Assembly: GCA_035656635.1 (NCBI GenBank)
Contig: DASRSD010000137.1
Coordinates: forward strand, 1-62,392
Direction of reading: 5' to 3'
Source of the DNA: Pirellulales bacterium
GTDB taxonomy: Bacteria > Planctomycetota > Planctomycetia > Pirellulales > JADZDJ01
Length of the DNA stretch: 62,392 nucleotides
In this document: in pieces, positions 1 to 62,392 of the stretch
Layout: each line of letters starts with the position of its first letter
Position numbering within the stretch: position 1 is the stretch's first letter
Position numbers and translations under genes: made by a program
The notes under the pieces: model-generated
Told to the model about the DNA's origin: nothing
What the model saw: the letters and a program-made list of their open reading frames with translations, nothing else
Databases searched by the model: none

Positions 1-2
1 CG

Positions 3-116
3 ATCTCCTGGTTGCATCAATTCCGTCGCCTGCGCGTCCGTTACGAACGTGACGATTCCATTCACAAAGCTCTGCTCACGCTCGGTTGCATCGTGACCTG
101 TAGTTACTTCCTGTAA
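3..116 (+). mobile_element. C-terminal fragment of an IS5-family transposase (window-edge partial)
   Basis: The reading frame enters from the window edge and encodes 37 residues ending SYFL then a stop. The stretch WLHQFRRLRVRYERDDSIH closely matches the conserved end of IS5/IS427-type DDE transposases as I know them. The 5' part lies outside the window, so whether the element is intact cannot be judged. The terminal repeat follows at 121-139. The same terminal sequence recurs at 37515-37533, next to what looks like the start of a related transposase. Confidence 0.75.
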
Positions 117-120
117 AGAT

Positions 121-139
121 TCATTTTGTTAGACGCTCT
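121..139 (+). repeat. Right terminal repeat of the IS5-type element
   Basis: A 19-bp sequence (TCATTTTGTTAGACGCTCT) lies 4 bp after the transposase stop. An identical 19-mer occurs at 37515-37533, where the associated transposase start points the opposite way, as expected for the inverted termini of one element type. The boundary with host DNA is probably right after it, at about 139-141. Confidence 0.7.
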
Positions 140-218
140 AATGCGAATCTGTGTCCGTTGTGCGGGTCTGCGCCCATTGCCGTGTCGCTGCAAAGAACTT
201 CTATATAACGAGTCGAAA

Positions 219-788
219 ATGAATTACAAATGGTTGAGAATGCTCTGCGGCTGCGTTTTTCTGGGCGGCCTTTTGCTGTCGGCGGTAGCGGCATTTGCGA
301 CCGACGATCCGCTGGTGACCATCGACCCCAAGTACAATCAGGCGGTTTTGGACCATCCCAACGATCCGCGCAGCTTTTTCAATCGGGCCAACGCCTGGCT
401 GGAGCAGCAGCAATTCCAGCATGCCTTGGCCGATTACAATTCGGCCTTGGTGATCAATCCGGAATTCGCCAACGCCCTATTCAACCGCGGGTTTACCCGC
501 CGCATGCTCAAACAATATGATTTGGCGATGCTCGATTACAATGCCGTGCTGCTGTTGCATCCCGAAGATGTCGATGCGCTCAACAACCGCGCCATTCTGC
601 AGTGCCTGATGCAAAATTACTTTGCCGCCCAGCTCGATTTTGACCGGGCGCTGCAAATCGACCCTAAAAACGCCCACGTTCTGCTCAATCGCAAATTACT
701 CGGCGAGGCAATCCAGCAGCGCCAAACGGTGATTCAGCGCACCGATCAACTGGACCTGGAAGATTCCTACATCCGCTTCGGCGAATGA
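219..788 (+). CDS. Exported tetratricopeptide-repeat protein
   Basis: A 189-residue protein. The start at 219 is chosen because an N-terminal signal or anchor segment follows directly (residues about 5-25, MLCGCVFLGGLLLSAVAAFA); in-frame codons back to 126 give an unlikely Cys-rich extension. Residues about 45-165 form three to four TPR units with typical alternation, for example FNRANAWLEQQQFQHALADY, so it is likely a periplasmic or membrane-anchored protein-protein interaction scaffold. It ends LEDSYIRFGE. A diverged copy of this tail lies at 1584-1637 beyond a toxin-antitoxin module, so the downstream region was rearranged. The partner is unknown. Confidence 0.8.
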   Translation: MNYKWLRMLCGCVFLGGLLLSAVAAFATDDPLVTIDPKYNQAVLDHPNDPRSFFNRANAWLEQQQFQHALADYNSALVINPEFANALFNRGFTRRMLKQYDLAMLDYNAVLLLHPEDVDALNNRAILQCLMQNYFAAQLDFDRALQIDPKNAHVLLNRKLLGEAIQQRQTVIQRTDQLDLEDSYIRFGE

Positions 789-903
789 TTTACCGCTTCG
801 CGAGAGACACCGTTATCTTGCGCTCCTCAAATCCACGGGGAACAACGAGGTCACCGTGGAAATATCTATTGGCATTGGCGATGTGCATTGTTTTCGTCCA
901 TGA

Positions 904-925
904 TATAATTATTTTGGAGTCGGAG
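904..925 (+). promoter_or_regulatory. Probable -10 box and ribosome binding site of the TA module
   Basis: A consensus TATAAT lies at 904-909 and a GGAG-rich ribosome binding site at 916-925, just before the ATG at 935. I see no good -35 at the usual distance. The short A+T-rich stretch contrasts with the GC-rich surroundings. Confidence 0.45.
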
Positions 926-934
926 TAAAACACT

Positions 935-1120
935 ATGGACGTAATCGCTGCAAAACTCGACGAAAAGTTGCGCCAGTGGCGTCCCGATACTGCGGAACAA
1001 GTGCGGCAGCAGGTTGCCGAAATCATGCAATGGGCAGATTCTAATGCCGTCGATGTTGCTCGCTCTCGTCGGGTCGAACAAGAAGTTCTGGATTTAATCG
1101 ATGCTCCCCAAGCCCAGTGA
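935..1120 (+). CDS. Putative antitoxin of a MazF-type module
   Basis: A 61-residue, charged, mostly helical protein (MDVIAAKLDEKLRQW...). I do not recognise a named DNA-binding fold, so the antitoxin call rests on position. It is preceded by a good ribosome binding site, and its 3' end overlaps the start of the downstream MazF/PemK-like gene by 20 bp, the usual translationally coupled antitoxin-toxin layout. Antitoxins of this kind neutralise the toxin and usually repress their own promoter. The module sits between the TPR gene and a displaced copy of the TPR gene tail. Confidence 0.6.
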   Translation: MDVIAAKLDEKLRQWRPDTAEQVRQQVAEIMQWADSNAVDVARSRRVEQEVLDLIDAPQAQ

Positions 1121-1430
1121 AGTGTGGTTGGCGGATTTGGGCTTGGCGGCGAAAACGCGGCCTGTAGTAATTGTTTCCCGCGCCGATGATAATCCGCCAC
1201 GGGCACTAGTTTTATATGTGCCGCTGACTACACAAAATCGCGGCAGCACTTATGAAGTTGCGCTTCCAAAGCTGAAATTTCTGGATCGTGATTCGGTCGC
1301 GAATGTGCAAGGACTTGGATCGCTGCCAACCGTCCGACTTGAACGCAAGTTAGGCGCACTTCCGAACGACGTAATGAATGAAATTCGTCGGGCCATTAAG
1401 CTAGCAATGGACCTCAACGAAAACAGCTAA
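1101..1430 (+). CDS. MazF/PemK-family endoribonuclease toxin
   Basis: A 109-residue protein with the PemK/MazF pattern: an N-terminal strand EVWLADLG, then KTRPVVIVSRADDN (the Arg-Pro-Val-Val strand typical of the family), LVLYVPLTTQNRGS, and a C-terminal helix DVMNEIRRAIKLAMDL. Family members cleave mRNA in a sequence-dependent way and are held inactive by the cognate antitoxin. It overlaps the upstream small ORF by 20 bp. About 150 non-coding bases follow before the displaced TPR tail at 1584-1637. Confidence 0.85.
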   Translation: MLPKPSEVWLADLGLAAKTRPVVIVSRADDNPPRALVLYVPLTTQNRGSTYEVALPKLKFLDRDSVANVQGLGSLPTVRLERKLGALPNDVMNEIRRAIKLAMDLNENS

Positions 1431-1583
1431 GCGTTAGCAAGGATGGCTCGCATTCGTTGTAACCGAATCCGAACACTGGTCAAATCGAGGCGATGCCGCG
1501 CCATACGGAAATCTCAAATCTGCTAATCCACAAGATTTGCTGATGCCTTTCAATTCCAGAAATTGGCGTTGAGGTTCTCACGC

Positions 1584-1637
1584 GACGATCGGTTCAACCT
1601 GGAAGATTCCTACATCCGCTTTGGCAACGATGAGTAA
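1584..1637 (+). pseudogene. Displaced second copy of the TPR gene 3' end
   Basis: Read in frame this stretch gives DDRFNLEDSYIRFGNDE then TAA. It contains an uninterrupted 25-bp match (1597-1621) to the real TPR gene tail at 754-778, and then diverges, ending NDE instead of E. There is no upstream open frame for a TPR protein. The copy lies on the far side of the MazF-type module from the intact gene, so it looks like the tail left behind when the module was inserted. Confidence 0.8.
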
Positions 1638-1660
1638 TTCTTGGCCAACGGCGAGGGAGC

Positions 1661-2107
1661 TTATGGACTCTTCGTCCCGGCGGCCACGCACTTGATGACA
1701 TAATAAGTGGCCGGGGTATCGCCCACATTTTGCACTCCGTGCAAATCGTTGGCTGCGGTAAACAGCACCGAGCCCGGTCCAACCCGTTGCGGTTGTCCAT
1801 CAATTTGGGCCTCGAGCGTTCCTTCTTTGACGATAATTAATTCGTCGGCTGGCTGCGGAACCGGGGCGTGCGTGGCCTGCCCAGGATTGACCGTGGTCGC
1901 ATGGCATTCCAATTGTTCAAGCGTGGCCGTAGGTCCGTCAAAAAACTGCCGCTTAAAACCGGTCTTGTTCGCTTGGGCCTGTGTTTTGCTCCAATCGTAC
2001 GCGGCCGATTTCAGCAAAGGCTTTGCGGGCGATTGGGCCCAAGTTACTGCTGCAAAAGTTACCAGTGCGACAGCGACGATAAAAACAAATTCTCTTTTGG
2101 TGAGCAT
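1661..2107 (-). CDS. Exported cupin-domain protein
   Basis: A 148-residue protein with an N-terminal signal or anchor segment (residues about 7-25, FVFIVAVALVTFAAVTWA) followed by a single cupin-2 barrel. Visible cupin features are VNPGQATHAP (motif 1), ELIIVKEGTLEAQIDG, and GPGSVLFTAANDLHGVQNVGD (motif 2, with the conserved Pro/Gly turn and His). Cupins of this size are often metal-binding isomerases, dioxygenases or sensors; nothing here fixes the substrate. It follows the deoxyhypusine-synthase-like gene by about 50 bp on the same strand and may be cotranscribed. Confidence 0.75.
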   Translation of the reverse strand: MLTKREFVFIVAVALVTFAAVTWAQSPAKPLLKSAAYDWSKTQAQANKTGFKRQFFDGPTATLEQLECHATTVNPGQATHAPVPQPADELIIVKEGTLEAQIDGQPQRVGPGSVLFTAANDLHGVQNVGDTPATYYVIKCVAAGTKSP

Positions 2108-2160
2108 GGCTGGATTTCCTCGAGAGAATATTCTTGTACGCCGGTTGATTTCCTATCGCC

Positions 2161-3216
2161 TCAACTCGCTGAAACACCTGCCGGTTCGAGCATTCGGGCG
2201 AAGTGTTTGGCTTCGCGGTTTTTCCAGCCGCCTTTGTGCCAGGCGTAGCCGGCGATGAGCGGCAGGGCTAGCGTGGCTTCGCTGAACACCATTTGCTCGT
2301 AGGCGGTGTCGACTTTGCCCCAACTGCTGGCTTCCTTCAGCGTGCTGCTGGAAAGAGCGCCGTCGCGGACGTCGGCCACGGTAATTTGCACCGCATATTT
2401 GTGCATCGGCGGCTCTTCGCCCAAAATGTCGGCCGCCACCACAATATCTTGCGTGAAGTTCTTGGGCACGCCGCCGCCGAGCATGAAAATGCCGGTCGTC
2501 GGATTTTTGATTTTGAGCTGCGTCAGCTCGTAAAAATCTTTCACGCTGTCGATGGATACTTTCGGCTGATCGGCCCGGGCGTGCTGATGCGCCACCAATC
2601 CGAAGCCCGCCGAGCAATCGGAAAAGGCCGGACAGAAAATCGGCAGGTCGTTTTCGTAGGCCGTGCGAACAATCGAACCCTCTCCCTGCCCTTCCTCCAC
2701 CAACCAGGCGCCCATGGCTTGGATGAATTCGCGCGAACTGTGCGGCCGCGGCGGCAACTGATCGGCAATAATGCGCGTGGTATCGTCGCACACCCGCAGT
2801 TCGTCTTCGTCGATGAGCGTATCATAAATGCGGTCGATGTGGGCGTCGCGGAGCTTGTCGTCATCGAGGCCGGCCTTGAGCCGATCTTCGGCCAGGTAGT
2901 GGCGATAGCCCAGGGCTTCGAAAAAATCTTGATCGACAATGTTGGCGCCGGTGCTGACAATGCAATCGATCATTCGGCTGCGAATCATCTCCACAAACAC
3001 GCCCTTCAAGCCTGCACTAATCAGCGAGCCGGCCAGACACAAAATAATGCCGCATTCTTTGTCGCGCAGCATGCGGTCGTAAATGTCCGCCGCCCGAGCT
3101 AAATCGCGGGCGGTAAACGCCATGTGCTGCATGGCCTCGACCAGTCCAACGACGTTGTGCTGGGTGATATCGACGTGCTCGATGGTGCGGGAAAGCAACT
3201 CTTTCTTGCTGGGCAT
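2161..3216 (-). CDS. Deoxyhypusine-synthase-like protein
   Basis: A 351-residue protein of the deoxyhypusine synthase superfamily. Hallmarks are LCLAGSLISAGLKGVF near residue 60, VSTGANIVDQDFFEALGY, PIFCPAFSDCSAGFG, FMLGGGVPKNFTQDI, and the C-terminal EASSWGKVDT, where the Lys matches the catalytic Lys of eukaryotic DHS. Bacteria lack eIF5A, and bacterial members are known to transfer the aminobutyl group of spermidine to small amines such as putrescine (homospermidine formation) or guanidino compounds; a polyamine role is therefore inferred here. The start MPSKKELL at 3216 is well placed for the family. Confidence 0.85.
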   Translation of the reverse strand: MPSKKELLSRTIEHVDITQHNVVGLVEAMQHMAFTARDLARAADIYDRMLRDKECGIILCLAGSLISAGLKGVFVEMIRSRMIDCIVSTGANIVDQDFFEALGYRHYLAEDRLKAGLDDDKLRDAHIDRIYDTLIDEDELRVCDDTTRIIADQLPPRPHSSREFIQAMGAWLVEEGQGEGSIVRTAYENDLPIFCPAFSDCSAGFGLVAHQHARADQPKVSIDSVKDFYELTQLKIKNPTTGIFMLGGGVPKNFTQDIVVAADILGEEPPMHKYAVQITVADVRDGALSSSTLKEASSWGKVDTAYEQMVFSEATLALPLIAGYAWHKGGWKNREAKHFARMLEPAGVSAS

Positions 3217-3338
3217 GGTTCAAAAACCTCGACGGAAAAAATGCAGGGGGGACTGCGTGGCTGAAAAACGACGCAATTGACAATTTTAACACGCTCGACC
3301 GGCGGAGAAAGGGCCGAAAGAGTTAGAAGCGGATGAAA

Positions 3339-3932
3339 TTAGAACCGAAAGAAATCACGCAGGATAAGCGAAAAGTTTGGAATGATATCGCCCAAGTGCA
3401 GCGTGTTTTCTTCCGCGATAATTTCGACCGGTTTGCCAACCGTATGCCGGGCGACGGTTTTGGCCTCGCCGTCAACCACAAACACTTGCTTCACGCCGGC
3501 AGCCAAATAATCGGCCACCTTATGTTGCATGTCGGCTGCGCTGTCGTTTTTACTGCGAACCTCGAACACCAGGTCAGGCATGGTTTCCAAGTAGCCTTCG
3601 GCAGATTCGCGCAGCGGAAAGGAACCTTTCGAGAAAAATGCCACATCCGGGCCAACCAAGCGATCCGGATTGCGCCACAGGATGACGCCGACTTCGACCA
3701 TGGTTTGTCCAAGACCCTGCTGATCTGCCAGTGAGATCAGTGCGGCAGTAATTCGCCCTTGCAATATCCCGTGAATCCTGCCCGTCGGGGACATTGTGAT
3801 GATCCTTCCATTGTCGAGTTCATAATCTACCGGTCCCGACGGCAGTTCGCGCGGCATCGCCGAAACATCGGCAATCGTGAAGAGCCGATTGCTCGGAATC
3901 ACACTATTCGAAGTGGTAGTGAATAACGCCAT
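3339..3932 (-). CDS. Uma2-family (DUF820) putative nuclease
   Basis: A 197-residue protein with the Uma2 layout: an ELPSGPVDYELDNGRIITMSP N-terminal strand pair, a VEVGVILWRNPDRLVGPDVAFFS core containing the PD motif, then PDLVFEVRSKND (the E-x-K-like catalytic strand) and KVADYLAAGVKQVFVVDGEAKTVARH. The fold is PD-(D/E)xK-like. Uma2 genes occur in many copies in cyanobacteria and planctomycetes and are thought to be mobile-element-linked, but their biochemical role is unsettled. It lies alone between the deoxyhypusine-synthase-like gene and the displaced glgP tail. I saw no duplicated flanks around it. Confidence 0.8.
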   Translation of the reverse strand: MALFTTTSNSVIPSNRLFTIADVSAMPRELPSGPVDYELDNGRIITMSPTGRIHGILQGRITAALISLADQQGLGQTMVEVGVILWRNPDRLVGPDVAFFSKGSFPLRESAEGYLETMPDLVFEVRSKNDSAADMQHKVADYLAAGVKQVFVVDGEAKTVARHTVGKPVEIIAEENTLHLGDIIPNFSLILRDFFRF

Positions 3933-4020
3933 GCTGAATCAATTTAGGCAAAGGAAGCGCTCCCCCCGTTATTTTAACCTTTAAAGCCAACGCGGAGCAA
4001 TTCTAGCGATATGATCCCAG

Positions 4021-4060
4021 CTTACCGCGCGGTCATGTCGGAGCTTAGGCCGCCGGCGGG
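4021..4060 (-). pseudogene. Displaced second copy of the glgP 3' end
   Basis: The reverse strand encodes PAGGLSSDMTAR then TAA, matching the true glgP terminus AAGGLSSDMTVR at 5008-5050. About 37 of 40 bases agree, the differences being mostly third-position. The match stops at the stop codon. It lies beyond the AbiEii-like pair from the intact gene. The nucleotidyltransferase gene reads into this copy in another frame and takes its last residues (about PPAA) and its stop codon from it, so the junction lies inside that ORF. Confidence 0.8.
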
Positions 4061-4638
4061 GCTTCGCTGGGAAAGGCTTCCCGCCAAATCTCTGCAAATT
4101 CGCTGTGCAGCGCCAAGCGGCGAATCCAATCGGTCAAGTAGTCCATGTCAATTTCGTCGCGGTTTTCGCGCAGCAACATGGCAGCATCGGCCCGATCGAT
4201 GACGCGCCCCGCGATCAGCTTGTGAAGGATCAGGTCTTCGCAGCTCAGAACGGCAATTGGAATATCTAAACCGGACAATTGCGTCGTGACACGACGGTTG
4301 AGGGCAGTTTTTTGATAGTTGGTGCTTACCAACAGCAAATCGACTTGGATGTCCCACTGAATGTCTGGAGGAGTATAAAGCAATTGTGCGATGTTCTGTT
4401 GCTCGATCCGGAATAACACCGGCCGACTTTTCGGGCGGAAACCGGCTGGTCGCACAGCTTGCAGGACGGAGTCGAATCGAGCTCGTTCAACGCCCACTAA
4501 AACGTCCACATCTTGAGTATTTCGCAAGTGCCCCCAAGCTGACACGGCGAGGCCCCCCATAACCGCAATGGGAATATCGAGCGGCTCCAAGGCTGTCCAC
4601 ACTTGGCGCAGCGCGGCCAACACCATTTCACCGGGCAC
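4045..4638 (-). CDS. AbiEii-like nucleotidyltransferase (toxin-like)
   Basis: A 197-residue protein of the minimal nucleotidyltransferase type. The nucleotide-binding signature is visible as MGGLAVSAWGHLRNTQDVDVLVG (residues about 27-49), a GG...(D/N)xD arrangement with DVDV as the metal-binding Asp pair. The middle part WDIQVDLLLVSTNYQ gives a third acidic residue, and the C-terminal half is helical (DLILHKLIAGRVIDRADAAMLL), as in AbiEii/MenT-like proteins. Such enzymes can act as toxins that modify tRNA ends or other targets; that activity is inferred. It overlaps the upstream small gene by 11 bp. Its last residues are encoded within the displaced glgP tail. Confidence 0.75.
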   Translation of the reverse strand: MPGEMVLAALRQVWTALEPLDIPIAVMGGLAVSAWGHLRNTQDVDVLVGVERARFDSVLQAVRPAGFRPKSRPVLFRIEQQNIAQLLYTPPDIQWDIQVDLLLVSTNYQKTALNRRVTTQLSGLDIPIAVLSCEDLILHKLIAGRVIDRADAAMLLRENRDEIDMDYLTDWIRRLALHSEFAEIWREAFPSEAPPAA

Positions 4639-4894
4639 AATTTTCCTCCCGCCGATGTAACTCGCTGAGAAAATGCTCCATCGTGCGGTCGTGTTCTTCC
4701 ATTCGGCGCGAATACCATTGGCGATAAGCTTGATTCAAATCGCCGTTTGGTCCAATGCGCCGTCGCAGCCCACTAAGTAATAATTGCTCGCTTTCATCCG
4801 CCAATAGCGCCCAACATTCGATGCGCTTTTCCATCGGCAAGTGCCGAATGCTGGGCGGGGCAAGTTCCGGCGGTGGGATGAGCTGGTTTTTCAT
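4628..4894 (-). CDS. Small partner protein of the nucleotidyltransferase
   Basis: An 88-residue, highly charged helical protein (MKNQLIPPPELAPPS..., then RRRIGPNGDLNQAYRQWYSRRMEEHDRTMEHFLSEL). It is the promoter-proximal gene of a two-gene unit and overlaps the nucleotidyltransferase gene by 11 bp, the order expected for an antitoxin or accessory factor. I do not recognise a DNA-binding domain, so antitoxin is an inference from position only. It starts about 115 bp after the glgP stop codon. Confidence 0.55.
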   Translation of the reverse strand: MKNQLIPPPELAPPSIRHLPMEKRIECWALLADESEQLLLSGLRRRIGPNGDLNQAYRQWYSRRMEEHDRTMEHFLSELHRREENCAR

Positions 4895-5008
4895 ACTGAA
4901 ATTCTACCATGCCGGCGGCGAAAGTCGCCAACGACAATTAAATCCGTAGATGGTAACAGTCGTACCGAATAAAACCGCGTAAGCCAATTGCTGCACTAAG
5001 TGCGGCAC

Positions 5009-7210
5009 TTACCGCACGGTCATGTCGGAGCTTAAGCCACCGGCGGCGGGCAAGTAGCAGTGGGTGACGTAATCGGCCACCATGCGGTGCGAGCTGAATC
5101 GCCACGCCAGCGAGCTAATGCTGTTCATCATCCGCTGAATCCAATGGTGCGGCAAACCGTCGGCATCTCGGTCGTAAAACAGCGGAATGACTTCTTGCTC
5201 CAGCACGCGCATTAAATCGAGTGCATCGCGCTGGTCGCCAATTTCATCGGAAACGTGCGTGGTGCCGTGGCCAATGGCAAAGCCGTTTTTGCCGTCGTAC
5301 GCTTCCGCCCACCAACCGTCCAGAATCGACAGGTTTAGGGCTCCATTCAAAACCGCCTTTTGACCGCTGGTGCCAGAAGCTTCCAAGGGCCGCCGCGGAT
5401 TGTTCAGCCATACATCGACCCCCTGCACCAAATGCCGGGCGACGTTAATATCGTAATCTTCCAGGTACACAATGCGGCCGGCAAAGCGTGGATCGTGCCG
5501 CAGGTTAGCGGTATTGCGAATCAGCCGCTTGCCGGGTTCATCTGCCGGGTGGGCTTTGCCGGCGAAAATCAGTTGAATCGGCCGCTGTGGATCGTTAATC
5601 AGCGCCGCCAATCGGTCCGCATCCTGCATGATTAAATCGGCCCGTTTGTAGGTGGCGAAGCGGCGCGCAAAGCCAATCGTTAGCACGTTGGGGTCAAGCA
5701 AATTGCGGGCCTGCTCCACGGCTTCATCACTTTCGCCGCGGCGGCGGCACTGGCGGCTTACTCGACGGCGAACAAATTGGAGCAGCAAATTTTTCAAGGC
5801 GTAATGCGTTTCCCACAGTTCGCCGGGATCGCAGCGATGTATTTCCTGCCACACTTCCGGCTTGCCCATGTGCCGCATCCAATCGGCCACGAACATCCGG
5901 TCGTAAAGCTGCTGCATTTGCCAGGCCAACCAACTGGGCACGTGCACGCCGTTGGTGATATGGCCAATGGGGATTTCTTCCTCCACCCGCCACGGCCACA
6001 GGTGAGCCCACATGCGGCGCGAAACATGGCCGTGCAAAGCGCTTACAGCATTGGCTCGGCGCGAAAGCTTGAGGCCCAGCACCGTCATGCAAAAACTTTC
6101 CCCTTCATTGTGCGGCTCCACGCGGCCCAGGCCCATGAGCTGCTGCAAGGAAATGCCCAGCATGTCGCGGGTGGGGCCCAAGTGTTCTTCAATCAGCCCG
6201 GCGTCGAAGCGATCGTGCCCTGCCGGCACCGGCGTGTGCGTGGTGAACACGGTGTGTTGGGCCACCTCGCGCAACGAGTCGTCAAAGCTTTGTCCGTCGT
6301 CGTGCATGCGCTCCCGAATGGCTTCCAACGTGGCGAACACGCTGTGGCCTTCGTTCAAATGATACACGCCCGGATAAATGCCCAGGGCCCGCAGCGCTTT
6401 CACGCCGCCGACGCCCAAAATCAACTCCTGGCGAACGCGCGTGCGATGATCTCCGCCATACAGTCGGCTGGTTAATTCGCGATCTTCCGGCTTGTTGCCG
6501 TCGACGTCGCAATCCAGCAAATATAAATCGACACGCCCCACGCGCATCAACCACAGCTTGGCAAACAGCGGCCCGGTGCGCGTATCGACCCGTACGGTAA
6601 TCGGCCGGCCATCGACCCCCAGCGCCGGCTCCATGGGCACGTTTTCCACCTTCGTGTCGAGATATTCCTCGTGCTGGTATCCTTCAATATCCAAATGCTG
6701 CTTGAAATAGCCTTGATCGTAGAACAACCCCAACGCAATCAAGGGAACGCCCAGGCCGCTGGCGCTTTTAATATGATCGCCCGACAGCACGCCCAGGCCG
6801 CCGGAGTAAATCGGCACCGATTCGTGAATGCCAAATTCGGCCGAAAAATACGCCACGGGCTTGGAACCCAACACGCCGGCATGCGTGGTGCCCCACATGG
6901 TCCGCGGGCCAATGTATTCCTTGAGCCGCCGATAGGATTGATTAATGCGGCTATACAGCACCAGTTCCGCGGCGCGCATTTCCAATCGCTCCGGCGTAAA
7001 CTCCGCCAACAGCGCAATGGGGTTGTGATCCAGCTGCCGCCAGCGAATGGGATCTAAATCCCGAAATAAATTAATGACGTCCGGATGCCACGTCCACCAC
7101 AAGTTGCGAGCAATCGCCAGACACTTGTCGTAAATTGATTGCGGCGAAAATTCCGCCAGGTTAGGCTTTTTCGCGGGGGCGGCAATTGTTTCTACCTCAA
7201 GTTGGCTCAT
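5009..7210 (-). CDS. glgP: Alpha-glucan (glycogen) phosphorylase
   Basis: A 733-residue protein of the bacterial/archaeal alpha-glucan phosphorylase group. It opens with the DUF3417-type segment (CLAIARNLWWTWHPDVINLF), then YFSAEFGIHESVPIYSGGLGVLSGD, and a C-terminal EASGTSGQKAVLNGALNLS carrying the Lys that binds pyridoxal phosphate; the family Met in TSGMK is Gln here. It releases glucose 1-phosphate from storage glucan with inorganic phosphate. The start at 7210 (MSQLEVET) is preferred over 7267 because an AAAGGAA ribosome binding site lies just upstream. Its 3' tail is duplicated at 4021-4060. Confidence 0.92.
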   Translation of the reverse strand: MSQLEVETIAAPAKKPNLAEFSPQSIYDKCLAIARNLWWTWHPDVINLFRDLDPIRWRQLDHNPIALLAEFTPERLEMRAAELVLYSRINQSYRRLKEYIGPRTMWGTTHAGVLGSKPVAYFSAEFGIHESVPIYSGGLGVLSGDHIKSASGLGVPLIALGLFYDQGYFKQHLDIEGYQHEEYLDTKVENVPMEPALGVDGRPITVRVDTRTGPLFAKLWLMRVGRVDLYLLDCDVDGNKPEDRELTSRLYGGDHRTRVRQELILGVGGVKALRALGIYPGVYHLNEGHSVFATLEAIRERMHDDGQSFDDSLREVAQHTVFTTHTPVPAGHDRFDAGLIEEHLGPTRDMLGISLQQLMGLGRVEPHNEGESFCMTVLGLKLSRRANAVSALHGHVSRRMWAHLWPWRVEEEIPIGHITNGVHVPSWLAWQMQQLYDRMFVADWMRHMGKPEVWQEIHRCDPGELWETHYALKNLLLQFVRRRVSRQCRRRGESDEAVEQARNLLDPNVLTIGFARRFATYKRADLIMQDADRLAALINDPQRPIQLIFAGKAHPADEPGKRLIRNTANLRHDPRFAGRIVYLEDYDINVARHLVQGVDVWLNNPRRPLEASGTSGQKAVLNGALNLSILDGWWAEAYDGKNGFAIGHGTTHVSDEIGDQRDALDLMRVLEQEVIPLFYDRDADGLPHHWIQRMMNSISSLAWRFSSHRMVADYVTHCYLPAAGGLSSDMTVR

Positions 7211-7474
7211 GCGATTCCTTTGCTTCCGGCACGACTTCAATTGACCCGATGCAACATCCGCGCTCACCCCCTGAGCAGAATCGGGAGATTATATCGCGCT
7301 GCAATCCTTAAGGCGACCCCGTTCTGTGCTCCGGGGACCGACCCTAAGCTCCGCGCAACGAAATGTGCAGGGCTGCCATCGGACCGCCAAAAACCGTTAC
7401 ACTAGGACGTGGCGGCGTTATTGCTTTCGCAAATTGCCGATTTCACCTCCGTTTCTAAAAATGAAGGAGCATCA

Positions 7475-8557
7475 GTGGCCCTGCTCGCAGCCATCACTCA
7501 ACTCAATGATGCCGGCATGGACCAACTGTGCCAGCGACTCGCCGCGGAAGCCGCCAGTTTAGATGCCACCGGCAACTGGCCCCAGCAGCAACTGGCCGCG
7601 CTGGGTCAGGCGGGCGTATACCGTTGGTTCCAGCCGCAACACTGGGGCGGATTGGAATGGAGCGAAGCCGACCTGGCCCGTGGATATCTCCGACTGGCAG
7701 CGGCCTGCCTGAGCACCACGTTCATCCTTACCCAGCGCAGCGCCGCCGTAAAACGGATCGTCGAAAGCGAAAACGAAGCGGCCCAGCAACAACTTCTGCC
7801 TCGCCTGGCCGATGGCTCGCTGTTCGCCACGGTCGGCATTTCACATCTCACCACCAGCCGCCGGCATTTGGCCAAGCCCGTTTTGCAAGCCCGGGAAACC
7901 AGCGCCGGCTACGTCTTGAACGGTTTCAGTCCCTGGGTGACCGGGGCTGATCACGCCGATACCGTGGTGTTGGGCGCCACGCTGGAAGATGGCCGGCAAA
8001 TTTTGCTGGCGCTTCCCACGGCATTGTCGGGAGTGATCACCCCGCCGCACGCTCAATTGCTGGGCTTAACCGCCAGCCATACCGGCCCATTGGAATGCCA
8101 CGATGTGCATGTGGACCGCCAGTGGCTGTTGGACGGGCCTGTCGAAAACGTGATGGCTGTGCATGGCGGCGCGAAAACCGGCGGGTTGCAAACTTCGGCC
8201 TTGGCCATTGGCCTGGCAGGGGCGGCCATCGAGTTTCTTTCTCGCGAATCACAACAGCGGAGCGATCTGGCAGGCCCCACCGAACATTTGCAGCGCGAAC
8301 ATGCAACCTGGCAGGCCAATTTATTGTCGTTGGCCTCGGGAACCGAAGCCTGCACGTCCGAAGCGCTGCGGGCCCAGGCCAACAGCCTGGCGCTCCGTGC
8401 CACGCAGGCCGCCTTGGCCGCCGCCAAGGGAACCGGTTACGTCGCCGGGCATCCCGCCGGGCGTTGGTGCCGTGAAGCATTATTTTTCCTGGTGTGGAGC
8501 TGTCCCCAACCGGTCATGAACGCAAATTTATGCGAACTGGCCGGCCTGGGCGATTAA
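7475..8557 (+). CDS. Acyl-CoA dehydrogenase-family flavoprotein
   Basis: About 360 residues. The frame is open from a GTG at 7409, but a GTG at 7475 follows a strong GAAGGAG site with 5-bp spacing and is the better start. The order is ACAD-like: an N-terminal helical domain (LAALGQAGVYRWFQPQHWGGLEW), a middle barrel around FATVGISHLTTSRRHL, FSPWVTGADHADTVVLGA and GPLECHDVHVD, and a helical C-terminus ALRAQANSLALRATQAALAAAKG. It most resembles the ACAD group that includes two-component flavin monooxygenase oxygenases. The substrate is unknown. The usual catalytic Glu is not obvious to me. Confidence 0.75.
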   Translation: MALLAAITQLNDAGMDQLCQRLAAEAASLDATGNWPQQQLAALGQAGVYRWFQPQHWGGLEWSEADLARGYLRLAAACLSTTFILTQRSAAVKRIVESENEAAQQQLLPRLADGSLFATVGISHLTTSRRHLAKPVLQARETSAGYVLNGFSPWVTGADHADTVVLGATLEDGRQILLALPTALSGVITPPHAQLLGLTASHTGPLECHDVHVDRQWLLDGPVENVMAVHGGAKTGGLQTSALAIGLAGAAIEFLSRESQQRSDLAGPTEHLQREHATWQANLLSLASGTEACTSEALRAQANSLALRATQAALAAAKGTGYVAGHPAGRWCREALFFLVWSCPQPVMNANLCELAGLGD

Positions 8558-8629
8558 TCATTTGTCTGTCAATTCAGCTGTCAATCCAGATCAAAGCGGC
8601 GGCTCGCTGCAGTGTAGCGCATTCAAAAT

Positions 8630-8680
8630 AGCCGGATGGCCACGCCGTCTGGCCCGGATGCTATGAGCATCCGGCTACTG
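8630..8680. repeat. REP-like palindromic repeat, copy 1
   Basis: A roughly 50-bp unit with two potential hairpins, including the perfect CCGGATGCT-ATG-AGCATCCGG. A diverged copy in the opposite orientation lies at 31371-31425. It is the only recognisable feature between the acyl-CoA dehydrogenase gene and the prolyl oligopeptidase gene. Confidence 0.65.
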
Positions 8681-8739
8681 GTCAATATTCATTTAGCGGC
8701 TGGGCTTGCCCCGCGGCGATTCGAAGTCACAACACATCA

Positions 8740-10944
8740 GTGCCACTTATGCAATTTGATTTTTTGTCGAGTCTACATCGCAGCGCCCATTTTTTCTTTT
8801 CGATTTTGATTCTCTGTATGTTTTTCCAGCACACAACCCGTGCCGCCGATTCATCGACGAATGCAACTTCATCCAATTCGCCGCTGGTGTATCCCGCGGC
8901 GCGCCGCGGCGACCAGGTGGACGATTACCATGGCGTCAAAGTTGCCGATCCGTATCGCTGGCTGGAAGATGTCGATAGCAGCGAAACCCGCGCCTGGGTC
9001 GAGGCCGAAAATCGGCTGACCTTTGGCTTCCTGGAAAAAATTCCCCAACGGGAAGCCATCCGTAAGCGGCTTACCGCGCTGCAAAACTACACCCGCTACG
9101 GCGTTCCCACGCAGCGCGCCGGACGATATTTCTTCACCAAAAACGACGGCCTGCAAAATCAAAGCGTGTTGTATTGGGCCGCCGCCTTGGATGCCGAACC
9201 GCAAATCCTGCTCGATCCCAATGCACTCTCCGCCGCAGGCACCATCGCCCTGTCTCGATACGACGTGAGCAACGACGGCCGGCTCCTGGCCTATGGCCTT
9301 TCCACCGCCGGCTCCGATTGGCAAGTGTGGCGCATTCGCGATGTCGCCTCGGGCAAAGATCTGCCCGACGAAATTCGCTGGGTCAAGTTCTCGGCCGTGT
9401 CTTGGACGCCCGACAACCGCGGCTTCTACTACAGCCGCTACGACGAGCCGAACGAAGCCACCAAACTGCTCGACACCAATTATTATCAAAAGCTGTATTA
9501 TCACCGCGTCGGCACGCCGCAAACGGCAGACACGCTGGCCTACCAGCGGCAGGACGAAAAGGAATGGGAATTTTACGGCGAGCCCAGTGAAGATGGCCGC
9601 TATTTAGTGATCGATGTGGAACACGGCACCGGGCCAAAAAATGCCGTGTTTTACAAGCGGCTCGATCAGCCCGACGCGAAAGTCATCGAATTGCTCCCCA
9701 ACTTCGATGCCGAATATCGCTTCCTGGGCAACGACGGCAGCGCGTTTTATTTTCGCACCGATCTGAATGCCCCGCTGGGGCGCGTCATTGCCATCGACGT
9801 GGAGCATCCGCAGCGCGCCAATTGGCGCGAGCTAATTCCGGAAGCGGCCGATGCCATGGAAAACGCCGGCGTGGTCGGCGATCAATTTTTCATCTCCTAT
9901 CTCCACGATGCCCACGCCTTGGTAAAAAAATTCGATCTCGCCGGCCATCCACAGGGCACGGTCGAGCTGCCGAGCTTAGGCACCGTGTTCGGTTTTGAAG
10001 GCCTCCGCATTGATCGCGAAACTTTTTTCGGCTTCACCAGCTTCACGACGCCGCAAACCATTTATCGCTATATGCTGGATGACGGCAAAGTTTCGCTGTT
10101 CCGCCGTCCGCAGGCCGATTTCAATCCCGACGATTACCAAACCCGGCAAGTTTTTTACGCCAGCCGCGATGGCACCCGCGTACCGATGTTCATCAGCTCG
10201 AAAAAAGGCGTGCCGCTCAATAGTGAAAATCCCACGCTGTTGTACGGCTACGGCGGCTTCAACATTTCCCTCACGCCCACGTTTTCCGTCGCCAATTTAG
10301 CGTGGATGGAAATGGGGGGCGTGTTCGCCATGCCCAATTTGCGCGGCGGCGGCGAATATGGCCGCGCCTGGCACGAAGCCGGCATCAAGCTGAAAAAGCA
10401 AAACGTGTTTGACGATTTTATTGCCGCCGCCCAGTGGCTTATCGATCAGCACTACACTTCCACGCCCAAGCTCGCCATTTCCGGCCGCTCCAACGGCGGC
10501 CTGCTGGTAGGCGCGTGCCTGACGCAGCGGCCCGATTTATTCGGCGCGGCCCTGCCCGGCGTCGGGGTGATGGACATGCTGCGCTTTCACAAATTCACCA
10601 TCGGCTGGGGTTGGACCAGCGATTTCGGCTCCGCCGACAACCCGGAAGAATTTACCGCCCTATGGGCATACTCCCCGCTGCACAACATCAAGCCCGGCGC
10701 CAAATATCCGCCCACGCTCATCACCACGGCCGATCACGACGACCGCGTGGTTCCCGGCCACAGCTTCAAATTCGCCGCCGTCCTGCAAGCCGCCCAGGCT
10801 GGCCCCGCGCCGATTTTAATTCGCATTGAAACTGAAGCCGGCCATGGCGCAGGCAAACCCACCACCAAAATCATCGACGAAACCGCCGATGAATTCGCGT
10901 TTCTGGTGGACGTGCTGAAGATGGACCCGCCGATGAAGCCGTAG
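8740..10944 (+). CDS. Prolyl oligopeptidase, S9A family, exported
   Basis: A 734-residue serine peptidase. The start is GTG at 8740 or, nine bases on, ATG at 8749; either gives a signal peptide (SAHFFFSILILCMFFQHTTRA). The N-terminal region YHGVKVADPYRWLEDVDS and the beta-propeller precede an alpha/beta-hydrolase domain with the nucleophile in SGRSNGG (Ser584), the Asp in [14 protein letters not shown] and the His in EAGHGAGKP. It cleaves short peptides after proline, probably outside the cytoplasm. Directly downstream comes an inverted MazF-type module and then a second copy of this gene's last 240 bp (11666-11904). Confidence 0.92.
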   Translation: MPLMQFDFLSSLHRSAHFFFSILILCMFFQHTTRAADSSTNATSSNSPLVYPAARRGDQVDDYHGVKVADPYRWLEDVDSSETRAWVEAENRLTFGFLEKIPQREAIRKRLTALQNYTRYGVPTQRAGRYFFTKNDGLQNQSVLYWAAALDAEPQILLDPNALSAAGTIALSRYDVSNDGRLLAYGLSTAGSDWQVWRIRDVASGKDLPDEIRWVKFSAVSWTPDNRGFYYSRYDEPNEATKLLDTNYYQKLYYHRVGTPQTADTLAYQRQDEKEWEFYGEPSEDGRYLVIDVEHGTGPKNAVFYKRLDQPDAKVIELLPNFDAEYRFLGNDGSAFYFRTDLNAPLGRVIAIDVEHPQRANWRELIPEAADAMENAGVVGDQFFISYLHDAHALVKKFDLAGHPQGTVELPSLGTVFGFEGLRIDRETFFGFTSFTTPQTIYRYMLDDGKVSLFRRPQADFNPDDYQTRQVFYASRDGTRVPMFISSKKGVPLNSENPTLLYGYGGFNISLTPTFSVANLAWMEMGGVFAMPNLRGGGEYGRAWHEAGIKLKKQNVFDDFIAAAQWLIDQHYTSTPKLAISGRSNGGLLVGACLTQRPDLFGAALPGVGVMDMLRFHKFTIGWGWTSDFGSADNPEEFTALWAYSPLHNIKPGAKYPPTLITTADHDDRVVPGHSFKFAAVLQAAQAGPAPILIRIETEAGHGAGKPTTKIIDETADEFAFLVDVLKMDPPMKP

Positions 10945-10978
10945 CCACAAGCAGCTTCATTTCAGACAGTGCTTGGTG

Positions 10979-11320
10979 TCACAGGTCGAGAAGGGCGCGT
11001 AGCTTGATATCAACTTCGTCCCTCGTTCTCGCAGAAATAGCGCCCAACCGGCGGACCACGGCGCTGGCGTGAATGGTCGCCAACTTGTGCAACCGCAGGA
11101 CCGATTTCGTTTTCAGATTCGTGGAAACCGCGTCTGCGTCGCCAGGATCAAGAACAATATCACTAGGCAACAGCGCTGCTGGAATGACCGACGAAATATA
11201 GGCCACCACAACCTCCGGCACACTTCCCAAGCGGTTGGTCAGCAGCAAAACAGGCCGCAGTTTCATGCCCGCAGCATCACCAAAGGGGAAACTGGCCAAA
11301 TAGATGTCGTCAGGCTGCAT
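10979..11320 (-). CDS. MazF/PemK-family endoribonuclease toxin
   Basis: A 113-residue protein with the family pattern: [27 protein letters not shown] at the N-terminus (Arg-Pro-Val strand), VVVAYISSVIPAALLPSDI in the middle and a LRLHKLATIHASAVVRRLGAIS C-terminal segment. It is expected to be a ribosome-independent mRNA interferase. It runs opposite to the prolyl oligopeptidase gene and stops 34 bp after it. It overlaps its antitoxin gene by 11 bp. It is unlike the MazF at 1101-1430 in sequence, so the two cassettes are not recent copies of one another. Confidence 0.85.
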   Translation of the reverse strand: MQPDDIYLASFPFGDAAGMKLRPVLLLTNRLGSVPEVVVAYISSVIPAALLPSDIVLDPGDADAVSTNLKTKSVLRLHKLATIHASAVVRRLGAISARTRDEVDIKLRALLDL

Positions 11321-11543
11321 TCACCGGCGCTCCGTCGTCCAGTGTGTAAATATCCTGACGAGGGTCGCTCAGTTCCGCAGACCATTGGTTCGCGATGCCG
11401 GCCATCCAGGCTTGTTCACTATCATCGGGTTGACCGGCCGACAAAACGAGAATCGTCACCGGTCCCGGCGGTATCGAATCCGGTGCCCGCGCGGAAAGAA
11501 CGTGCTGCTCGTTCACCTGACCCGTGATAGTAATGGCATCCAT
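11310..11543 (-). CDS. Antitoxin of the MazF-type module
   Basis: A 77-residue protein beginning [21 protein letters not shown] then [14 protein letters not shown]. This beta-rich N-terminus with a conserved PPGPV turn is typical of small antitoxins found upstream of MazF/PemK genes in planctomycetes and cyanobacteria. The acidic C-terminus ([15 protein letters not shown]) probably wraps the toxin. It is translated first and overlaps the toxin gene by 11 bp. The promoter region to its right (11544-11665) is A+T-rich, with a TTATATC-like stretch near 11610. Confidence 0.75.
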
Positions 11544-11665
11544 AGTCGTGCCGCATGGAAGGTTCTGTCGAGTAATCTGCGCTAAACAATATCTTCTGAA
11601 TCAATCCAATTATATCACAATCCTTTGCTGGCCTGTACCTATCCACACCCCGAACATTCCCTTCC

Positions 11666-11904
11666 CGCCGCCCACGCTGATCACCACGGCCGATCGCGAT
11701 GACCGCGTGGTTCCCGGCCACAGCTTCAAATTCGCCGCCGCGCTGCAAGCGGCCCAGGCTGGCCCCGCGCCCATTCTCATCCGCATCAAAACCCAAGCCG
11801 GCCACGGCGCCGGCAAACCCACCACCAAAATCATCGAGGAAACCGCCGATGAATTCGCGTTTCTGGTGGACATTCTGAAAATGGACCTGCAACCCAAACC
11901 CTAA
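11666..11904 (+). pseudogene. Displaced second copy of the prolyl oligopeptidase 3' end
   Basis: This segment encodes the last 79 or so residues of the peptidase, including the Asp region ([14 protein letters not shown]) and the His region (QAGHGAGKP) but not the nucleophile Ser, and ends with a stop. It matches 10704-10944 closely, with scattered mostly synonymous changes plus a few replacements (H to R, V to A, E to K). It is open upstream to 11524 only by chance. It lies beyond the MazF-type module from the intact gene and cannot be an active enzyme. Confidence 0.9.
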
Positions 11905-12048
11905 CCGCATCGACCGAAAACACATTCTTCGAGCCTACAAAAACAACTGATTAAACATTTGCCGATCGAATCGCCAATTGCCAGTAGACTCAGATCGGTT
12001 AAACTGGACGTTTGTACCCAAACATGACTCGGGCCGCCACATCCGGCC

Positions 12049-12273
12049 ATGTCAGGCACGGAGGGCCAACCGTTGAGCAGCACTGCCGTCGGTGGAACGC
12101 GACTTTTGAAAGTGACAGCGGGCAACATCCGCAACAGCCATATCTACGTGCATGGCCACTACGACTTTTTCCCTGCCGATTGCGTCGGGCCGCCCCGTAA
12201 AACCGCCAACGGCAATGGCCACCAAATCCAATTGCTGCTCGAATACATTAACGTCGACTACCAGCGGCGCTAG
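12049..12273 (+). CDS. Truncated restriction-associated protein fragment (unrecognised)
   Basis: A 74-residue ORF. After a short disordered start, the segment LLKVTAGNIRNSHIYVHGHY then DFFPADCVGPPRK resembles the beginning of a small DNA-binding-type domain that I associate with restriction-modification neighbourhoods; this is a weak recollection, not a firm match. It ends soon afterwards with YINVDYQRR, overlapping the 3' end of the converging HNH gene by 26 bp. It looks like the front part of a gene cut by arrival of the HNH/XRE unit. Function unknown. Confidence 0.4.
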   Translation: MSGTEGQPLSSTAVGGTRLLKVTAGNIRNSHIYVHGHYDFFPADCVGPPRKTANGNGHQIQLLLEYINVDYQRR

Positions 12274-12868
12274 GATTGAGAGCCTCCAGAACCAAGATAC
12301 GTAGCTGATCTGCTACTTCTTGCGATCGATGTAATTCGGCCACGACATCTTCGCATAACCTCCAGTATTGTTCCCACTTGTCGCAGCCAATGATTGCTTC
12401 AAAGTCAACCCGTGTCGGAGTGCGCCATTTTTCGAAAGACGCTAGTCTCTCCGAACGAGCAGTAACGTCTGCGAGTTTCCTACCAGTTGGTGAATGCTTT
12501 GCATTACTAAGCATCCAATCACGCCATTGCTTGTTTCCTTTGCTTTGGTTGCATTTGCCACAAGCGGGAACAAGATTAGCAATTTCGGATATATAACCGG
12601 TCGGTCGTCGCTTAATAACCAGCGGCCGCAGATGATCCCACTCGGTGCAAAGATTTCCACAATAGGCACAACGGACGTCTCGCGGATCCATTTTCAGAAC
12701 CGCAAGTGCATATTCGATTTCGTCGAGCGACGGCGGAATAAGCGGAATAATCGCGCTGACGAAGGCATTTGTAATGCTCGACTTTCGACCAACCATCGAT
12801 TGGACCGACGGCATTCGAAACGCTGCTGTGAGCACGTCGCGGCGTAAATCTTCGGCCGAGATCGTCAT
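12248..12868 (-). CDS. HNH endonuclease
   Basis: A 206-residue protein with a canonical HNH core: DVRCAYCGNLCTEWDHLRPL and, later, NLVPACGKCNQSKGNKQW. Two CxxC pairs bind the structural zinc, and the Asp-His of EWDHL with the Asn and following residues form the beta-beta-alpha-metal site. The N- and C-terminal flanks (about 80 and 70 residues) are helical and of unknown specificity. The gene overlaps the XRE regulator by 4 bp (ATGA), so the two are translationally coupled. With the Vsr gene and methylase tail nearby it is probably a restriction nuclease, but no intact methylase is in the window. Confidence 0.85.
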   Translation of the reverse strand: MTISAEDLRRDVLTAAFRMPSVQSMVGRKSSITNAFVSAIIPLIPPSLDEIEYALAVLKMDPRDVRCAYCGNLCTEWDHLRPLVIKRRPTGYISEIANLVPACGKCNQSKGNKQWRDWMLSNAKHSPTGRKLADVTARSERLASFEKWRTPTRVDFEAIIGCDKWEQYWRLCEDVVAELHRSQEVADQLRILVLEALNPSAAGSRR

Positions 12869-13149
12869 TCCAACCGACCTCCTTTACCGTCACGCGAAAA
12901 GGAAGTTCGGGGAAATTTTTTGAGCAACCGGCTAATTGTATTCAGCGGTTCCTCACCACACGCCAACAGGAACCAGCATAGCTCAACCAAATCCAGCCGA
13001 CGATCGCCGCTTTCGACTTTAGCCACCCAGCTATGCGGAACCTTGAGGCGCGCGGCCAATTGCCGTTGAGAAAGGCCGCACTTTTCGCGGGCGCGACAAA
13101 GTTCAGCTCGCAGCGCCGCATATTCTTTGGTGTGAGTTGATTTTTCCAT
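12865..13149 (-). CDS. XRE-family helix-turn-helix regulator
   Basis: A 94-residue protein whose centre is a typical HTH_3 domain: REKCGLSQRQLAARLKVPHS then WVAKVESGDRRLDLVELCWF. It lies directly upstream of the HNH nuclease gene with a 4-bp overlap, the arrangement of controller (C) proteins of restriction systems, which delay nuclease expression. A 14-bp-arm inverted repeat overlapping its promoter (13154-13191) is the likely operator. The predicted -10 box (13157-13162) lies only 7 bp from the start codon, which suggests a leaderless mRNA. Confidence 0.8.
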   Translation of the reverse strand: MEKSTHTKEYAALRAELCRAREKCGLSQRQLAARLKVPHSWVAKVESGDRRLDLVELCWFLLACGEEPLNTISRLLKKFPRTSFSRDGKGGRLE

Positions 13150-13153
13150 TGCT

Positions 13154-13197
13154 CCGATTATGGGAGCTTGTTAGAATGCTCCCAAAATCGGTACACT
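13154..13197. promoter_or_regulatory. Divergent promoters with an inverted-repeat operator
   Basis: The arms CCGATTATGGGAGC (13154-13167) and GCTCCCAAAATCGG (13178-13191) are complementary at 13 of 14 positions around a 10-bp spacer. Leftward, TTGGGA (13180-13185) and CATAAT (13157-13162) with 17 bp between them serve the XRE/HNH unit. Rightward, TTGTTA (13168-13173) and TACACT (13192-13197) with 18 bp serve the gene at 13217. Both promoters overlap the dyad, so one regulator could control both. Confidence 0.65.
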
Positions 13198-13216
13198 AAC
13201 ACTGGGGGCAGCTTAC

Positions 13217-13771
13217 ATGCTTGAAATCACGAAGCGTGAATCAGCAACAATTGTCGCAGCACTTGGGTGCTGGAAGGAAGAACTTGCCGAAGGAGGCGAG
13301 TGGATTCGAGAAAGCCTGATATTTGCGCAACACGCGCCATTGTCCATCCAGGAAGTCGACGAACTCGCTGAACGACTAAAAAAGACTCCGGATCAAGCCG
13401 CTGACGACTTTCACTTATTTGCACCAACATATAACTATCAACTTTATCCCAAGTATGTACAAAGCGGAGCGAAGCCGGAATTCGGCCTGCCTGAAATTCC
13501 GGTCGTGGCCAGGGCTGCGCAAGGAATTCGGATTGCGCTGGGAACTCACAACTATGACGACACTTCCAAGCCAGACGTTCAAATCGAACGCCATCCGAAC
13601 GGTTGGATGATTTTCCTTCATCCACTCGGCGGTTCGGATGCTTGCGGGTATATCTATTTTTTTGATGACGGGCAAAGTTGCCTGCTTCCAGAATATGGTT
13701 ATGGCCCTACCCCCGCGATTCGTATATTAGCGCCAGGTTCTCGTTTGCCGGAATTTGACGCCGCTGATTAA
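13217..13771 (+). CDS. Unrecognised protein divergent from the XRE/HNH unit
   Basis: A 184-residue protein. Residues 1-60 are helical and acidic (ITKRESATIVAALGCWKEEL), and residues 75-184 look like an independent beta-rich domain containing IRIALGTHNYDDTSKPDVQI and WMIFLHPLGGSDACGYIYFF. I recognise no family. It has a GGGGGC stretch before the ATG and a plausible promoter within the shared operator. It ends 12 bp before the vsr gene on the same strand, so the two may form one transcript. An accessory role in the restriction island is possible but not shown. Confidence 0.6.
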   Translation: MLEITKRESATIVAALGCWKEELAEGGEWIRESLIFAQHAPLSIQEVDELAERLKKTPDQAADDFHLFAPTYNYQLYPKYVQSGAKPEFGLPEIPVVARAAQGIRIALGTHNYDDTSKPDVQIERHPNGWMIFLHPLGGSDACGYIYFFDDGQSCLLPEYGYGPTPAIRILAPGSRLPEFDAAD

Positions 13772-13783
13772 CTTTCTCGCATC

Positions 13784-14158
13784 ATGGCGGCGGTGAAGTC
13801 GAAGCACACTTCGCCGGAGATTCGGGTGCGAAAACTGGTGAGGAAACTGGGTTACCGCTATCGGCTGCATGTTAAAGCGCTGCCGGGCACGCCCGATTTG
13901 GTGTTTCCCAAGCTGCGGAAAATCATCAACGTGAGCGGTTGCTTTTGGCACATGCACAGTTGCGGCAGGTGCCGGATTCCCACCACGCGTCGACGGTATT
14001 GGATCGCTAAGCTAGAGCGAAATGCTGCCCGCGATAAACGCCTGCGGCGAGTGTGGCGGCTCGCCGGGTGGCAAGTGTTGACCGTTTGGGAATGCCAAAC
14101 TACGCCGGTGAAAGCAACCACGCTGCAATCAAAAATTGCCGCCTTTTTAGCGCGATAA
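13784..14158 (+). CDS. vsr: Very-short-patch (Vsr) mismatch endonuclease
   Basis: A 124-residue protein with the full Vsr pattern: SKHTSPEIRVRKLVRKLGYRYRLHVKALPGTPDLVFPKLRKIINVSGCFWH, with the catalytic Asp in PDLVF and the GCFWH zinc/His region, then TRRRYWIAKLERNAARDKRLRR and WQVLTVWEC. Vsr nicks at T:G mismatches that arise from deamination of 5-methylcytosine, so it normally accompanies a cytosine methylase. None is intact here, but the tail of an adenine-type methylase follows at 14233-14340. The gene is full length and appears functional. Confidence 0.9.
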   Translation: MAAVKSKHTSPEIRVRKLVRKLGYRYRLHVKALPGTPDLVFPKLRKIINVSGCFWHMHSCGRCRIPTTRRRYWIAKLERNAARDKRLRRVWRLAGWQVLTVWECQTTPVKATTLQSKIAAFLAR

Positions 14159-14161
14159 TTT

Positions 14162-14183
14162 CCGCTTCCTGACGGTCGCGGCT
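14162..14183. repeat. 22-bp direct repeat, copy 1
   Basis: A 22-bp sequence beginning CCGCTTCCTGACGGTCGCGG occurs here, right after the vsr stop, and again without mismatch at 14570-14591. It brackets the methylase tail, suggesting that repeat-mediated rearrangement shaped the decayed island. Confidence 0.6.
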
Positions 14184-14232
14184 TTGTGATTTCACCCGCT
14201 CCGCTAGCGCGTCGCGGCTAAACACTACCGCC

Positions 14233-14340
14233 CTGCGCTCGGTCGACGCCACCGACCGTGAAATCGATCAGCTCGTCTACCAACTCTACAACCTCACCCC
14301 CGACGAAATTCGCCTGGTTGAAGAATCGACCGCCGGTTGA
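14233..14340 (+). pseudogene. C-terminal remnant of an Eco57I/type IIG-like methylase
   Basis: In frame this reads ...ATDREIDQLVYQLYNLTPDE then IRLVEESTAG and a stop. The motif D-x-x-ID-x-LVY-x-LY-x-LT-x-x-EI-x-x-VE is the well-known end of Eco57I-class methylase/restriction polypeptides. No methylase body precedes it, only about 70 bases of repeat-like sequence after vsr. It is therefore a relic of a large restriction-modification gene whose bulk was lost. Confidence 0.7.
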
Positions 14341-15228
14341 GACCCCTCACCCCTGGCCCCTCTCCCACAAAGAGGCCTTCGCGGCAAATCTCGTCCGCAT
14401 GGAGTTGGGCCAGCCGCCACCGCCCCTGACGTGCCAACGGATGATCCCAACCCACAACAACTCATCACCTCCGACTGCATCCAACCCCCACGACTCTAAC
14501 TTCATCTCCGTAGCTCCTGCCTTCCTGGCTTCCTGATAAACTCTTCCTCCGCGTCTCTGTGGTGAAAAACCGCTTCCTGACGGTCGCGGCTCGGCATTTC
14601 CCACTCCCCATTCCGCACTCCCCATTTATCTGCGCCTTCTGCCTTCTCTGCGTCTTTGCGTCTCTGCGGTAAAAAAAGCCCGAAAATTGGGCCACTCGTT
14701 TGGTACAATGCACGCCGCAGCGATAAAGCTGTGCTCGCATTGCCGGCCGTGGTTTGCAGTCAGCTTACCGTCCACTGCTTACCGCTTGCCGCTCTTGCGT
14801 GCCGTTCTTTGGCAATTCGAAAAACTTTTGGATCTAAAAATCCTACGGCGGCGGCTTGCGCAATACCAGGCTGGAGTGCACGCTGCCGGGACGACCGTTG
14901 GAGCGCTGGCGGTGCGCTCGCGCTGCCAACAGCGAAGCGTTCAGTTTTGGCAAAATCGGCGCGCGAACCGCAAAGCTTTGTCAGAAAACAGGTACGTTCG
15001 GCTGAAGGGAGCCGAATCGGGCACGGGCGGACAAAGCTGCTTGAATTTTGTCGGCGGCTGGACTTCAATCGCTCAGAAATTCTCGGGCGATTGAGCGTCG
15101 CCGGCCGTCAGAACTTTGGAATTTTGCCCCAGAAAAAAATCCCGTGTTTTTTGGACAAAATCCGCCCGGCTTGCAGCCCGAAAAGTTCTGACTGGCACAT
15201 CTTTTCGGAATGTAGAAGTTTCAAGCAG
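14341..15228. other. Gene-free stretch with repeat phrases
   Basis: No credible gene. It holds a CCCCTCACCCCTGGCCCCTC phrase at 14344-14363, the second copy of the 22-bp repeat (14570-14591), and CTGCGTCTTTGCGTCTCTGCGG-type sequence at about 14648-14669 with a related piece at about 14547-14564. The first and last are word-like repeats common between planctomycete genes. From 14700 to 15228, just downstream of tRNA-His, I see nothing I can name. Open frames here are low-complexity or shift class along their length. Confidence 0.5.
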
Positions 15229-15303
15229 GGTGGCTAACGGGACTTGAACCCGTGACCCCCAGATCCACAATCTGGTGCTCTAACCAACTGAGCTATAGCC
15301 ACC
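15229..15303 (-). tRNA. tRNA-His (anticodon GTG)
   Basis: The reverse strand folds into a full cloverleaf. The acceptor arm GGTGGCTA pairs with TAGCCACC (8 bp, including the extra G-1:C73 pair diagnostic of tRNA-His). The D arm is GCTCAGTTGGTTAGAGC, the anticodon stem CCAGA/TCTGG encloses TTGTGGA (anticodon GTG), and the T arm is ACGGG-TTCAAGT-CCCGT. The 3' CCA is not encoded. Confidence 0.97.
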
Positions 15304-15432
15304 GTAGGGTGCCCGACGAACGCTGTTATTCGCCGGAACTACGGATTATATCGGCCGTGGGTGACAGCAGCAATTGGAAAAGACGGGGCGATTGGCCGAT
15401 GTTTAAATCGACAGGCTGCGATGGTTGCCGGT

Positions 15433-16512
15433 TCAGTGGCCGACGAATTTAGCGTAAACGCTTCGGGCTTCGGCCAGATCGGCCGTGCCGCCGATGATGG
15501 CCCGACCATCGGGAAACAGTGTGATGAGATATGGGCCGACGGCACAGCGCAACAGATACGGATTACGGATAACTTCTCCGACGGCCGCCAGTTTTTTTTC
15601 CAACGACGCAAACGCCGCCGGAGAAAAAGCGGCCGCGGATCCGTGACTCAATTGCACCGAATTGCGGCCGCACAACACCGCGGTTCGGCTGCCACGCTCG
15701 CCGGACAGCCAAGGAAATTTGTCAGCCGTTTCGGGCCCGGCGCGACACGTGGCACATCCGCCGGCGGTGCGCAGCTGATCCAAATTCAATTGCCGCAGTT
15801 GGTTGCTCCACAAATCGATAATGGTCAGCGAGCGGTTGATTGCCGCAAGATTGCCGGACAGAATTTTGATGGCCTCGCAGGCTTGGATGGAAGCAATGAC
15901 ATTCACAATGGGCGAGAGAATTCCGGCGGTATCGCAAGTGGGGGACGTGCCCGGCGGGGGCGGCTCGTTCATCACACAGCGAAAGCACGGAGGGATACCT
16001 GGCAAGACCGTAAGTGTTTGGCCTTCGGCGCCAATGCAACCGCCGTAGACCCACGGGAGTTGCAATTTGACTGCGGCTTCGTTCAGCAGATAGCGCGTCT
16101 CGAAATTATCGGTGCCGTCGAGAATGATGTCGCAGCCTTCGGCCAAGGCCAGGATATTATTGGGCGACGCATCAGCCACGACGGGTTCAACACGGATAGC
16201 GCTATTGATTTGCCGCAGCTTATTTGCCGCCGCCACCGCCTTGGGAAGCGCGGAGGCAACATCGGCTTCGTCGAACAGCACCTGCCGTTGCAGATTATTC
16301 AATTCCAAGAAATCGCGATCGACAATCCGCAGAGTGCCCACCCCGGCGCGAGCCAAGGTGTTGGCAATTACACTTCCCAGCGCTCCGCAACCACAGATGA
16401 GCGCTCGGCTGGCCATTAGCCGCTGCTGCCCCGCCTCGCCGAGAGGCGCGTACCGCATTTGGCGTGCATAGCGATCTTCCGATATGGGTTGCGTGTTGTT
16501 CATCCGGCTCAT
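15433..16512 (-). CDS. ThiF/MoeB-family adenylyltransferase
   Basis: A 359-residue E1-like enzyme. Residues about 37-44 give the nucleotide-binding glycine motif (ICGCGALGS). The stretch RIVDRDFLELNNLQRQVLFDEADV is the canonical MoeB/ThiF segment with the Arg finger and Asp, and ILDGTDNFETRYLLNEA follows. CFRC and CATC supply the four zinc Cys. The C-terminal 90 residues diverge from a rhodanese domain and are unassigned. It adenylates the C-terminal Gly-Gly of a sulfur-carrier protein (MoaD or ThiS) in molybdopterin or thiamine synthesis; which carrier is not shown. The next gene starts about 20 bp beyond. Confidence 0.85.
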   Translation of the reverse strand: MSRMNNTQPISEDRYARQMRYAPLGEAGQQRLMASRALICGCGALGSVIANTLARAGVGTLRIVDRDFLELNNLQRQVLFDEADVASALPKAVAAANKLRQINSAIRVEPVVADASPNNILALAEGCDIILDGTDNFETRYLLNEAAVKLQLPWVYGGCIGAEGQTLTVLPGIPPCFRCVMNEPPPPGTSPTCDTAGILSPIVNVIASIQACEAIKILSGNLAAINRSLTIIDLWSNQLRQLNLDQLRTAGGCATCRAGPETADKFPWLSGERGSRTAVLCGRNSVQLSHGSAAAFSPAAFASLEKKLAAVGEVIRNPYLLRCAVGPYLITLFPDGRAIIGGTADLAEARSVYAKFVGH

Positions 16513-16530
16513 GGATGGAAAGTGGCTGCG

Positions 16531-17463
16531 TCAGACAATGTATCCGGCAAAGTCGCCAAACGGAGCCAGGTCGCGCTGCAAGGCGTCGCAAGCAGACCGG
16601 GCAAGTTCAATTTTAACCGGATGCGGCAAGCGACGCACCGCAATCACCGGCCGGTTACACGCTTTCGCCCGCTGTGCAAAATCAACCGGCAAACTAACTT
16701 CCGCGAAAACGACGTGGGCTTTAGGATGCAGCTGAAACGGTTCATTAGTAACAAAATACTGGGCGAAGAGGAGATTGCGGATGGCACCCTGCCCTTTGAT
16801 GTTTGCGATTGTCTCGGCGTCGACAATTGCCATGATGACCGCCGGCCATGATGCCAAAGAATGTAATGTTTCGACCACGGCGCTGCAATTGGCGTCGGTT
16901 TCAGCGGTGCGCAAGTCTGCCACTAGCAGCACTCCTAACCGGCTGGCAAGGTCGCATAAAGCAGAATCTGGCCAGGGAATAACGGCTGCCGTCCAGGATT
17001 GACGAGCAAAGGATATTTCGCTGTTGGAAAGTTTTGCCTCAATAACTTTTTCATGTACTCCACGTAACACAAACCGTTTTCCCTCGAAGAAAAGTTGACC
17101 GCTACGAATTCCCAGCCGGCGAATTCCCACTAACTTGGATGGGAGTGCCAGTAGTGATTCGCCCCGTGCGATTTGCAATTCCGCGCGATATAGAAAGGGC
17201 AATTCCGGTGTCCAAAAGCAAGGATCAGGGATGACGGATTCGGCCATCAAAACGTTGTGAGAATTGCCCATGACGAATGGAATGCGAGCCGTAAGTGTTT
17301 GTGAGAATTCGCAATCTGGCCCGACCAAATGTCCATGCAATCGAAAGTTTGCTAATTCATGTTCTTCAGTAGTGACCACGGCATACACACGCGCTTCCGC
17401 CGGATGCGCGGGACCGAAGAAGAGTTCAACACCAATCGTCGGGGTTTGTGTGGTGGGTAGCAT
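16531..17463 (-). CDS. Glycoside hydrolase family 2-like protein, probably non-catalytic
   Basis: A 310-residue protein. The middle part CFWTPELPFLYRAELQIARG... followed by LVGIRRLGIRSGQLFFEGKR and FVLRGVHEK reproduces the junction of the GH2 immunoglobulin-like domain and the start of the TIM barrel. The rest of the barrel is very short, and I cannot find the usual Asn-Glu acid/base or nucleophile motifs. It is probably a degenerate GH2 relative with a binding or structural role. It lies between uvrA and the ThiF-like gene on the same strand, spaced 28 and 18 bp, so the three may be cotranscribed. Confidence 0.55.
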   Translation of the reverse strand: MLPTTQTPTIGVELFFGPAHPAEARVYAVVTTEEHELANFRLHGHLVGPDCEFSQTLTARIPFVMGNSHNVLMAESVIPDPCFWTPELPFLYRAELQIARGESLLALPSKLVGIRRLGIRSGQLFFEGKRFVLRGVHEKVIEAKLSNSEISFARQSWTAAVIPWPDSALCDLASRLGVLLVADLRTAETDANCSAVVETLHSLASWPAVIMAIVDAETIANIKGQGAIRNLLFAQYFVTNEPFQLHPKAHVVFAEVSLPVDFAQRAKACNRPVIAVRRLPHPVKIELARSACDALQRDLAPFGDFAGYIV

Positions 17464-17491
17464 TCGTATTTTTTGGGTTGCAGAACGAGCA

Positions 17492-20317
17492 TTATGTGGT
17501 GACTTCTTCCGTTGATTGAAGCAGTGCGGCAGCCAAGAATTGCCTCGTGGCGGATTGCTTGCAACGCGACACCAACTCTGGTGTTCCTTGCGCGACGATG
17601 TTGCCTCCTTCGTCTGCGGCGCCGGGGCCCAAATCGATAATCCAATCGGCAGCTTTCATCATTTGCATGTTGTGTTCCACGACGATCAGCGAATGCCCTA
17701 CCGCCAACAGAGCATCGAAACAATCGAGCAATTGCACGACATCGGCAAAGTGCAGGCCAGTGGTGGGCTCGTCCAAGATAAACAACGTGCGATTTCGTTT
17801 GGCCCCAGACATATATCCGGCCAACTTCAAACGCTGGGCCTCACCGCCTGAGAGTGTGTTGGCAGGCTGTCCAAGCCGCAAGTAGTCCAAACCTACGTCA
17901 ATTAACAATTTGAGCTTGGCCTGCACTTTTGAGCAACCGCGGAAGAATGTGAATGCCTCACGGACGGTTAAATCCAATACCTCAGCAATGTTGCGGCCTC
18001 GATATTTTATTTTCAAGATTTCAGGGCGGTAGCGTGTGCCGTTACATTGACTGCATTTCATAAAAACGTCGGCAAGAAATTGCATATCGATCTCAACGAA
18101 ACCATCGCCGTGGCAAGCCGAACAACGGCCACCATCGATATTGAAGCTAAAATGGCTGGCTGTGTAATTGCGTGTACGAGCTTCCACCGTATCGGCAAAC
18201 ACGTTGCGAATTTCGTCAAAAGCCTTGATATAAGTGACTGGATTGGACCGCACCGAACGACCAATCGGACTTTGATCGACCAAAATTACTTCGTTCACTT
18301 GCCCATCACCGTATACGTCGTCGTATGCGGCGGGGCGGACGGATTCCAAATGCATTCGGCGTCGCAACGCCGGATAGAGTGTATCTTCAACCAGAGTACT
18401 TTTTCCCGATCCGCTGACTCCTGAAACGAGACAAAGCACGCCGAGTGGAAATTCGACCGTGATATTTTTTAAATTGTTGCCGCGCGCACCGGTTAAGCGA
18501 ATCCAACCATGGTCAGTACGACGACGCTGGCTGGGTATACTGCGACCACGCCGGCCTGCCAAATAATCGCCAGTGAGGCTTTGCGCACAATGTTCCATTT
18601 CTTGTGGCGTGCCTTGAAATACGACTTGGCCACCTCTTTCGCCGGCACCGGGTCCGATTTCAATGACTTGATCTGCGGCACGAATCAGCGATTCTTCGTG
18701 CTCCACCACGTAGACGCTGTTGCCTCGATCGCGCAGCGATAACACTGCTTCGACTAACCGATTGACATCAGCCGGATGCAAGCCGATGGAAGGTTCATCA
18801 AGAACATACTGCAAATTTACTAGGCTGGAGCCCAATGCCGTTGTCAATGAAACTCGCTGTGCTTCACCTCCACTGAGCGTGCGCAGAGCGCGGCCAAGTG
18901 TTAGATACCCAAGTCCCACACACTCTAAAAAACCGAGCCGAGCTTGCACTTGTTCCGCAATGCTGCGCGCGACAGTGGATTCCCATTGTTGCAACTCGAG
19001 ATTACCGAGAAATCTCAAAACATCGCGGATTTTTAATGCGCAAAGTTCCGAGATATTGCGCCCGGCAATTCGCGTGGCTAGGGCTTCAAGTCGTAAACGA
19101 GTTCCATTGCAAACTGGACAGATTCGATAAGTGCGCCAGCGGTTCAAAAATACGCGGATATGCATTTTATATTTTCGCTTCTCCAGCCATCTAAAAAATC
19201 CGCGCAGACCACCAAATCGACGCTCGGGTACACCTTCCTGAATTAGCTGCAAATGTCGCTCGGTAAGATTTTTAAACGGAACATCCAATGGGATTTCATA
19301 TTCACCAGCTAACGCAATGAGTTCTTCGAGTTCGTGGGTGTAAGCTGGCGCGTTCCATGGTGCGATTGCTCCTTCTCGCAGCGATTTACGTGAATCGGGG
19401 ACAATGAGATCAAAATCGATATCGATTATGTTGCCAAAGCCTTCGCATTCCGGACACGCACCAAGCGGGCTATTGAAACTATACAATCGCGGTTCAGGTA
19501 ACGGATATAAACGGCCACATTCGTCGCAGCGCATATGTTCACTAAATGTCAAATGCAGCCAACTGCGATCATCCAACGAATATGGCTCACCGCGGCGATA
19601 CCCATTGATCTGAAGTGATTCCGGCGAATTGATGAACACCGTCACTTGGCCATTACCATGTCCAAAGGCGGATTCTAACGATTCGCGAATTCGCAGAATG
19701 GACGAATCTGTCGTGAGACGATCAACAATTACAAATAAAGGACGACGCGTGTCAACATTTGTCAATTGCTCAGCGAGATTTATTTGTCGATTGCCATTAA
19801 TCACGCGTACAAAGCCAATTGCCTTTAAGGCTGATGAATCTGGCAAAAACGCTTCAAAGGCCACCATGAACTGAATCCCTGGAGCCAGTTTTGCCAGAAT
19901 GTCGGCAACTGAATTCGGCGATTCGCGACGAACTTCATTTCCACACGTTTGGCAAATGACACGGCCGATTTTGGCAAAGAGTAATCGCAAATAATCGGTG
20001 GTCTCGGTTGAAGTGCCAACGGTACTGCGGTGGGAACGACTGGAGGATTTGTGCGTGACCGCTATTGCCGGCGGAATGCCCGTAATTTGCTCCGCGGCTG
20101 GTCGTTCTAATCGCTGCAAGAATTGTCGTGTATAGGTAGAAAATGTTTCAATGTATCGTCGTTGTCCTTCGGCATACAGTGTATCAATCGCTAGGCTAGT
20201 CTTCCCGCTGCCGCTTAGCCCACAAAACACCACTAATTGACGGTGCGGAATGTCGAGATCAATCCCTTTCAGATTATGAACTTCCACGCCGCGTAACGAA
20301 ATAAAGCCTTTGGTCAC
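17492..20317 (-). CDS. uvrA: Excinuclease ABC subunit A
   Basis: About 941 residues, the usual UvrA length, when started at the GTG at 20317, which has a GGGGAG site 7 bp upstream; a TTG at 20356 would add 13 residues. Two ABC modules are visible: Walker A GLSGSGKTSLA and GVSGSGKSTLV, and signatures TLSGGEAQRVSL and TLSGGEAQRLKL. Zinc modules are CDECG...CPECEG, CPVCNG and CSACHG...CSQCNG. UvrA with UvrB recognises bulky DNA lesions in nucleotide excision repair. It is divergent from murD, with about 60 bp between the starts. It could be a secondary UvrA paralogue; the rest of the genome would decide. Confidence 0.88.
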   Translation of the reverse strand: MTKGFISLRGVEVHNLKGIDLDIPHRQLVVFCGLSGSGKTSLAIDTLYAEGQRRYIETFSTYTRQFLQRLERPAAEQITGIPPAIAVTHKSSSRSHRSTVGTSTETTDYLRLLFAKIGRVICQTCGNEVRRESPNSVADILAKLAPGIQFMVAFEAFLPDSSALKAIGFVRVINGNRQINLAEQLTNVDTRRPLFVIVDRLTTDSSILRIRESLESAFGHGNGQVTVFINSPESLQINGYRRGEPYSLDDRSWLHLTFSEHMRCDECGRLYPLPEPRLYSFNSPLGACPECEGFGNIIDIDFDLIVPDSRKSLREGAIAPWNAPAYTHELEELIALAGEYEIPLDVPFKNLTERHLQLIQEGVPERRFGGLRGFFRWLEKRKYKMHIRVFLNRWRTYRICPVCNGTRLRLEALATRIAGRNISELCALKIRDVLRFLGNLELQQWESTVARSIAEQVQARLGFLECVGLGYLTLGRALRTLSGGEAQRVSLTTALGSSLVNLQYVLDEPSIGLHPADVNRLVEAVLSLRDRGNSVYVVEHEESLIRAADQVIEIGPGAGERGGQVVFQGTPQEMEHCAQSLTGDYLAGRRGRSIPSQRRRTDHGWIRLTGARGNNLKNITVEFPLGVLCLVSGVSGSGKSTLVEDTLYPALRRRMHLESVRPAAYDDVYGDGQVNEVILVDQSPIGRSVRSNPVTYIKAFDEIRNVFADTVEARTRNYTASHFSFNIDGGRCSACHGDGFVEIDMQFLADVFMKCSQCNGTRYRPEILKIKYRGRNIAEVLDLTVREAFTFFRGCSKVQAKLKLLIDVGLDYLRLGQPANTLSGGEAQRLKLAGYMSGAKRNRTLFILDEPTTGLHFADVVQLLDCFDALLAVGHSLIVVEHNMQMMKAADWIIDLGPGAADEGGNIVAQGTPELVSRCKQSATRQFLAAALLQSTEEVTT

Positions 20318-20379
20318 CGTCGCGCTCCCCAGATTGCTCCAGACACAATGCGCCAAATTGTTATCATAACCGACACATC

Positions 20380-21702
20380 ATGGCAGAACCAGCAATCGAC
20401 CTTCGCGGTCGCCGAGTTACGATTATGGGTTTAGGATGTCACGGAGGAGGCGTGGCGTCAGCACGATACTGCGCACAGGCCGGGGCAATTGTCACAGTGA
20501 CTGACTTAGCAGATGACGCGGAATTGACTAATTCTCTAAAATCGCTTTGCGATGTGCCGATTGCTAGGTTTACACTCGGCAAACATATTGAAGCTGATTT
20601 TTGTGATGCTGACATTGTCGTGGTAAATCCGGCTGTGAAACCCGGGGATTTGCTTGTGAACTTGGCTCGACATTCCCATGCTCAGATCACGTCGGAAGCT
20701 GAACTGTTTCTTAACGCTTGCCCTGCAAAAGTAATTGGCGTGACCGGCACTGTGGGAAAATCAACCACAGCTGCCATGTTAGCCACAATTCTAAACAAGG
20801 CCCAAATGCGAACCTGGTTGGGCGGTAATATCGGTAACAGCTTACTCATAGATCTTCCAAATATTCGACCTGATGACACTGTCGTGTTGGAAATGAGCAG
20901 CTTTCAATTGCACTGGTTAAGCGAAACAGCGCGCTGGCCGGAGGCCGCCATTGTCACAAACTGCTCGCGAAATCACCTAGACTGGCATGGGACGTGGCGT
21001 AACTATGTGTCGGCAAAGCAACGGTTACTCTCGAATCTTCCGAAAGAAGGATTTGCGGTACTCAACCATGACGACCAGGAATTAGCAAGCTGGCAATCAA
21101 TGTGTCGAGCGCTAGTATTACAACCGCAATCGCTGGAAACATTGCCGCCGTTGAAAGTGACGGGGTTGCATAACCTGCATAATGCAGCATGCACAGCGGC
21201 CGCGGCCGTACACCTCGGAGCTAAAAATCGGCAACATGTTTTTTGCGGTCTGACATGCTTTTTGGGATTGCCATACCGCCTGAAATTTGTGGGCGAAGTA
21301 AAACAACGACGGTTTTACAATGATTCCAAATCAACGAATCCAGCCGCAACCATGGCAGCCCTCCATACCATGAACGGTCCTACATGGTTGTTGATTGGTG
21401 GTGCCGATAGGCCTAGCGATTTTACGGAACTCATTGGCCAAATGATTCAACAAACAAGGGGCGTGGCCGTATTTGGCGGCATATCACACAAACTGCAAGA
21501 AACAATTAGAAAGTGCGTAAGCAATTTTTCCTGCTTTCGCGCCGATACGTTATCGAAAGCGTTCTATTGGTGTTGGAAAAATTCGCAAGCAGGTCACTCG
21601 ATATTACTATCGCCTGGCTGTCCTAGCACCGATCAATACCATGATTTTGCTGAGCGAGGAGAGGATTTCGATCGTTTGGTGCACTCGCTGGATAACCAGT
21701 AA
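20380..21702 (+). CDS. murD: UDP-N-acetylmuramoylalanine--D-glutamate ligase
   Basis: A 440-residue Mur ligase. It has an N-terminal Rossmann-like domain (VTIMGLGCHGGGVASARYC), a central ATPase with GVTGTVGKSTTAAM, MSSFQLHWL and TNCSRNHLDWHGTWRNY, and a C-terminal domain with FYNDSKSTNPAATMAAL and LLSPGCPSTDQYHDFAERGEDF, all at MurD positions. It adds D-glutamate to UDP-MurNAc-L-Ala in cytoplasmic peptidoglycan synthesis. The P-loop has Val where MurD usually has Asn (GTNGKS). It is not in a dcw cluster here; its neighbours are uvrA (divergent) and a ketosynthase (convergent). Confidence 0.9.
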   Translation: MAEPAIDLRGRRVTIMGLGCHGGGVASARYCAQAGAIVTVTDLADDAELTNSLKSLCDVPIARFTLGKHIEADFCDADIVVVNPAVKPGDLLVNLARHSHAQITSEAELFLNACPAKVIGVTGTVGKSTTAAMLATILNKAQMRTWLGGNIGNSLLIDLPNIRPDDTVVLEMSSFQLHWLSETARWPEAAIVTNCSRNHLDWHGTWRNYVSAKQRLLSNLPKEGFAVLNHDDQELASWQSMCRALVLQPQSLETLPPLKVTGLHNLHNAACTAAAAVHLGAKNRQHVFCGLTCFLGLPYRLKFVGEVKQRRFYNDSKSTNPAATMAALHTMNGPTWLLIGGADRPSDFTELIGQMIQQTRGVAVFGGISHKLQETIRKCVSNFSCFRADTLSKAFYWCWKNSQAGHSILLSPGCPSTDQYHDFAERGEDFDRLVHSLDNQ

Positions 21703-21736
21703 ATAATATCGTTCCCAACGATGGAATATCTGAGCG

Positions 21737-23077
21737 TCATGCGGCGCGTTTCGCCACCAAATTGCGGCGATGTTCGTCGAACTGCGAAACTATTAAGGCT
21801 GCATTTTGTCCCCCAAAACCAAAACTATTGCTGAGAACATGGCGACAAGTTGCTTCGCGTGCCACGTTCGGGACATAATCCAAATCGCAATCCGGATCAG
21901 ATGTTTCATAATTGATGGTCGGCGGTAAAACACCATTACGCGTCGCCAAAACGCTAATTATCAATTCAATCGCGCCCCCGGCGGTGGTGAAATGTCCCAT
22001 CATGCTTTTCGTGCTCGAAATGGGCACTCGATACGCATCGTCACCGAAAATATGTTTGATGGCTAGCGTTTCCATTTTATCGTTGAGAACCGTACCGGTA
22101 CCATGAGCATTAACGTAGTTGATTTGCTCCGGCCTTAAACCAGCATCCTTCAGGGCCAAACTCATGCAAGCAGCTGCGCCGCGACCGTGGGGATGCACAT
22201 CGGTAATACGATAAGCATCTTGTGCGGAGCCATAGCCGGTAAGCTCTGCCCAAATCTCGGCTCCGCGGCGCTGTGCATGTTCCAGCGACTCCAGCACAAC
22301 CAAGGCCGCACCTTCACCAACAACAAAACCATCTCGATCACGGTCGAAAGGCCGCACAGCGTGAGATGGGTCATCATTTCGTTGCGACAGTGCACTAAGT
22401 CGGTAAAAACCGCTGATTCCAAAAGGATGGATCATGCTATGCGCACCGCCCGCTAACATAACGTCGACTTCGCCACTGCGAATCATGTCTGCCGCTTCAC
22501 CAATTGCCTGACTGCTGGACGCACAGGCAGCAATGCAATTGGCATTGGGACCTTGGGCATTGAATAGGGCCGCCAAGTGTGCGGCCGGCATGTTCAATTC
22601 CAGCTCCAGTTCATTATCAGAACACCATAATCGTAAAGCCTGTTCCGTGAATTTTTCTGGACGAAATTCTTCTCCGTCCATCGAACTGGCCATCATTTGG
22701 GCAAATTGATTCCAATCCTGATAAGTTTCTCCGCAACCTAAATAAATTCCAAAACGAAGAGGATTAATTCTAACGTTGTGATACCCGTTTTCATTCGTGT
22801 CCAATCCAGCGGAGCGCATGGCTTTGATTCCGGAAGCAACGGCAAAGAGCGTTTGCCGCGGATGGTGTCGCCAGCGCTGCGGGTCTTCGCCCACCTCGGC
22901 AATAGTCCAATCTTTTACCTCGGCGGCAATTTGCACTGGAAAATGGCTAGCATCAAACAGCGTAAGACGCCCGACAGCTGAACGTCCCGCGGTTAATCGA
23001 TCCCAAACCTCGTGCACCTCGGAACCCAGCGGAGTCACGCAACCGAGACCGGTTATAACCACCCGATTGCGCATCAT
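21737..23077 (-). CDS. Beta-ketoacyl-ACP synthase (FabF-like), catalytically complete
   Basis: A 446-residue ketosynthase. The nucleophile is Cys185 in CIAACASSSQAIG, with the two catalytic His in NAHGTGTVLND and MMGHFTTAGG and the Lys in SSTKSMMGH. The fold begins RVVITGLGCVTPLG and ends SNSFGFGGQNAALIVSQF, as in FabF. It condenses malonyl-ACP with an acyl primer. Insertions around residues 110-160 make it longer than E. coli FabF, so it may serve a secondary lipid pathway rather than bulk synthesis. It converges on murD. A second, inactive-site paralogue lies at 31496-32839. Confidence 0.88.
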   Translation of the reverse strand: MMRNRVVITGLGCVTPLGSEVHEVWDRLTAGRSAVGRLTLFDASHFPVQIAAEVKDWTIAEVGEDPQRWRHHPRQTLFAVASGIKAMRSAGLDTNENGYHNVRINPLRFGIYLGCGETYQDWNQFAQMMASSMDGEEFRPEKFTEQALRLWCSDNELELELNMPAAHLAALFNAQGPNANCIAACASSSQAIGEAADMIRSGEVDVMLAGGAHSMIHPFGISGFYRLSALSQRNDDPSHAVRPFDRDRDGFVVGEGAALVVLESLEHAQRRGAEIWAELTGYGSAQDAYRITDVHPHGRGAAACMSLALKDAGLRPEQINYVNAHGTGTVLNDKMETLAIKHIFGDDAYRVPISSTKSMMGHFTTAGGAIELIISVLATRNGVLPPTINYETSDPDCDLDYVPNVAREATCRHVLSNSFGFGGQNAALIVSQFDEHRRNLVAKRAA

Positions 23078-23308
23078 GACACCTGCTGAGGACCGTCCGT
23101 CGTGAGCGATTCCGGCACGGAAATTGAGAGATTATTCGAAGCCCAAGAACTTCAAGTGCAATAGAGTGACACTTGAAGCGAAAGGATACTGAACGTCGCC
23201 AGTCTCGGAAAGATCGATTGAAAGAAACGACTGCCATTGTGCAGTCTCTAAAGATGCTAGCACTATTTTTACTGCTTAGCAAAAATTCGGACTACTCATT
23301 TGAGAACA

Positions 23309-24625
23309 TTATTTCGCTTCTATCGGCGGCTTACCAATGCAGTGGTATGTAAACCCAAGCGATTTCATTTGTCGAGAGTTATAAAGATTCCGCCCATCGA
23401 AAATCACCGGTTGCTTTAACCGTCGGCGCATCTCATCAAAATCGGGATTTCGGAATTCACCCCACTCAGTCACGATCGCCACACAGTCTGCCCCATCAAG
23501 CGCCTGCAAAGGCAGTTCGCTGTACACCAAACGATCTTCATAAATTGCCCGTACGTTGGGCATAGCTTCCGGATCATGAACTTGCAGTCTTGTGCCTAAT
23601 TCCAGCAGTCGGTTAATCAGCACCAGCGCCGGAGCATCACGAATATCGTCGGTGCGAGGCTTAAAAGCCAAACCCCAAATCGCAATCGTTTTGCCTTTCA
23701 ACTGACCGCCAAAGTATCGCTCAATTTTTTCGCCCAATACTGTTTTCTGCCGATTATTTACTTCGTGAACAGCATCCAAAATTTGCGGAAGCAAATAATT
23801 TTGGCGAGCCATTGATGATAGAGCCAATACATCTTTGGGAAAACAACTGCCGCCGTATCCAACTCCAGGAAATAAAAATGCAAAGCCAATGCGCTGATCA
23901 TGCCCAATGCCGCGGCGCACATCGTCAATATCTGCCTGCATTCGCTCACAGAGATTAGCCATTTCATTGATAAAACTAATTTTCGTCGCCAACAGTGCAT
24001 TGGCAACGTACTTAGTCATTTCAGAGCTTTCCGGCGACATCACTAAAAATGGCTTTTCGGTACGCAGATATGGTGCATACAAGGTCCGCAACACGTCGGC
24101 TACTTCCGGTCGGCGCACGCCAACCACCACTCGATCTGGCTTTTGGAAATCATCCAGAGCCGCACCTTCTTTCAAGAATTCGGGGTTGCTGGCTACATCG
24201 CAGTCTCGACCGATAAGTTCCTTTAGGCGGGCGGCAATTTTAGCTGCGGTGCCCACCGGCACCGTACTTTTGGTCACTACGATGGCATCGGACCGCAGGT
24301 GTGGCGCGATGGCGTTAACCACTTTCCACAAAGCCGACAAATCAGCGGAGCCGTCTTCGGACGGGGGTGTGCCGACGGCCAAAAAAATCAACTTCGCAGG
24401 CTTGACGGTAGCCGCCAAATCGGTGGTAAACTGCAATCGCTGTGCCTCCAAATTCCGAGCAACTAATTCGGCCAGCCCTGGTTCGTAAATCGGCACATCA
24501 CCGCGGGAAAGTCGTTCGACTTTCTCCTGATCGATGTCGACGCACGTAACTTCATTTCCGCTTTCGGAAAAACAGGTGCCCGTAACTAGGCCGACGTAAC
24601 CGGTGCCGATGACAGCAATACGCAT
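23309..24625 (-). CDS. ugd: UDP-glucose 6-dehydrogenase
   Basis: A 438-residue UDP-glucose/GDP-mannose dehydrogenase. It has an N-terminal NAD site ([16 protein letters not shown]), [24 protein letters not shown], the catalytic Cys in [14 protein letters not shown] and the C-terminal [18 protein letters not shown]. It oxidises UDP-glucose to UDP-glucuronate in two NAD-dependent steps, supplying precursors for surface polysaccharide. Length and motif order are normal for the family. It sits alone between the ketosynthase gene and gyrA, all on the minus strand. Confidence 0.92.
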
Positions 24626-24735
24626 AGAAACTAAATGGGAAAAGTGTTTTGCAGATGATGGTTTCGCAGCCTGAAAAAGAGCAAATAAGCCCCCCAGCTA
24701 AGGTAATTAGAAACCGGAAAGATGCAAACCATTAC

Positions 24736-27510
24736 TTATTCGGCAGTTTCTTCTCGCTCGTCGGGGGGGACTCGGGCGATGGCCACCAAGGTGTCCCCTT
24801 CTTCCAAGCTCATAATTCGCACGCCGTGTGTATTACGACCGGTAATGCGAATTTCCCGCACTGCTACTCGTTGAATTTTTCCACGGGCCGTCATCATCAA
24901 CACTTCATCGTCTTCATAAACACAGGAAATGCCGACGACCGGCCCATTGCGATCCGTCCGAATATCGCGAACGCCCAAGCCACCACGATTTTTAGTAGGA
25001 TAACGTGCCGCCGACGATTCCGTTTCTTCCCCCTCGGCAACTTCCGATTCCCCCTCTTCGGCATCGGGAACACTTTCGACGGGGCCACCAAGCAATTCGG
25101 TTTCCTCCTCGCCAGCCGGAGGTGTGGTGGCAGCGGCATCGTCTTGCGGACTGTTGGGCCCGAATGAGGTACGCTTACCGAAACCCAATTCGCAAGCGGT
25201 AAGAAGCGCCGCTTCAGGAACCGCCGCCACCATGCCGACCACTCGATCGTCGCCTCGCAAGCGAATGCCGCGCACCCCAGTGGAATTGCGTCCCATCGGC
25301 CGGACATTCGATTGTCGAAAACGAATGGCCTGGCCGCGCGCAGAAGATACAACCAATTCGTCGCCGGGCTTCGTGAGCACCACGTCGACCAATTCGTCGT
25401 TTTCGCGCAGGTTGATGGCGATGATTCCCACACGTTTTGGCCGGCTGTACGCATCCAGCGCCGTTTTCTTTACCAATCCGTTTCGCGTGGCCATCGCCAG
25501 GTAATGGTCCGGCAGTGAAAAATCGCGAATGTTCAAGCAACTGGCAATTTTCTCTCCCTCGGCCAAGTTCAACAAATTCACCACGGCCCTGCCACGGCTT
25601 TCGCGGCTGAGTTGCGGCAAGTCGTACACTTTTTGCCAATACACTTTGCCGTAGTTCGTGAAGAACAGCAAATAATCGTGCGTGCTGGCGACAAACAAAT
25701 GCTGAATTGGATCTTCTTCCTCGGTTCGTGAGCCAATAATTCCCTTGCCGCCGCGTCGCTGGGCCCGATAGGTGCTCGACGGCGTGCGCTTGATGTACCC
25801 GTTATGGCTGATGGAAACGACCATCGTTTCTTCGGTGATCAGTTCATCCAGATTCATCTGGCCGATTTCTTCGCCACTGATTTCCGTGCGGCGGTTGTCG
25901 CCGTATTTGCGCTTTAGCTCCAGGCAATCGCTGCGAACAATCGCTAAAATATGCTTCTCGTCCGACAGCGTGTGCTGGTGTTCAGAAATTTCTTCCAGCA
26001 ATTTTTGATGTTCGCCACTGAGTTTTTCTTGTTCCAAGTTCACCAACTGGCCCAACGTCATCTTCAAAATGGCATCAGCCTGAACGGCGGTCAGCGTGTA
26101 GGTTTCACGCACGCCGCGCTCCTGCTGAAACGCGGCAAAGCCGGCATCGCCTAATGCCCGGTGCATTAAGGCAGCCGGCGATTCTATCCCCATCAACCGA
26201 GCTTTGGCCTCGGGCTGAGTTTTCGAGGAGCGGATGATTCGGATTACTTCGTCAATGTTGGCATATGCCAGCAGCAGGCCTTCCACGGTGTGCTTGCGCT
26301 GCCGGGCCTTGGAGAGCAAAAACTGTGTGCGGCGGCGAATGACCGAAACGCGGTGCCGAACAAATTCCTCAAGCAAGGCCTTGAACGATAACACGCGCGG
26401 CTTGCCATCCACCAGCGCCAGCAAAATGATCGAAAACGTATCCTGCAGCGGCGAGAATTGGTACAACTGGTTCAGTACAATTTCTGGGTCGGCATCGCGC
26501 TTGAGTTCATAAACCAAGCGCACCGGCTCTTTCAAATCGCTTTCGTTGCGGGCCGCCGAAATACCGACAATTTTATCTTCGGAAACGAGCTCGGCGATTT
26601 TTTCTTCCACCGCGTCGCGATTCTGCTGGAACGGCACTTCGTTCACAACAATGCGAAAACGTCCCTTGCCGTGTTCTTCAATCCGACTGCGGGCACGTAG
26701 CGTAATGGTGCCGCGGCCGGAGTGATAGGCGCGGCGAATGCCGCTGCGCCCCATGACCGTGCCGCCGGTGGGGAAATCAGGCCCGGGGCAAATTTCCAGC
26801 AGTTGATCGATCGAAACGCCCGGCTCGTCGATCACGCGGATAAGGCAATCGCATACTTCGTTGAGATTGTGCGGCGGAATGCTGGTCGCCATGCCCACCG
26901 CGATGCCGCCGGAGCCATTCACCAACAAATTCGGCAATTTCGAGGGCAACACGGTCGGCTCGGTGCGCCGTTCGTCATAGGTGGGCACATAATCGACCGT
27001 GTCGAGTTCTAAATCGTCCAACAAAATTGCCGCGTGCTGCGACATGCGGGCTTCGGTATATCGCATGGCTGCTGGAGGCAGGCCGGCAATGGAGCCAAAG
27101 TTGCCTTGCTTGTCGACCAGCACGTAGCGCATGTTCCATTCCTGGGCCATGCGCACCAGCGTAGGATAAATCACGCTTTCGCCGTGGGGATGATAATTGC
27201 CGCTGGTGTCGCCGGAAATTTTTGCGCACTTCACGCGGCTGGCGCCGGGCGTAAGATTCAAATCGTTCATGGCCACCAAAATGCGGCGCTGCGAGGGCTT
27301 TAATCCATCGCGCGCGTCGGGCAAAGCACGACTGACGATCACGCTCATCGCATAGGTCAGGTAGCTTTCTTTCAACTCCTGTTCGATGGGCAGCTCGATC
27401 ACCTTTCCCTGGGGTGGCAAGTCCCCTGCGCCAGCGGTCCCCGCTCCACCATTGTTCTGGGGAGGTGTCAAGTCGTCCGGTCCGTCGGTTTCGTTTCCGT
27501 CTGTCGACAC
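24736..27510 (-). CDS. gyrA: DNA gyrase subunit A
   Basis: A 924-residue type IIA topoisomerase subunit. The active-site Tyr is Tyr151 in [10 protein letters not shown]. The quinolone-region sequence is [20 protein letters not shown], where the residue equivalent to E. coli Asp87 is Pro116. The GyrA box QRRGGKG is present, so this is gyrase rather than topoisomerase IV. The C-terminal beta-pinwheel carries an acidic, low-complexity insert of about 45 residues (around [20 protein letters not shown]) between blades. It has an extra 35-residue N-terminal leader rich in Gly, Asn and Pro. With GyrB it introduces negative supercoils. Confidence 0.95.
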
Positions 27511-28150
27511 AGGTCAATCCTTTCGTAGCGAATTATGCGATCGAATTCTGAAATATTCGCGCCCGGGGATATTTTGGCGCGAATTTTTCTTGGGCGACAA
27601 AATCTGACAATTCCCGACAGCACCCTCCCGGCAACGCGCGAAAAATTCCCAGCGCTGCGGAGTAAAACTGGTCACCGATTTGTCTGGGTTTGCGTTCACG
27701 GGAATGAATTGTTGATCGATTGTTGGGGTATTTGTTGGACTGCGTTTGGCACGTGCGATGTGGGGGAGGTGGCCCAAGCCAGCATCGCAAAGCATCGTCT
27801 TTACAGTGTCTTTGCTGCGTCTTCTCAGTGACCGCTTTCGGCCGCGGGCACAAAGAGTAAATATACCCGATTTTACCCCCTTTCACAATGAGCAAAATGG
27901 GCCACGCATCGAATCGCAAAGTCATATGAAACAATGACTTACAACTGCACAATCGGATTCATTTCCGCCGTCCAAACTGCGCTCCCCAAGACCAGCGATC
28001 ACACCGCCGAAGCGGACTTCAAATTATCCGCGCTCATCGCACGCAACCACCCAAAAGTGTTGTTTAATTTTATTAAACTATAGTTACATTTTATTTAGAT
28101 CAGAATTTTAATGCGTTTGCGGTGTGCAGAGGTCATCTAAGAGCCCCTTC
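27511..28150. other. Intergenic region between gyrA and the DUF2089 gene
   Basis: No convincing gene. A 49-codon frame (27934-28083) lacks a ribosome binding site and is not recognised. The last 100 bases are A+T-rich and hold the perfect palindrome GTTTAAT-TTT-ATTAAAC at 28062-28078, which could be an operator or part of a promoter for the gene at 28151. The gyrA promoter should lie near 27511-27600 but I cannot pick it with confidence. Confidence 0.45.
28062..28078. promoter_or_regulatory. Perfect palindrome upstream of the DUF2089 gene
   Basis: The 7-bp arms GTTTAAT and ATTAAAC are separated by TTT, in an A+T-rich patch about 70 bp before the start codon at 28151. Since the downstream protein has a helix-turn-helix, autoregulation through this site is a reasonable guess. 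Confidence 0.4.
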
Positions 28151-28465
28151 ATGAAAACCGAGACCGAAGCACAGCCTCCGCTGGAGCAACTGGACGATGC
28201 CGATCGCGAGTTTGTGATTCGCTTCGTGCTGGCTTCCGGTTCACTGAAAGACGTGGCCGAAGGGTACGGCGTGAGTTACCCCACGATTCGCACTCGGCTC
28301 GATCGGCTGATCAAGCGGCTGGAAGAATTGCGCCGCGGGCAACCGCTCGATCCGCTCAAAGAGTTGCTGGCCGGCATGGTGGCGAAAGGGGAAATCAGTG
28401 CCCTGGCGGCGCGGCGCGTGCTGGCGGTACATCAAAAAGAAATTCAACAAGCACAGGAGACGTAA
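28151..28465 (+). CDS. DUF2089-family helix-turn-helix protein
   Basis: A 104-residue protein. The core LDDADREFVIRFVLASGSLK then DVAEGYGVSYPTIRTRLDRL is a DUF2089-type winged helix/HTH in which the recognition helix reads YGVSYPTIRTRLDRLIKRLE. The C-terminal part is a short helical segment (LKELLAGMVAKGEISALAARRVL) resembling the SHOCT-like module that often follows. The start ATG at 28151 is preferred over an upstream codon at 28124. It precedes a small membrane protein by one base, so the two are translationally coupled, and the pair probably senses or controls an envelope state. The target is unknown. Confidence 0.75.
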   Translation: MKTETEAQPPLEQLDDADREFVIRFVLASGSLKDVAEGYGVSYPTIRTRLDRLIKRLEELRRGQPLDPLKELLAGMVAKGEISALAARRVLAVHQKEIQQAQET

Positions 28466-28466
28466 A

Positions 28467-28826
28467 ATGGTCGAACCATGGTTTGAACCGATTACTATCG
28501 GCGCTTGGTATGGCGCAATTGTCGGAAGTTTGGGAGGTCTTTTGGGCGGCACGCTGGGTTCGTTCGGAGGCTTGTTGGTCAGGCGCGGCCGTGGGCGAAC
28601 ATGGATCATGGGCATGTTTTATTGCTGCATCATCTTGGGCATTTGCCAGTTGTTATTCGGGGCCTATGCCATCTTCGCTGGGCAACCGTGGGACATTTGG
28701 TTTGGACCGATCTTGGGTGGTTTTATTTTCACAACGGTATTTGGATGTTTGACGCCGGTAATGCACATGCAATACCGCCAAGCGGAAGAGCGCCGGCTGG
28801 ACGCCGAGGCGCTGCGGAACGGTTGA
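28467..28826 (+). CDS. Small membrane protein cotranscribed with the DUF2089 regulator
   Basis: A 119-residue protein. There are three hydrophobic stretches: residues about 11-35, a Gly-rich segment (GAIVGSLGGLLGGTLGSFGG), about 48-70 (IMGMFYCCIILGICQLLFGA) and about 78-98 (WFGPILGGFIFTTVFGCL). The tail is basic/acidic and soluble. The start directly follows the stop of the regulator gene. No family is recognised beyond such small Gly-rich membrane proteins. Its place behind a DUF2089 regulator is a common arrangement in planctomycetes. Confidence 0.65.
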   Translation: MVEPWFEPITIGAWYGAIVGSLGGLLGGTLGSFGGLLVRRGRGRTWIMGMFYCCIILGICQLLFGAYAIFAGQPWDIWFGPILGGFIFTTVFGCLTPVMHMQYRQAEERRLDAEALRNG

Positions 28827-28868
28827 TCGTCGGCTTGGAAATGCGTGAGCGATGCTGTTGCAGTCTGC

Positions 28869-29774
28869 CTATGCCGCTCGGCGCAAAATCCCATCTTCTT
28901 CACGCTGCTGTTCGATTGTCTGCAATCGCTGGGCGCGCTTGATGAGTAGCAGGCCGATGGCCAGGGCTAATAGAAATTTTGGCAGGAAACTGAGCAGAAC
29001 ATACTGATTAATTGGCCAATAAAGCGCTAATCCCATCATCACCGTTCCATTGCCAGGCCGAGTAGGCCCAGCATATTGAACGAAGAACATCCCGGCCCAA
29101 ATAGCGATCAACAGACAGGCTGCCAATGACCAGCGATAACTTCGGGCATTGCGGCGCGCGATGCGGCACATGAACAGCGCCAACACAAGCGGCGGCAGAA
29201 TTGTCCAAATCCAAGCGACTACGGCCATGAGCAGATTAATTAGCAATGGATGCTGGTTATAAAAGGCAAAAGTGGCAGCAGAATCGTCCGCACCGCCCTG
29301 GAAGATCCAGATTAATCCTTGGCCAATAAAATACGTCGCAAAGAAAATTGCGGTCACTAAAAGCATTGCGAGCGGCAATGGCAGTGCGACGAACGTAAAA
29401 ATGGGATGCCGGCCCAAGAAGCTGCGGTTGCGGTATTGCTGGGCGGCGAAAGCGGCGAGTTGAGCGGGATCGCCCAGGCGCTGCTGGAAATTCAGGATGT
29501 TGCTCGGAGCGGCGATACCATCGCCGGCTTTATGGTCGGCGGCGCGACCACCGGTCGCGGCTTTATAACTGGCGTCATCAGCGGTCGCGGCTTTATAAGT
29601 TGAGGTGCCTGTATTTTCGGACGAGTCCATGTCCGTGCTCCTTTCATCCTGAAGGTCTACGAGGTGATCGTCCCATTCGGCCAGCAGGCGCTGGATGTAG
29701 GCGCGCGGCAATTTGTGCCGCTTGAGCTCCGCAATCAACTGTTCACGCGCCGGCTGGTTTTCCATGTTTTCCAC
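28869..29774 (-). CDS. Multipass membrane protein paired with a PadR regulator
   Basis: A 301-residue protein. The N-terminus (residues 1-50) is a small helical domain typical of proteins encoded beside PadR regulators (REQLIAELKRHKLPRAYIQR then LLAEWDDHLVDLQDE). Residues about 55-90 are a disordered linker with a tandem YKAAT repeat, encoded by duplicated GGTCGCGGCTTTATAA units at about 29552-29597. Five to six transmembrane segments follow from residue 125. It overlaps the PadR gene by 32 bp and is translated after it. It is probably an envelope protein whose level is set by the PadR protein. Confidence 0.7.
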   Translation of the reverse strand: MENMENQPAREQLIAELKRHKLPRAYIQRLLAEWDDHLVDLQDERSTDMDSSENTGTSTYKAATADDASYKAATGGRAADHKAGDGIAAPSNILNFQQRLGDPAQLAAFAAQQYRNRSFLGRHPIFTFVALPLPLAMLLVTAIFFATYFIGQGLIWIFQGGADDSAATFAFYNQHPLLINLLMAVVAWIWTILPPLVLALFMCRIARRNARSYRWSLAACLLIAIWAGMFFVQYAGPTRPGNGTVMMGLALYWPINQYVLLSFLPKFLLALAIGLLLIKRAQRLQTIEQQREEDGILRRAA

Positions 29775-30135
29775 CGAGTATTTCGCTGACGGGTTCGCCG
29801 CTTAAAACCTGGTTCACGGCGCCTACGATGCTGCGCCAGGCAGCCGTGCTGCCAGCCAACCGTTTACGTCCGGCGGCGGTCGGGCGATAAACCACGCGAC
29901 TGCGGCCATTCACCGTTTCGCGGCGGCTGGCTAAAAATTCGTCTTTTTCCAATCGGTGCAGCACCGGATAAATGCACCCTTCGCCGAATTCCAGCACTTG
30001 GCCCGTCGATTGCTCAATGGCCTGCACAAGCTCGTAACCGTGCATCGGTCGGCGTGCCAGCAGTTGCAATAGCAGCAACTCCGGCACGCCATTGAGAAAA
30101 TCAGGGTTGGTGTTTTTCGCGGTGTGTTTTGGCAT
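29743..30135 (-). CDS. PadR-family transcriptional regulator
   Basis: A 130-residue winged-helix protein with the PadR signature: FLNGVPELLLLQLLARRPMH then GYELVQAIEQSTG, and EFGEGCIYPVLHRLEKDEFL, then RVVYRPTAAGRKRL. The start is placed at 30135 (MPKHTAKN), since the open frame upstream reads through promoter sequence. It overlaps the following membrane-protein gene, so the two form one operon. The promoter at 30142-30170 is so close to the ATG that the transcript should be leaderless. PadR proteins usually repress their own operon and respond to small molecules. Confidence 0.85.
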   Translation of the reverse strand: MPKHTAKNTNPDFLNGVPELLLLQLLARRPMHGYELVQAIEQSTGQVLEFGEGCIYPVLHRLEKDEFLASRRETVNGRSRVVYRPTAAGRKRLAGSTAAWRSIVGAVNQVLSGEPVSEILGGKHGKPAGA

Positions 30136-30141
30136 GGCGGG

Positions 30142-30170
30142 CTTATACCTCAAGGTTCGATGTATGGCAA
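30142..30170 (-). promoter_or_regulatory. Promoter of the PadR operon, predicted leaderless
   Basis: On the minus strand a -35 TTGCCA (30165-30170) and a -10 TATAAG (30142-30147) are separated by exactly 17 bp. The start codon ends at 30135, so transcription would begin at or next to the ATG. The ATAC...GTAT half-sites inside the spacer are a possible PadR operator. Confidence 0.6.
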
Positions 30171-30328
30171 GGTCTATCGGCAGACGGCCCGCGGAGATTA
30201 AGTTTTTTCCAGGGGGGCAACCAAGTTGGTGTGGGATTGCCGCTTTTGCCGCGGCGCGATAAACAAACGCAAGCTGGGCGTGGATCAAAGAAATACCGCT
30301 CGCGGCAATTTACCACACGATAACCAAG

Positions 30329-31309
30329 ATGACGACGTTTGTTACCGGCGGCAGCGGTTTTTTAGGAAACAACGTGGTGCGGTTATTGCTGGCACGGGGC
30401 CAAGCGGTGCGCGTACTGGTGCGCGCAGGGAGCAGTTCGCAGCCGTTTGACGGCTTGGCGGTGGAAAAAGTGCCGGGCGACGTGTGCGATGCCGCTTCGA
30501 TCCAGCGGGCCATGGCAGGCGCGGAGAAAGTCATTCACTGTGCCGGCATGGTGCACATTGGCTGGACGGGCCTGGCCGAGCAACGGGCCATTAACGTCGA
30601 GGGAACACGTCACGTGGCCGAGGCGGCTTTGCAGCAGGGGGCGCGCCTCGTTCACGTTTCCAGCATTGATGCCCTGGCCGTGCGCTCGCTGGACAACCCG
30701 GTCGATGAAAACACGCCTGTCGATGGCGAAGTCCCTTGCCCGTACGTCATTACCAAGCGCGAGGCGGAGCAAGTAGTGCTGGAGTGTGTGGCCCGGGGCT
30801 TGAACGGAGTGATTGTGAATCCCGGCTTCATGCTGGGCCCTTGGGATTGGAAGCCCTCTTCGGGACGCATGCTGCTCAAAATTTCCAGCGGCTGGGCGAT
30901 GCTTGCGCCGCCGGGCACTAATTCGTACTGCGACGTGCGCGACGTGGCGGCCGGAATTTTGGCGGCGCTGGAGCGGGGACGGACCGGGCAGCGCTACATT
31001 TTAGCCGGCCAAACGCTGACCTATCGCAAAGCGCTGAAAATCTTGGCTCCCACTACCGGCTCGCGGCCGCCGATTCGCACCGCCATTCAACCAACCATCA
31101 AGCTGATTGGGCGTGCGGGCGATTTACTGACTTGGATTACCGGGCACGAAAGCGACGTGAATTCCGCCGCCACGGCCATGTCGCTGCTCCCCAAGAATTA
31201 TTCCAGCGCGAAAGCCGCCGCCGAATTGGGCTACCACACCCGCAGCCTGGATCAATCGGCCTCCGACGCCTGGCAGTGGCTGAAGCAGCACGGGTATGTG
31301 AAGAAATGA
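30329..31309 (+). CDS. NAD-dependent epimerase/dehydratase (extended SDR)
   Basis: A 326-residue extended short-chain dehydrogenase. It has the nucleotide site TFVTGGSGFLGNNVVRLLLA, GDVCDAASIQRAM, VIHCAGMVHIGW, the Ser of VHVSSIDAL and the catalytic Y-x-x-x-K in YVITKREAE. The overall pattern is close to the hopanoid-associated sugar epimerase (HpnA) and dihydroflavonol-reductase-like groups; the substrate is not determined. The terminal helix ends at KQHGYVKK. It is adjacent to, but opposite in strand from, the degenerate ketosynthase gene. Confidence 0.8.
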   Translation: MTTFVTGGSGFLGNNVVRLLLARGQAVRVLVRAGSSSQPFDGLAVEKVPGDVCDAASIQRAMAGAEKVIHCAGMVHIGWTGLAEQRAINVEGTRHVAEAALQQGARLVHVSSIDALAVRSLDNPVDENTPVDGEVPCPYVITKREAEQVVLECVARGLNGVIVNPGFMLGPWDWKPSSGRMLLKISSGWAMLAPPGTNSYCDVRDVAAGILAALERGRTGQRYILAGQTLTYRKALKILAPTTGSRPPIRTAIQPTIKLIGRAGDLLTWITGHESDVNSAATAMSLLPKNYSSAKAAAELGYHTRSLDQSASDAWQWLKQHGYVKK

Positions 31310-31370
31310 AAAGCTTGGCGGTTGCGTGGCCGGCGGCGGCGCTAACCAAGTAGAAGTGCTATTCCCGTAG

Positions 31371-31425
31371 CGGTGCTAGCAGGATGTTCACAGCATCCGG
31401 GTCCGGAAGGCGTGGCCTTCCGGCT
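31371..31425. repeat. REP-like palindromic repeat, copy 2
   Basis: Inverted relative to the copy at 8630-8680. It contains GGATGTTCACAGCATCC and GGAAGGCGTGGCCTTCC, both self-complementary hairpins. It lies between the converging epimerase and ketosynthase genes, so it might also work as a bidirectional transcription stop. Confidence 0.6.
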
Positions 31426-31495
31426 ATGTTGGAAACGCTATCTCTATGTAAGACCTGCACTAAACAGGGCCCTTGGATTTTCAGTCTTTGGATTC

Positions 31496-32839
31496 TCAGC
31501 CTGCCGCAATGATCATCGCGGCGGCGTGGCCCAGGCGTGAAGTGCTGAGTTTGAGCACCGTATTGGAAGCGGCACCGAGGGAAGATTCTCCGGAGAACAC
31601 ATGCAGGGAAGCGGTTCCGCGATTGGTGCGTAGCGCTGAGCCGTGAATTACATTTACCGGGCAAGCGGGATCAGGATGTTGGTAATTGAGCGTGATGGGA
31701 ATTTCGCCCGCCTGCAGCCCGACAACGGAAGCGGCCAGTTCCAGCGCGCCGCCGCCGGAGCCCAGATGGCCGAAGAAACTTTTGGGAGCCGTCACGGGCA
31801 CATCGCCCAACAGCGCGTGAATGGCTTGGGCTTCGCAGCGGTCATCTTCCATAGTGCTGAGGCCATGGGCGTTCACGTGGCCGATTTCGCCCGGCTGCAA
31901 ATGGGCGCGGCGGAGCGCTTCGGCAATGACCTGCCGAATCGCTGACCCGGTTAGCGGCTCGGCGTAGACTGCCTGGTTGCCGCGCAGTGGCTCATGAGCG
32001 CTGGCATAACTTAACACTTGCGCCAAAATGGGCGCGCCGCGGCGCTGGGCGTGCTGCCTGCTTTCCAAGACAAACGCGGCCGCTCCCTCGCCGTTGACCA
32101 GGCCATCGCGCTGGGCATCGAATGGGCGGCTCGCGGAAGCGGGATCATCGCTGCGATGCGATAGATCTCCGTCGCCTCGATAAGCCATCGCGGTAGGATG
32201 GATGCGGCACCCCACGCCGCCGGCAAGCATCACATCGGCGGAATCGCGCTCGATGGCCCGCACCGCTTCGGCCAGGGCCGCCAGGCTGCCGACATCGCTG
32301 TGGCCAATGGTGTTGCACGGCCCGCGGGCATCGTGGACGATGGCCACGTGGCAGGCAATCATGTTGGGCAAATTGCGGAGCAAGAAGAGCGGATAAACAT
32401 CGGTCATGGCCGCCGGGGCCCAGTCGGCAAAATCGAATTCGCCTTGCGCCAGGCAGCGACGGTAAGCGTTTTCCAGTTCGGCCAGTTCGCAATAAATCAT
32501 GTCGGCGGCAAACACCACGCCGCAGCGGTCCGGCTCGGCGAATGGCGAAGTGAGGCCGGCACTGGTAACGGCCATATCGGCGGCGGCAAAGCCGAATTGA
32601 ATTTCGCGCGACATCAATTTCAAGCTTTTTCGCGGGCGAACGTAGGCTTTGGGATCGAAATCGACGACCTCGGCGCCAAACTGGACGGGCAGCGCGCTGG
32701 TGTCGAACTGCGTAATGGGCCGCACTCCGCTACGGCCGGCTTGCAGCGACGACCAAAACGCCTTCGGGCCAATGCCGATAGGGCTGACCACGCCCAGGCC
32801 GGTGATGACGACATCGCGGTGTTGGTCGGCTTGGCTCAT
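31496..32839 (-). CDS. Ketosynthase-like protein lacking the catalytic Cys
   Basis: A 447-residue FabF-family protein. An ungapped comparison of RGPCNTIGHSDVGSLAALAE with the FabF segment RGPSISIATACTSGVHNIGH places Asp182 where the nucleophilic Cys belongs. The two His are kept (VNAHGLSTMEDD and FFGHLGSGGG), as is the Lys of PKSFFGH. The rest (VITGLGVVSPIGIG, DVMLAGGVGCRIHP, RPFDAQRDGLVNGEGAAAFV) is normal. It should be unable to form an acyl-enzyme but could decarboxylate malonyl-ACP or act as a chain-length-factor-like subunit. No ACP or partner gene is adjacent; the nearest candidate is 21737-23077. Confidence 0.85.
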   Translation of the reverse strand: MSQADQHRDVVITGLGVVSPIGIGPKAFWSSLQAGRSGVRPITQFDTSALPVQFGAEVVDFDPKAYVRPRKSLKLMSREIQFGFAAADMAVTSAGLTSPFAEPDRCGVVFAADMIYCELAELENAYRRCLAQGEFDFADWAPAAMTDVYPLFLLRNLPNMIACHVAIVHDARGPCNTIGHSDVGSLAALAEAVRAIERDSADVMLAGGVGCRIHPTAMAYRGDGDLSHRSDDPASASRPFDAQRDGLVNGEGAAAFVLESRQHAQRRGAPILAQVLSYASAHEPLRGNQAVYAEPLTGSAIRQVIAEALRRAHLQPGEIGHVNAHGLSTMEDDRCEAQAIHALLGDVPVTAPKSFFGHLGSGGGALELAASVVGLQAGEIPITLNYQHPDPACPVNVIHGSALRTNRGTASLHVFSGESSLGAASNTVLKLSTSRLGHAAAMIIAAG

Positions 32840-32975
32840 GGCAGAGGAGAAGATGACTAATTTCGAATGTCGAAAGAATGACGAATGCCAAATGACGAAA
32901 TTCTATCCGAGAACTTAAAGAGTGCGCTAGGTTTGAAACTTCGTCATTCAAGCTGCATTCGACAGTAGTCATTCG

Positions 32976-34136
32976 TCATTGGTCATTGATTTTGGCCAGG
33001 TGTTCGGTGGCGGCCAAATCGTAGAGCCGATATTTTTTATACAGCCGGGCACCCCCTTTTTCCAAGCTAGCTACGGCCAGGGTGTTGGCTTCGGAAACCC
33101 AGGAAAATTCGGCTTCTTCCATGCCAATTGCCAGCCCCTTGGGGACCAAACTAATTAGCAGCACCACGCCAATGCCCCATTTTTGATATTCGGGAATTAC
33201 GTTGGTGCTGATGAGGCGCACCCGCTTTAAATTCCGTTTTTTACTGAGTAACTTGAGAAAGCCGAACGGAAACAGCCGGCCATCGATGGCTTTAATGCGA
33301 GGATTGTAATCGGGCAGGCCGAACACGGCGCCAATGGCTTTGCCCTCCACTTCGGCCACGCACGTCAGCTCCGGAATGATGAGATGTTTCAGATCGCGGG
33401 CCGTCCATTGGATTTCGGCCCGGGTGATGGGCACAAAGCCCCAAATGTGCAGGAACGAGGCGTTGTAGACGTGCAGAAACGTTTCCAGATCTTCCTGGAA
33501 GCGGCCGCGATCCATGGGGCGCGTTTTCACGTTGAACGTTTCGGTAACACGATTCACCAGCGTGGCGACGCGGGGCACCTGATGGTCGAGATCTTTCTTG
33601 TAGCCGATGTAGGCAAATAAATCGTGCGCTTTGGCGAAACCGTATGACTCGATCAAGGCCGCATAGTACGGCGGGTTGTACGTCATCATGAACGTGGGCG
33701 GATCGTCAAAGCCTTCGATGAGCAAACCAATTTCGTAATTGAACGAAGGATTGACCGGGCCGCGCAGGGCGTGCAAATTTCGCTCCGCCAGCCAGGAACG
33801 GACTGCATCGAATAGTGCGTGGGCCACCGCCTTGTCGTCAATGCAATCGAAGAAGCCCCAGAAGCCGCGCCGCTCGTGGTGGTGCCGGTTATGCTCGTGA
33901 TTAACAATGCCGGCAATCCGCCCGACCACTTGCCCGTTGCGGCGAGCGATAAACGTTTGCACTTCGCCGATTTCTTGAAACGGATGATATTTCCAACCCA
34001 CCAGCCGCTTGAACTCGCCCCGCAGCGGCGGAATCCACATGGGATCGTTGCGGTAGTGATCCCAGGCGAATTTCATGAACGCGCGGCGGTCGCGCCAACT
34101 TCGCGTGGGCTGCACTTCAATCGTGGCATCCGCCAT
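32976..34136 (-). CDS. GNAT-like acyltransferase-family protein
   Basis: A 386-residue protein. The start at 34136 (MADATIEVQPTRSW) is preferred to 34265. It has the look of a large GNAT-related protein: residues about 50-90 (VQTFIARRNGQVVGRIAGIV) and about 265-345 (ELTCVAEVEGKAIGAVFGLP, then VRLISTNVIPEYQKWGIGVVLL) resemble two acetyltransferase-like cores, the second with an acetyl-CoA-loop-like QKWGIG. Similar proteins occur next to lipid and polysaccharide genes in planctomycetes and myxobacteria. Substrate unknown. It lies about 135 bp upstream of the degenerate ketosynthase gene on the same strand. Confidence 0.65.
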   Translation of the reverse strand: MADATIEVQPTRSWRDRRAFMKFAWDHYRNDPMWIPPLRGEFKRLVGWKYHPFQEIGEVQTFIARRNGQVVGRIAGIVNHEHNRHHHERRGFWGFFDCIDDKAVAHALFDAVRSWLAERNLHALRGPVNPSFNYEIGLLIEGFDDPPTFMMTYNPPYYAALIESYGFAKAHDLFAYIGYKKDLDHQVPRVATLVNRVTETFNVKTRPMDRGRFQEDLETFLHVYNASFLHIWGFVPITRAEIQWTARDLKHLIIPELTCVAEVEGKAIGAVFGLPDYNPRIKAIDGRLFPFGFLKLLSKKRNLKRVRLISTNVIPEYQKWGIGVVLLISLVPKGLAIGMEEAEFSWVSEANTLAVASLEKGGARLYKKYRLYDLAATEHLAKINDQ

Positions 34137-34342
34137 AGGATACTGCTTAAAGCCAAAGAGTAAGCAATCTGCAATCGCCGGGAAACGTTGCACTATGGCA
34201 GTAGTCGAAAGGTCGGTCAAGTCCGGACAAAACCGCCACAGCCGAGAAATTCCCCCTACACCCATGGACCGGGAGCGAGATAATATCGAATAGCAATTCT
34301 TAGCGCTGGCAATTCTCGCATCTACAGAATTGAACTCTTGTC

Positions 34343-35113
34343 ATGCCCACCGCCACGATGGATCCGCAAAGCAAAATCGACCTGGCCGACGGTCTGTCGC
34401 TTTGGCTGGCCACGCCGCAGCAACGGGCCGCGGCCGGCTACGTGGTCAACGAAATTTTCAAAAAACGGCGCTACGATTATCCCGGTTTCCAAATTCAGCC
34501 GACCGATACCATTGTCGATATTGGCGCGAACATGGGCGTGTTTGTGCTGTGGGCTGCCAGGCAAGCACCGCAGGGAAAGGTCATTGCCATTGAGCCCACT
34601 AGCGCCATCGACGTGCTGCGCCTGAACCTGGCACGCAACGGCATTACCAACGTGGCGCCGGTGCAGGCGGCGGCCGGCAACGATGGCGGCACGTTTGAAA
34701 TTGTCACTTACCCGGGCTTCAACATTGTGAACCATCACGCCGGCTGGCAGCCCAAAATGTGGACCAAGTTTTTCATTTGGCTCTTGTACCGCAAATATCA
34801 ATCGGCACCGGTGACGGAGCGGGCGCCGGTTAAATCGCTGCGGAAGATTTTGGACGAAAATGGCGTGAGCCGCGTCAATTATTTGAAGTGCGATTGCGAA
34901 GGGGGCGAGTATGAAATTTTCCGCGAGCTGGACGACGACACCTTTGCCCGCATCGATAAAATTGCCATGGAGTTCCACGAATACGCGCCAGACCAGCACC
35001 GCAGTGAATTGATCGAGCTGCTCAACCGGAACGGCTTCCGCGTGGAAGTGCATAAATCGTGGTTCGAATACACGTTTATGAAATACGGAATGCTCTGGGC
35101 CGTGCGGAAATAA
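34343..35113 (+). CDS. FkbM-family methyltransferase
   Basis: A 256-residue protein with the SAM-binding motif TIVDIGANMGVFVLWAARQA (residues about 54-73), then VIAIEPTSAIDVLRLNLARN, and the FkbM C-terminal pattern VNYLKCDCEGGEYEIFREL followed by IAMEFHEYAP. FkbM enzymes O-methylate sugars or polyketide-type substrates. Residues about 115-150 form an extra basic/hydrophobic loop (KMWTKFFIWLLYRKY), which may contact membrane or a bulky acceptor. It is transcribed opposite to the GNAT-like gene. Confidence 0.85.
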   Translation: MPTATMDPQSKIDLADGLSLWLATPQQRAAAGYVVNEIFKKRRYDYPGFQIQPTDTIVDIGANMGVFVLWAARQAPQGKVIAIEPTSAIDVLRLNLARNGITNVAPVQAAAGNDGGTFEIVTYPGFNIVNHHAGWQPKMWTKFFIWLLYRKYQSAPVTERAPVKSLRKILDENGVSRVNYLKCDCEGGEYEIFRELDDDTFARIDKIAMEFHEYAPDQHRSELIELLNRNGFRVEVHKSWFEYTFMKYGMLWAVRK

Positions 35114-35137
35114 GGACGATGCCTCCACGCAAAGTAA

Positions 35138-37195
<2,058 letters not shown>

Positions 37196-37209
37196 TGCCA
37201 GAATTTATT

Positions 37210-37395
37210 AACCGCAGAGGACACGGAGGAACGCAGAAAAAAAAGAAATGGAAATAAAGAGCCACAGATAAACACGGATGTATCGGATAAGGAGTTTTTG
37301 AGCCAACTCGTTGAACAGCAAGAGACTAATTCGTTGCCTGTTCTTTTTTTATCCGTTGTTTATCTGTGTTCATCTGTGGCTAATCGCTGCGGGTT
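37210..37395. repeat. Dispersed repeat with inverted CACAGAT arms
   Basis: The arms GCCACAGATAAACACGGATG (37261-37280) and a sequence at about 37349-37381 containing TTATCTGTGTTCATCTGTGG are imperfect inverted copies, with the loop from 37281 to 37348 between them. An ACCGCAGAGGACACGGAGG phrase precedes them (37211-37229). Such word-like sequences recur between genes of planctomycetes and other environmental bacteria. No coding sequence is present. Confidence 0.6.
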
Positions 37396-37425
37396 TTAGT
37401 TTTTCTCCCGCGTCCACGGTGACCT

Positions 37426-37533
37426 CTACAGTGCATCATCCAAAATTGGTTTCGCCATGACAGCACCTCCTTGTGCTGCTACTACTGTAATTCACCCAAA
37501 CAATATGCCCTAGGTCATTTTGTTAGACGCTCT
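37426..37533 (-). mobile_element. Relic of the left end of an IS5-type element
   Basis: Reading leftward, the 19-bp terminal sequence (37515-37533, identical to 121-139) is followed after about 57 bp by an AAGGAGGT site and an ATG at 37458. That frame encodes MAKPILDDAL then a stop. This matches the start of IS5/IS427-type transposases, in which a Trp codon would be expected where TAG stands. Nothing further of the transposase is recognisable, so this is a solitary element end. Confidence 0.6.
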
Positions 37534-37660
37534 TAGAAAACTACGTTGCCCGGCGGATTTGTCAAAGCCACGGCATTTTCAACGCGCACACGATTGCACT
37601 TGAAGCAGTCCGGCAACGTGGCATACGATCTGTTCAGACCAAGCCAATGGGAAGCACAAT

Positions 37661-38920
37661 ATGGAATCAGTGGCGCCTGCCGAAGTTAAAATGCCTGTCA
37701 CCGCGCAGCAGCCGGTGGACATCACCAGCCGCGAATTCAAAGCGCAGGCGGTCGAGTTCTACGCCCGGCTGCGGCGAGAAGCACCGGTGTATCGCACGGT
37801 GTTGCCCGACAAAATGCCGGTGTGGATTATCGCCCGGTATGACGACGTGGCCATGGTGCTGAAAGACGATCGCTTTTCGAAAGAATTTCGCACCCTGTTT
37901 GAAAATAATCCCAATCTCAAACCACCGTGGGTTCCAAAATTCTTGCTGCCGCTGATGCATCACATGCTGCATTCGGATCCGCCCAACCATACGCGGTTGC
38001 GGGCCTTAGTGCAGCAGGCCTTTAAGCCCAGCTTGGTGGAACGGCTGCGTCCGCGCATTGCCGAATTGGCGACCGAATTACTCGCGGCCGCCAAGCAGCG
38101 GAAAACGATCGATTTGGTCAGCCAGTTTGCGCTTCCCATTCCCGCGACCATCATTGCGGAGATGCTCGGGGTTCCCGCCAACGACCGGCATAAATTTCAT
38201 CGCTGGACAACTAAGATGATCGCCAGCGGTGGGCAAAAATTCCGCATCTTGCGGAGCGTGCCGGTGATTTGGCGATTCAACCGCTACCTGCACCAGCTGG
38301 TCAAAGCAAAACGGGCCGCGCCACAGAACGACTTGTTGAACGCCTTGCTCGAGGCCGAAGAAGCCGGCGACAAGCTCAGCGAAGATGAACTGGTGGCCAT
38401 GATGTTTTTGCTGCTGGTTGCCGGGCATGAAACCACGGTGAACTTGATCGCCAGCGGCATGCTTGCCCTGCTCGACCATCCCGACCAAATGCAGCGATTG
38501 CGGCAGGAGCCAAGCTTGATCAAAACGGCCGTCGAGGAACTCTTGCGATTTACCAGCCCTGTTGAAACGGGAACGGAACGTTACACGAAGGAAGACGTGA
38601 CTATTGCTGGCGTAACCATTCCGCGCGGATCGTTAGTGTTGGCGGCCATTGCCTCGGCCAATCGGGACGAGCAGCACTTTTCGAACCCCGATCAATTGGA
38701 CATTGCCCGGGAGCCGAACAAGCACCTTTCGTTTGGCCTGGGGCCGCATTTCTGCCTTGGCGCGCCCTTGGCGCGTTTAGAAGCACAAATTGCTTTCACG
38801 ATTCTGCTGGAGCAAACCACCGATATCCGGCTGGCCACTGCTCGAGAGAAGTTGACTTGGAACCGCGGGATTGTTTTGCGCGGAGTTGAATCGTTGCCGC
38901 TGGAAGTGAAATGGCGGTGA
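37661..38920 (+). CDS. Cytochrome P450
   Basis: A 419-residue bacterial class P450. The I-helix motif is LLVAGHETTVN, the K-helix ExxR lies in VEELLRFTSPVE, and the heme-binding loop is FGLGPHFCLGAPLARLE with the axial Cys at residue 365. The N-terminus lacks a membrane anchor, so it should be cytoplasmic. No ferredoxin or reductase gene is adjacent, and the substrate is unknown. It converges on the ABC transporter genes, with only about 17 bp between the stop codons. Confidence 0.93.
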   Translation: MESVAPAEVKMPVTAQQPVDITSREFKAQAVEFYARLRREAPVYRTVLPDKMPVWIIARYDDVAMVLKDDRFSKEFRTLFENNPNLKPPWVPKFLLPLMHHMLHSDPPNHTRLRALVQQAFKPSLVERLRPRIAELATELLAAAKQRKTIDLVSQFALPIPATIIAEMLGVPANDRHKFHRWTTKMIASGGQKFRILRSVPVIWRFNRYLHQLVKAKRAAPQNDLLNALLEAEEAGDKLSEDELVAMMFLLLVAGHETTVNLIASGMLALLDHPDQMQRLRQEPSLIKTAVEELLRFTSPVETGTERYTKEDVTIAGVTIPRGSLVLAAIASANRDEQHFSNPDQLDIAREPNKHLSFGLGPHFCLGAPLARLEAQIAFTILLEQTTDIRLATAREKLTWNRGIVLRGVESLPLEVKWR

Positions 38921-38937
38921 GGCTTAAATCGACAGCC

Positions 38938-39681
38938 TTATGCGTTGCATTCGCGCAGAAACTCCCGGGTGACGGGATTTTGGGGCGCATCAAAAATTTG
39001 TGCGGGCGGGCCGCTTTCGGCGACCACCCCCTCGTGAAACACATGCACGGTTTTGGCGGCCCGGCGGGCAAAATTCATGGCATGCGTGACGACAATCATG
39101 GTTTGGCCGCTGGAGGCTAAATCGGCCATCACGGCCAGCACCTCGGCGGTCATCCGCGGGTCGAGCGCGCTGGTCGGCTCGTCGAACAGCATCGCCTTGG
39201 GCTGCATGGCCAGCGCTCGGGCAATGGCCACGCGCTGCTGCTGGCCGCCGGAAAGCTTGTCGGGACGCACGTCGATTTTTTCCGCCAGGCCGACGCGATC
39301 CAAGAGCAATTTTGCGCGATCGACGGCTTCCTGGCGGGGCATTTTTAACACGCGAATCGGCGCTTCAATCACGTTTTCCAGCACGGTTAAATGCGGGAAC
39401 AAATTGAATTGCTGGAACACCATTCCCAATTGCAATCGCACGGCCCGCAACGTTTGCTGAGCTTGGCGGCTGGGCAATCCGGACATGAGGGCGATGCCGC
39501 CAATGCGCACTTCTCCAGCCTGAAAATTCTCCAGCCCGTTCAAACAGCGTAAAAACGTGCTTTTACCGCCGCCGGAGGGGCCGATGATGGCCGCCACTTC
39601 TCCCTCGGCCACGGTTAACGACACGCCCCGTAGCACTTGCAGCGGGCCGTGCGATTTATGCAAATCAACCGTTTCAATCAT
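38938..39681 (-). CDS. Polar amino-acid ABC transporter ATP-binding protein
   Basis: A 247-residue ABC ATPase of the GlnQ type. It has Walker A in [39 protein letters not shown], signature [17 protein letters not shown], Walker [14 protein letters not shown] and the switch [13 protein letters not shown]. The start is at 39681 ([12 protein letters not shown]); in-frame codons farther up read through a repeat. It energises the permease encoded at 40164-41711. A GxxExxY cassette now separates the two genes, which would normally be contiguous. Confidence 0.9.
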
Positions 39682-39694
39682 GGGCAGCAGTAGG

Positions 39695-39721
39695 TTTATA
39701 AGGAAACCAGGAAACCAGGAA
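39695..39721. repeat. Left arm of the inverted repeat bounding the GxxExxY gene
   Basis: A 27-bp arm starting TTTATAAGGAAACCAGGAAA. The reverse complement of 40123-40149 matches it at 25 of 27 positions. Within the arm GGAAACCA is itself tandemly repeated. Confidence 0.75.
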
Positions 39722-39742
39722 CGACAGACGATTGTTTTGAGC

Positions 39743-40114
39743 TTATTTTGAAATAACTCGCTTAATTTCCAGTGTGGGCTTGGCAAAATTCAAAAGCAAT
39801 CCATGCTCCCGATTGACAGCACGCAAATAAGATTTCACGATCGCAAAGTGAATGTCTTCAAAATCTTTGATTGTTTTGAGTTCGACCACGATGGTTCGCT
39901 CGATGAATAAATCAAGTCGATGTCTACCAACTTCGTGACCGTCGTATTCAATGACCACATCGACTTGCTTTTCCACAAATAAATTTCGTTTTTGTAGCTC
40001 AATAACCAACGCCGCTTCATAAATCGATTCCAAATAGCCAGGTCCAAGCCGCCGATGGACTTCGATTGCACCACCGATAATTTGTTCGGTCAATTTCTTG
40101 TGCTCAAGCGACAT
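39743..40114 (-). CDS. GxxExxY protein
   Basis: A 123-residue protein whose motif G-x-x-E-x-x-Y appears as GPGYLESIYEAAL. Other family features are IIGGAIEVHRRLG, YDGHEVGRHRLDLFIERTIV and VELKTIKDFEDIHFAIVKSY then LRAVNREHGLLLNFAKPTL, a PD-(D/E)xK-like fold. It lies between the permease and the ATPase of an amino-acid transporter and is bounded by a 25/27 inverted repeat, as if inserted as a unit. The ATG at 40114 (MSLEHKK) has an AGGA site at proper spacing; the ATG at 40123 abuts that site and is less likely. Molecular role unknown. Confidence 0.85.
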   Translation of the reverse strand: MSLEHKKLTEQIIGGAIEVHRRLGPGYLESIYEAALVIELQKRNLFVEKQVDVVIEYDGHEVGRHRLDLFIERTIVVELKTIKDFEDIHFAIVKSYLRAVNREHGLLLNFAKPTLEIKRVISK

Positions 40115-40122
40115 TGTTTTCA

Positions 40123-40149
40123 TTCCTGGTTTCTTGGATTCCTTATAAA
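40123..40149. repeat. Right arm of the inverted repeat bounding the GxxExxY gene
   Basis: Inverted partner of 39695-39721 with two mismatches in 27 bp. It overlaps the upstream ATG candidate of the GxxExxY gene and begins 14 bp short of the permease stop region. Confidence 0.75.
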
Positions 40150-40163
40150 TTTTTCAGGTATCA

Positions 40164-41711
40164 TCAAGAGGACGGTATGTCGCCGGACAGGCGGCGTTCG
40201 CTCCAGCGGGAGAAGACGGAAAGCGGGAAGCTCATCAGCATGTACAGCACGGCGGTGATGGCGGCCAGTTGCACAATGGCGCCGGTGCTTTGTGCCAGAA
40301 TCGAATAACGCTTGGTCAACTCAACAATGGTGATGACCGAGCAGACCGAAGTATCTTTGAACAGGGCGATAAAATCGTTCGTCACCGGCGGAATGACAAT
40401 GCGAAAAGCCTGCGGCAAAATAATGCGGTGAATTGCTTGCCCCGGCGTTAACCCCAGGGCCAGCGCGGCTTCCATTTGGCCGCGTGGAATGGCTTGCAGC
40501 CCGGCGCGGTAAATTTCCGATTCGTACGCGGAATAATTGATCGCCAATCCGGCAATGCCCGCCACCAGCGCCGGCAGCGCCAAGCCGATTTTGGGAAACA
40601 AAAAGAAAATCACGAACAGTTGCAGCATCAGCGGCGTGCCGCGCAACACTTCTACGTACAAACCCAAAAGTGTGGCGATAATCTTCGGGCCGTACAATCG
40701 GCCAATGGCCACACCAATGCCAATGGCAATCGCCAGCGGAAACGACACGACCGAAAGAAGAACCGTCATGCCCGCCGCTTCCAGTAGCATAGGCAAGTTG
40801 AGCACAAGAACCTGCCAGAAGGAAACCGCTTCGGCCGGCTGTCCTTCGCCTGCACCGCGCAGCATGAGCATTTGATAGCGGCCGTCCAAATCCCAGCGGT
40901 CGTACAATGCTTTCAGGCGACCATCAGCGATAATTTTTCTCAGCGCTTCGTTCAGCGCGGCCAGCAGTTTCGGATCGTTCCGGCCAACCAGGCCCACGTA
41001 GTATCCGCCTTGGGCCGGCCACTCAATCAAATTCAGTTGCGGAAAGCGGTCGATATAAAAATTGGCGACGCAATCGTCGGCCACGGTGGCGTCGAGGACC
41101 CCGGTTTGCACGTGCTCCATGGGTTCAGTATTGCCGGAGTAAGAAATGACCTCGATCTGGTAACTGTCATGGTCGTGCAGCTTGGTCAAATATTCGTCGG
41201 CTTCCGATCCCCCCAGCACGCCAATTTTCCAGGCGCCGCCGTCGGGCTTGGCGGTTTTCAGTTGGTTCCAAGATTTCAGCGGCCCATCCCCCTTGGCCAT
41301 CAATTGCAGGCCGAAAGCATAGTACGGCCGCGTGCAGAGATAATTGGCCAACCGAGCGGGCGTCCGCTCAAAGCCGTTGAGGGCCAAGTCGATTTGGTTG
41401 TCGAGCATTTGCGGCAACTCTTCCCATTGACCCTGGTAGAACTTGGCTTTCACGCCCAACTCTTGGGCCAGCATGTCGGCCAGTTCGACTTCAAAGCCGA
41501 TCAAATGTTCGGGATTTTTGGGATCGGGGAAAATGTACGGCCCGCCTCCTTCTTGATCGGCGCCCCAAATTAGCGTGCCGCGGCGATGAATTTCGTCCAG
41601 CGCATCGCCGGCTTGGACGGAATGCACGTTGCAGTGCAGCAAGTAAACACTGCTCAGCAAGGCAGGAAGTAAACCGCCGCGGAGAAATAGCAGTAAACGC
41701 GAATGCTTCAT
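40164..41711 (-). CDS. Amino-acid ABC transporter, fused substrate-binding and permease protein
   Basis: A 515-residue fusion. Residues about 1-30 are a signal segment (start at 41711, with AGGAG upstream). Residues 35-265 form a type 3 solute-binding domain (LIWGADQEGGGPYIFPDPKN, then LIGFEVELADMLAQELGVKAKF, with DLALNGFERTPARL). Residues 290-515 are a HisM/GlnP-type permease containing EVLRGTPLMLQLFVIFF and the EAA loop MEAALALGLTPGQAIHRIILPQA. It imports polar amino acids together with the ATPase at 38938-39681. Fusion of receptor and channel tethers the receptor to the membrane. Confidence 0.9.
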   Translation of the reverse strand: MKHSRLLLFLRGGLLPALLSSVYLLHCNVHSVQAGDALDEIHRRGTLIWGADQEGGGPYIFPDPKNPEHLIGFEVELADMLAQELGVKAKFYQGQWEELPQMLDNQIDLALNGFERTPARLANYLCTRPYYAFGLQLMAKGDGPLKSWNQLKTAKPDGGAWKIGVLGGSEADEYLTKLHDHDSYQIEVISYSGNTEPMEHVQTGVLDATVADDCVANFYIDRFPQLNLIEWPAQGGYYVGLVGRNDPKLLAALNEALRKIIADGRLKALYDRWDLDGRYQMLMLRGAGEGQPAEAVSFWQVLVLNLPMLLEAAGMTVLLSVVSFPLAIAIGIGVAIGRLYGPKIIATLLGLYVEVLRGTPLMLQLFVIFFLFPKIGLALPALVAGIAGLAINYSAYESEIYRAGLQAIPRGQMEAALALGLTPGQAIHRIILPQAFRIVIPPVTNDFIALFKDTSVCSVITIVELTKRYSILAQSTGAIVQLAAITAVLYMLMSFPLSVFSRWSERRLSGDIPSS

Positions 41712-41806
41712 CAAGAACTCCTGCCTTGGGCAATACCCGAAACGGGCTCTGACAAAACGTGAGCCAGGCTGGTTCGCGCCTTTTGTGCGATTATTTGCCG
41801 CGAATG

Positions 41807-42397
41807 TCAAGCGGAATCGCTAGGTTGTAGGGCATGCTGTTTATCGCAGCGGTCCGATTCGGCACAGGCCTGCCGCCAGGCGCCCAGCCAGGTATTAAGA
41901 AAGCTGCCGAACAACAGGCCGCCGAACGCGCCCAGCACGCCCGACGAAACGGCGCCCAATAGAATGCCCCGCAACGGCACCGTGGTGGAATTGACCAAAA
42001 TCCACTGTCCAAGCCAGCTGCCAATTACGGTGCCCGTAAAGGTGGAGGCCAAAATCACCCAGCCCAAGGGAGTTCGCTGCGAAAGGCGAGAGACCGAGTG
42101 CGAACCGTCCAAACGCACCGGTACCGGCACGGAAAACGGTTCTCCTTGCATTGTCGTTTCATTGGCGGCTGACAACTGCGAAGCCTCATCACGCAACGAA
42201 GTGCCCAGCGCATTTCCCGCCACGTGCAGTCCAACCAGCACGAGCACGACCGACAGTCCGCAGGAAGCCAACGGGCCAATCGCCCCGCAAATGGCAAATA
42301 AAATCGCCAAGATGCTTACCGCCCAAAACATCGTCCGCAAAGAAAACTGCGGCGATATTGACCGAGCCGGCGGTTCAATCGCGGTGGGAAGGCTCAT
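41807..42397 (-). CDS. Hypothetical membrane protein
   Basis: A 196-residue protein; the start at 42397 (MSLPTAIEPPARSIS) is chosen since the upstream codons read into a MITE-like flank. Four hydrophobic segments are visible: MFWAVSILAILFAICGAIGP, ASCGLSVVLVLVGLHVAGNA, a Gly-rich one at about 120-145 (WVILASTFTGTVIGSWLGQW) and PLRGILLGAVSSGVLGAFGG. The N-terminus IEPPARSISPQFSLRTMFWA matches a short motif found ahead of membrane segments in many planctomycete proteins of unknown function. No family is assigned. Confidence 0.6.
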   Translation of the reverse strand: MSLPTAIEPPARSISPQFSLRTMFWAVSILAILFAICGAIGPLASCGLSVVLVLVGLHVAGNALGTSLRDEASQLSAANETTMQGEPFSVPVPVRLDGSHSVSRLSQRTPLGWVILASTFTGTVIGSWLGQWILVNSTTVPLRGILLGAVSSGVLGAFGGLLFGSFLNTWLGAWRQACAESDRCDKQHALQPSDSA

Positions 42398-42447
42398 GCC
42401 CGATATTATAGAACCCGGTTCCCAAAAGAACCAACAGCGCCGCATTC

Positions 42448-42572
42448 AGGTCGTCGCCTAATTTGGCCGCTCAGCGATGTAGCGACGACTATCCTCAGCC
42501 GTTTTTGTTCGAGAAAACCGCCGGCGTCTAGGGACAGACGCCGCTCCATTTCTTCAAATTAGGCGACGACCT
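42448..42572. mobile_element. MITE-like element with perfect terminal repeats and 6-bp target duplication
   Basis: A 125-bp segment. Its 17-bp ends AGGTCGTCGCCTAATTT (42448-42464) and AAATTAGGCGACGACCT (42556-42572) are perfect inverted repeats. GCATTC flanks it directly on both sides (42442-42447 and 42573-42578), as a target-site duplication would. The interior has no ORF. It lies just beyond the upstream end of the membrane-protein gene at 42397. Confidence 0.75.
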
Positions 42573-42643
42573 GCATTCAAAGCGATCGATGCCATGTGCT
42601 TGCGGAGGATGAGCCGCTAATAACGTGGAGGCCCGGCGGCGCA

Positions 42644-42677
42644 TAAAAAAACCCGCCGAGGCAAATCTGCCGGCGGG
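42644..42677 (-). terminator. Rho-independent terminator of a small transcript
   Basis: On the minus strand the stem CCCGCCG / CGGCGGG encloses a 12-base loop and is followed by seven T residues (A run at 42645-42651). It is the clearest intrinsic terminator I see in the window, and there is no long gene immediately upstream of it, only the 9-codon ORF at 42760-42789. Confidence 0.75.
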
Positions 42678-42759
42678 CTGCCGTATCTATACGGCGAAGA
42701 AAAAAGTTCATTGGAAAATTCGCTGAAAACTGCTGAGAAATTGCCCACGCAACAATTCC

Positions 42760-42789
42760 TCATGCCAGTCGGCCCGGTGGATTCAACAT
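42760..42789 (-). CDS. Nine-codon ORF with a strong ribosome binding site
   Basis: The reverse strand has AGGAGG (42797-42802), 7 bases, then an ATG and the codons for MLNPPGRLA and a TGA. It sits in a predicted transcript bounded by a good promoter (42869-42898) and the terminator at 42644-42677. It could be a leader-type peptide, a small protein gene or merely part of a small RNA. The next gene on the strand (42397) lies beyond the terminator, so it could be an attenuation target only if the terminator is read through. Confidence 0.4.
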   Translation of the reverse strand: MLNPPGRLA

Positions 42790-42868
42790 GACAGGCCCTC
42801 CTATGTGCAAGTGACGAAAAAACGATTGAAAACGGGCGAATTCGGACCAGCGCTCAAGCACTGAAATC

Positions 42869-42898
42869 TTGTTATCAAAAATCGCCCCCAATTGTCAA
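42869..42898 (-). promoter_or_regulatory. Promoter of the small transcript
   Basis: On the minus strand a perfect -35 TTGACA (42893-42898) is followed after 18 bp by TAACAA (42869-42874), or after 17 bp by ATAACA. Transcription would start near 42862 and run about 215 nt to the terminator. Confidence 0.6.
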
Positions 42899-42902
42899 CG
42901 GT

Positions 42903-43625
42903 TTTTTCGCGCGGATCTAAATCCATTCTATATTTTTTCTAATTGGCATTCGCTTTGAATCGCTTGTACCGAATGCGCGGATCGGCAAAAGCGAAAATGG
43001 AATCGGCGACGAAATGTCTCAAAAACATAGCCGTATTCTCTCATTTCGAGACGTTGGCTTTAAGCTGGGCAGACTTTCCATTCCGGCTTCTTTTGGCTGT
43101 CGGAGGCAATAAATTCCCGATCTCCATAAACAAGCATGAGTTATAGCGAACACGAAATTTCGTCGTGCCACTTTGGTATAGACGTTGCTAAAGAGCTACA
43201 TGCCCAGTGAGTTAATTCAATTGCTTCCGAACGTTTTACAGCACGAGGGAAAAGAGCCTACAGCAAAAAACACCGCAAAAAACCGAGCCAAGGCCGTAGA
43301 TCAATTGCCAGGCTTGTGAATGGTTGACCAGCCGCAGATAGCACTGATTTTACGGAGGATTTGACTGCGAAAAAAAATATAGGAAACCGGGAACAGTACG
43401 CGGGGGAACATGAGGAAGAGGCTTGACCCGGGCGTGGAAGGTTTCGCAGCTCAGTGACTGCAGCTCTTGATTACAACCTTCGCGTCCTGGCTTTCCAGGG
43501 GGCGGCCGCGGTGCCAGCCGGGCCGCCCCCGATATTTTTTCAGCATTTCCTTTTCGGCATGTTTGTTCTTCTCTGACGCACGCGGCAGGTTAAAAACCAC
43601 AGCTATTTCGAGAGGGGGCAATCCC
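42903..43625. other. Intergenic region upstream of the sigma factor gene
   Basis: No credible gene. A 67-codon frame at 42943-43146 lacks a ribosome binding site and looks random. Phrases such as AGGAAACCGGGAACAGTACG near 43381 recall the ACCAGGAAACC repeat of the GxxExxY flanks. The final part (43440-43625) is open in frame with the sigma factor, but a GAGGGGG site before 43626 argues that it is untranslated leader. Confidence 0.45.
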
Positions 43626-45890
43626 ATGAACCATCCATTATCGGGCGCCTCGCCTAAGTCCGCAGAAAATTCTGAGAGAGCAATCAGCGACAACTCCTCG
43701 AATCCGCGGCAAATTCTTACGGGTCCATCGTTTCATCCGACCTCGCCCAACGGCAGCCAAGTGCGCCGAGAACCCAATCCGGAACATTCGGGCCCTACGG
43801 GCGAAGTCCGCTTCTCGCCCAATTTCGAATTACGCGCATCGCCTGCCAAAGCGAGCGCGGAAAATAAATCCCCCCCTAAATTCCATCGAAAAAGCACTCC
43901 GCGACACCGAACCAAGCCGGTAGTGACTAACGTAACGAATCTAGGGGGAGTGGGGAATGTTTCCTCCCTGTTGCCGCAGGACAACGCGGGGGCCGAATCT
44001 TGCGGCGAGAAAGCAACAACGGCAATGGCATTGGCACGGTTGGGGGGGAGTGGTTTTTCGTCGCAAGCCTTTTCTTTGACGGGAGTTGAGCCATCTGTGG
44101 CGGGACCCAAAGCGGTTGCGGCATTCGGCGTGCTTTCAGTGGAAGACACCGCCGAAACGAACCACTCTGCGAGTCCAAGTTCGGCGGAATCGCCGCCACT
44201 GAATCAGGAGCAGCTCTTGGCTAAATCACGAAAAACCGCCGCCGGCAAACCTTCTTTGAGAGCACCCACCCCTACGCGTGGGCGAGGCCGATTTTCCAGC
44301 AGCCGCGCACCCGCCGGCGGTAAAAATGGCTCGCCTCGCGGCACGCTGAATGGTGAATCGGTCGACCGCGTGGGCTCTGCCTACGAAGACGGCCCAGCTT
44401 TCGACGAAGATTTCGTGGAAGCGGAAGAGCAAGAGCAAGCTGTCGATGAATCATCCAGTCACGATAGCGGCTCCGAAAGCCAAATCGATGATCCGGTGCG
44501 GATGTATCTCATGCAGATGGGAGAAATTCCGCTGTTATCGCGCGAACAGGAAATCGATTCCGCCAAGCGCATTGAAAGCACGCGCCGCAAATTTCGCCAC
44601 AGCATGCTGGCCAGCGATTATTTGCTGCAAGGGTCCGTAGCCTTGCTGGAAAAAGTGCGCGACGGCCAATTGCGGTTGGATCGCACCATTGAAGTCTCGG
44701 TGACGAACACTGCCGGCAAAAAGAAAATTATGGCCCGGCTGACCCCCAATTTGAAAACCTTGATGGATTTGCTGCGCCGCAACCGCGCCGATTTCCGCGT
44801 GGCCATCAGCCGCAGCACCGCAAAAACCAAACGCCAGGCGGCGTGGCATCGGCTGGTCGTCCGCCGCCACAAGGCGGTGCGCTTGATCGAGGAGCTTAAC
44901 TTGCGAACGGGCCGCTTGCAGCCGCTTTTAGACAAGCTGGGCGAAATTTCTCGGCGTATGGTGATTATCCGCGATCAATTGGCAGCCGATCCGGACGGCC
45001 AATTCGGTTCGCCCGATGAGCTGCGCAGAGAGCTGCGTTATTTAATGCGAATCACCTTAGAAAGTCCTTCTTCGCTACGCCGCCGCCGAACTCGCACGCT
45101 GAAATTGCAAGGTCGGTATGACCAGGCCAAGCGCGTGCTTTCGGCCGGCAACTTGCGGCTGGTCGTGTCAATCGCCAAAAAATATCGCAATCGTGGCTTG
45201 AGCTTTCTCGATTTAATTCAAGAAGGCAATACCGGGCTAATGCGAGCAGTCGATAAATTCGAGCATGCCCGCGGATATAAGTTCTCCACGTACGCCACGT
45301 GGTGGATTCGCCAGGCCATTACCCGGGCGATTGCCGATCAAAGCCGGACGATTCGCTTGCCGGTGCACATGATCGACACGATGGGGAAAATTCGGACGGT
45401 GACCCGCGAAATTGTGCAGCGCACCGGCCGGGAACCCAGTGTGGAGGAAGCGGCCGATGCCGCCGGGCTGTCGCTGGAAGATACACGCTGCATCATGAAA
45501 ATTACGCGGCAACCCCTGTCGCTCGATCAGCCCATGGGCGACCACGACGACAGCTTTTTCGGCGAGTTTATTGAGGACCATCGGGAAGATGACCCGCTGT
45601 ACGATGTCAATCAGCAGTCGCTTAAAGATCGCATCAAGCAAGTGCTCAATGAATTGAGCCACCGGGAACGCGAAATCTTGCGACTGCGGTACGGCCTGGT
45701 CGATGGCTACGCTTACACGCTGGAAGAAGTGGGGCAAATTTTCTCCGTCACCCGCGAACGCGTGAGGCAAATCGAAGCCAAAGCAGTGCGCAAGCTTCAG
45801 CAGCCCTCCAAGAGCCAGGCGTTGGCTAGCTTTGTCGATCACTTGCCCGACGGCCTGCCCTCCCGTTCGTCGGAAGCGGAATCGACTTGA
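43626..45890 (+). CDS. RpoD-type RNA polymerase sigma-70 factor with a long N-terminal extension
   Basis: A 754-residue protein. The conserved part starts near residue 285 with region 1.2 ([20 protein letters not shown]). An expanded non-conserved region follows, then region 2 from about residue 508 ([20 protein letters not shown], then [20 protein letters not shown] and [11 protein letters not shown]), region 3 and region 4 ([20 protein letters not shown]). Regions 2 and 4 are primary-sigma-like, so it could be the housekeeping factor or a group 2 factor; planctomycetes often carry several. The first 284 residues are Ser/Pro/Gly-rich and probably disordered. The start at 43626 follows a GAGGGGG site. 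Confidence 0.88.
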
Positions 45891-45904
45891 AATTGTGGCG
45901 GTCG

Positions 45905-46924
45905 TTACAGCCAGCCGTGCTTCCGGTACCACCGGGTTGTTTGCTGAATTCTTTCCGTGAGTGAAGCGGCGGGCGCAAAGCCCAATTCGCGGCGAGCTTT
46001 TTCCGGCGAGCATGTCCAGTGGTCGCCCGTTATTTCGCGGGCCCGATCCCAGTTCAAATAGCGTGGCCGCCGAGTGATGTGGCCGATCAATTCGCCGACG
46101 GCGCCCAGCGGCCACGTCGTGGCCAGCGGCAATGGAATTGCCCAAGCTCGGGGGCAGTTAATGCTCCGGGCAATGATGCGGGCTAATTCTGCAATCGTCG
46201 GATGTTGGTCGTCGGCGATGAAATAATATCCGCGGCCGCTGCTTCCATCTAAGTGGGTTTGCGCCGGCAGTCGTTCTCCGCGCGCGGCGGCAGCCATCAA
46301 GCCGGTGGCTAGATCAGCCACGTGCACGACTGAAAAGCGCCGTCCCAAGCCCAACATCACAAACGATCGCATGCGGCGAATTCCGCGAAACATGGCCACG
46401 CCGATGTGGTCGCCAGGCCCCAACACAATAGGCGGCCGCACGATCGTAATGGGCAAATTTGCCGCGTGGCTTTCGGCGACCAGTTCGCCGGCGCGCTTAC
46501 TCAGGCCATAGTGCGAAATCGGCTGCGGCAAATCGCGCTCGGTGCGCAATTGGTTTCCGGTGCTCATCGGCCCCGCGGCGGCCAGTGAAGATACCAGCAC
46601 CAGCACAGGAGGCGTGGTCCGGCGGAGGCATCCTTCGATGAGGTTGCGGACTCCCGCTTGATTCACACGGCAAAACGCCTCCAAGCCAAAAGCCTTCGTG
46701 AGGCCGGCCAAATGGTAAACTATCTCTACGCCGTCAATGGCCGCTGGCAGCGTTTCGGCAACAGTGACATCTCCCACGGTCACCTTGGCGCCCAGCTTCT
46801 GCAGCGATTCGGCAGTGGACGAATTATGAATCAGGCAGCGCACGTCATCGCCCCGAGAGAGCAGGGCAGAGACCAATTGCCCGCCGATAAATCCATTGGC
46901 GCCAGTGACCAAGACGCGAGTCAT
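45905..46924 (-). CDS. NAD-dependent epimerase/dehydratase (extended SDR)
   Basis: A 339-residue protein with the nucleotide site RVLVTGANGFIGGQLVSALL, VTVGDVTVAETLPAAI, IVYHLAGLTKAFG, LVSSLAAAGPM and the catalytic YGLSKRAGE. It resembles the 3-beta-hydroxysteroid/dihydroflavonol-reductase-like branch. It differs from the SDR at 30329-31309 in most positions. The substrate is unknown. It converges on the sigma factor gene and precedes, on the same strand, nothing obvious in its pathway; the pterin dehydratase gene lies 60 bp upstream. Confidence 0.8.
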   Translation of the reverse strand: MTRVLVTGANGFIGGQLVSALLSRGDDVRCLIHNSSTAESLQKLGAKVTVGDVTVAETLPAAIDGVEIVYHLAGLTKAFGLEAFCRVNQAGVRNLIEGCLRRTTPPVLVLVSSLAAAGPMSTGNQLRTERDLPQPISHYGLSKRAGELVAESHAANLPITIVRPPIVLGPGDHIGVAMFRGIRRMRSFVMLGLGRRFSVVHVADLATGLMAAAARGERLPAQTHLDGSSGRGYYFIADDQHPTIAELARIIARSINCPRAWAIPLPLATTWPLGAVGELIGHITRRPRYLNWDRAREITGDHWTCSPEKARRELGFAPAASLTERIQQTTRWYRKHGWL

Positions 46925-46987
46925 CGTTTTTCAGCGCTACAGACAAAGAGGAAAAATGCCGACAGGCGCGAACGCATTTGTCGGTCG

Positions 46988-47356
46988 TTAGGTGCTTTTT
47001 TTGAGTTTGATCGGCAAGCGGTCGATTTTGGCGGCCAGAATGAAATCGTTTTCCGACAGACCGCCGACAGCGTGCGTCCACAGTTCGATCGACAGGTTAC
47101 GGTAACCTTCCAGATGCAAATCGGGATGATGATCTTCCGCCTCAGCCAATTGAGCCACCGCCTGAAAGAATTCGATGCCCGCCAGAAAATCTTTCACCGT
47201 CCAGTTTTTGCGAATTCGCTCCGCGTCGTGAGTTAATTGCCAACCGGAAAGATTTTTCAATTGCGCTTCGGCCTCGGTGCGGCTGTATTTGTGCCCGCCT
47301 TCGTCACAAGAAGTGCATTTTTTGGTCGAGAGCTTTTCCGCGGTTTCGGTCGGCAT
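46988..47356 (-). CDS. phhB: 4a-hydroxytetrahydrobiopterin dehydratase-like protein
   Basis: A 122-residue protein. The PCD core is complete: NLSGWQLTHDAERIRKNWTV, then FLAGIEFFQAVAQLAEAEDHHPDLHLEGYR (the HHPD catalytic His pair) and LSIELWTHAVGGLSENDFIL. It dehydrates 4a-hydroxytetrahydropterin after aromatic amino-acid hydroxylation, and family members can also act as coactivators or in molybdopterin metabolism. The N-terminal 30 residues carry an extra CTSCDEGGHKY segment, a possible metal site. The start at 47356 has GAGGTG upstream. Confidence 0.85.
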   Translation of the reverse strand: MPTETAEKLSTKKCTSCDEGGHKYSRTEAEAQLKNLSGWQLTHDAERIRKNWTVKDFLAGIEFFQAVAQLAEAEDHHPDLHLEGYRNLSIELWTHAVGGLSENDFILAAKIDRLPIKLKKST

Positions 47357-47527
47357 GAGACACCTCAATGGTTAAAGCTGTAGCTAAAAGACAGTGTCGG
47401 CTCCGATAAGCTAGATCGCAAGGCCAGGAAAATCTGCAAAAGTTATGCCGAACGGCTAGACTGGGCTGGATGGCAGCGAAGATTGAATGCACAGCCGCGT
47501 GGAACAGAATTGCCGATAAAAAACACG

Positions 47528-50407
47528 CTATCTTCGCGGGGGCGAAACAGGCTGTTGTGCCGCCGATGGTGTCGTGGCAGGCGCTTTGCGCGGCGGCGGA
47601 TCAGCACTTAACTGCGTGGAATCCACAAATCGCAGGTCCAGTTTCATTTCGCGGGTCGACGGCCAGTAATAAATGGAACGGGCGACCGTGTGAGATTGGG
47701 GGGCGCCTGGTTGCGGCTGCCGGAACAATTGGGCGTCGCTGCGCCCATCGCCAAGCAGCACCAGCATGTCTTTCGCCTCGGAGTAGTTTAGCTGTTGGGC
47801 CATTGCGGTGAACGTATCGCCTTCCTGCTGCTGGCCTTCGACGCGGGCGTTGCCCGTGGCTTGCATTTCCATCAGGCTGCGGCCTTGCACCGGCGCACTT
47901 TGATTGGTTGCCAACTGATCGCAAGTGAGCAGAAAGCTGCCCGGTGGCAATCCGGCCGGGCTATCTGGATCCAACTGCGAATTCCAATCGGGCACAGGCC
48001 CGTAGACGGTGCGCACTTGCTCCTGAAAAACCAACTCACGCCGCAGGACATTGCCGGAAATTCCGCGATGGAATTGCACGTTGAGATAATTGATTTGCAA
48101 CCGATTGGGGTCGTTGCTATTGGCGCCGGAAGCGGCACCACCTGGGTTGTGCTGCGGTGCGCTCAGGTTACCTGCAGCGTTGGCGCCGGCGCGTGCCGCC
48201 GAAGGCCCGCGCCCCAAACCGCCCATCAATGCCCGGGCCGCACCCAACCGCCAACTGAGCAATTGGCCGGGTTCTTCCTCGGTCGCTTCGCCAATTAAAT
48301 CTCCCGTGATTTGATTGACTTGCAAACTTGCCAGATGTTCCATTTGATCCAACACGGTGACGGCGCCGTGCTGCGTTTGGCGATTTTCCAACCACGCGCC
48401 GCCGCGGCAAGTGAGCCATTCGATGGAAGATCGTTGTTGCTGACCGGGATTCGCGGCATTAAAATCGACCCGTTCGTGCAAGGTGGCTTCCAATTCTGGA
48501 GCGCGAATCGTTTGTGTAATTTCGTTGTCGCTGCGCTGCCCAACGACTTCTCCGGCGAATTTTGCCGTGCGACCGTCAAACAACATGCCCTCTTTCCAGT
48601 CGATCGTGGTGACGCCGTGACTGGAAGCCAGCAGGCCGGCGCGATTGTTTTCCGCCGCCGTCGCGCCATTTTGTGGCGGTTGTGTGCTGGTAATGATCAT
48701 GCGGCCGGGCCCGTCAATCCACAGGCGATTTTGTCCACGGTTCAAGTGGACGCTTTGGCCGCGCAGGGTTAGGCCTTGGGCGATAATTTCCGCCGGCTGG
48801 CCGGAAATGTTGACCTCCGCATCGGGCGTGTTGGCCCTTAATACTTCCAAATAATCGCCTTTCGTTTCGAGCGGCTTTTCGCCGCTTTGTGCCGGGCTTT
48901 GTGCGAATTGAACATTGCCCTCCACCGTGACGCGCTCCACTTCATTTTGCGAAGCGTGATTGACCGACCAAATTTTCAACAGACCGCCGTAAATTTCGTA
49001 GTGTTGCCGCCGTGAATTGGTGTTTTGATTGCCGGGAGAAGTGAACGTACCCGCCGGCTCCGCCGGATTGCGGCTTTGATTGCCGGTGGAGCCTCCCGGC
49101 GGAGCAGCGCCGTCGGCTGATGCGGCGTCGCGCACCCAGGCTTCTAGTTGTGAAACCTCGCCGCTGAGCTGCGGAGATTCGATGTGCACATTTTTTCCAG
49201 CGGCATCCATCAACAGGTGGCGTTGGAGGATGTCATATTCCAAGTGCTCGCCGCGGAGTTCGCCTTGCATCAATTCAGCCCGCACGACAACCGGGTTGCC
49301 TCGCGCCACCAGGCGTTTGGGCTCCAACTGCGGCATTCGATGAGTCGCTGAATCTGCGGGCGAATTATTTGCCAGGGCCTGTGAGGCGTGTGCCGCAGCA
49401 CCGGGCGGTGGTTGGCGCGGGCCGAAATACAAATTCAGCAATTCGCAATTGAGCTGGTCGCTAGGACCATTGGGATGCGGCCGCACTACATCCACTCGAT
49501 CATGAAAAGTGGCGACGTTTTCCACCAAATCAAATTCAAAGGGGCCCTGGCATTGAATATCGACCGGCGGATTGTTGTCCGCCCCCGCCAATTGCCCGTT
49601 GGTAGATCCGGCGGTGGGCGCGGAAAGATTTGTCGTGCGGCTGGCCGCTGTGCTTTGATCGCCGGGCAAAAATCCGCTGGAGCCGGGTTGGAGGTGCATG
49701 TGCACATCGGTCAGCAATTGAAACGACTGCACGCCGCTAAAGTTAGTGCCGTGACTGTCCCCCGCTTTTTGATCGCGAAGCAGCTCGATTCGCATGTTGC
49801 GGCCGTAACCGTGGCTGGCGCCGAAACGAAAATTGACTTCATTGGGAGTGAAAATCAAATTGTCTTTCAACTGCGCATCATGTGCGGTGACTAAAAAATC
49901 GTCACCGCCATCAGGACACGTGGGCCCGCTTTGGATGGTGATGGGCCCTTCCATGATTCCGCCCAACAGATGGCCGATACTGCCGGCATCCAGATTTTCC
50001 TGATCGTCGAACTGCAGTTCCGCCCGATGCGCTTGCAGAATGATGACCCGGTGGTGGTTGTCAGCCTGCTCGGCATCTCCATCGGGCAGATAAATTACCG
50101 TGCAGGGGGTGAGGATAATTCGATGATTGGGCTCCGACTTATATTCTTTCACCAGGTACTTGGCGGTGGAGCTATCCATGATGATGGGGTTGTCGAGTTC
50201 CCACGATCCGGGAGGAAAAAATCGCGCATAGCTTCCCAAGTGATTTTGCGATTGTCGGCTGGCCGCGCGTTGCTCGGGCGAAACGGCAACCACGCGCTTT
50301 GGTTGCTGCTGCGGTTCGACCAGCGGCACCACCGTTACCCGATAAACGCAGAACACTCCCAACACAACCAGCAAACTGGCGACGGTGCGTTTCATTCGGG
50401 CGAGCAT
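47528..50407 (-). CDS. Giant LptC/LptA-like periplasmic protein
   Basis: About 959 residues (starts at 50407 or 50395 are both possible; neither has a clear ribosome binding site). A single N-terminal membrane segment (MKRTVASLLVVLGVFCVYRV) is followed by long beta-rich stretches. Segments such as VIILQAHRAELQFDDQENLD, VERVTVEGNVQFAQSP, MQATGNARVEGQQQEGDTFT then AMAQQLNYSEAKDMLVLLGD have the OstA/LptA beta-jellyroll signature, and the start resembles LptC. It is cotranscribed with kdsC and kdsD, so a role as an LPS transport bridge is likely. Pro/Asn/Gly-rich linkers separate the folds. Confidence 0.7.
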   Translation of the reverse strand: MLARMKRTVASLLVVLGVFCVYRVTVVPLVEPQQQPKRVVAVSPEQRAASRQSQNHLGSYARFFPPGSWELDNPIIMDSSTAKYLVKEYKSEPNHRIILTPCTVIYLPDGDAEQADNHHRVIILQAHRAELQFDDQENLDAGSIGHLLGGIMEGPITIQSGPTCPDGGDDFLVTAHDAQLKDNLIFTPNEVNFRFGASHGYGRNMRIELLRDQKAGDSHGTNFSGVQSFQLLTDVHMHLQPGSSGFLPGDQSTAASRTTNLSAPTAGSTNGQLAGADNNPPVDIQCQGPFEFDLVENVATFHDRVDVVRPHPNGPSDQLNCELLNLYFGPRQPPPGAAAHASQALANNSPADSATHRMPQLEPKRLVARGNPVVVRAELMQGELRGEHLEYDILQRHLLMDAAGKNVHIESPQLSGEVSQLEAWVRDAASADGAAPPGGSTGNQSRNPAEPAGTFTSPGNQNTNSRRQHYEIYGGLLKIWSVNHASQNEVERVTVEGNVQFAQSPAQSGEKPLETKGDYLEVLRANTPDAEVNISGQPAEIIAQGLTLRGQSVHLNRGQNRLWIDGPGRMIITSTQPPQNGATAAENNRAGLLASSHGVTTIDWKEGMLFDGRTAKFAGEVVGQRSDNEITQTIRAPELEATLHERVDFNAANPGQQQRSSIEWLTCRGGAWLENRQTQHGAVTVLDQMEHLASLQVNQITGDLIGEATEEEPGQLLSWRLGAARALMGGLGRGPSAARAGANAAGNLSAPQHNPGGAASGANSNDPNRLQINYLNVQFHRGISGNVLRRELVFQEQVRTVYGPVPDWNSQLDPDSPAGLPPGSFLLTCDQLATNQSAPVQGRSLMEMQATGNARVEGQQQEGDTFTAMAQQLNYSEAKDMLVLLGDGRSDAQLFRQPQPGAPQSHTVARSIYYWPSTREMKLDLRFVDSTQLSADPPPRKAPATTPSAAQQPVSPPRR

Positions 50408-50550
50408 GGAGGCGGGCAAATTACCGGCGTTTAAAAACCGGGGTAGTTAGAATCAGAAAGTGCGAATCACCACTGGAATTCCAGCGAGCAAGGACCAATG
50501 ACCGAAAATCTCCGCGGTGCTTTTGTGGTTGAGGCCTTAAGCTTGGTCTT

Positions 50551-51105
50551 TTAGTTGTCATTCGAATGATGCGATTCATCGTGGAGCGCGCCGTACTTTT
50601 GCAACAGGTTAGCCCAGCGATCTTGGGCTTTCAAAATCAGTTCAACCACTTCGCGCAATGCACCGTGGCCGCCATACGCCTGCGTTACATAGTTCGCCGC
50701 TTTTCGTACTTCCTCGCAGCCATCGCCCACTGCCACGGCCAACCCCACCTGACGGAGCACGGGCAGATCGGGCAAATCGTCTCCCACGTAGCAAACCTGG
50801 TCGGGACGCAATTGCCGTTGCGCCAAAATTTGCTTAACGATTGGCAGTTTGTCGTCGATGCCCTGCCGCACAATGTCGACGCCCAATTCCACGGCTCGAA
50901 GTTGCACAATGTGCGAGGCCCGGCCGGTGACCAAGCCAAAATGGTGGCCGGCCCGTTGCCATAATTTAATTCCCAGGCCATCGCGAATGTGAAAGCGTTT
51001 GATTTCGATTCCTTGGTTGTCGAAAATGACGCCGCCATCGGTCAGGACGCCGTCGACATCGGAAAGAATCAGTTCGATGGGCCGGCAGCGGGTGGCAAGA
51101 TCCAT
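50551..51105 (-). CDS. kdsC: 3-deoxy-D-manno-octulosonate 8-phosphate phosphatase
   Basis: A 184-residue HAD phosphatase of the KdsC type. It has the catalytic DxD in LILSDVDGVLTDGGVIFDNQ, FHIRDGLGIKLWQRAG, LVTGRASHIVQLRA, the Lys region DDKLPIVKQILAQ and the C-terminal YVGDDLPDLPVLRQVGLAVA. No cap domain is present, as expected for tetrameric KdsC. It removes phosphate from Kdo-8-P during Kdo synthesis for lipopolysaccharide. The neighbours kdsD (upstream) and the LptC/LptA-like gene (downstream) fit this role. Confidence 0.92.
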   Translation of the reverse strand: MDLATRCRPIELILSDVDGVLTDGGVIFDNQGIEIKRFHIRDGLGIKLWQRAGHHFGLVTGRASHIVQLRAVELGVDIVRQGIDDKLPIVKQILAQRQLRPDQVCYVGDDLPDLPVLRQVGLAVAVGDGCEEVRKAANYVTQAYGGHGALREVVELILKAQDRWANLLQKYGALHDESHHSNDN

Positions 51106-51174
51106 GGCGGGCTTTTTAGCGGAAATTCATTGTCAGAAGTGCAATTTTCCGAGCTTCACAATAGCTTGTGCAAA

Positions 51175-52380
51175 TTAGAGACCGGTTCGTCCCATGTTTG
51201 CAGACAGCTTCAACAGTGCCGGATTTTTGGGTCGCGGCACGCTGCTGGCGGAGTTTTCCGTTTGGGAAGCTAGCACCACGGCCAGCCCTTCGGGATACAT
51301 CGCCACAATGTCGGTAATATCGAGCAAACCGACCGGTTTTTCCTCGGCATCGACGACGGGTAATTCGCTGATGCGCCGCTCCGCCATAATGGCTACGGCG
51401 TCGTTCATCATGGAGCCTTGTGGCACGCTGGTGAGGTGAGATGTCATCACGTTGCGGATCGGCCCATCCAGCAACCCTTCGCGGCGGCTTTCGAACAGGC
51501 GGGCCAAATCGCTATCGGTGAAAATGCCGCGCAACCGGCCGGCGTGATCGACAATCATAATCGCCCCGGTTCGCCTCGTGGGCAAACGAGCTTCAATGAG
51601 CACTTCGCGCAGCACCCGGGTGCAGGCGGATAAACGGCAATCGGTTAAACGCCGCATGTAATCGTCGACGCGGGCTAATTGCTTTCCCAAACTGCCGCCG
51701 GGGTGGAAGCGAGCAAAATCGTCGCGGCTGAAACCGCGCATCCGGCTGGCTACCAATGCCAAGGCATCGCCGACCGCCAACATGGCTGTGGTGCTGGTGC
51801 TGGGCGCTAAACCCAAAGAACATGCTTCTTGCAGCGGCCCAATGTCGATGACAATGTTGGCGGCCTTTCCTAATTTGCTTTCCACACGGCCGGTAATGGC
51901 CACCAGCGGCGCACCTATGTGCCGAATCGACGGCAACAACCGAACGATTTCCTCGGTATCGCCGCTTTGCGAAAGCATGAGCAGCACGTCGTCACGGTGA
52001 ATGCGCCCCAAATCTCCGTGCATGGCTTCCGCCGGGTGCAAAAAATGACTACGCGATCCGGTCGAAGCCAGCGTGGCAGCAATTTTCTGGCCGATCAATC
52101 CGGCTTTCCCAATGCCGCTGACAATCACGCTGCCAGTGCAACCATAAATTAAATCCACCGCCTGGTTGAAGGCCCCATCCAATCGCTGCGAAACAGATTC
52201 CAGCGCGCGGGCTTCCATTTCGATAATTTGCCGGGCATAACGTAATTGATCGTCCGCCACGGTGGTGGTGGAGCTGGGCGGGGAAGAGGTTAGCCCAGGC
52301 TTTCCGCGGGGCCCCGTGGTCAGGGGCGAAGTGGCAAAACCGGAATGGGGAACATTGCCCGGGGGTGAATTGATGCTCAT
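51175..52380 (-). CDS. kdsD: Arabinose-5-phosphate isomerase with CBS domains
   Basis: A 401-residue protein. An SIS domain (GSVIVSGIGKAGLIGQKIAA, SRSHFLHPAEAMHGDLGRIH, LMLSQSGDTEEIVRLLPSIR) precedes HPGGSLGKQLARVDDYM and two CBS domains (VDHAGRLRGIFTDSDLARLF; VDAEEKPVGLLDITDIVAMY). It interconverts ribulose 5-phosphate and arabinose 5-phosphate, the first committed step to Kdo. The start at 52380 has GGAAG upstream; the first 50 residues are a Pro/Ser/Gly-rich leader not found in E. coli KdsD. Downstream on the same strand are kdsC and the LptC/LptA-like gene. Confidence 0.93.
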   Translation of the reverse strand: MSINSPPGNVPHSGFATSPLTTGPRGKPGLTSSPPSSTTTVADDQLRYARQIIEMEARALESVSQRLDGAFNQAVDLIYGCTGSVIVSGIGKAGLIGQKIAATLASTGSRSHFLHPAEAMHGDLGRIHRDDVLLMLSQSGDTEEIVRLLPSIRHIGAPLVAITGRVESKLGKAANIVIDIGPLQEACSLGLAPSTSTTAMLAVGDALALVASRMRGFSRDDFARFHPGGSLGKQLARVDDYMRRLTDCRLSACTRVLREVLIEARLPTRRTGAIMIVDHAGRLRGIFTDSDLARLFESRREGLLDGPIRNVMTSHLTSVPQGSMMNDAVAIMAERRISELPVVDAEEKPVGLLDITDIVAMYPEGLAVVLASQTENSASSVPRPKNPALLKLSANMGRTGL

Positions 52381-52633
52381 GGCCGTTGTCTTCCGTGACA
52401 AATAGCTGTTGGCAAACACGCCGGCGCGGTGCGAAAGGCCGCCGGCGAAGTCCGTTCATTGCCTGATGTTATGGGGACAGGAATTGTATCGCCGCAGGCC
52501 GTTTGCCACAACGCAAAAGCCACTGCTAGCAAAGCAAAAATGCCCGGCCAATTGCGCGCAATTTTGCAGTGCCGCAACCAATTTGCAAGAAACAGCCCGC
52601 TAGGCAAAAAATCAAAAATGTGGCGCCCGTTGA

Positions 52634-52666
52634 TTGACACCGGCATAATCTGCCAATATATTGGCA
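52634..52666 (+). promoter_or_regulatory. BlaI operon promoter and palindromic operator
   Basis: TTGACA (52634-52639) and TATATT (52657-52662) are spaced by exactly 17 bp. The perfect 16-bp palindrome TGCCAATATATTGGCA (52651-52666) covers the -10 box, where a BlaI dimer would block polymerase. A further half-site, TGCCAATTG, follows at 52670-52678. Confidence 0.75.
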
Positions 52667-52702
52667 CATGCCAATTGATTAACACATAAAGGATTGCCAG
52701 AT

Positions 52703-53095
52703 ATGCCTGCCAAAACGCCGCTGGAACTGGGCAAACGCGAACGGCAAATTATCGAAACGGTGCAACGCCTGGGCGAAGCATCGGTGGCCGAGGTGCGCCA
52801 GAATTTGGCCGATGCCCCCAGCTATTCCGCCGTCCGCACGATGTTGGGGCTGTTGGTCGAAAAGGGGTGGCTCAAGTATCGCCAGAATGGAAAGCGGTAC
52901 TTGTACCGTTCTGCGGCCTCGCGCGAGCATTCGCAGCGCACAGCCTTGCGGCGACTGCTGGGGACGTTCTTCGGCAATTCGCCCAGCGACGCCATGGCTG
53001 CGCTGTTAGATATTTCCGCCGATAACATGACCGACGATCAGCTTCAGCAAATCATGCGTTTGATCGACGATGCGCGCCAAGAAAAAAGGGCCTGA
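52703..53095 (+). CDS. BlaI/MecI/CopY-family repressor
   Basis: A 130-residue protein with the penicillinase-repressor winged helix: LELGKRERQIIETVQRLGEA, then VAEVRQNLADAPSYSAVRTM, LGLLVEKGWLKYRQNGKRYL and a C-terminal dimerisation helix ending DDARQEKRA. The ATG at 52703 is preferred over a TTG at 52694. It should bind the palindrome over its own promoter. The M56 sensor gene starts 3 bp after its stop, the usual BlaI-BlaR1 arrangement, in which proteolysis by the sensor relieves repression. Confidence 0.88.
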   Translation: MPAKTPLELGKRERQIIETVQRLGEASVAEVRQNLADAPSYSAVRTMLGLLVEKGWLKYRQNGKRYLYRSAASREHSQRTALRRLLGTFFGNSPSDAMAALLDISADNMTDDQLQQIMRLIDDARQEKRA

Positions 53096-53098
53096 ACG

Positions 53099-56000
53099 AT
53101 GACCGTCATTTACTTGCCACTCGCTTCTTTTGAGCGTAACAGTGTGTTGGCGCTCGTTTCCATGGCGCTGTGGGCTACCCTGGTGTTGGGCATCGCGTGG
53201 GGCGCCGTGGTTGCCTTACGACGTGCTTCGCCGGCCATGCGATATTGCGTTTGGCAATTTTCGCTTTTGAGTTTGCTGGTCGTGCCGCTGGTTTGCCTGC
53301 TGGCGCCAGGCATTCCGCTGGGTTTTTGGTCGCCGGCAACATCGCCCGCCACAGAAAACAGTGCCCAACCAGGCTTGTTAGCAAGCGCACCGATGACTCA
53401 CGCTCCGCTGCCTTCGGAAGATAACGTGCTACGCCAATTTTCGCTTGCCAGGCCGCAAACCGTCATGCCGCCGAGATTCCCGTCACCTTCGGAATCCGAA
53501 GCCGAGGCGAAAAAATCACCCTCTGTCGCGGCAGTTGTTGCCACCCAGTCAGCCCCAAACACCTCCGGGCTGCGCATTTCCTGGCAAGTCGGAGCGGTTT
53601 TGCTATGGATTAGCGGCGCTGTGGTTCACCTGTTATTTTTGCTGTATTCCATTGCTTGTGCGCGAAACGTTGCTCGCCGGGCTGTACCGATCGCCAATGC
53701 GCAATTTCATGCGGCGTTGAACGATTCGCAACTTCGGCTGGTCGGAAGCCGAAACGTCCATTTGCTAAAATCGACCGAAACCAAAATTCCTGTCGTCATC
53801 GGAGTATTTTGGCCACGAATTCTGTTGCCTGCGGATGTTTGCCGTTGGTCTACAAGCCGTCTACGGATGGTGTTGTCGCACGAATTGGCTCACGTCCAGC
53901 GGCGCGATGTCTTGTGGCAGCTTATTGCCCGCACCGTTGCCGCCGGCTATTGGTTCCATCCGCTGGTGTGGATTGCCGTGCGCTCCATGCGGCGGGAGCG
54001 AGAACAAGCTTGCGATAACCAGGTATTGTTGATGGGGATTACGTCGGTGGATTATGCGGCGGGATTAGTCGAAGTGGCGGCTTTGTTGCTGGGCAGTAAA
54101 AAAACGCTGACCGGCGGCATCGGCATGATTCAACCCTCGCAATTGGAAGGACGAGTACGGGCCATCCTCGACAAAACTTCCGCGCGCAATCCGGTTTCCG
54201 TTTGGGCGCGCCGCATGATTCTACTGGCCACCGCATGCGTTGTGCTAACGTTGGGACTGCTGCGGCCGTTTAGCCCGGTTCCCAGCCGCGCGGCGGATCA
54301 GCCGATTGCAGAAAGCAAACCGGCCGCGCCCGCTAAACCGCCGGTCGACACAGAGAAAACCAGCCCCGAAGTAAAGTCAGAAACCAAGTCCGACACAGTC
54401 GCCGATTCGACCAAGAAACTGCTGTTCGACGAGGAGGGCAACCAGCCGACCAAAGGCAGCATCCGGATTCATGTGGTCGATTTCCAAGGCCAGCCGCTTT
54501 CCGATGCCAAAATTACCGTCTCCGTGGCAACTCACGACGATAAGTTCAAAAACAAGCGAGATTACATCACCGATGCCGATGGTCAAGTAAATGCCGACTT
54601 GCCCAGCACGCTATACATTCTGCGTTTGTGGGCCAACAAGTCTGGTTATGTTTCCGGCTTCCACGGTTGGGAAAAAGATCCGCCTGCCAAGCGGAAGCCC
54701 GTTCCGGAAGAATTTACGTTCCATTTGAAAACAGGTACCGTGATGGGTGGAACGGTGGTGGATGAAGAAGGCAAACCCATTGCCGGGGCGACCGTAACCA
54801 TTAACAGCGACCCCGGCGGATTGCTGGCGTACGACGACTTGAAAACTGATGCCGAAGGCCGCTGGAAATTAGGCACGGCGCCGCCAGGAGATAAGCTGGT
54901 CATCCACGTCATAGCCAGCCATCCAGATTTCATCAGCGTGCGTTCCTATTATGACATGAACTTGGATGACCGTGTTCCAATCGAACAATTGCGCAATCAA
55001 ACCGCCAGCATTGTGCTAAAACGTGGCGTGCATGTGACCGGCATCGTGACCGATCCGGATGGCAAACCGGTGGCCAAAGCGCTGGCTATTTGGGGAGATC
55101 GACCCTATTGGGAACACAAGCCGCAGCAGGAAGTGCATACCGACGACCAGGGAGTGTATCACTTACCCCCTTTGCCGCCCGGACCCATGCGAGTAACCAT
55201 TGTCGCCCAAGGCTGGATGCCTGACATGCGGCAGATTGAAATTAAGCCAAATTTAGCGCCGGTGGATTTTCAATTGAAGCCGGGAAAAACGTTGCGAATT
55301 CGATTGGTGGACCACGATGGCACGCCGGTGACCGATGCCCTGTTTCACATTGAAAACTGGCATGGCGCGCAATCGCTGTACAACGATAAGCATTCCAACG
55401 TCATCGATTCCAAAATTCCGCGCTACCCGGACAAAAACGGCATTTACGAGTGGACCTGGGCACCGGACGACGCGGTTAAATTTCACGTTTCGGCCGAGGG
55501 AGATTTCGCCGCGCCGGAAGTCGACTTCACGGCCGACGATCAAGAGCACGTGTTCACGCTCCCGCCGTTGTTGCGCATTTCGGGCCATGTGACCGATGCC
55601 AATACAGGCCAACCGATCGATAAATTCACGATCGTGCCGGTGGAAGAGTTGGGCGAGAATTTGCTGGTGACGCTTCGCCCGAAGGCGAAAGAACAAACTG
55701 GCGGGCAATTCGTGCTGGATAAATTGGATCGGACCGATGTGGCTCATCGGGTGCGCGTCGAAGCCCACGGTTATCGGTCTGCGATCAGTGGATTGTTTCA
55801 TGTGGGGGACAAAAACACGACGGCCGATTTCCAACTGCAACCGGCGCCGGCAGCCAGCGGTCGAGTGCTGGATGCGGAAGGCCAGCCGGTAAAGGGCGCC
55901 AAAGTTTTTTTGGCGACCAAAACGCAGCAGCTCGATAATCCTGAAAGCGACCAGCATGAAATGTTCAGCGATAATTTTTGTTTGGAGACTAACGCGCAAG

Positions 56001-57268
56001 GAGAATTTGCTTTTCCCGCACAATGTGAACGATATATCGTGATGGTAATTCATGATGCGGGCTATGCCGAGCTTGATTTGCAGCCCGATCAGATTCCCGG
56101 CGACATGAAATTGGAAAAGTGGGCCCGCATTGAAGGAAACTTGTGGCAAGCGGGCCAGCCGGCGGCGAAGGCGCAAATCGACTTCGATCCGCTGCACTGT
56201 AACTTTTTTCGGATGGGTGACATGCCGTACATTGCCGACCACGATGGCACGCAAACCGACGAGCATGGCCACTTTGTGCTGGAGCGCGTGCCGCCGATCA
56301 AATGTTCTGTTTCCGCTGAGCTGTCACCGTGGCAAAACTATCCGATTACATCCAGCCAGCACGTTCCCTTGAATTTGCAGCCGGGCCAAACGGTGATGCT
56401 CAATCTCGGTGGCGACGGCGCGCAAATGAAAGGGCAAGTAAAGTTGGCCGGTGAAAAAGCCGACAATTTCGATTTGAATTGGTCATTGAATTATCTGCTC
56501 CGTAAAGCACCTGGAATTGAACCGCCTGCGGAACTATCGAACACGGAATTCAATTGGCGGTACGGCTGGAGCGAGGTGTGGTGTGACAGTCAAGAAGGGA
56601 ACGTCTATCGTTCCACGTTGAACCATTATTTTGTGCGGCTGAATTCCGATGGCAAGCTGCTCATCAGCGGCGTGCCAGCCGGCGAATATGAACTAGCACT
56701 GCGCATTTACGAACATAAAGAGCCCACGGCCTGCATGGTTAATCCGGTAGGATCGAAGATTGTTTCGTTTCAGGTGACCGAGGCCGATGTGGCCAAAGGC
56801 ACGCTCGATTTGGGCACGATTACAGTCGATGCTACGCGGGGATCGCAACTTGGTGACAGGATGCCTGATTTTGAATTTCAAACGCTAGACGGGGCGAAAA
56901 AGAAGCTCAGCGATTTTCGTGGCCAATACGTGCTGATCGATTTTTGGGCCACCTGGTGCAATTCGTGTGTTGCCGAGTTGCCGCAGCTACAATCGTTGCA
57001 AGATCAACCTAGCGCTAGCGGAAAACTCGCCGTGCTTGGCGTTAACCTGGACTCCGATCAATCCGCGGCCCGTGCATTCATCCAGCGACATCCTTTACCG
57101 GTGATGCAGGGATTTTTGGAAGAGGGGCCACCAGCGAAGGATTTGACTTGTTGGGCTGCCAGTTCCATCCCGTCGTACATTCTGATTTCGCCGGACGGAA
57201 AATTGGTGCAAAAAAGCTTTTCACTCAGCGAGATCAAAGACAAACTGGCCGCGCTCATGGCTCACTAG
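53099..57268 (+). CDS. BlaR1-like M56 metallopeptidase fused to beta-sandwich repeats and a thioredoxin domain
   Basis: A 1389-residue protein. Residues 1-330 are the membrane-embedded M56 peptidase, with several hydrophobic segments and the zinc motif HELAH at 261-265. A further membrane segment lies near 370-390 (ILLATACVVLTLGLL). About 850 residues of carboxypeptidase-regulatory/CnaB-like beta-sandwiches follow (repeated GTVVDEEGKPIAGATVTI, GIVTDPDGKPVAKALAIW, GRVLDAEGQPVKGAKVFL). The last 150 residues are a TlpA-like thioredoxin domain with WCNSC at 1286-1290. The peptidase likely cleaves BlaI, while the outer domains may sense envelope or redox state; the coupling is inferred. Confidence 0.85.
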   Translation: MTVIYLPLASFERNSVLALVSMALWATLVLGIAWGAVVALRRASPAMRYCVWQFSLLSLLVVPLVCLLAPGIPLGFWSPATSPATENSAQPGLLASAPMTHAPLPSEDNVLRQFSLARPQTVMPPRFPSPSESEAEAKKSPSVAAVVATQSAPNTSGLRISWQVGAVLLWISGAVVHLLFLLYSIACARNVARRAVPIANAQFHAALNDSQLRLVGSRNVHLLKSTETKIPVVIGVFWPRILLPADVCRWSTSRLRMVLSHELAHVQRRDVLWQLIARTVAAGYWFHPLVWIAVRSMRREREQACDNQVLLMGITSVDYAAGLVEVAALLLGSKKTLTGGIGMIQPSQLEGRVRAILDKTSARNPVSVWARRMILLATACVVLTLGLLRPFSPVPSRAADQPIAESKPAAPAKPPVDTEKTSPEVKSETKSDTVADSTKKLLFDEEGNQPTKGSIRIHVVDFQGQPLSDAKITVSVATHDDKFKNKRDYITDADGQVNADLPSTLYILRLWANKSGYVSGFHGWEKDPPAKRKPVPEEFTFHLKTGTVMGGTVVDEEGKPIAGATVTINSDPGGLLAYDDLKTDAEGRWKLGTAPPGDKLVIHVIASHPDFISVRSYYDMNLDDRVPIEQLRNQTASIVLKRGVHVTGIVTDPDGKPVAKALAIWGDRPYWEHKPQQEVHTDDQGVYHLPPLPPGPMRVTIVAQGWMPDMRQIEIKPNLAPVDFQLKPGKTLRIRLVDHDGTPVTDALFHIENWHGAQSLYNDKHSNVIDSKIPRYPDKNGIYEWTWAPDDAVKFHVSAEGDFAAPEVDFTADDQEHVFTLPPLLRISGHVTDANTGQPIDKFTIVPVEELGENLLVTLRPKAKEQTGGQFVLDKLDRTDVAHRVRVEAHGYRSAISGLFHVGDKNTTADFQLQPAPAASGRVLDAEGQPVKGAKVFLATKTQQLDNPESDQHEMFSDNFCLETNAQGEFAFPAQCERYIVMVIHDAGYAELDLQPDQIPGDMKLEKWARIEGNLWQAGQPAAKAQIDFDPLHCNFFRMGDMPYIADHDGTQTDEHGHFVLERVPPIKCSVSAELSPWQNYPITSSQHVPLNLQPGQTVMLNLGGDGAQMKGQVKLAGEKADNFDLNWSLNYLLRKAPGIEPPAELSNTEFNWRYGWSEVWCDSQEGNVYRSTLNHYFVRLNSDGKLLISGVPAGEYELALRIYEHKEPTACMVNPVGSKIVSFQVTEADVAKGTLDLGTITVDATRGSQLGDRMPDFEFQTLDGAKKKLSDFRGQYVLIDFWATWCNSCVAELPQLQSLQDQPSASGKLAVLGVNLDSDQSAARAFIQRHPLPVMQGFLEEGPPAKDLTCWAASSIPSYILISPDGKLVQKSFSLSEIKDKLAALMAH

Positions 57269-58211
57269 CGGAGCGCTGCGAAGATTGCTTTGGCCGCTGT
57301 GCAGGATCGTTCTTATCGGAGGGTGCATCAACCGATTTCGATTCATTTTCCGCAGCGGGCGGAAATAGGTTGTCGTACCGCGTTTGGCCCAGCCGGACGA
57401 CGACAAGTTTTTGCTGCACTTCGTCGGAATCTGGCTGCGGTTCGGTGAAGAAGTAATGGCCCAAGGTGCCGGGACGTTCGGGTGACGCGGTAAGCACCAG
57501 CATTTGGCTGGGCTCCAAAGTGGCATCGAACGCCAAGCGTTCGAACACGCGCTTGGGTTTTCCTGATTGCGGAAGAATGCGGCCATCTTCGGAAATCCAT
57601 TCCTGTCGCGGCTCGCCATACTGCAATTCCGGGGTGAGATGCAGCGTGACTCGCCGATCGCCCAATGCCTCGGCTTTGGCGGCCAAAATGCCTTGCGCTT
57701 GTTGATACGTATGGCCGCTGACTTCGCCGTGCTCGTTCATCAGCAGCGGCACTTCAGGATAGATGTTGGAAGCGATGATTTCTCCTCGCCACCCGGAATG
57801 CAATTGCATTTGTTGACGGCTGACCGGCGAAGCTTTTTCCAGGCGGGCCGCCGCTTCCGTCATGGTGGCGGGCTTTTTCTCCGCGGCAGCAAGTTTTCGG
57901 GCCAAGGGCGCCGGCAGCTCGCCGCTAATGACGCCTGCGCGAAAGCCATTTTCGCCAAGTGCCCGCCGCGTTGCCAAGGGAATTTGCTGTTCATCAATTT
58001 GGTCCCACAGCATGCCGTTGAGTTCTTCGTCGTGAGGCGAAAACCGAATGGAAATAATTTCCAATTGCACGCCGTCGTCGACCATATCGAGCGGCTTCAA
58101 GAGCGACGGCTCATGTGCCGCAGTGCTAGATGCCCAACGGCAACCGGAAAGCCCGGTCGCCATCGTCAGCGTCAAGCAGCAACAAAAAAATCGAAGCGTA
58201 GCGCGCAGCAT
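57255..58211 (-). CDS. Hypothetical lipoprotein
   Basis: A 318-residue protein. The start at 58211 (MLRATLRFFCCCLTLTMATG) gives a signal peptide with a lipobox LSGC. The mature part begins RWASSTAAHEPSLLKPLDMV and has regions such as DDGVQLEIISIRFSPHDEEL followed by NGMLWDQIDEQQIPLATRRA. A C-terminal acidic, Pro-rich tail (KNDPAQRPKQSSQRSASEP) looks disordered. No family is recognised. It converges on the M56 fusion gene with a 14-bp overlap. It is likely anchored in the outer or cytoplasmic membrane; function unknown. Confidence 0.65.
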   Translation of the reverse strand: MLRATLRFFCCCLTLTMATGLSGCRWASSTAAHEPSLLKPLDMVDDGVQLEIISIRFSPHDEELNGMLWDQIDEQQIPLATRRALGENGFRAGVISGELPAPLARKLAAAEKKPATMTEAAARLEKASPVSRQQMQLHSGWRGEIIASNIYPEVPLLMNEHGEVSGHTYQQAQGILAAKAEALGDRRVTLHLTPELQYGEPRQEWISEDGRILPQSGKPKRVFERLAFDATLEPSQMLVLTASPERPGTLGHYFFTEPQPDSDEVQQKLVVVRLGQTRYDNLFPPAAENESKSVDAPSDKNDPAQRPKQSSQRSASEP

Positions 58212-58351
58212 CGCTCTTGAAGAAATATAATTTGATAGAATCCGCGGAACGAAAAGAACGGCCAGAGAAGCGCCCATGCAGGGCCGCGTAGATTAAACGG
58301 CGGCGCAAGCGGCGTCAATCCGAGAGAGGCAATGCTAGCACCGCCGAAGCG

Positions 58352-58945
58352 TTACGATTTGGCCGCAGCTGGTTCGCCTTCGAACTTGGGCGCCTGAGGA
58401 GCTTTAGCGCCGCGATCGCGCACACCGACAAACTCCAAAATAGCCCGGGTGCCAGCATCTCCCAACCGCGGCTTGGCCAACCGCATAATGCGCGTGTAGC
58501 CGCCCATGCGATCGATAAATCGTGGGGCAACCACTTCAAAGCAAACATTGGCGGCTTGCTTGCGTCCCAACAGGCGAACCAGCCGGCGCCGAGTAAGAAC
58601 GACAGGAGCCATGGCGGCGGCCCATTTTTGCCACTGCTTGCTTTTGCGCCACTTTCGCCATTCATCACTGTTGCGATCGGCTGAAGTGCCGAGCTTATTG
58701 GCTTCATCGAGAGCCGCTTGTGCGCGGCAGGCGATGCTAATACAGCGTTCCACCAAAGGGCGCACTTCTTTTGCCTTCTGAATGGTAGTAACGATGCGGC
58801 CTTTTACCTTCGGCGCTTGCTTCTCGTCGAGGAATTCGTCTTTATCGAGCTCAGTTAAAAACAGCGCGCTGGCCAAATTTCGCAATAGCGCCTTGCGGTG
58901 CGATGGCGAGCGTCCCAAAACTCGGCCCAATCTACGATGTCGCAT
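58352..58945 (-). CDS. rplQ: 50S ribosomal protein L17, enlarged
   Basis: A 197-residue L17, against about 120-130 in most bacteria. The conserved ends are MRHRRLGRVLGRSPSHRKAL at the start and FEVVAPRFIDRMGGYTRIMR with AILEFV at the back. Between them, residues about 80-115 are an insert (TSADRNSDEWRKWRKSKQWQ and KWAAAMAPVVLTRRRL) rich in Trp, Lys and Arg, and there is a 25-residue C-terminal extension. L17 lines the exit-tunnel region of the large subunit. It is the last gene of the rpsM-rplQ cluster, about 50 bp after rpoA. Confidence 0.93.
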   Translation of the reverse strand: MRHRRLGRVLGRSPSHRKALLRNLASALFLTELDKDEFLDEKQAPKVKGRIVTTIQKAKEVRPLVERCISIACRAQAALDEANKLGTSADRNSDEWRKWRKSKQWQKWAAAMAPVVLTRRRLVRLLGRKQAANVCFEVVAPRFIDRMGGYTRIMRLAKPRLGDAGTRAILEFVGVRDRGAKAPQAPKFEGEPAAAKS

Positions 58946-58997
58946 GACAGTGAAATCTTTCTATTGTTATCCGTGCAATTGACAAAGTGCGGTTCCA

Positions 58998-59987
58998 TTA
59001 CACGGCGGCCGGCACGCGCATGCCCAAGCGCAGGCCCAACTCAGTCAGCTTATCTTTGATTTCGCGCAGTGTAGTTTCGCCGAAGTTACGCACTTCCAGC
59101 AATTGATCTTCGGAGCGTTGAACCAGGTCGCGCACGGTTTGAATGCCCTCGCTTTCGAGGCAGTTCATGGCGCGTACCGATAATTTCAAGTCGGCCAGCG
59201 GCATACCGAGCTTTTGCTCGGCCGCGCCGTCGATGGGGCCACCCGAGCTTCCCGTCCGCCCCACTCCACTGACGCGGGCGCCTAGCTCGGCATATTGCAC
59301 AAACGGGTTCAAATGCTTGCGCAAAACTTTGGCCGATTCAACCAGCGCCATTTCCGGACCGATGGAGCCGTTGGTCCAAATTTCAGTCGTCAGCTTATCG
59401 TAATTGGTTTTCTGGCCGACGCGGGTTTCTTCAATTTCGTAACGCACGCGCAGCACGGGGCTGAACACGGCATCGACCGGAATGATGCCGATTTCCTGCA
59501 CGTTGGGGCTGTGTTCGCTGGCGGGGACATAACCGCGGCCGTTTTCGATGACCATTTCCATAACAAACGGCACATCGTCAGTGAGCGTGGCTAAAATGTG
59601 GTTCTTATTGATGATTTCCACCGTGTCGTCGGTTTGCACGTCGGCGCCGCTTACCACGCCGCGCGTGTTCTTTTCGATCCGCAGCACCTTGGTTTGATCG
59701 GTAAAGTTTTTCACCACCAACGATTTCACGTTCAAAACCACGTCGGTCATATCTTCCACGACGCCGGGCAGCGTGGTGAATTCGTGCTGCGCTCCGTGAA
59801 TTTTAATTTGGGTGACCGCGCTGCCTTCCAGGCTGGACAGCAAGATGCGCCGCAAGGAATTACCGATAGTGACGCCAAAGCCGCGTTCAAACGGCTCGGC
59901 CACAAATTTTCCGTACGTGGCCGACAACGTTTTCACGTCGCAAACCACTTGGCTGGGCAGCTCTAATCCACGCCAGCGAATATGCAT
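58998..59987 (-). CDS. rpoA: RNA polymerase alpha subunit
   Basis: A 329-residue alpha subunit. The N-terminal dimerisation domain carries [25 protein letters not shown] (split here by writing its two halves: [20 protein letters not shown] and [11 protein letters not shown]), and the C-terminal domain [20 protein letters not shown] with [14 protein letters not shown] binds UP elements and activators. The start ([10 protein letters not shown]) has an AGGAGG site. A repeat-bearing spacer of about 100 bp separates it from rpsD. Confidence 0.96.
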
Positions 59988-59994
59988 ATAGGCC

Positions 59995-60090
59995 TCCTAG
60001 TGTGTCTAGTGTCTGGGTGCCTGCTGTCTAAAATCGTCGGCCGCCCAGGGCCGCTTGCCAGACACCAGACACTCAGAAACAAAGACACTC
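59995..60090. repeat. Intergenic repeat with inverted AGACACC arms between rpsD and rpoA
   Basis: The arms near 60004-60023 (GTCTAGTGTCTGGGTGCCTG) and 60058-60077 (CCAGACACCAGACACTCAGA) are imperfect inverted copies around a GC-rich centre. The same word-like family occurs in the next r-protein spacer (61190-61288). It separates genes that are usually tightly packed. Confidence 0.55.
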
Positions 60091-60717
60091 TTACTTCGAA
60101 CACAACTCCACAATCAAATTCGCTTGAATTCCCCCCAGCGAGCAATCTTCCGCGCTCGGCAAGCGGTTGACGTGGCCCTCGGGAATGGCGCCTTCAATGC
60201 GCGACAGAAAATCGGGAATGTCGCGATGATATTCCGCCACGCAGGCTTGCACGGCCTGCAAGCTTTTGCCGCGATTTTTAGCGCGGATGACATCGCCCAC
60301 GTGCACCAAGTAACTGGGAATATCGCAGCGATGGCCGTTCACCGTAATGTGACCATGCCGAATGATTTGGCGCGCCTGTGCCCGCGACAAGCCGAAACCA
60401 AGCCGGCAGACGATGTTATCAAGCCGGCGCTCCAGCAAGCTCATCAGCGCCTCGCCCGTGTTTCCTTTTCCCTTGACGGCCCGCTGGTAATAGCCACGGA
60501 ACTGGCGTTCCAGCACGCCATAATAATGCTTTACTTTTTGCTTTTCGCGCAAGTGAATGCCGTAATCGGTAAGCTTGCCGCGGCGAGAAGCCATGCCCGG
60601 TGGGGTTTCGCGCCGTTCAATGGCGCACTTGGGCGTATCGCATCGAGTACCTTTCAAAAATAGCTTTAACCCGTCGCGGCGGCACAAACGGCAAACTGGT
60701 CCAGTGGTACGAGCCAT
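60091..60717 (-). CDS. rpsD: 30S ribosomal protein S4
   Basis: A 208-residue S4. The N-terminal Cys4 zinc ribbon is present (C-x2-C in CRLCRRDG and C-x4-C in TRCDTPKC), so it is the zinc-bound form. The S4 RNA-binding domain is LLERRLDNIVCRLGFGLSRA, QARQIIRHGHITVNGHRCDI. It is a primary 16S rRNA-binding protein and, in many bacteria, a translational regulator of its operon. Length is normal. Confidence 0.96.
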   Translation of the reverse strand: MARTTGPVCRLCRRDGLKLFLKGTRCDTPKCAIERRETPPGMASRRGKLTDYGIHLREKQKVKHYYGVLERQFRGYYQRAVKGKGNTGEALMSLLERRLDNIVCRLGFGLSRAQARQIIRHGHITVNGHRCDIPSYLVHVGDVIRAKNRGKSLQAVQACVAEYHRDIPDFLSRIEGAIPEGHVNRLPSAEDCSLGGIQANLIVELCSK

Positions 60718-60792
60718 GATTTCGCAGAGATAAAATGTAAAATAGGGTGTGATGGAAAATGATATTCGAAGTTTTTTGATAACCGCGCGCGG

Positions 60793-61176
60793 CTAAACAC
60801 GGCGCCGCTTCGGCGGGCGGCAACCGTTGTGCGGCAGCGGCGTGATGTCTTCAATCGATTTGATCGTGAGGCCCGCGGCCTGTAACGCCGTAATGGCGCT
60901 TTCCCGGCCGCTGCCGGGACCTTTGACTTTGACTTCCACTTCTTTCACGCCAAATTTCGATGCCTTTTCCGCAGCCTGCTGGGCGGCCATTTGACCAGCA
61001 AACGGCGTGCTTTTGCGCGAGCCTTTGAAACCTGTGGTGCCGGCGCTGGCCCAACACAAGGCATCTCCCTTGGTGTCAGTAATGGTGACGGTCGTGTTGT
61101 TGAACGTGGCCTTAATGTAGGCGATGCCCACGGTCACATTCCGCCGCGCTTTACGTTTAGTTTTCGCTACAGCCAT
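60793..61176 (-). CDS. rpsK: 30S ribosomal protein S11
   Basis: A 127-residue S11 with the standard features [60 protein letters not shown] and the closing [12 protein letters not shown]. It lies on the platform of the small subunit next to S7 and S18. It lies 75 bp upstream of rpsD. Confidence 0.97.
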
Positions 61177-61189
61177 AATTGAGTTTCTA

Positions 61190-61288
61190 CTTCTCTATGT
61201 ATCTGGTGGTCTGGTTTATCTGGTGCCAAGCCGATGAGGGATTCCGATGTCTGCAACTAGGCACAACAGACACCAAGACACCCTCACG
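61190..61288. repeat. Intergenic repeat with inverted AGACACC arms between rpsM and rpsK
   Basis: Arms at about 61199-61227 (with TCTGGTGGTCTGGTTTATCT) and 61260-61282 (GCACAACAGACACCAAGACA) are imperfect inverted copies. It is related in sequence style to 59995-60090. Confidence 0.5.
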
Positions 61289-61672
61289 TTACTTCATGTC
61301 CTTCACGCCTTTCTTGCCGGCCACAGTTTTCTTGGGGCCTTTGCGTGTTCTGGCGTTCGTGCGGGTTCGCTGTCCACGAACCGGCAAGCCACGCCGATGC
61401 CGCACGCCCCGGTAGCAGCCGATATCTTTTAGTCGGGCAATGTTCTGTGTTAGCTGCCGCCGCAACTGGCCTTCGGCCGTGTAATCTTTATCCAACAGCG
61501 CCGCCATGCGAGCGACTTCGTCTTCGTGCAAATCGCGAGCCCGGGCTTGGGCATCCACGCCCGCCTTGTGACACAGCTCGCGCGCTACGTGCGGTCCAAC
61601 GCCGTACAAATATTGCAACGAAATAAACGTCGGTTTGTCTGGCGGAATATCAACGCCTAAAAGACGTGGCAT
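61289..61672 (-). CDS. rpsM: 30S ribosomal protein S13
   Basis: A 127-residue S13. It starts MPRLLGVDIPPDKPTFISLQ and has YLYGVGPHVARELCHKAGVD, the helix-two-turn-helix region, and the basic tail RGVRHRRGLPVRGQRTRTNA followed by RTRKGPKKTVAGKK. It contacts the P-site tRNA and the head of the subunit. The gene is first after rpmJ in this cluster. Confidence 0.97.
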   Translation of the reverse strand: MPRLLGVDIPPDKPTFISLQYLYGVGPHVARELCHKAGVDAQARARDLHEDEVARMAALLDKDYTAEGQLRRQLTQNIARLKDIGCYRGVRHRRGLPVRGQRTRTNARTRKGPKKTVAGKKGVKDMK

Positions 61673-61790
61673 GTGTTTTTTCGAGTCTAATTTCTAGGGG
61701 TAAGTTTTCTGAAGAACGGATTGAGTGTCATTCGCCCTTGGTGCTTGGCTTGCCGACAAAACATTTCAGGACAGGTGACAATCGGTTGTG

Positions 61791-61904
61791 TTATCCTTGC
61801 CGTTGTTTGTGGCGCGGATTATTGCACACCACATACACCACTCCGCGGCGGCGGACAATTTTGCAATGGTCGCACAGGCGTTTGACACTAGCGCGGATTT
61901 TCAT
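61791..61904 (-). CDS. rpmJ: 50S ribosomal protein L36
   Basis: A 37-residue protein: [20 protein letters not shown] then [17 protein letters not shown]. The zinc ligands C-x2-C, C and H are all present, so this is the zinc-bound form. It is too short for many ORF filters. It lies about 120 bp before rpsM and about 205 bp after map. Confidence 0.95.
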
Positions 61905-62108
61905 ATTCTCGTTTTCCTTGGCGACGCGAACTTCGCAGCAACGCCGTGCTCCGTCGACACTTCCGCCCGGGCTGAAAGCCCTTCAGTATATGGTTTGGCA
62001 CGGAATTTGTTCAAGGGCTCAAAATTACCTATTTCTGGGCCTTTTTCCAAAAAAAGACCCCCATTCCGCAGGCATCTGCTTTACGTGCGGCATTCTTTGA
62101 AAGCAGCC

Positions 62109-62392
62109 CTAGCCCGTCGTTTGCGGCACTTTGCTCAAAAGATCGCGCAGTACGGTGTCGTCGAATGCTTCGCCCGGTTGCGGGGGCGCGGTGAGCACCC
62201 AGGGGCCATCGTTCGTCATGGCAATGGTGTGTTCGAAATGGGCGCTGTAACGGCCATCGCTGGTGACCTGCGTCCAATGATCGGCCAGCGTTTTGGTTTT
62301 TTTCGCCCCCATGTTCACCATCGGCTCCACGGCGATCACCAGGCCCGGCTCTAATTTGAAGTCGTGGCTGCGTCGTAGTTGCGGGCTGACGA
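62109..62392 (-). CDS. map: Methionine aminopeptidase, type I (C-terminal part, runs off the window)
   Basis: The frame is open to the window edge and ends ...LSKVPQTTG. The visible 94 residues include [27 protein letters not shown] (with the metal-binding Glu) and [20 protein letters not shown], in which the second metal-binding Glu is present. This is the C-terminal third of a type I MetAP, which removes the initiator Met. The order map-rpmJ-rpsM is common, but infA, often found between map and rpmJ, is absent from the 205-bp gap. Confidence 0.9.

Follow-up and report, generated by a model that had tools for sequence, protein, structure and literature searches.

Within the window (the whole 62,392-nt stretch of Pirellulales DNA analyzed here), the minus strand between positions 42898 and 42645 carries in close succession a putative promoter, a Shine-Dalgarno (SD) sequence, a micro-ORF, two hairpins (the first set at the ORF's stop codon, the second one small) and an intrinsic terminator. 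We consider it very probable that this unit represents a conserved RNA with an ORF. Comparison of its relatives brings out a predicted terminator, a strong SD, a start codon, the motif [DE]-Pro-Pro-[G/D] at codons 3-6 and a covarying hairpin, together with promoter-like sequence in some members. That the unit is a free-standing small RNA gene whose 5′ part acts as a ribosome-pausing module seems to us an evenly balanced proposition. The initial annotation had offered three readings of this region, two of which were a small regulatory RNA and a micropeptide gene; at the level of sequence both are supported, the one by a conserved stand-alone unit and the other by an ORF constrained as protein, and the comparisons support the view that the two belong together.

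Parts of the unit in the window and their counterparts in two relatives (G001, same genus; G002, same family, second genus)
Feature	Positions	Strand	Remarks
-35 element, TTGACA	42893..42898	-	Corresponding sites: TTGACA (G001), TTGACT (G002)
-10 element, GATAAC	42871..42876	-	Spacer 16 nt; matches TATAAT at 4/6; GATACC in G001, GATAGG in G002
Leader block, TCACTTGCACA	42804..42814	-	Identical copy in G001, none seen in G002
Shine-Dalgarno, AGGAGG	42797..42802	-	7 nt ahead of ATG; often GGAGGG in the family
9-codon ORF, MLNPPGRLA*, ATG...TGA	42760..42789	-	Family consensus M-[QL]-[DE]-P-P-[GD]-x-x-x*
12-bp hairpin, 5′ arm opening with the stop codon UGA	42734..42762	-	28 nt from the A of AUG
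Small hairpin, GCCGUAUAGAUACGGC, just ahead of the terminator	42680..42695	-	GCCG...CGGC retained in G001 and G002
Intrinsic terminator, stem and 7 T	42645..42677	-	Counterparts in G001 and G002

The promoter, the SD site, the ORF and the terminator were all found where the initial annotation had put them, with the qualification that the -10 it had called good is a four-of-six match. A consensus scan of the window listed neither the promoter nor the terminator of the unit, presumably because GATAAC lacks the final T that the scan demands and because the terminator stem is interrupted. The initial annotation had overlooked the stop-codon hairpin, which turned out to be key to the family, and also the small hairpin just ahead of the terminator. 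The predicted transcript is about 220 nt long. By itself the unit in the window has no statistical distinction, and conservation is what raises it above chance: its -35/-10 score is unremarkable alone (reached by 7% of 40 base shuffles), and the 223-nt transcript folds with a z of -1.25. From SD to terminator the fold has a z of -2.79 in the window (0/200 shuffles equal it), -1.78 in G001 and -1.36 in G002. About 140-150 bp upstream of the unit's -35 lies a palindrome, TCTCGAAATGAGA (43039-43051), which G001 keeps and whose counterpart in G002 is TCTCATTTTGAGA; it is a possible candidate for a regulator site.

When the region of the unit was compared by BLAST with 40 genomes, its own counted among them, the sole clear match outside its own genome was in G001, with 71% identity spanning the -35 to the terminator and an ORF reading MTDPPGRLA. 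The match in G002 is weak (E 0.78) and lies near the corresponding sigma gene; the unit there has the ORF MSVPPGLQA, still of nine codons, a stop-codon hairpin, a GCCG...CGGC hairpin and a terminator. In the window and in both relatives the unit lies on the upstream side of a sigma-70 gene and points away from it, an extra ORF lying between the two in G002. The next gene downstream on the unit's strand in G002 encodes an HU-type DNA-binding protein (PF00216), which replaces the membrane protein of the other two. Conservation of ORF and stem in relatives, a check that the initial annotation had proposed, is thus seen in both genomes and extends across the order. A second conserved element occurs on the plus strand upstream of the sigma gene (43313-43540; 83% identity to G001 across 230 bp). 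It closes with a hairpin rich in G+C followed by a run of T (GATATTTTTTC), has a fold z of -3.46 in the window and -1.04 in G001, and gave no match at E≤0.001 in 38 other genomes and none in Rfam; possibly it is another small RNA, or the leader of the sigma gene.

A covariance model built from the window, G001 and G002 sequences (R2) matched at least 39 of 296 genomes at E≤0.05. We read 19 of these places and found a common core in 14, GGAGGGCAA-x-C-AUG-CAA-GAU-CCA-CCG-GGx or near variants, followed mostly by three free codons and then by UGA at the hairpin base; L064, L066, L067, L069 and L071 were judged non-members. A scan of named genomes gave 12 matches, 10 of them with planctomycete titles, including Pirellula sp. 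PB1.007 (L082, L086 and L091 duplicate L098, L094 and L095, respectively). Both matches outside the Planctomycetes, in Desulfamplus and Maritimibacter, were judged to be chance: the Desulfamplus MAG (L081) matches the ORF exactly with no hairpin seen. L088, whose frame has a stop at codon 2, was set aside as chance, and L080 as probably so. At E≤0.001, a model of the core made from 20 sequences (R3) matched at least 46 of the order's 396 genomes; these belong to 13 of the 20 labelled families and have up to three matches each. We read the R2 and R3 scan counts as lower bounds, since no more than 10-13 candidates in each genome were scored by the first-look filters. A mobile repeat was rejected, there being no more than three R3 matches per genome at E≤0.001.

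Across the phylum, R3 matched at least 27 of 392 genomes at E≤0.01. Sixteen of the 30 phylum rows were read, and they yielded one convincing member beyond the order, in G471 of another class (L113), with the ORF MWDPPGLYF, a UAA stop and an AU-rich stem at the stop (UAAUAUAUG/CAUAUAUUA). A pattern describing the ORF alone found 23 matches in 22 of the 396 genomes, and the reversed pattern used as a control found none; L150, L151 and L161 look like chance and were retained (3 of the 23) in the count of hairpin distances below. The exact ORF pattern gave 0 matches in viral_contigs, and a virus origin was rejected. Rfam 15 gave nothing at the gathering threshold at the unit, whether that of the window or those of 20 further loci, and its only matches elsewhere within those loci were one RNase P and one tRNA; across window positions 42440-43600 there was nothing even at E≤5. 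For the counts that follow we assembled 56 loci, namely all 52 R3 rows of the order scan, weak rows in G069 and G296 included, to which L113 and three loci of the named scan (L085, L087 and L089) were added.

The family core reads GGAGGG-AUG-[Q/L]-[D/E]-Pro-Pro-[G/D], and codons 3-6 are both conserved and constrained at the level of protein. In 12 R2 matches, departures from GAU CCA CCG GG number 0, 1 and 10 at codon positions 1, 2 and 3 (P 1.9e-5); with three more R2 matches (G034b, G126 and the second G144 copy) they number 0, 3 and 13 (P 1.1e-5). Across the 56 loci, codon 5 is CCG in 32, CCA in 11, CCU in 7, CCC in 3 and another codon in 3. Residue 3 is acidic in 52 (Asp in 48, Glu in 4) and residue 6 is Gly in 35 and Asp in 8; [DE]PP occurs in 49 and the full [DE]PP[GD] in 37, and residues 7-9 vary freely. 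The acidic residue is not universal, since codon 3 is Asn in the window and Val in G002, and a PPG-specific arrest is not the whole story, since 13 of the 56 loci have something other than Gly or Asp as residue 6, and Pro-Pro, present in 53, is absent in 3. In 38 loci the frame first stops at codon 10, which is also where the stem starts; in the remaining 18 the frame has no stop there and ends after 7 to 66 codons.

In an alignment of 20 sequences the stop-codon stem is paired in 83.5% of cells and has 29 double changes, as against 14.1±2.9 in shuffles, and its covariation score of 0.403 (vs 0.228) is reached by 0 of 500 shuffles; in the first alignment, of the window, G001 and G002 sequences, covariation was not above shuffles. 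Taken individually, the stop-codon hairpins of 17 of 27 members were reached by no more than 3 of 60 shuffles and 10 of 27 members fail this test, the weakest being L157 and L158, in which the ORF is present with no stop-codon hairpin. We defined the start of the hairpin by the strongest uninterrupted helix; scoring by total energy joined hairpins and gave no clear start. This helix begins at nt 27-29 in 38 of the 56 loci, vs 5% in shuffles, and in loci lacking the codon-10 stop it is mostly still 26-29 nt from the A of AUG. In three of the latter, L201 (G082), L181 (G126) and L211 (G197), the frame traverses the hairpin and the distance is retained. Loci found with R3 are biased to this hairpin position by construction, and because R3 itself contains the hairpin the ORF-only matches are the fair test of the distance: among the 23, helices begin at 26-29 nt in 14, where 1.47 would be expected (P 9e-12), with uninterrupted stems of 6-13 bp. 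Since the distance holds both without a codon-10 stop and in matches found by ORF alone, the stem would be placed relative to the start and PP codons, and its position seems to be set by these and not by the stop alone. Sequestration of the SD by the 3′ arm of the hairpin was rejected as a specific feature (own -11.4 vs swapped -11.6).

The surroundings of the unit support a free-standing gene with its own terminator, the promoter being less certain. For a count of neighbors we took, at 23 loci, the nearest downstream mechanical ORF of at least 90 aa; several of these frames are spurious, among them that of G002, which is antisense to the HU gene, and the 23 include L107 (14 codons), which is not among the 56. 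This ORF lies on the opposite strand in 14 of the 23. Nine of the 14 were compared with Pfam and seven matched (those of L083, L090, L097, L098, L102, L104 and L107; L092 and L100 did not), all to different families: NOV_C, AP_endonuc_2, ILVD_EDD, Maf, glycosyl transferase, response regulator and H_PPase. Neighbors are common only to two or three related loci, save for one promiscuous family at scattered distances. The window and G001 have the same membrane-protein gene downstream on the same strand; its product (gene at 42397) has no Pfam match, and by eye the gene has its own TTGGTY-N18-TATAAT in both genomes. In the window, a repeat element (42444-42576) lies between the unit's terminator and this gene. 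The element is about 123-133 bp long with 22-nt inverted ends that are 95% complementary, has 28 matches in the genome including itself, and was not seen at the G001 locus; it is evidently an inserted MITE-like repeat.

A strict scan placed a terminator within 200 nt in 12 of 27 members, where 0.7 would be expected, and by eye we found one in 13 more, several of them beyond 200 nt. Those found by eye lie about 90-113 nt past the stop in L109, L092 and L102, and 248-304 nt past it in L095, L103, L106, L084, L144, L085, L087 and L090; in L105 (379 nt) and L159 (302 nt) they lie beyond further modules. In most members the predicted terminator ends about 80 to 300 nt past the stop of the first ORF. 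L105 (reverse strand, downstream of position 6015) and L159 contain, by eye, two or three copies of the SD-DPP ORF-hairpin module followed by one terminator, with MLDPPYE and MLDPPHVVGGR among the further ORFs. In L085, L087 and L090 the body of the RNA is about 280 nt long and highly conserved up to the terminator, with no evident ORF common to the three. A longer conserved ORF in long-bodied members was rejected, inspection by eye having shown no common frame among seven loci. Most members have an undistinguished promoter score: in only 9 of 27 was the best -35/-10 equalled by no more than 10% of 40 base shuffles.

These observations bear unequally on the other ways in which the unit might be read. 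The third suggestion of the initial annotation, an attenuation leader for the membrane protein gene, is a case of ribosome-mediated attenuation of transcription into a downstream gene. A leader ORF that overlaps a hairpin and is followed by a terminator has the right layout, and the window and G001 do share the gene; G002, however, has no relative of it downstream, downstream genes in general are common to close relatives only, and in seven loci the nearest gene is Pfam-supported and on the opposite strand. Nor did we detect antiterminator complementarity: in 14 members with hand-placed arms, the hairpin 3′ arm paired with its own terminator arm at -6.18 kcal/mol and with swapped arms at -6.11, and its own pairing beat the swapped mean in 7 of the 14. 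Synteny already contradicts this reading, which we find hardly credible. An ordinary trans-acting small RNA, base-pairing through its body or linker and protected by the ORF and hairpin as a 5′ stability cassette, would account for free-standing units with terminators and for the conserved 280-nt body of L085, L087 and L090. It is nevertheless unlikely, given that linker and body, unlike the ORF-hairpin module, have no visible conservation between families, that the module is repeated in L105 and L159, and that the window's genome (assembly 95.6% complete) has no match to Hfq.

Two further readings turn on the ORF itself. Were the nine-residue micropeptide the product, as a signal or effector, with the hairpin and terminator merely protecting the 3′ end of a tiny mRNA, one would expect the strong SD, the protein-level constraint on codons 3-6 and the length of nine residues kept in 38 of the 56 loci. 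Yet residues 7-9 vary freely, the 18 frames that end elsewhere mostly leave the hairpin distance unchanged, and a hairpin placed by distance is left unexplained, so that we regard a micropeptide product as distinctly improbable. At the other extreme, the core might be an RNA-level motif, bound by protein or acting as antisense, that merely resembles an ORF. Its nearly constant GAUCCACCGGG is complementary, with one G-U pair, to the coding sequence of the sigma-70 TWWI motif (recognized by eye), but the clustering of changes at third codon positions makes such a motif very unlikely, and several of these changes (CCC, CCU) would disrupt the pairing with sigma; antisense action on sigma genes was rejected on these grounds. 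In L118, L120, L126 and L127 the model matches the antisense of apparent sigma-70 TWWI codons, because GAUCCACC is the reverse complement of GGTGGATC; we take this as coincidence.

We therefore return to the pausing module, in which ORF and hairpin would work together. Ribosomes would initiate efficiently on the micro-ORF and then slow at Asp-Pro-Pro-Gly/Asp, a motif that so soon after the start would be hard to translate, in a manner that may be EF-P-dependent or prone to drop-off; the latter would follow from a nascent chain of such shortness and acidity. Depending on context, some PPG motifs cause EF-P-dependent pausing, as seen in EF-P mutants, and in E. coli most PPX motifs do not need EF-P (PMC4140641); short Pro-Pro peptidyl-tRNAs are described as liable to drop off (PMC8934632). 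Among the proteins of the window's genome is one with the C-terminal domain of EF-P (PF09285). At the step after the slow motif the ribosome would meet the hairpin at its mRNA entry channel. When Pro5 occupies the P site, a stem that begins at nt 28 stands at +16; once codon 6 has moved in, it stands at +13. The ribosome would therefore face two obstacles in immediate succession; that the +13 position goes with codon 6, and not with Pro5, in the P site counts against the mechanism. Ribosomes are reported to pause at hairpins that have stems of about 11-12 bp and lie 11-12 nt beyond the P-site codon, a first base at +12/+13 from that codon hindering A-site tRNA binding and translocation (PMC7282821; PMC8861025). 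The paused or dropping ribosome may then set the melting of the hairpin and the exposure or stability of the remaining RNA, so that the RNA would report the state of translation (EF-P, Mg2+ or ribosome stability). We give this coupling of RNA folding or stability to translation, which we infer from the arrangement of the parts, slightly less than an even chance.

Several known systems resemble the planctomycete RNA in part. SgrS is a dual-function small RNA. Such RNAs, of which Spot 42 is another (PMC10339803), are likewise free-standing small transcripts with a short ORF; the planctomycete family differs in that its ORF has only nine codons and is tied by distance to a hairpin. The MgtL leader peptide of enterobacterial mgtA is also encoded by a very short ORF with acidic and proline residues first, and the folding of its RNA responds to translation (PMC11282234). 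Its early EPDP motif is reported to destabilize ribosomes and lead to their drop-off (PMC11282234), so that early drop-off or pausing has been demonstrated for MgtL and is proposed here. An early acidic/proline motif of this sort is found in 49 of the 56 loci, the window itself having Asn-Pro-Pro. MgtL, in contrast, is encoded in the 5′ leader of its own target gene, whereas the planctomycete RNA ends at its own terminator with no apparent target in cis; no conserved downstream gene was found that would speak for cis control of a Mg2+ transporter gene. The pausing hairpin of dnaX frameshifting (PMC7282821; PMC8861025) offers a third likeness, in that 6-13 uninterrupted pairs would stand at the entry channel; with codon 6 in the P site, they would lie some 12 nt beyond that codon. 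Here, unlike dnaX, there is no downstream coding frame to reach and, by eye, no conserved slippery sequence, and a frameshift signal was rejected for want of the latter.

Among the literature matches listed, no paper was devoted by title to planctomycete small RNAs, the one candidate being the Rhodopirellula-1 motif (Weinberg 2010; PMC2864571). The table in that source describes it as a candidate RNA of Planctomycetes, ambiguous as an RNA and probably cis-regulatory, also lists it for Proteobacteria and gives no Rfam number; the motif was compared with our family by this table entry only, and overlap is possible. With that proviso, the family is apparently undescribed in the literature searched and in Rfam. 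Judged by its sequence, the family is new within a familiar general kind, small RNAs with a short ORF, and has an unusual architecture. To our knowledge it would be the first free-standing RNA organized around a proline-type pause combined with a hairpin ruler. It is conceivable, if doubtful, that these low-copy RNAs constitute a new class of free-standing "ribosome-parking" RNAs, in which [DE]PP[GD] and a hairpin at fixed distance hold or eject the ribosome at codons 5-6 and give a readout in trans of EF-P activity, Mg2+ or ribosome integrity.

The family supplies a defined, conserved and testable RNA gene in the planctomycetes. If the proposed mechanism is true, a pause confined to nine codons would lend itself to dissection, and these bacteria would possess a natural sensor of EF-P or of ribosome stability that is detached from the gene it controls.
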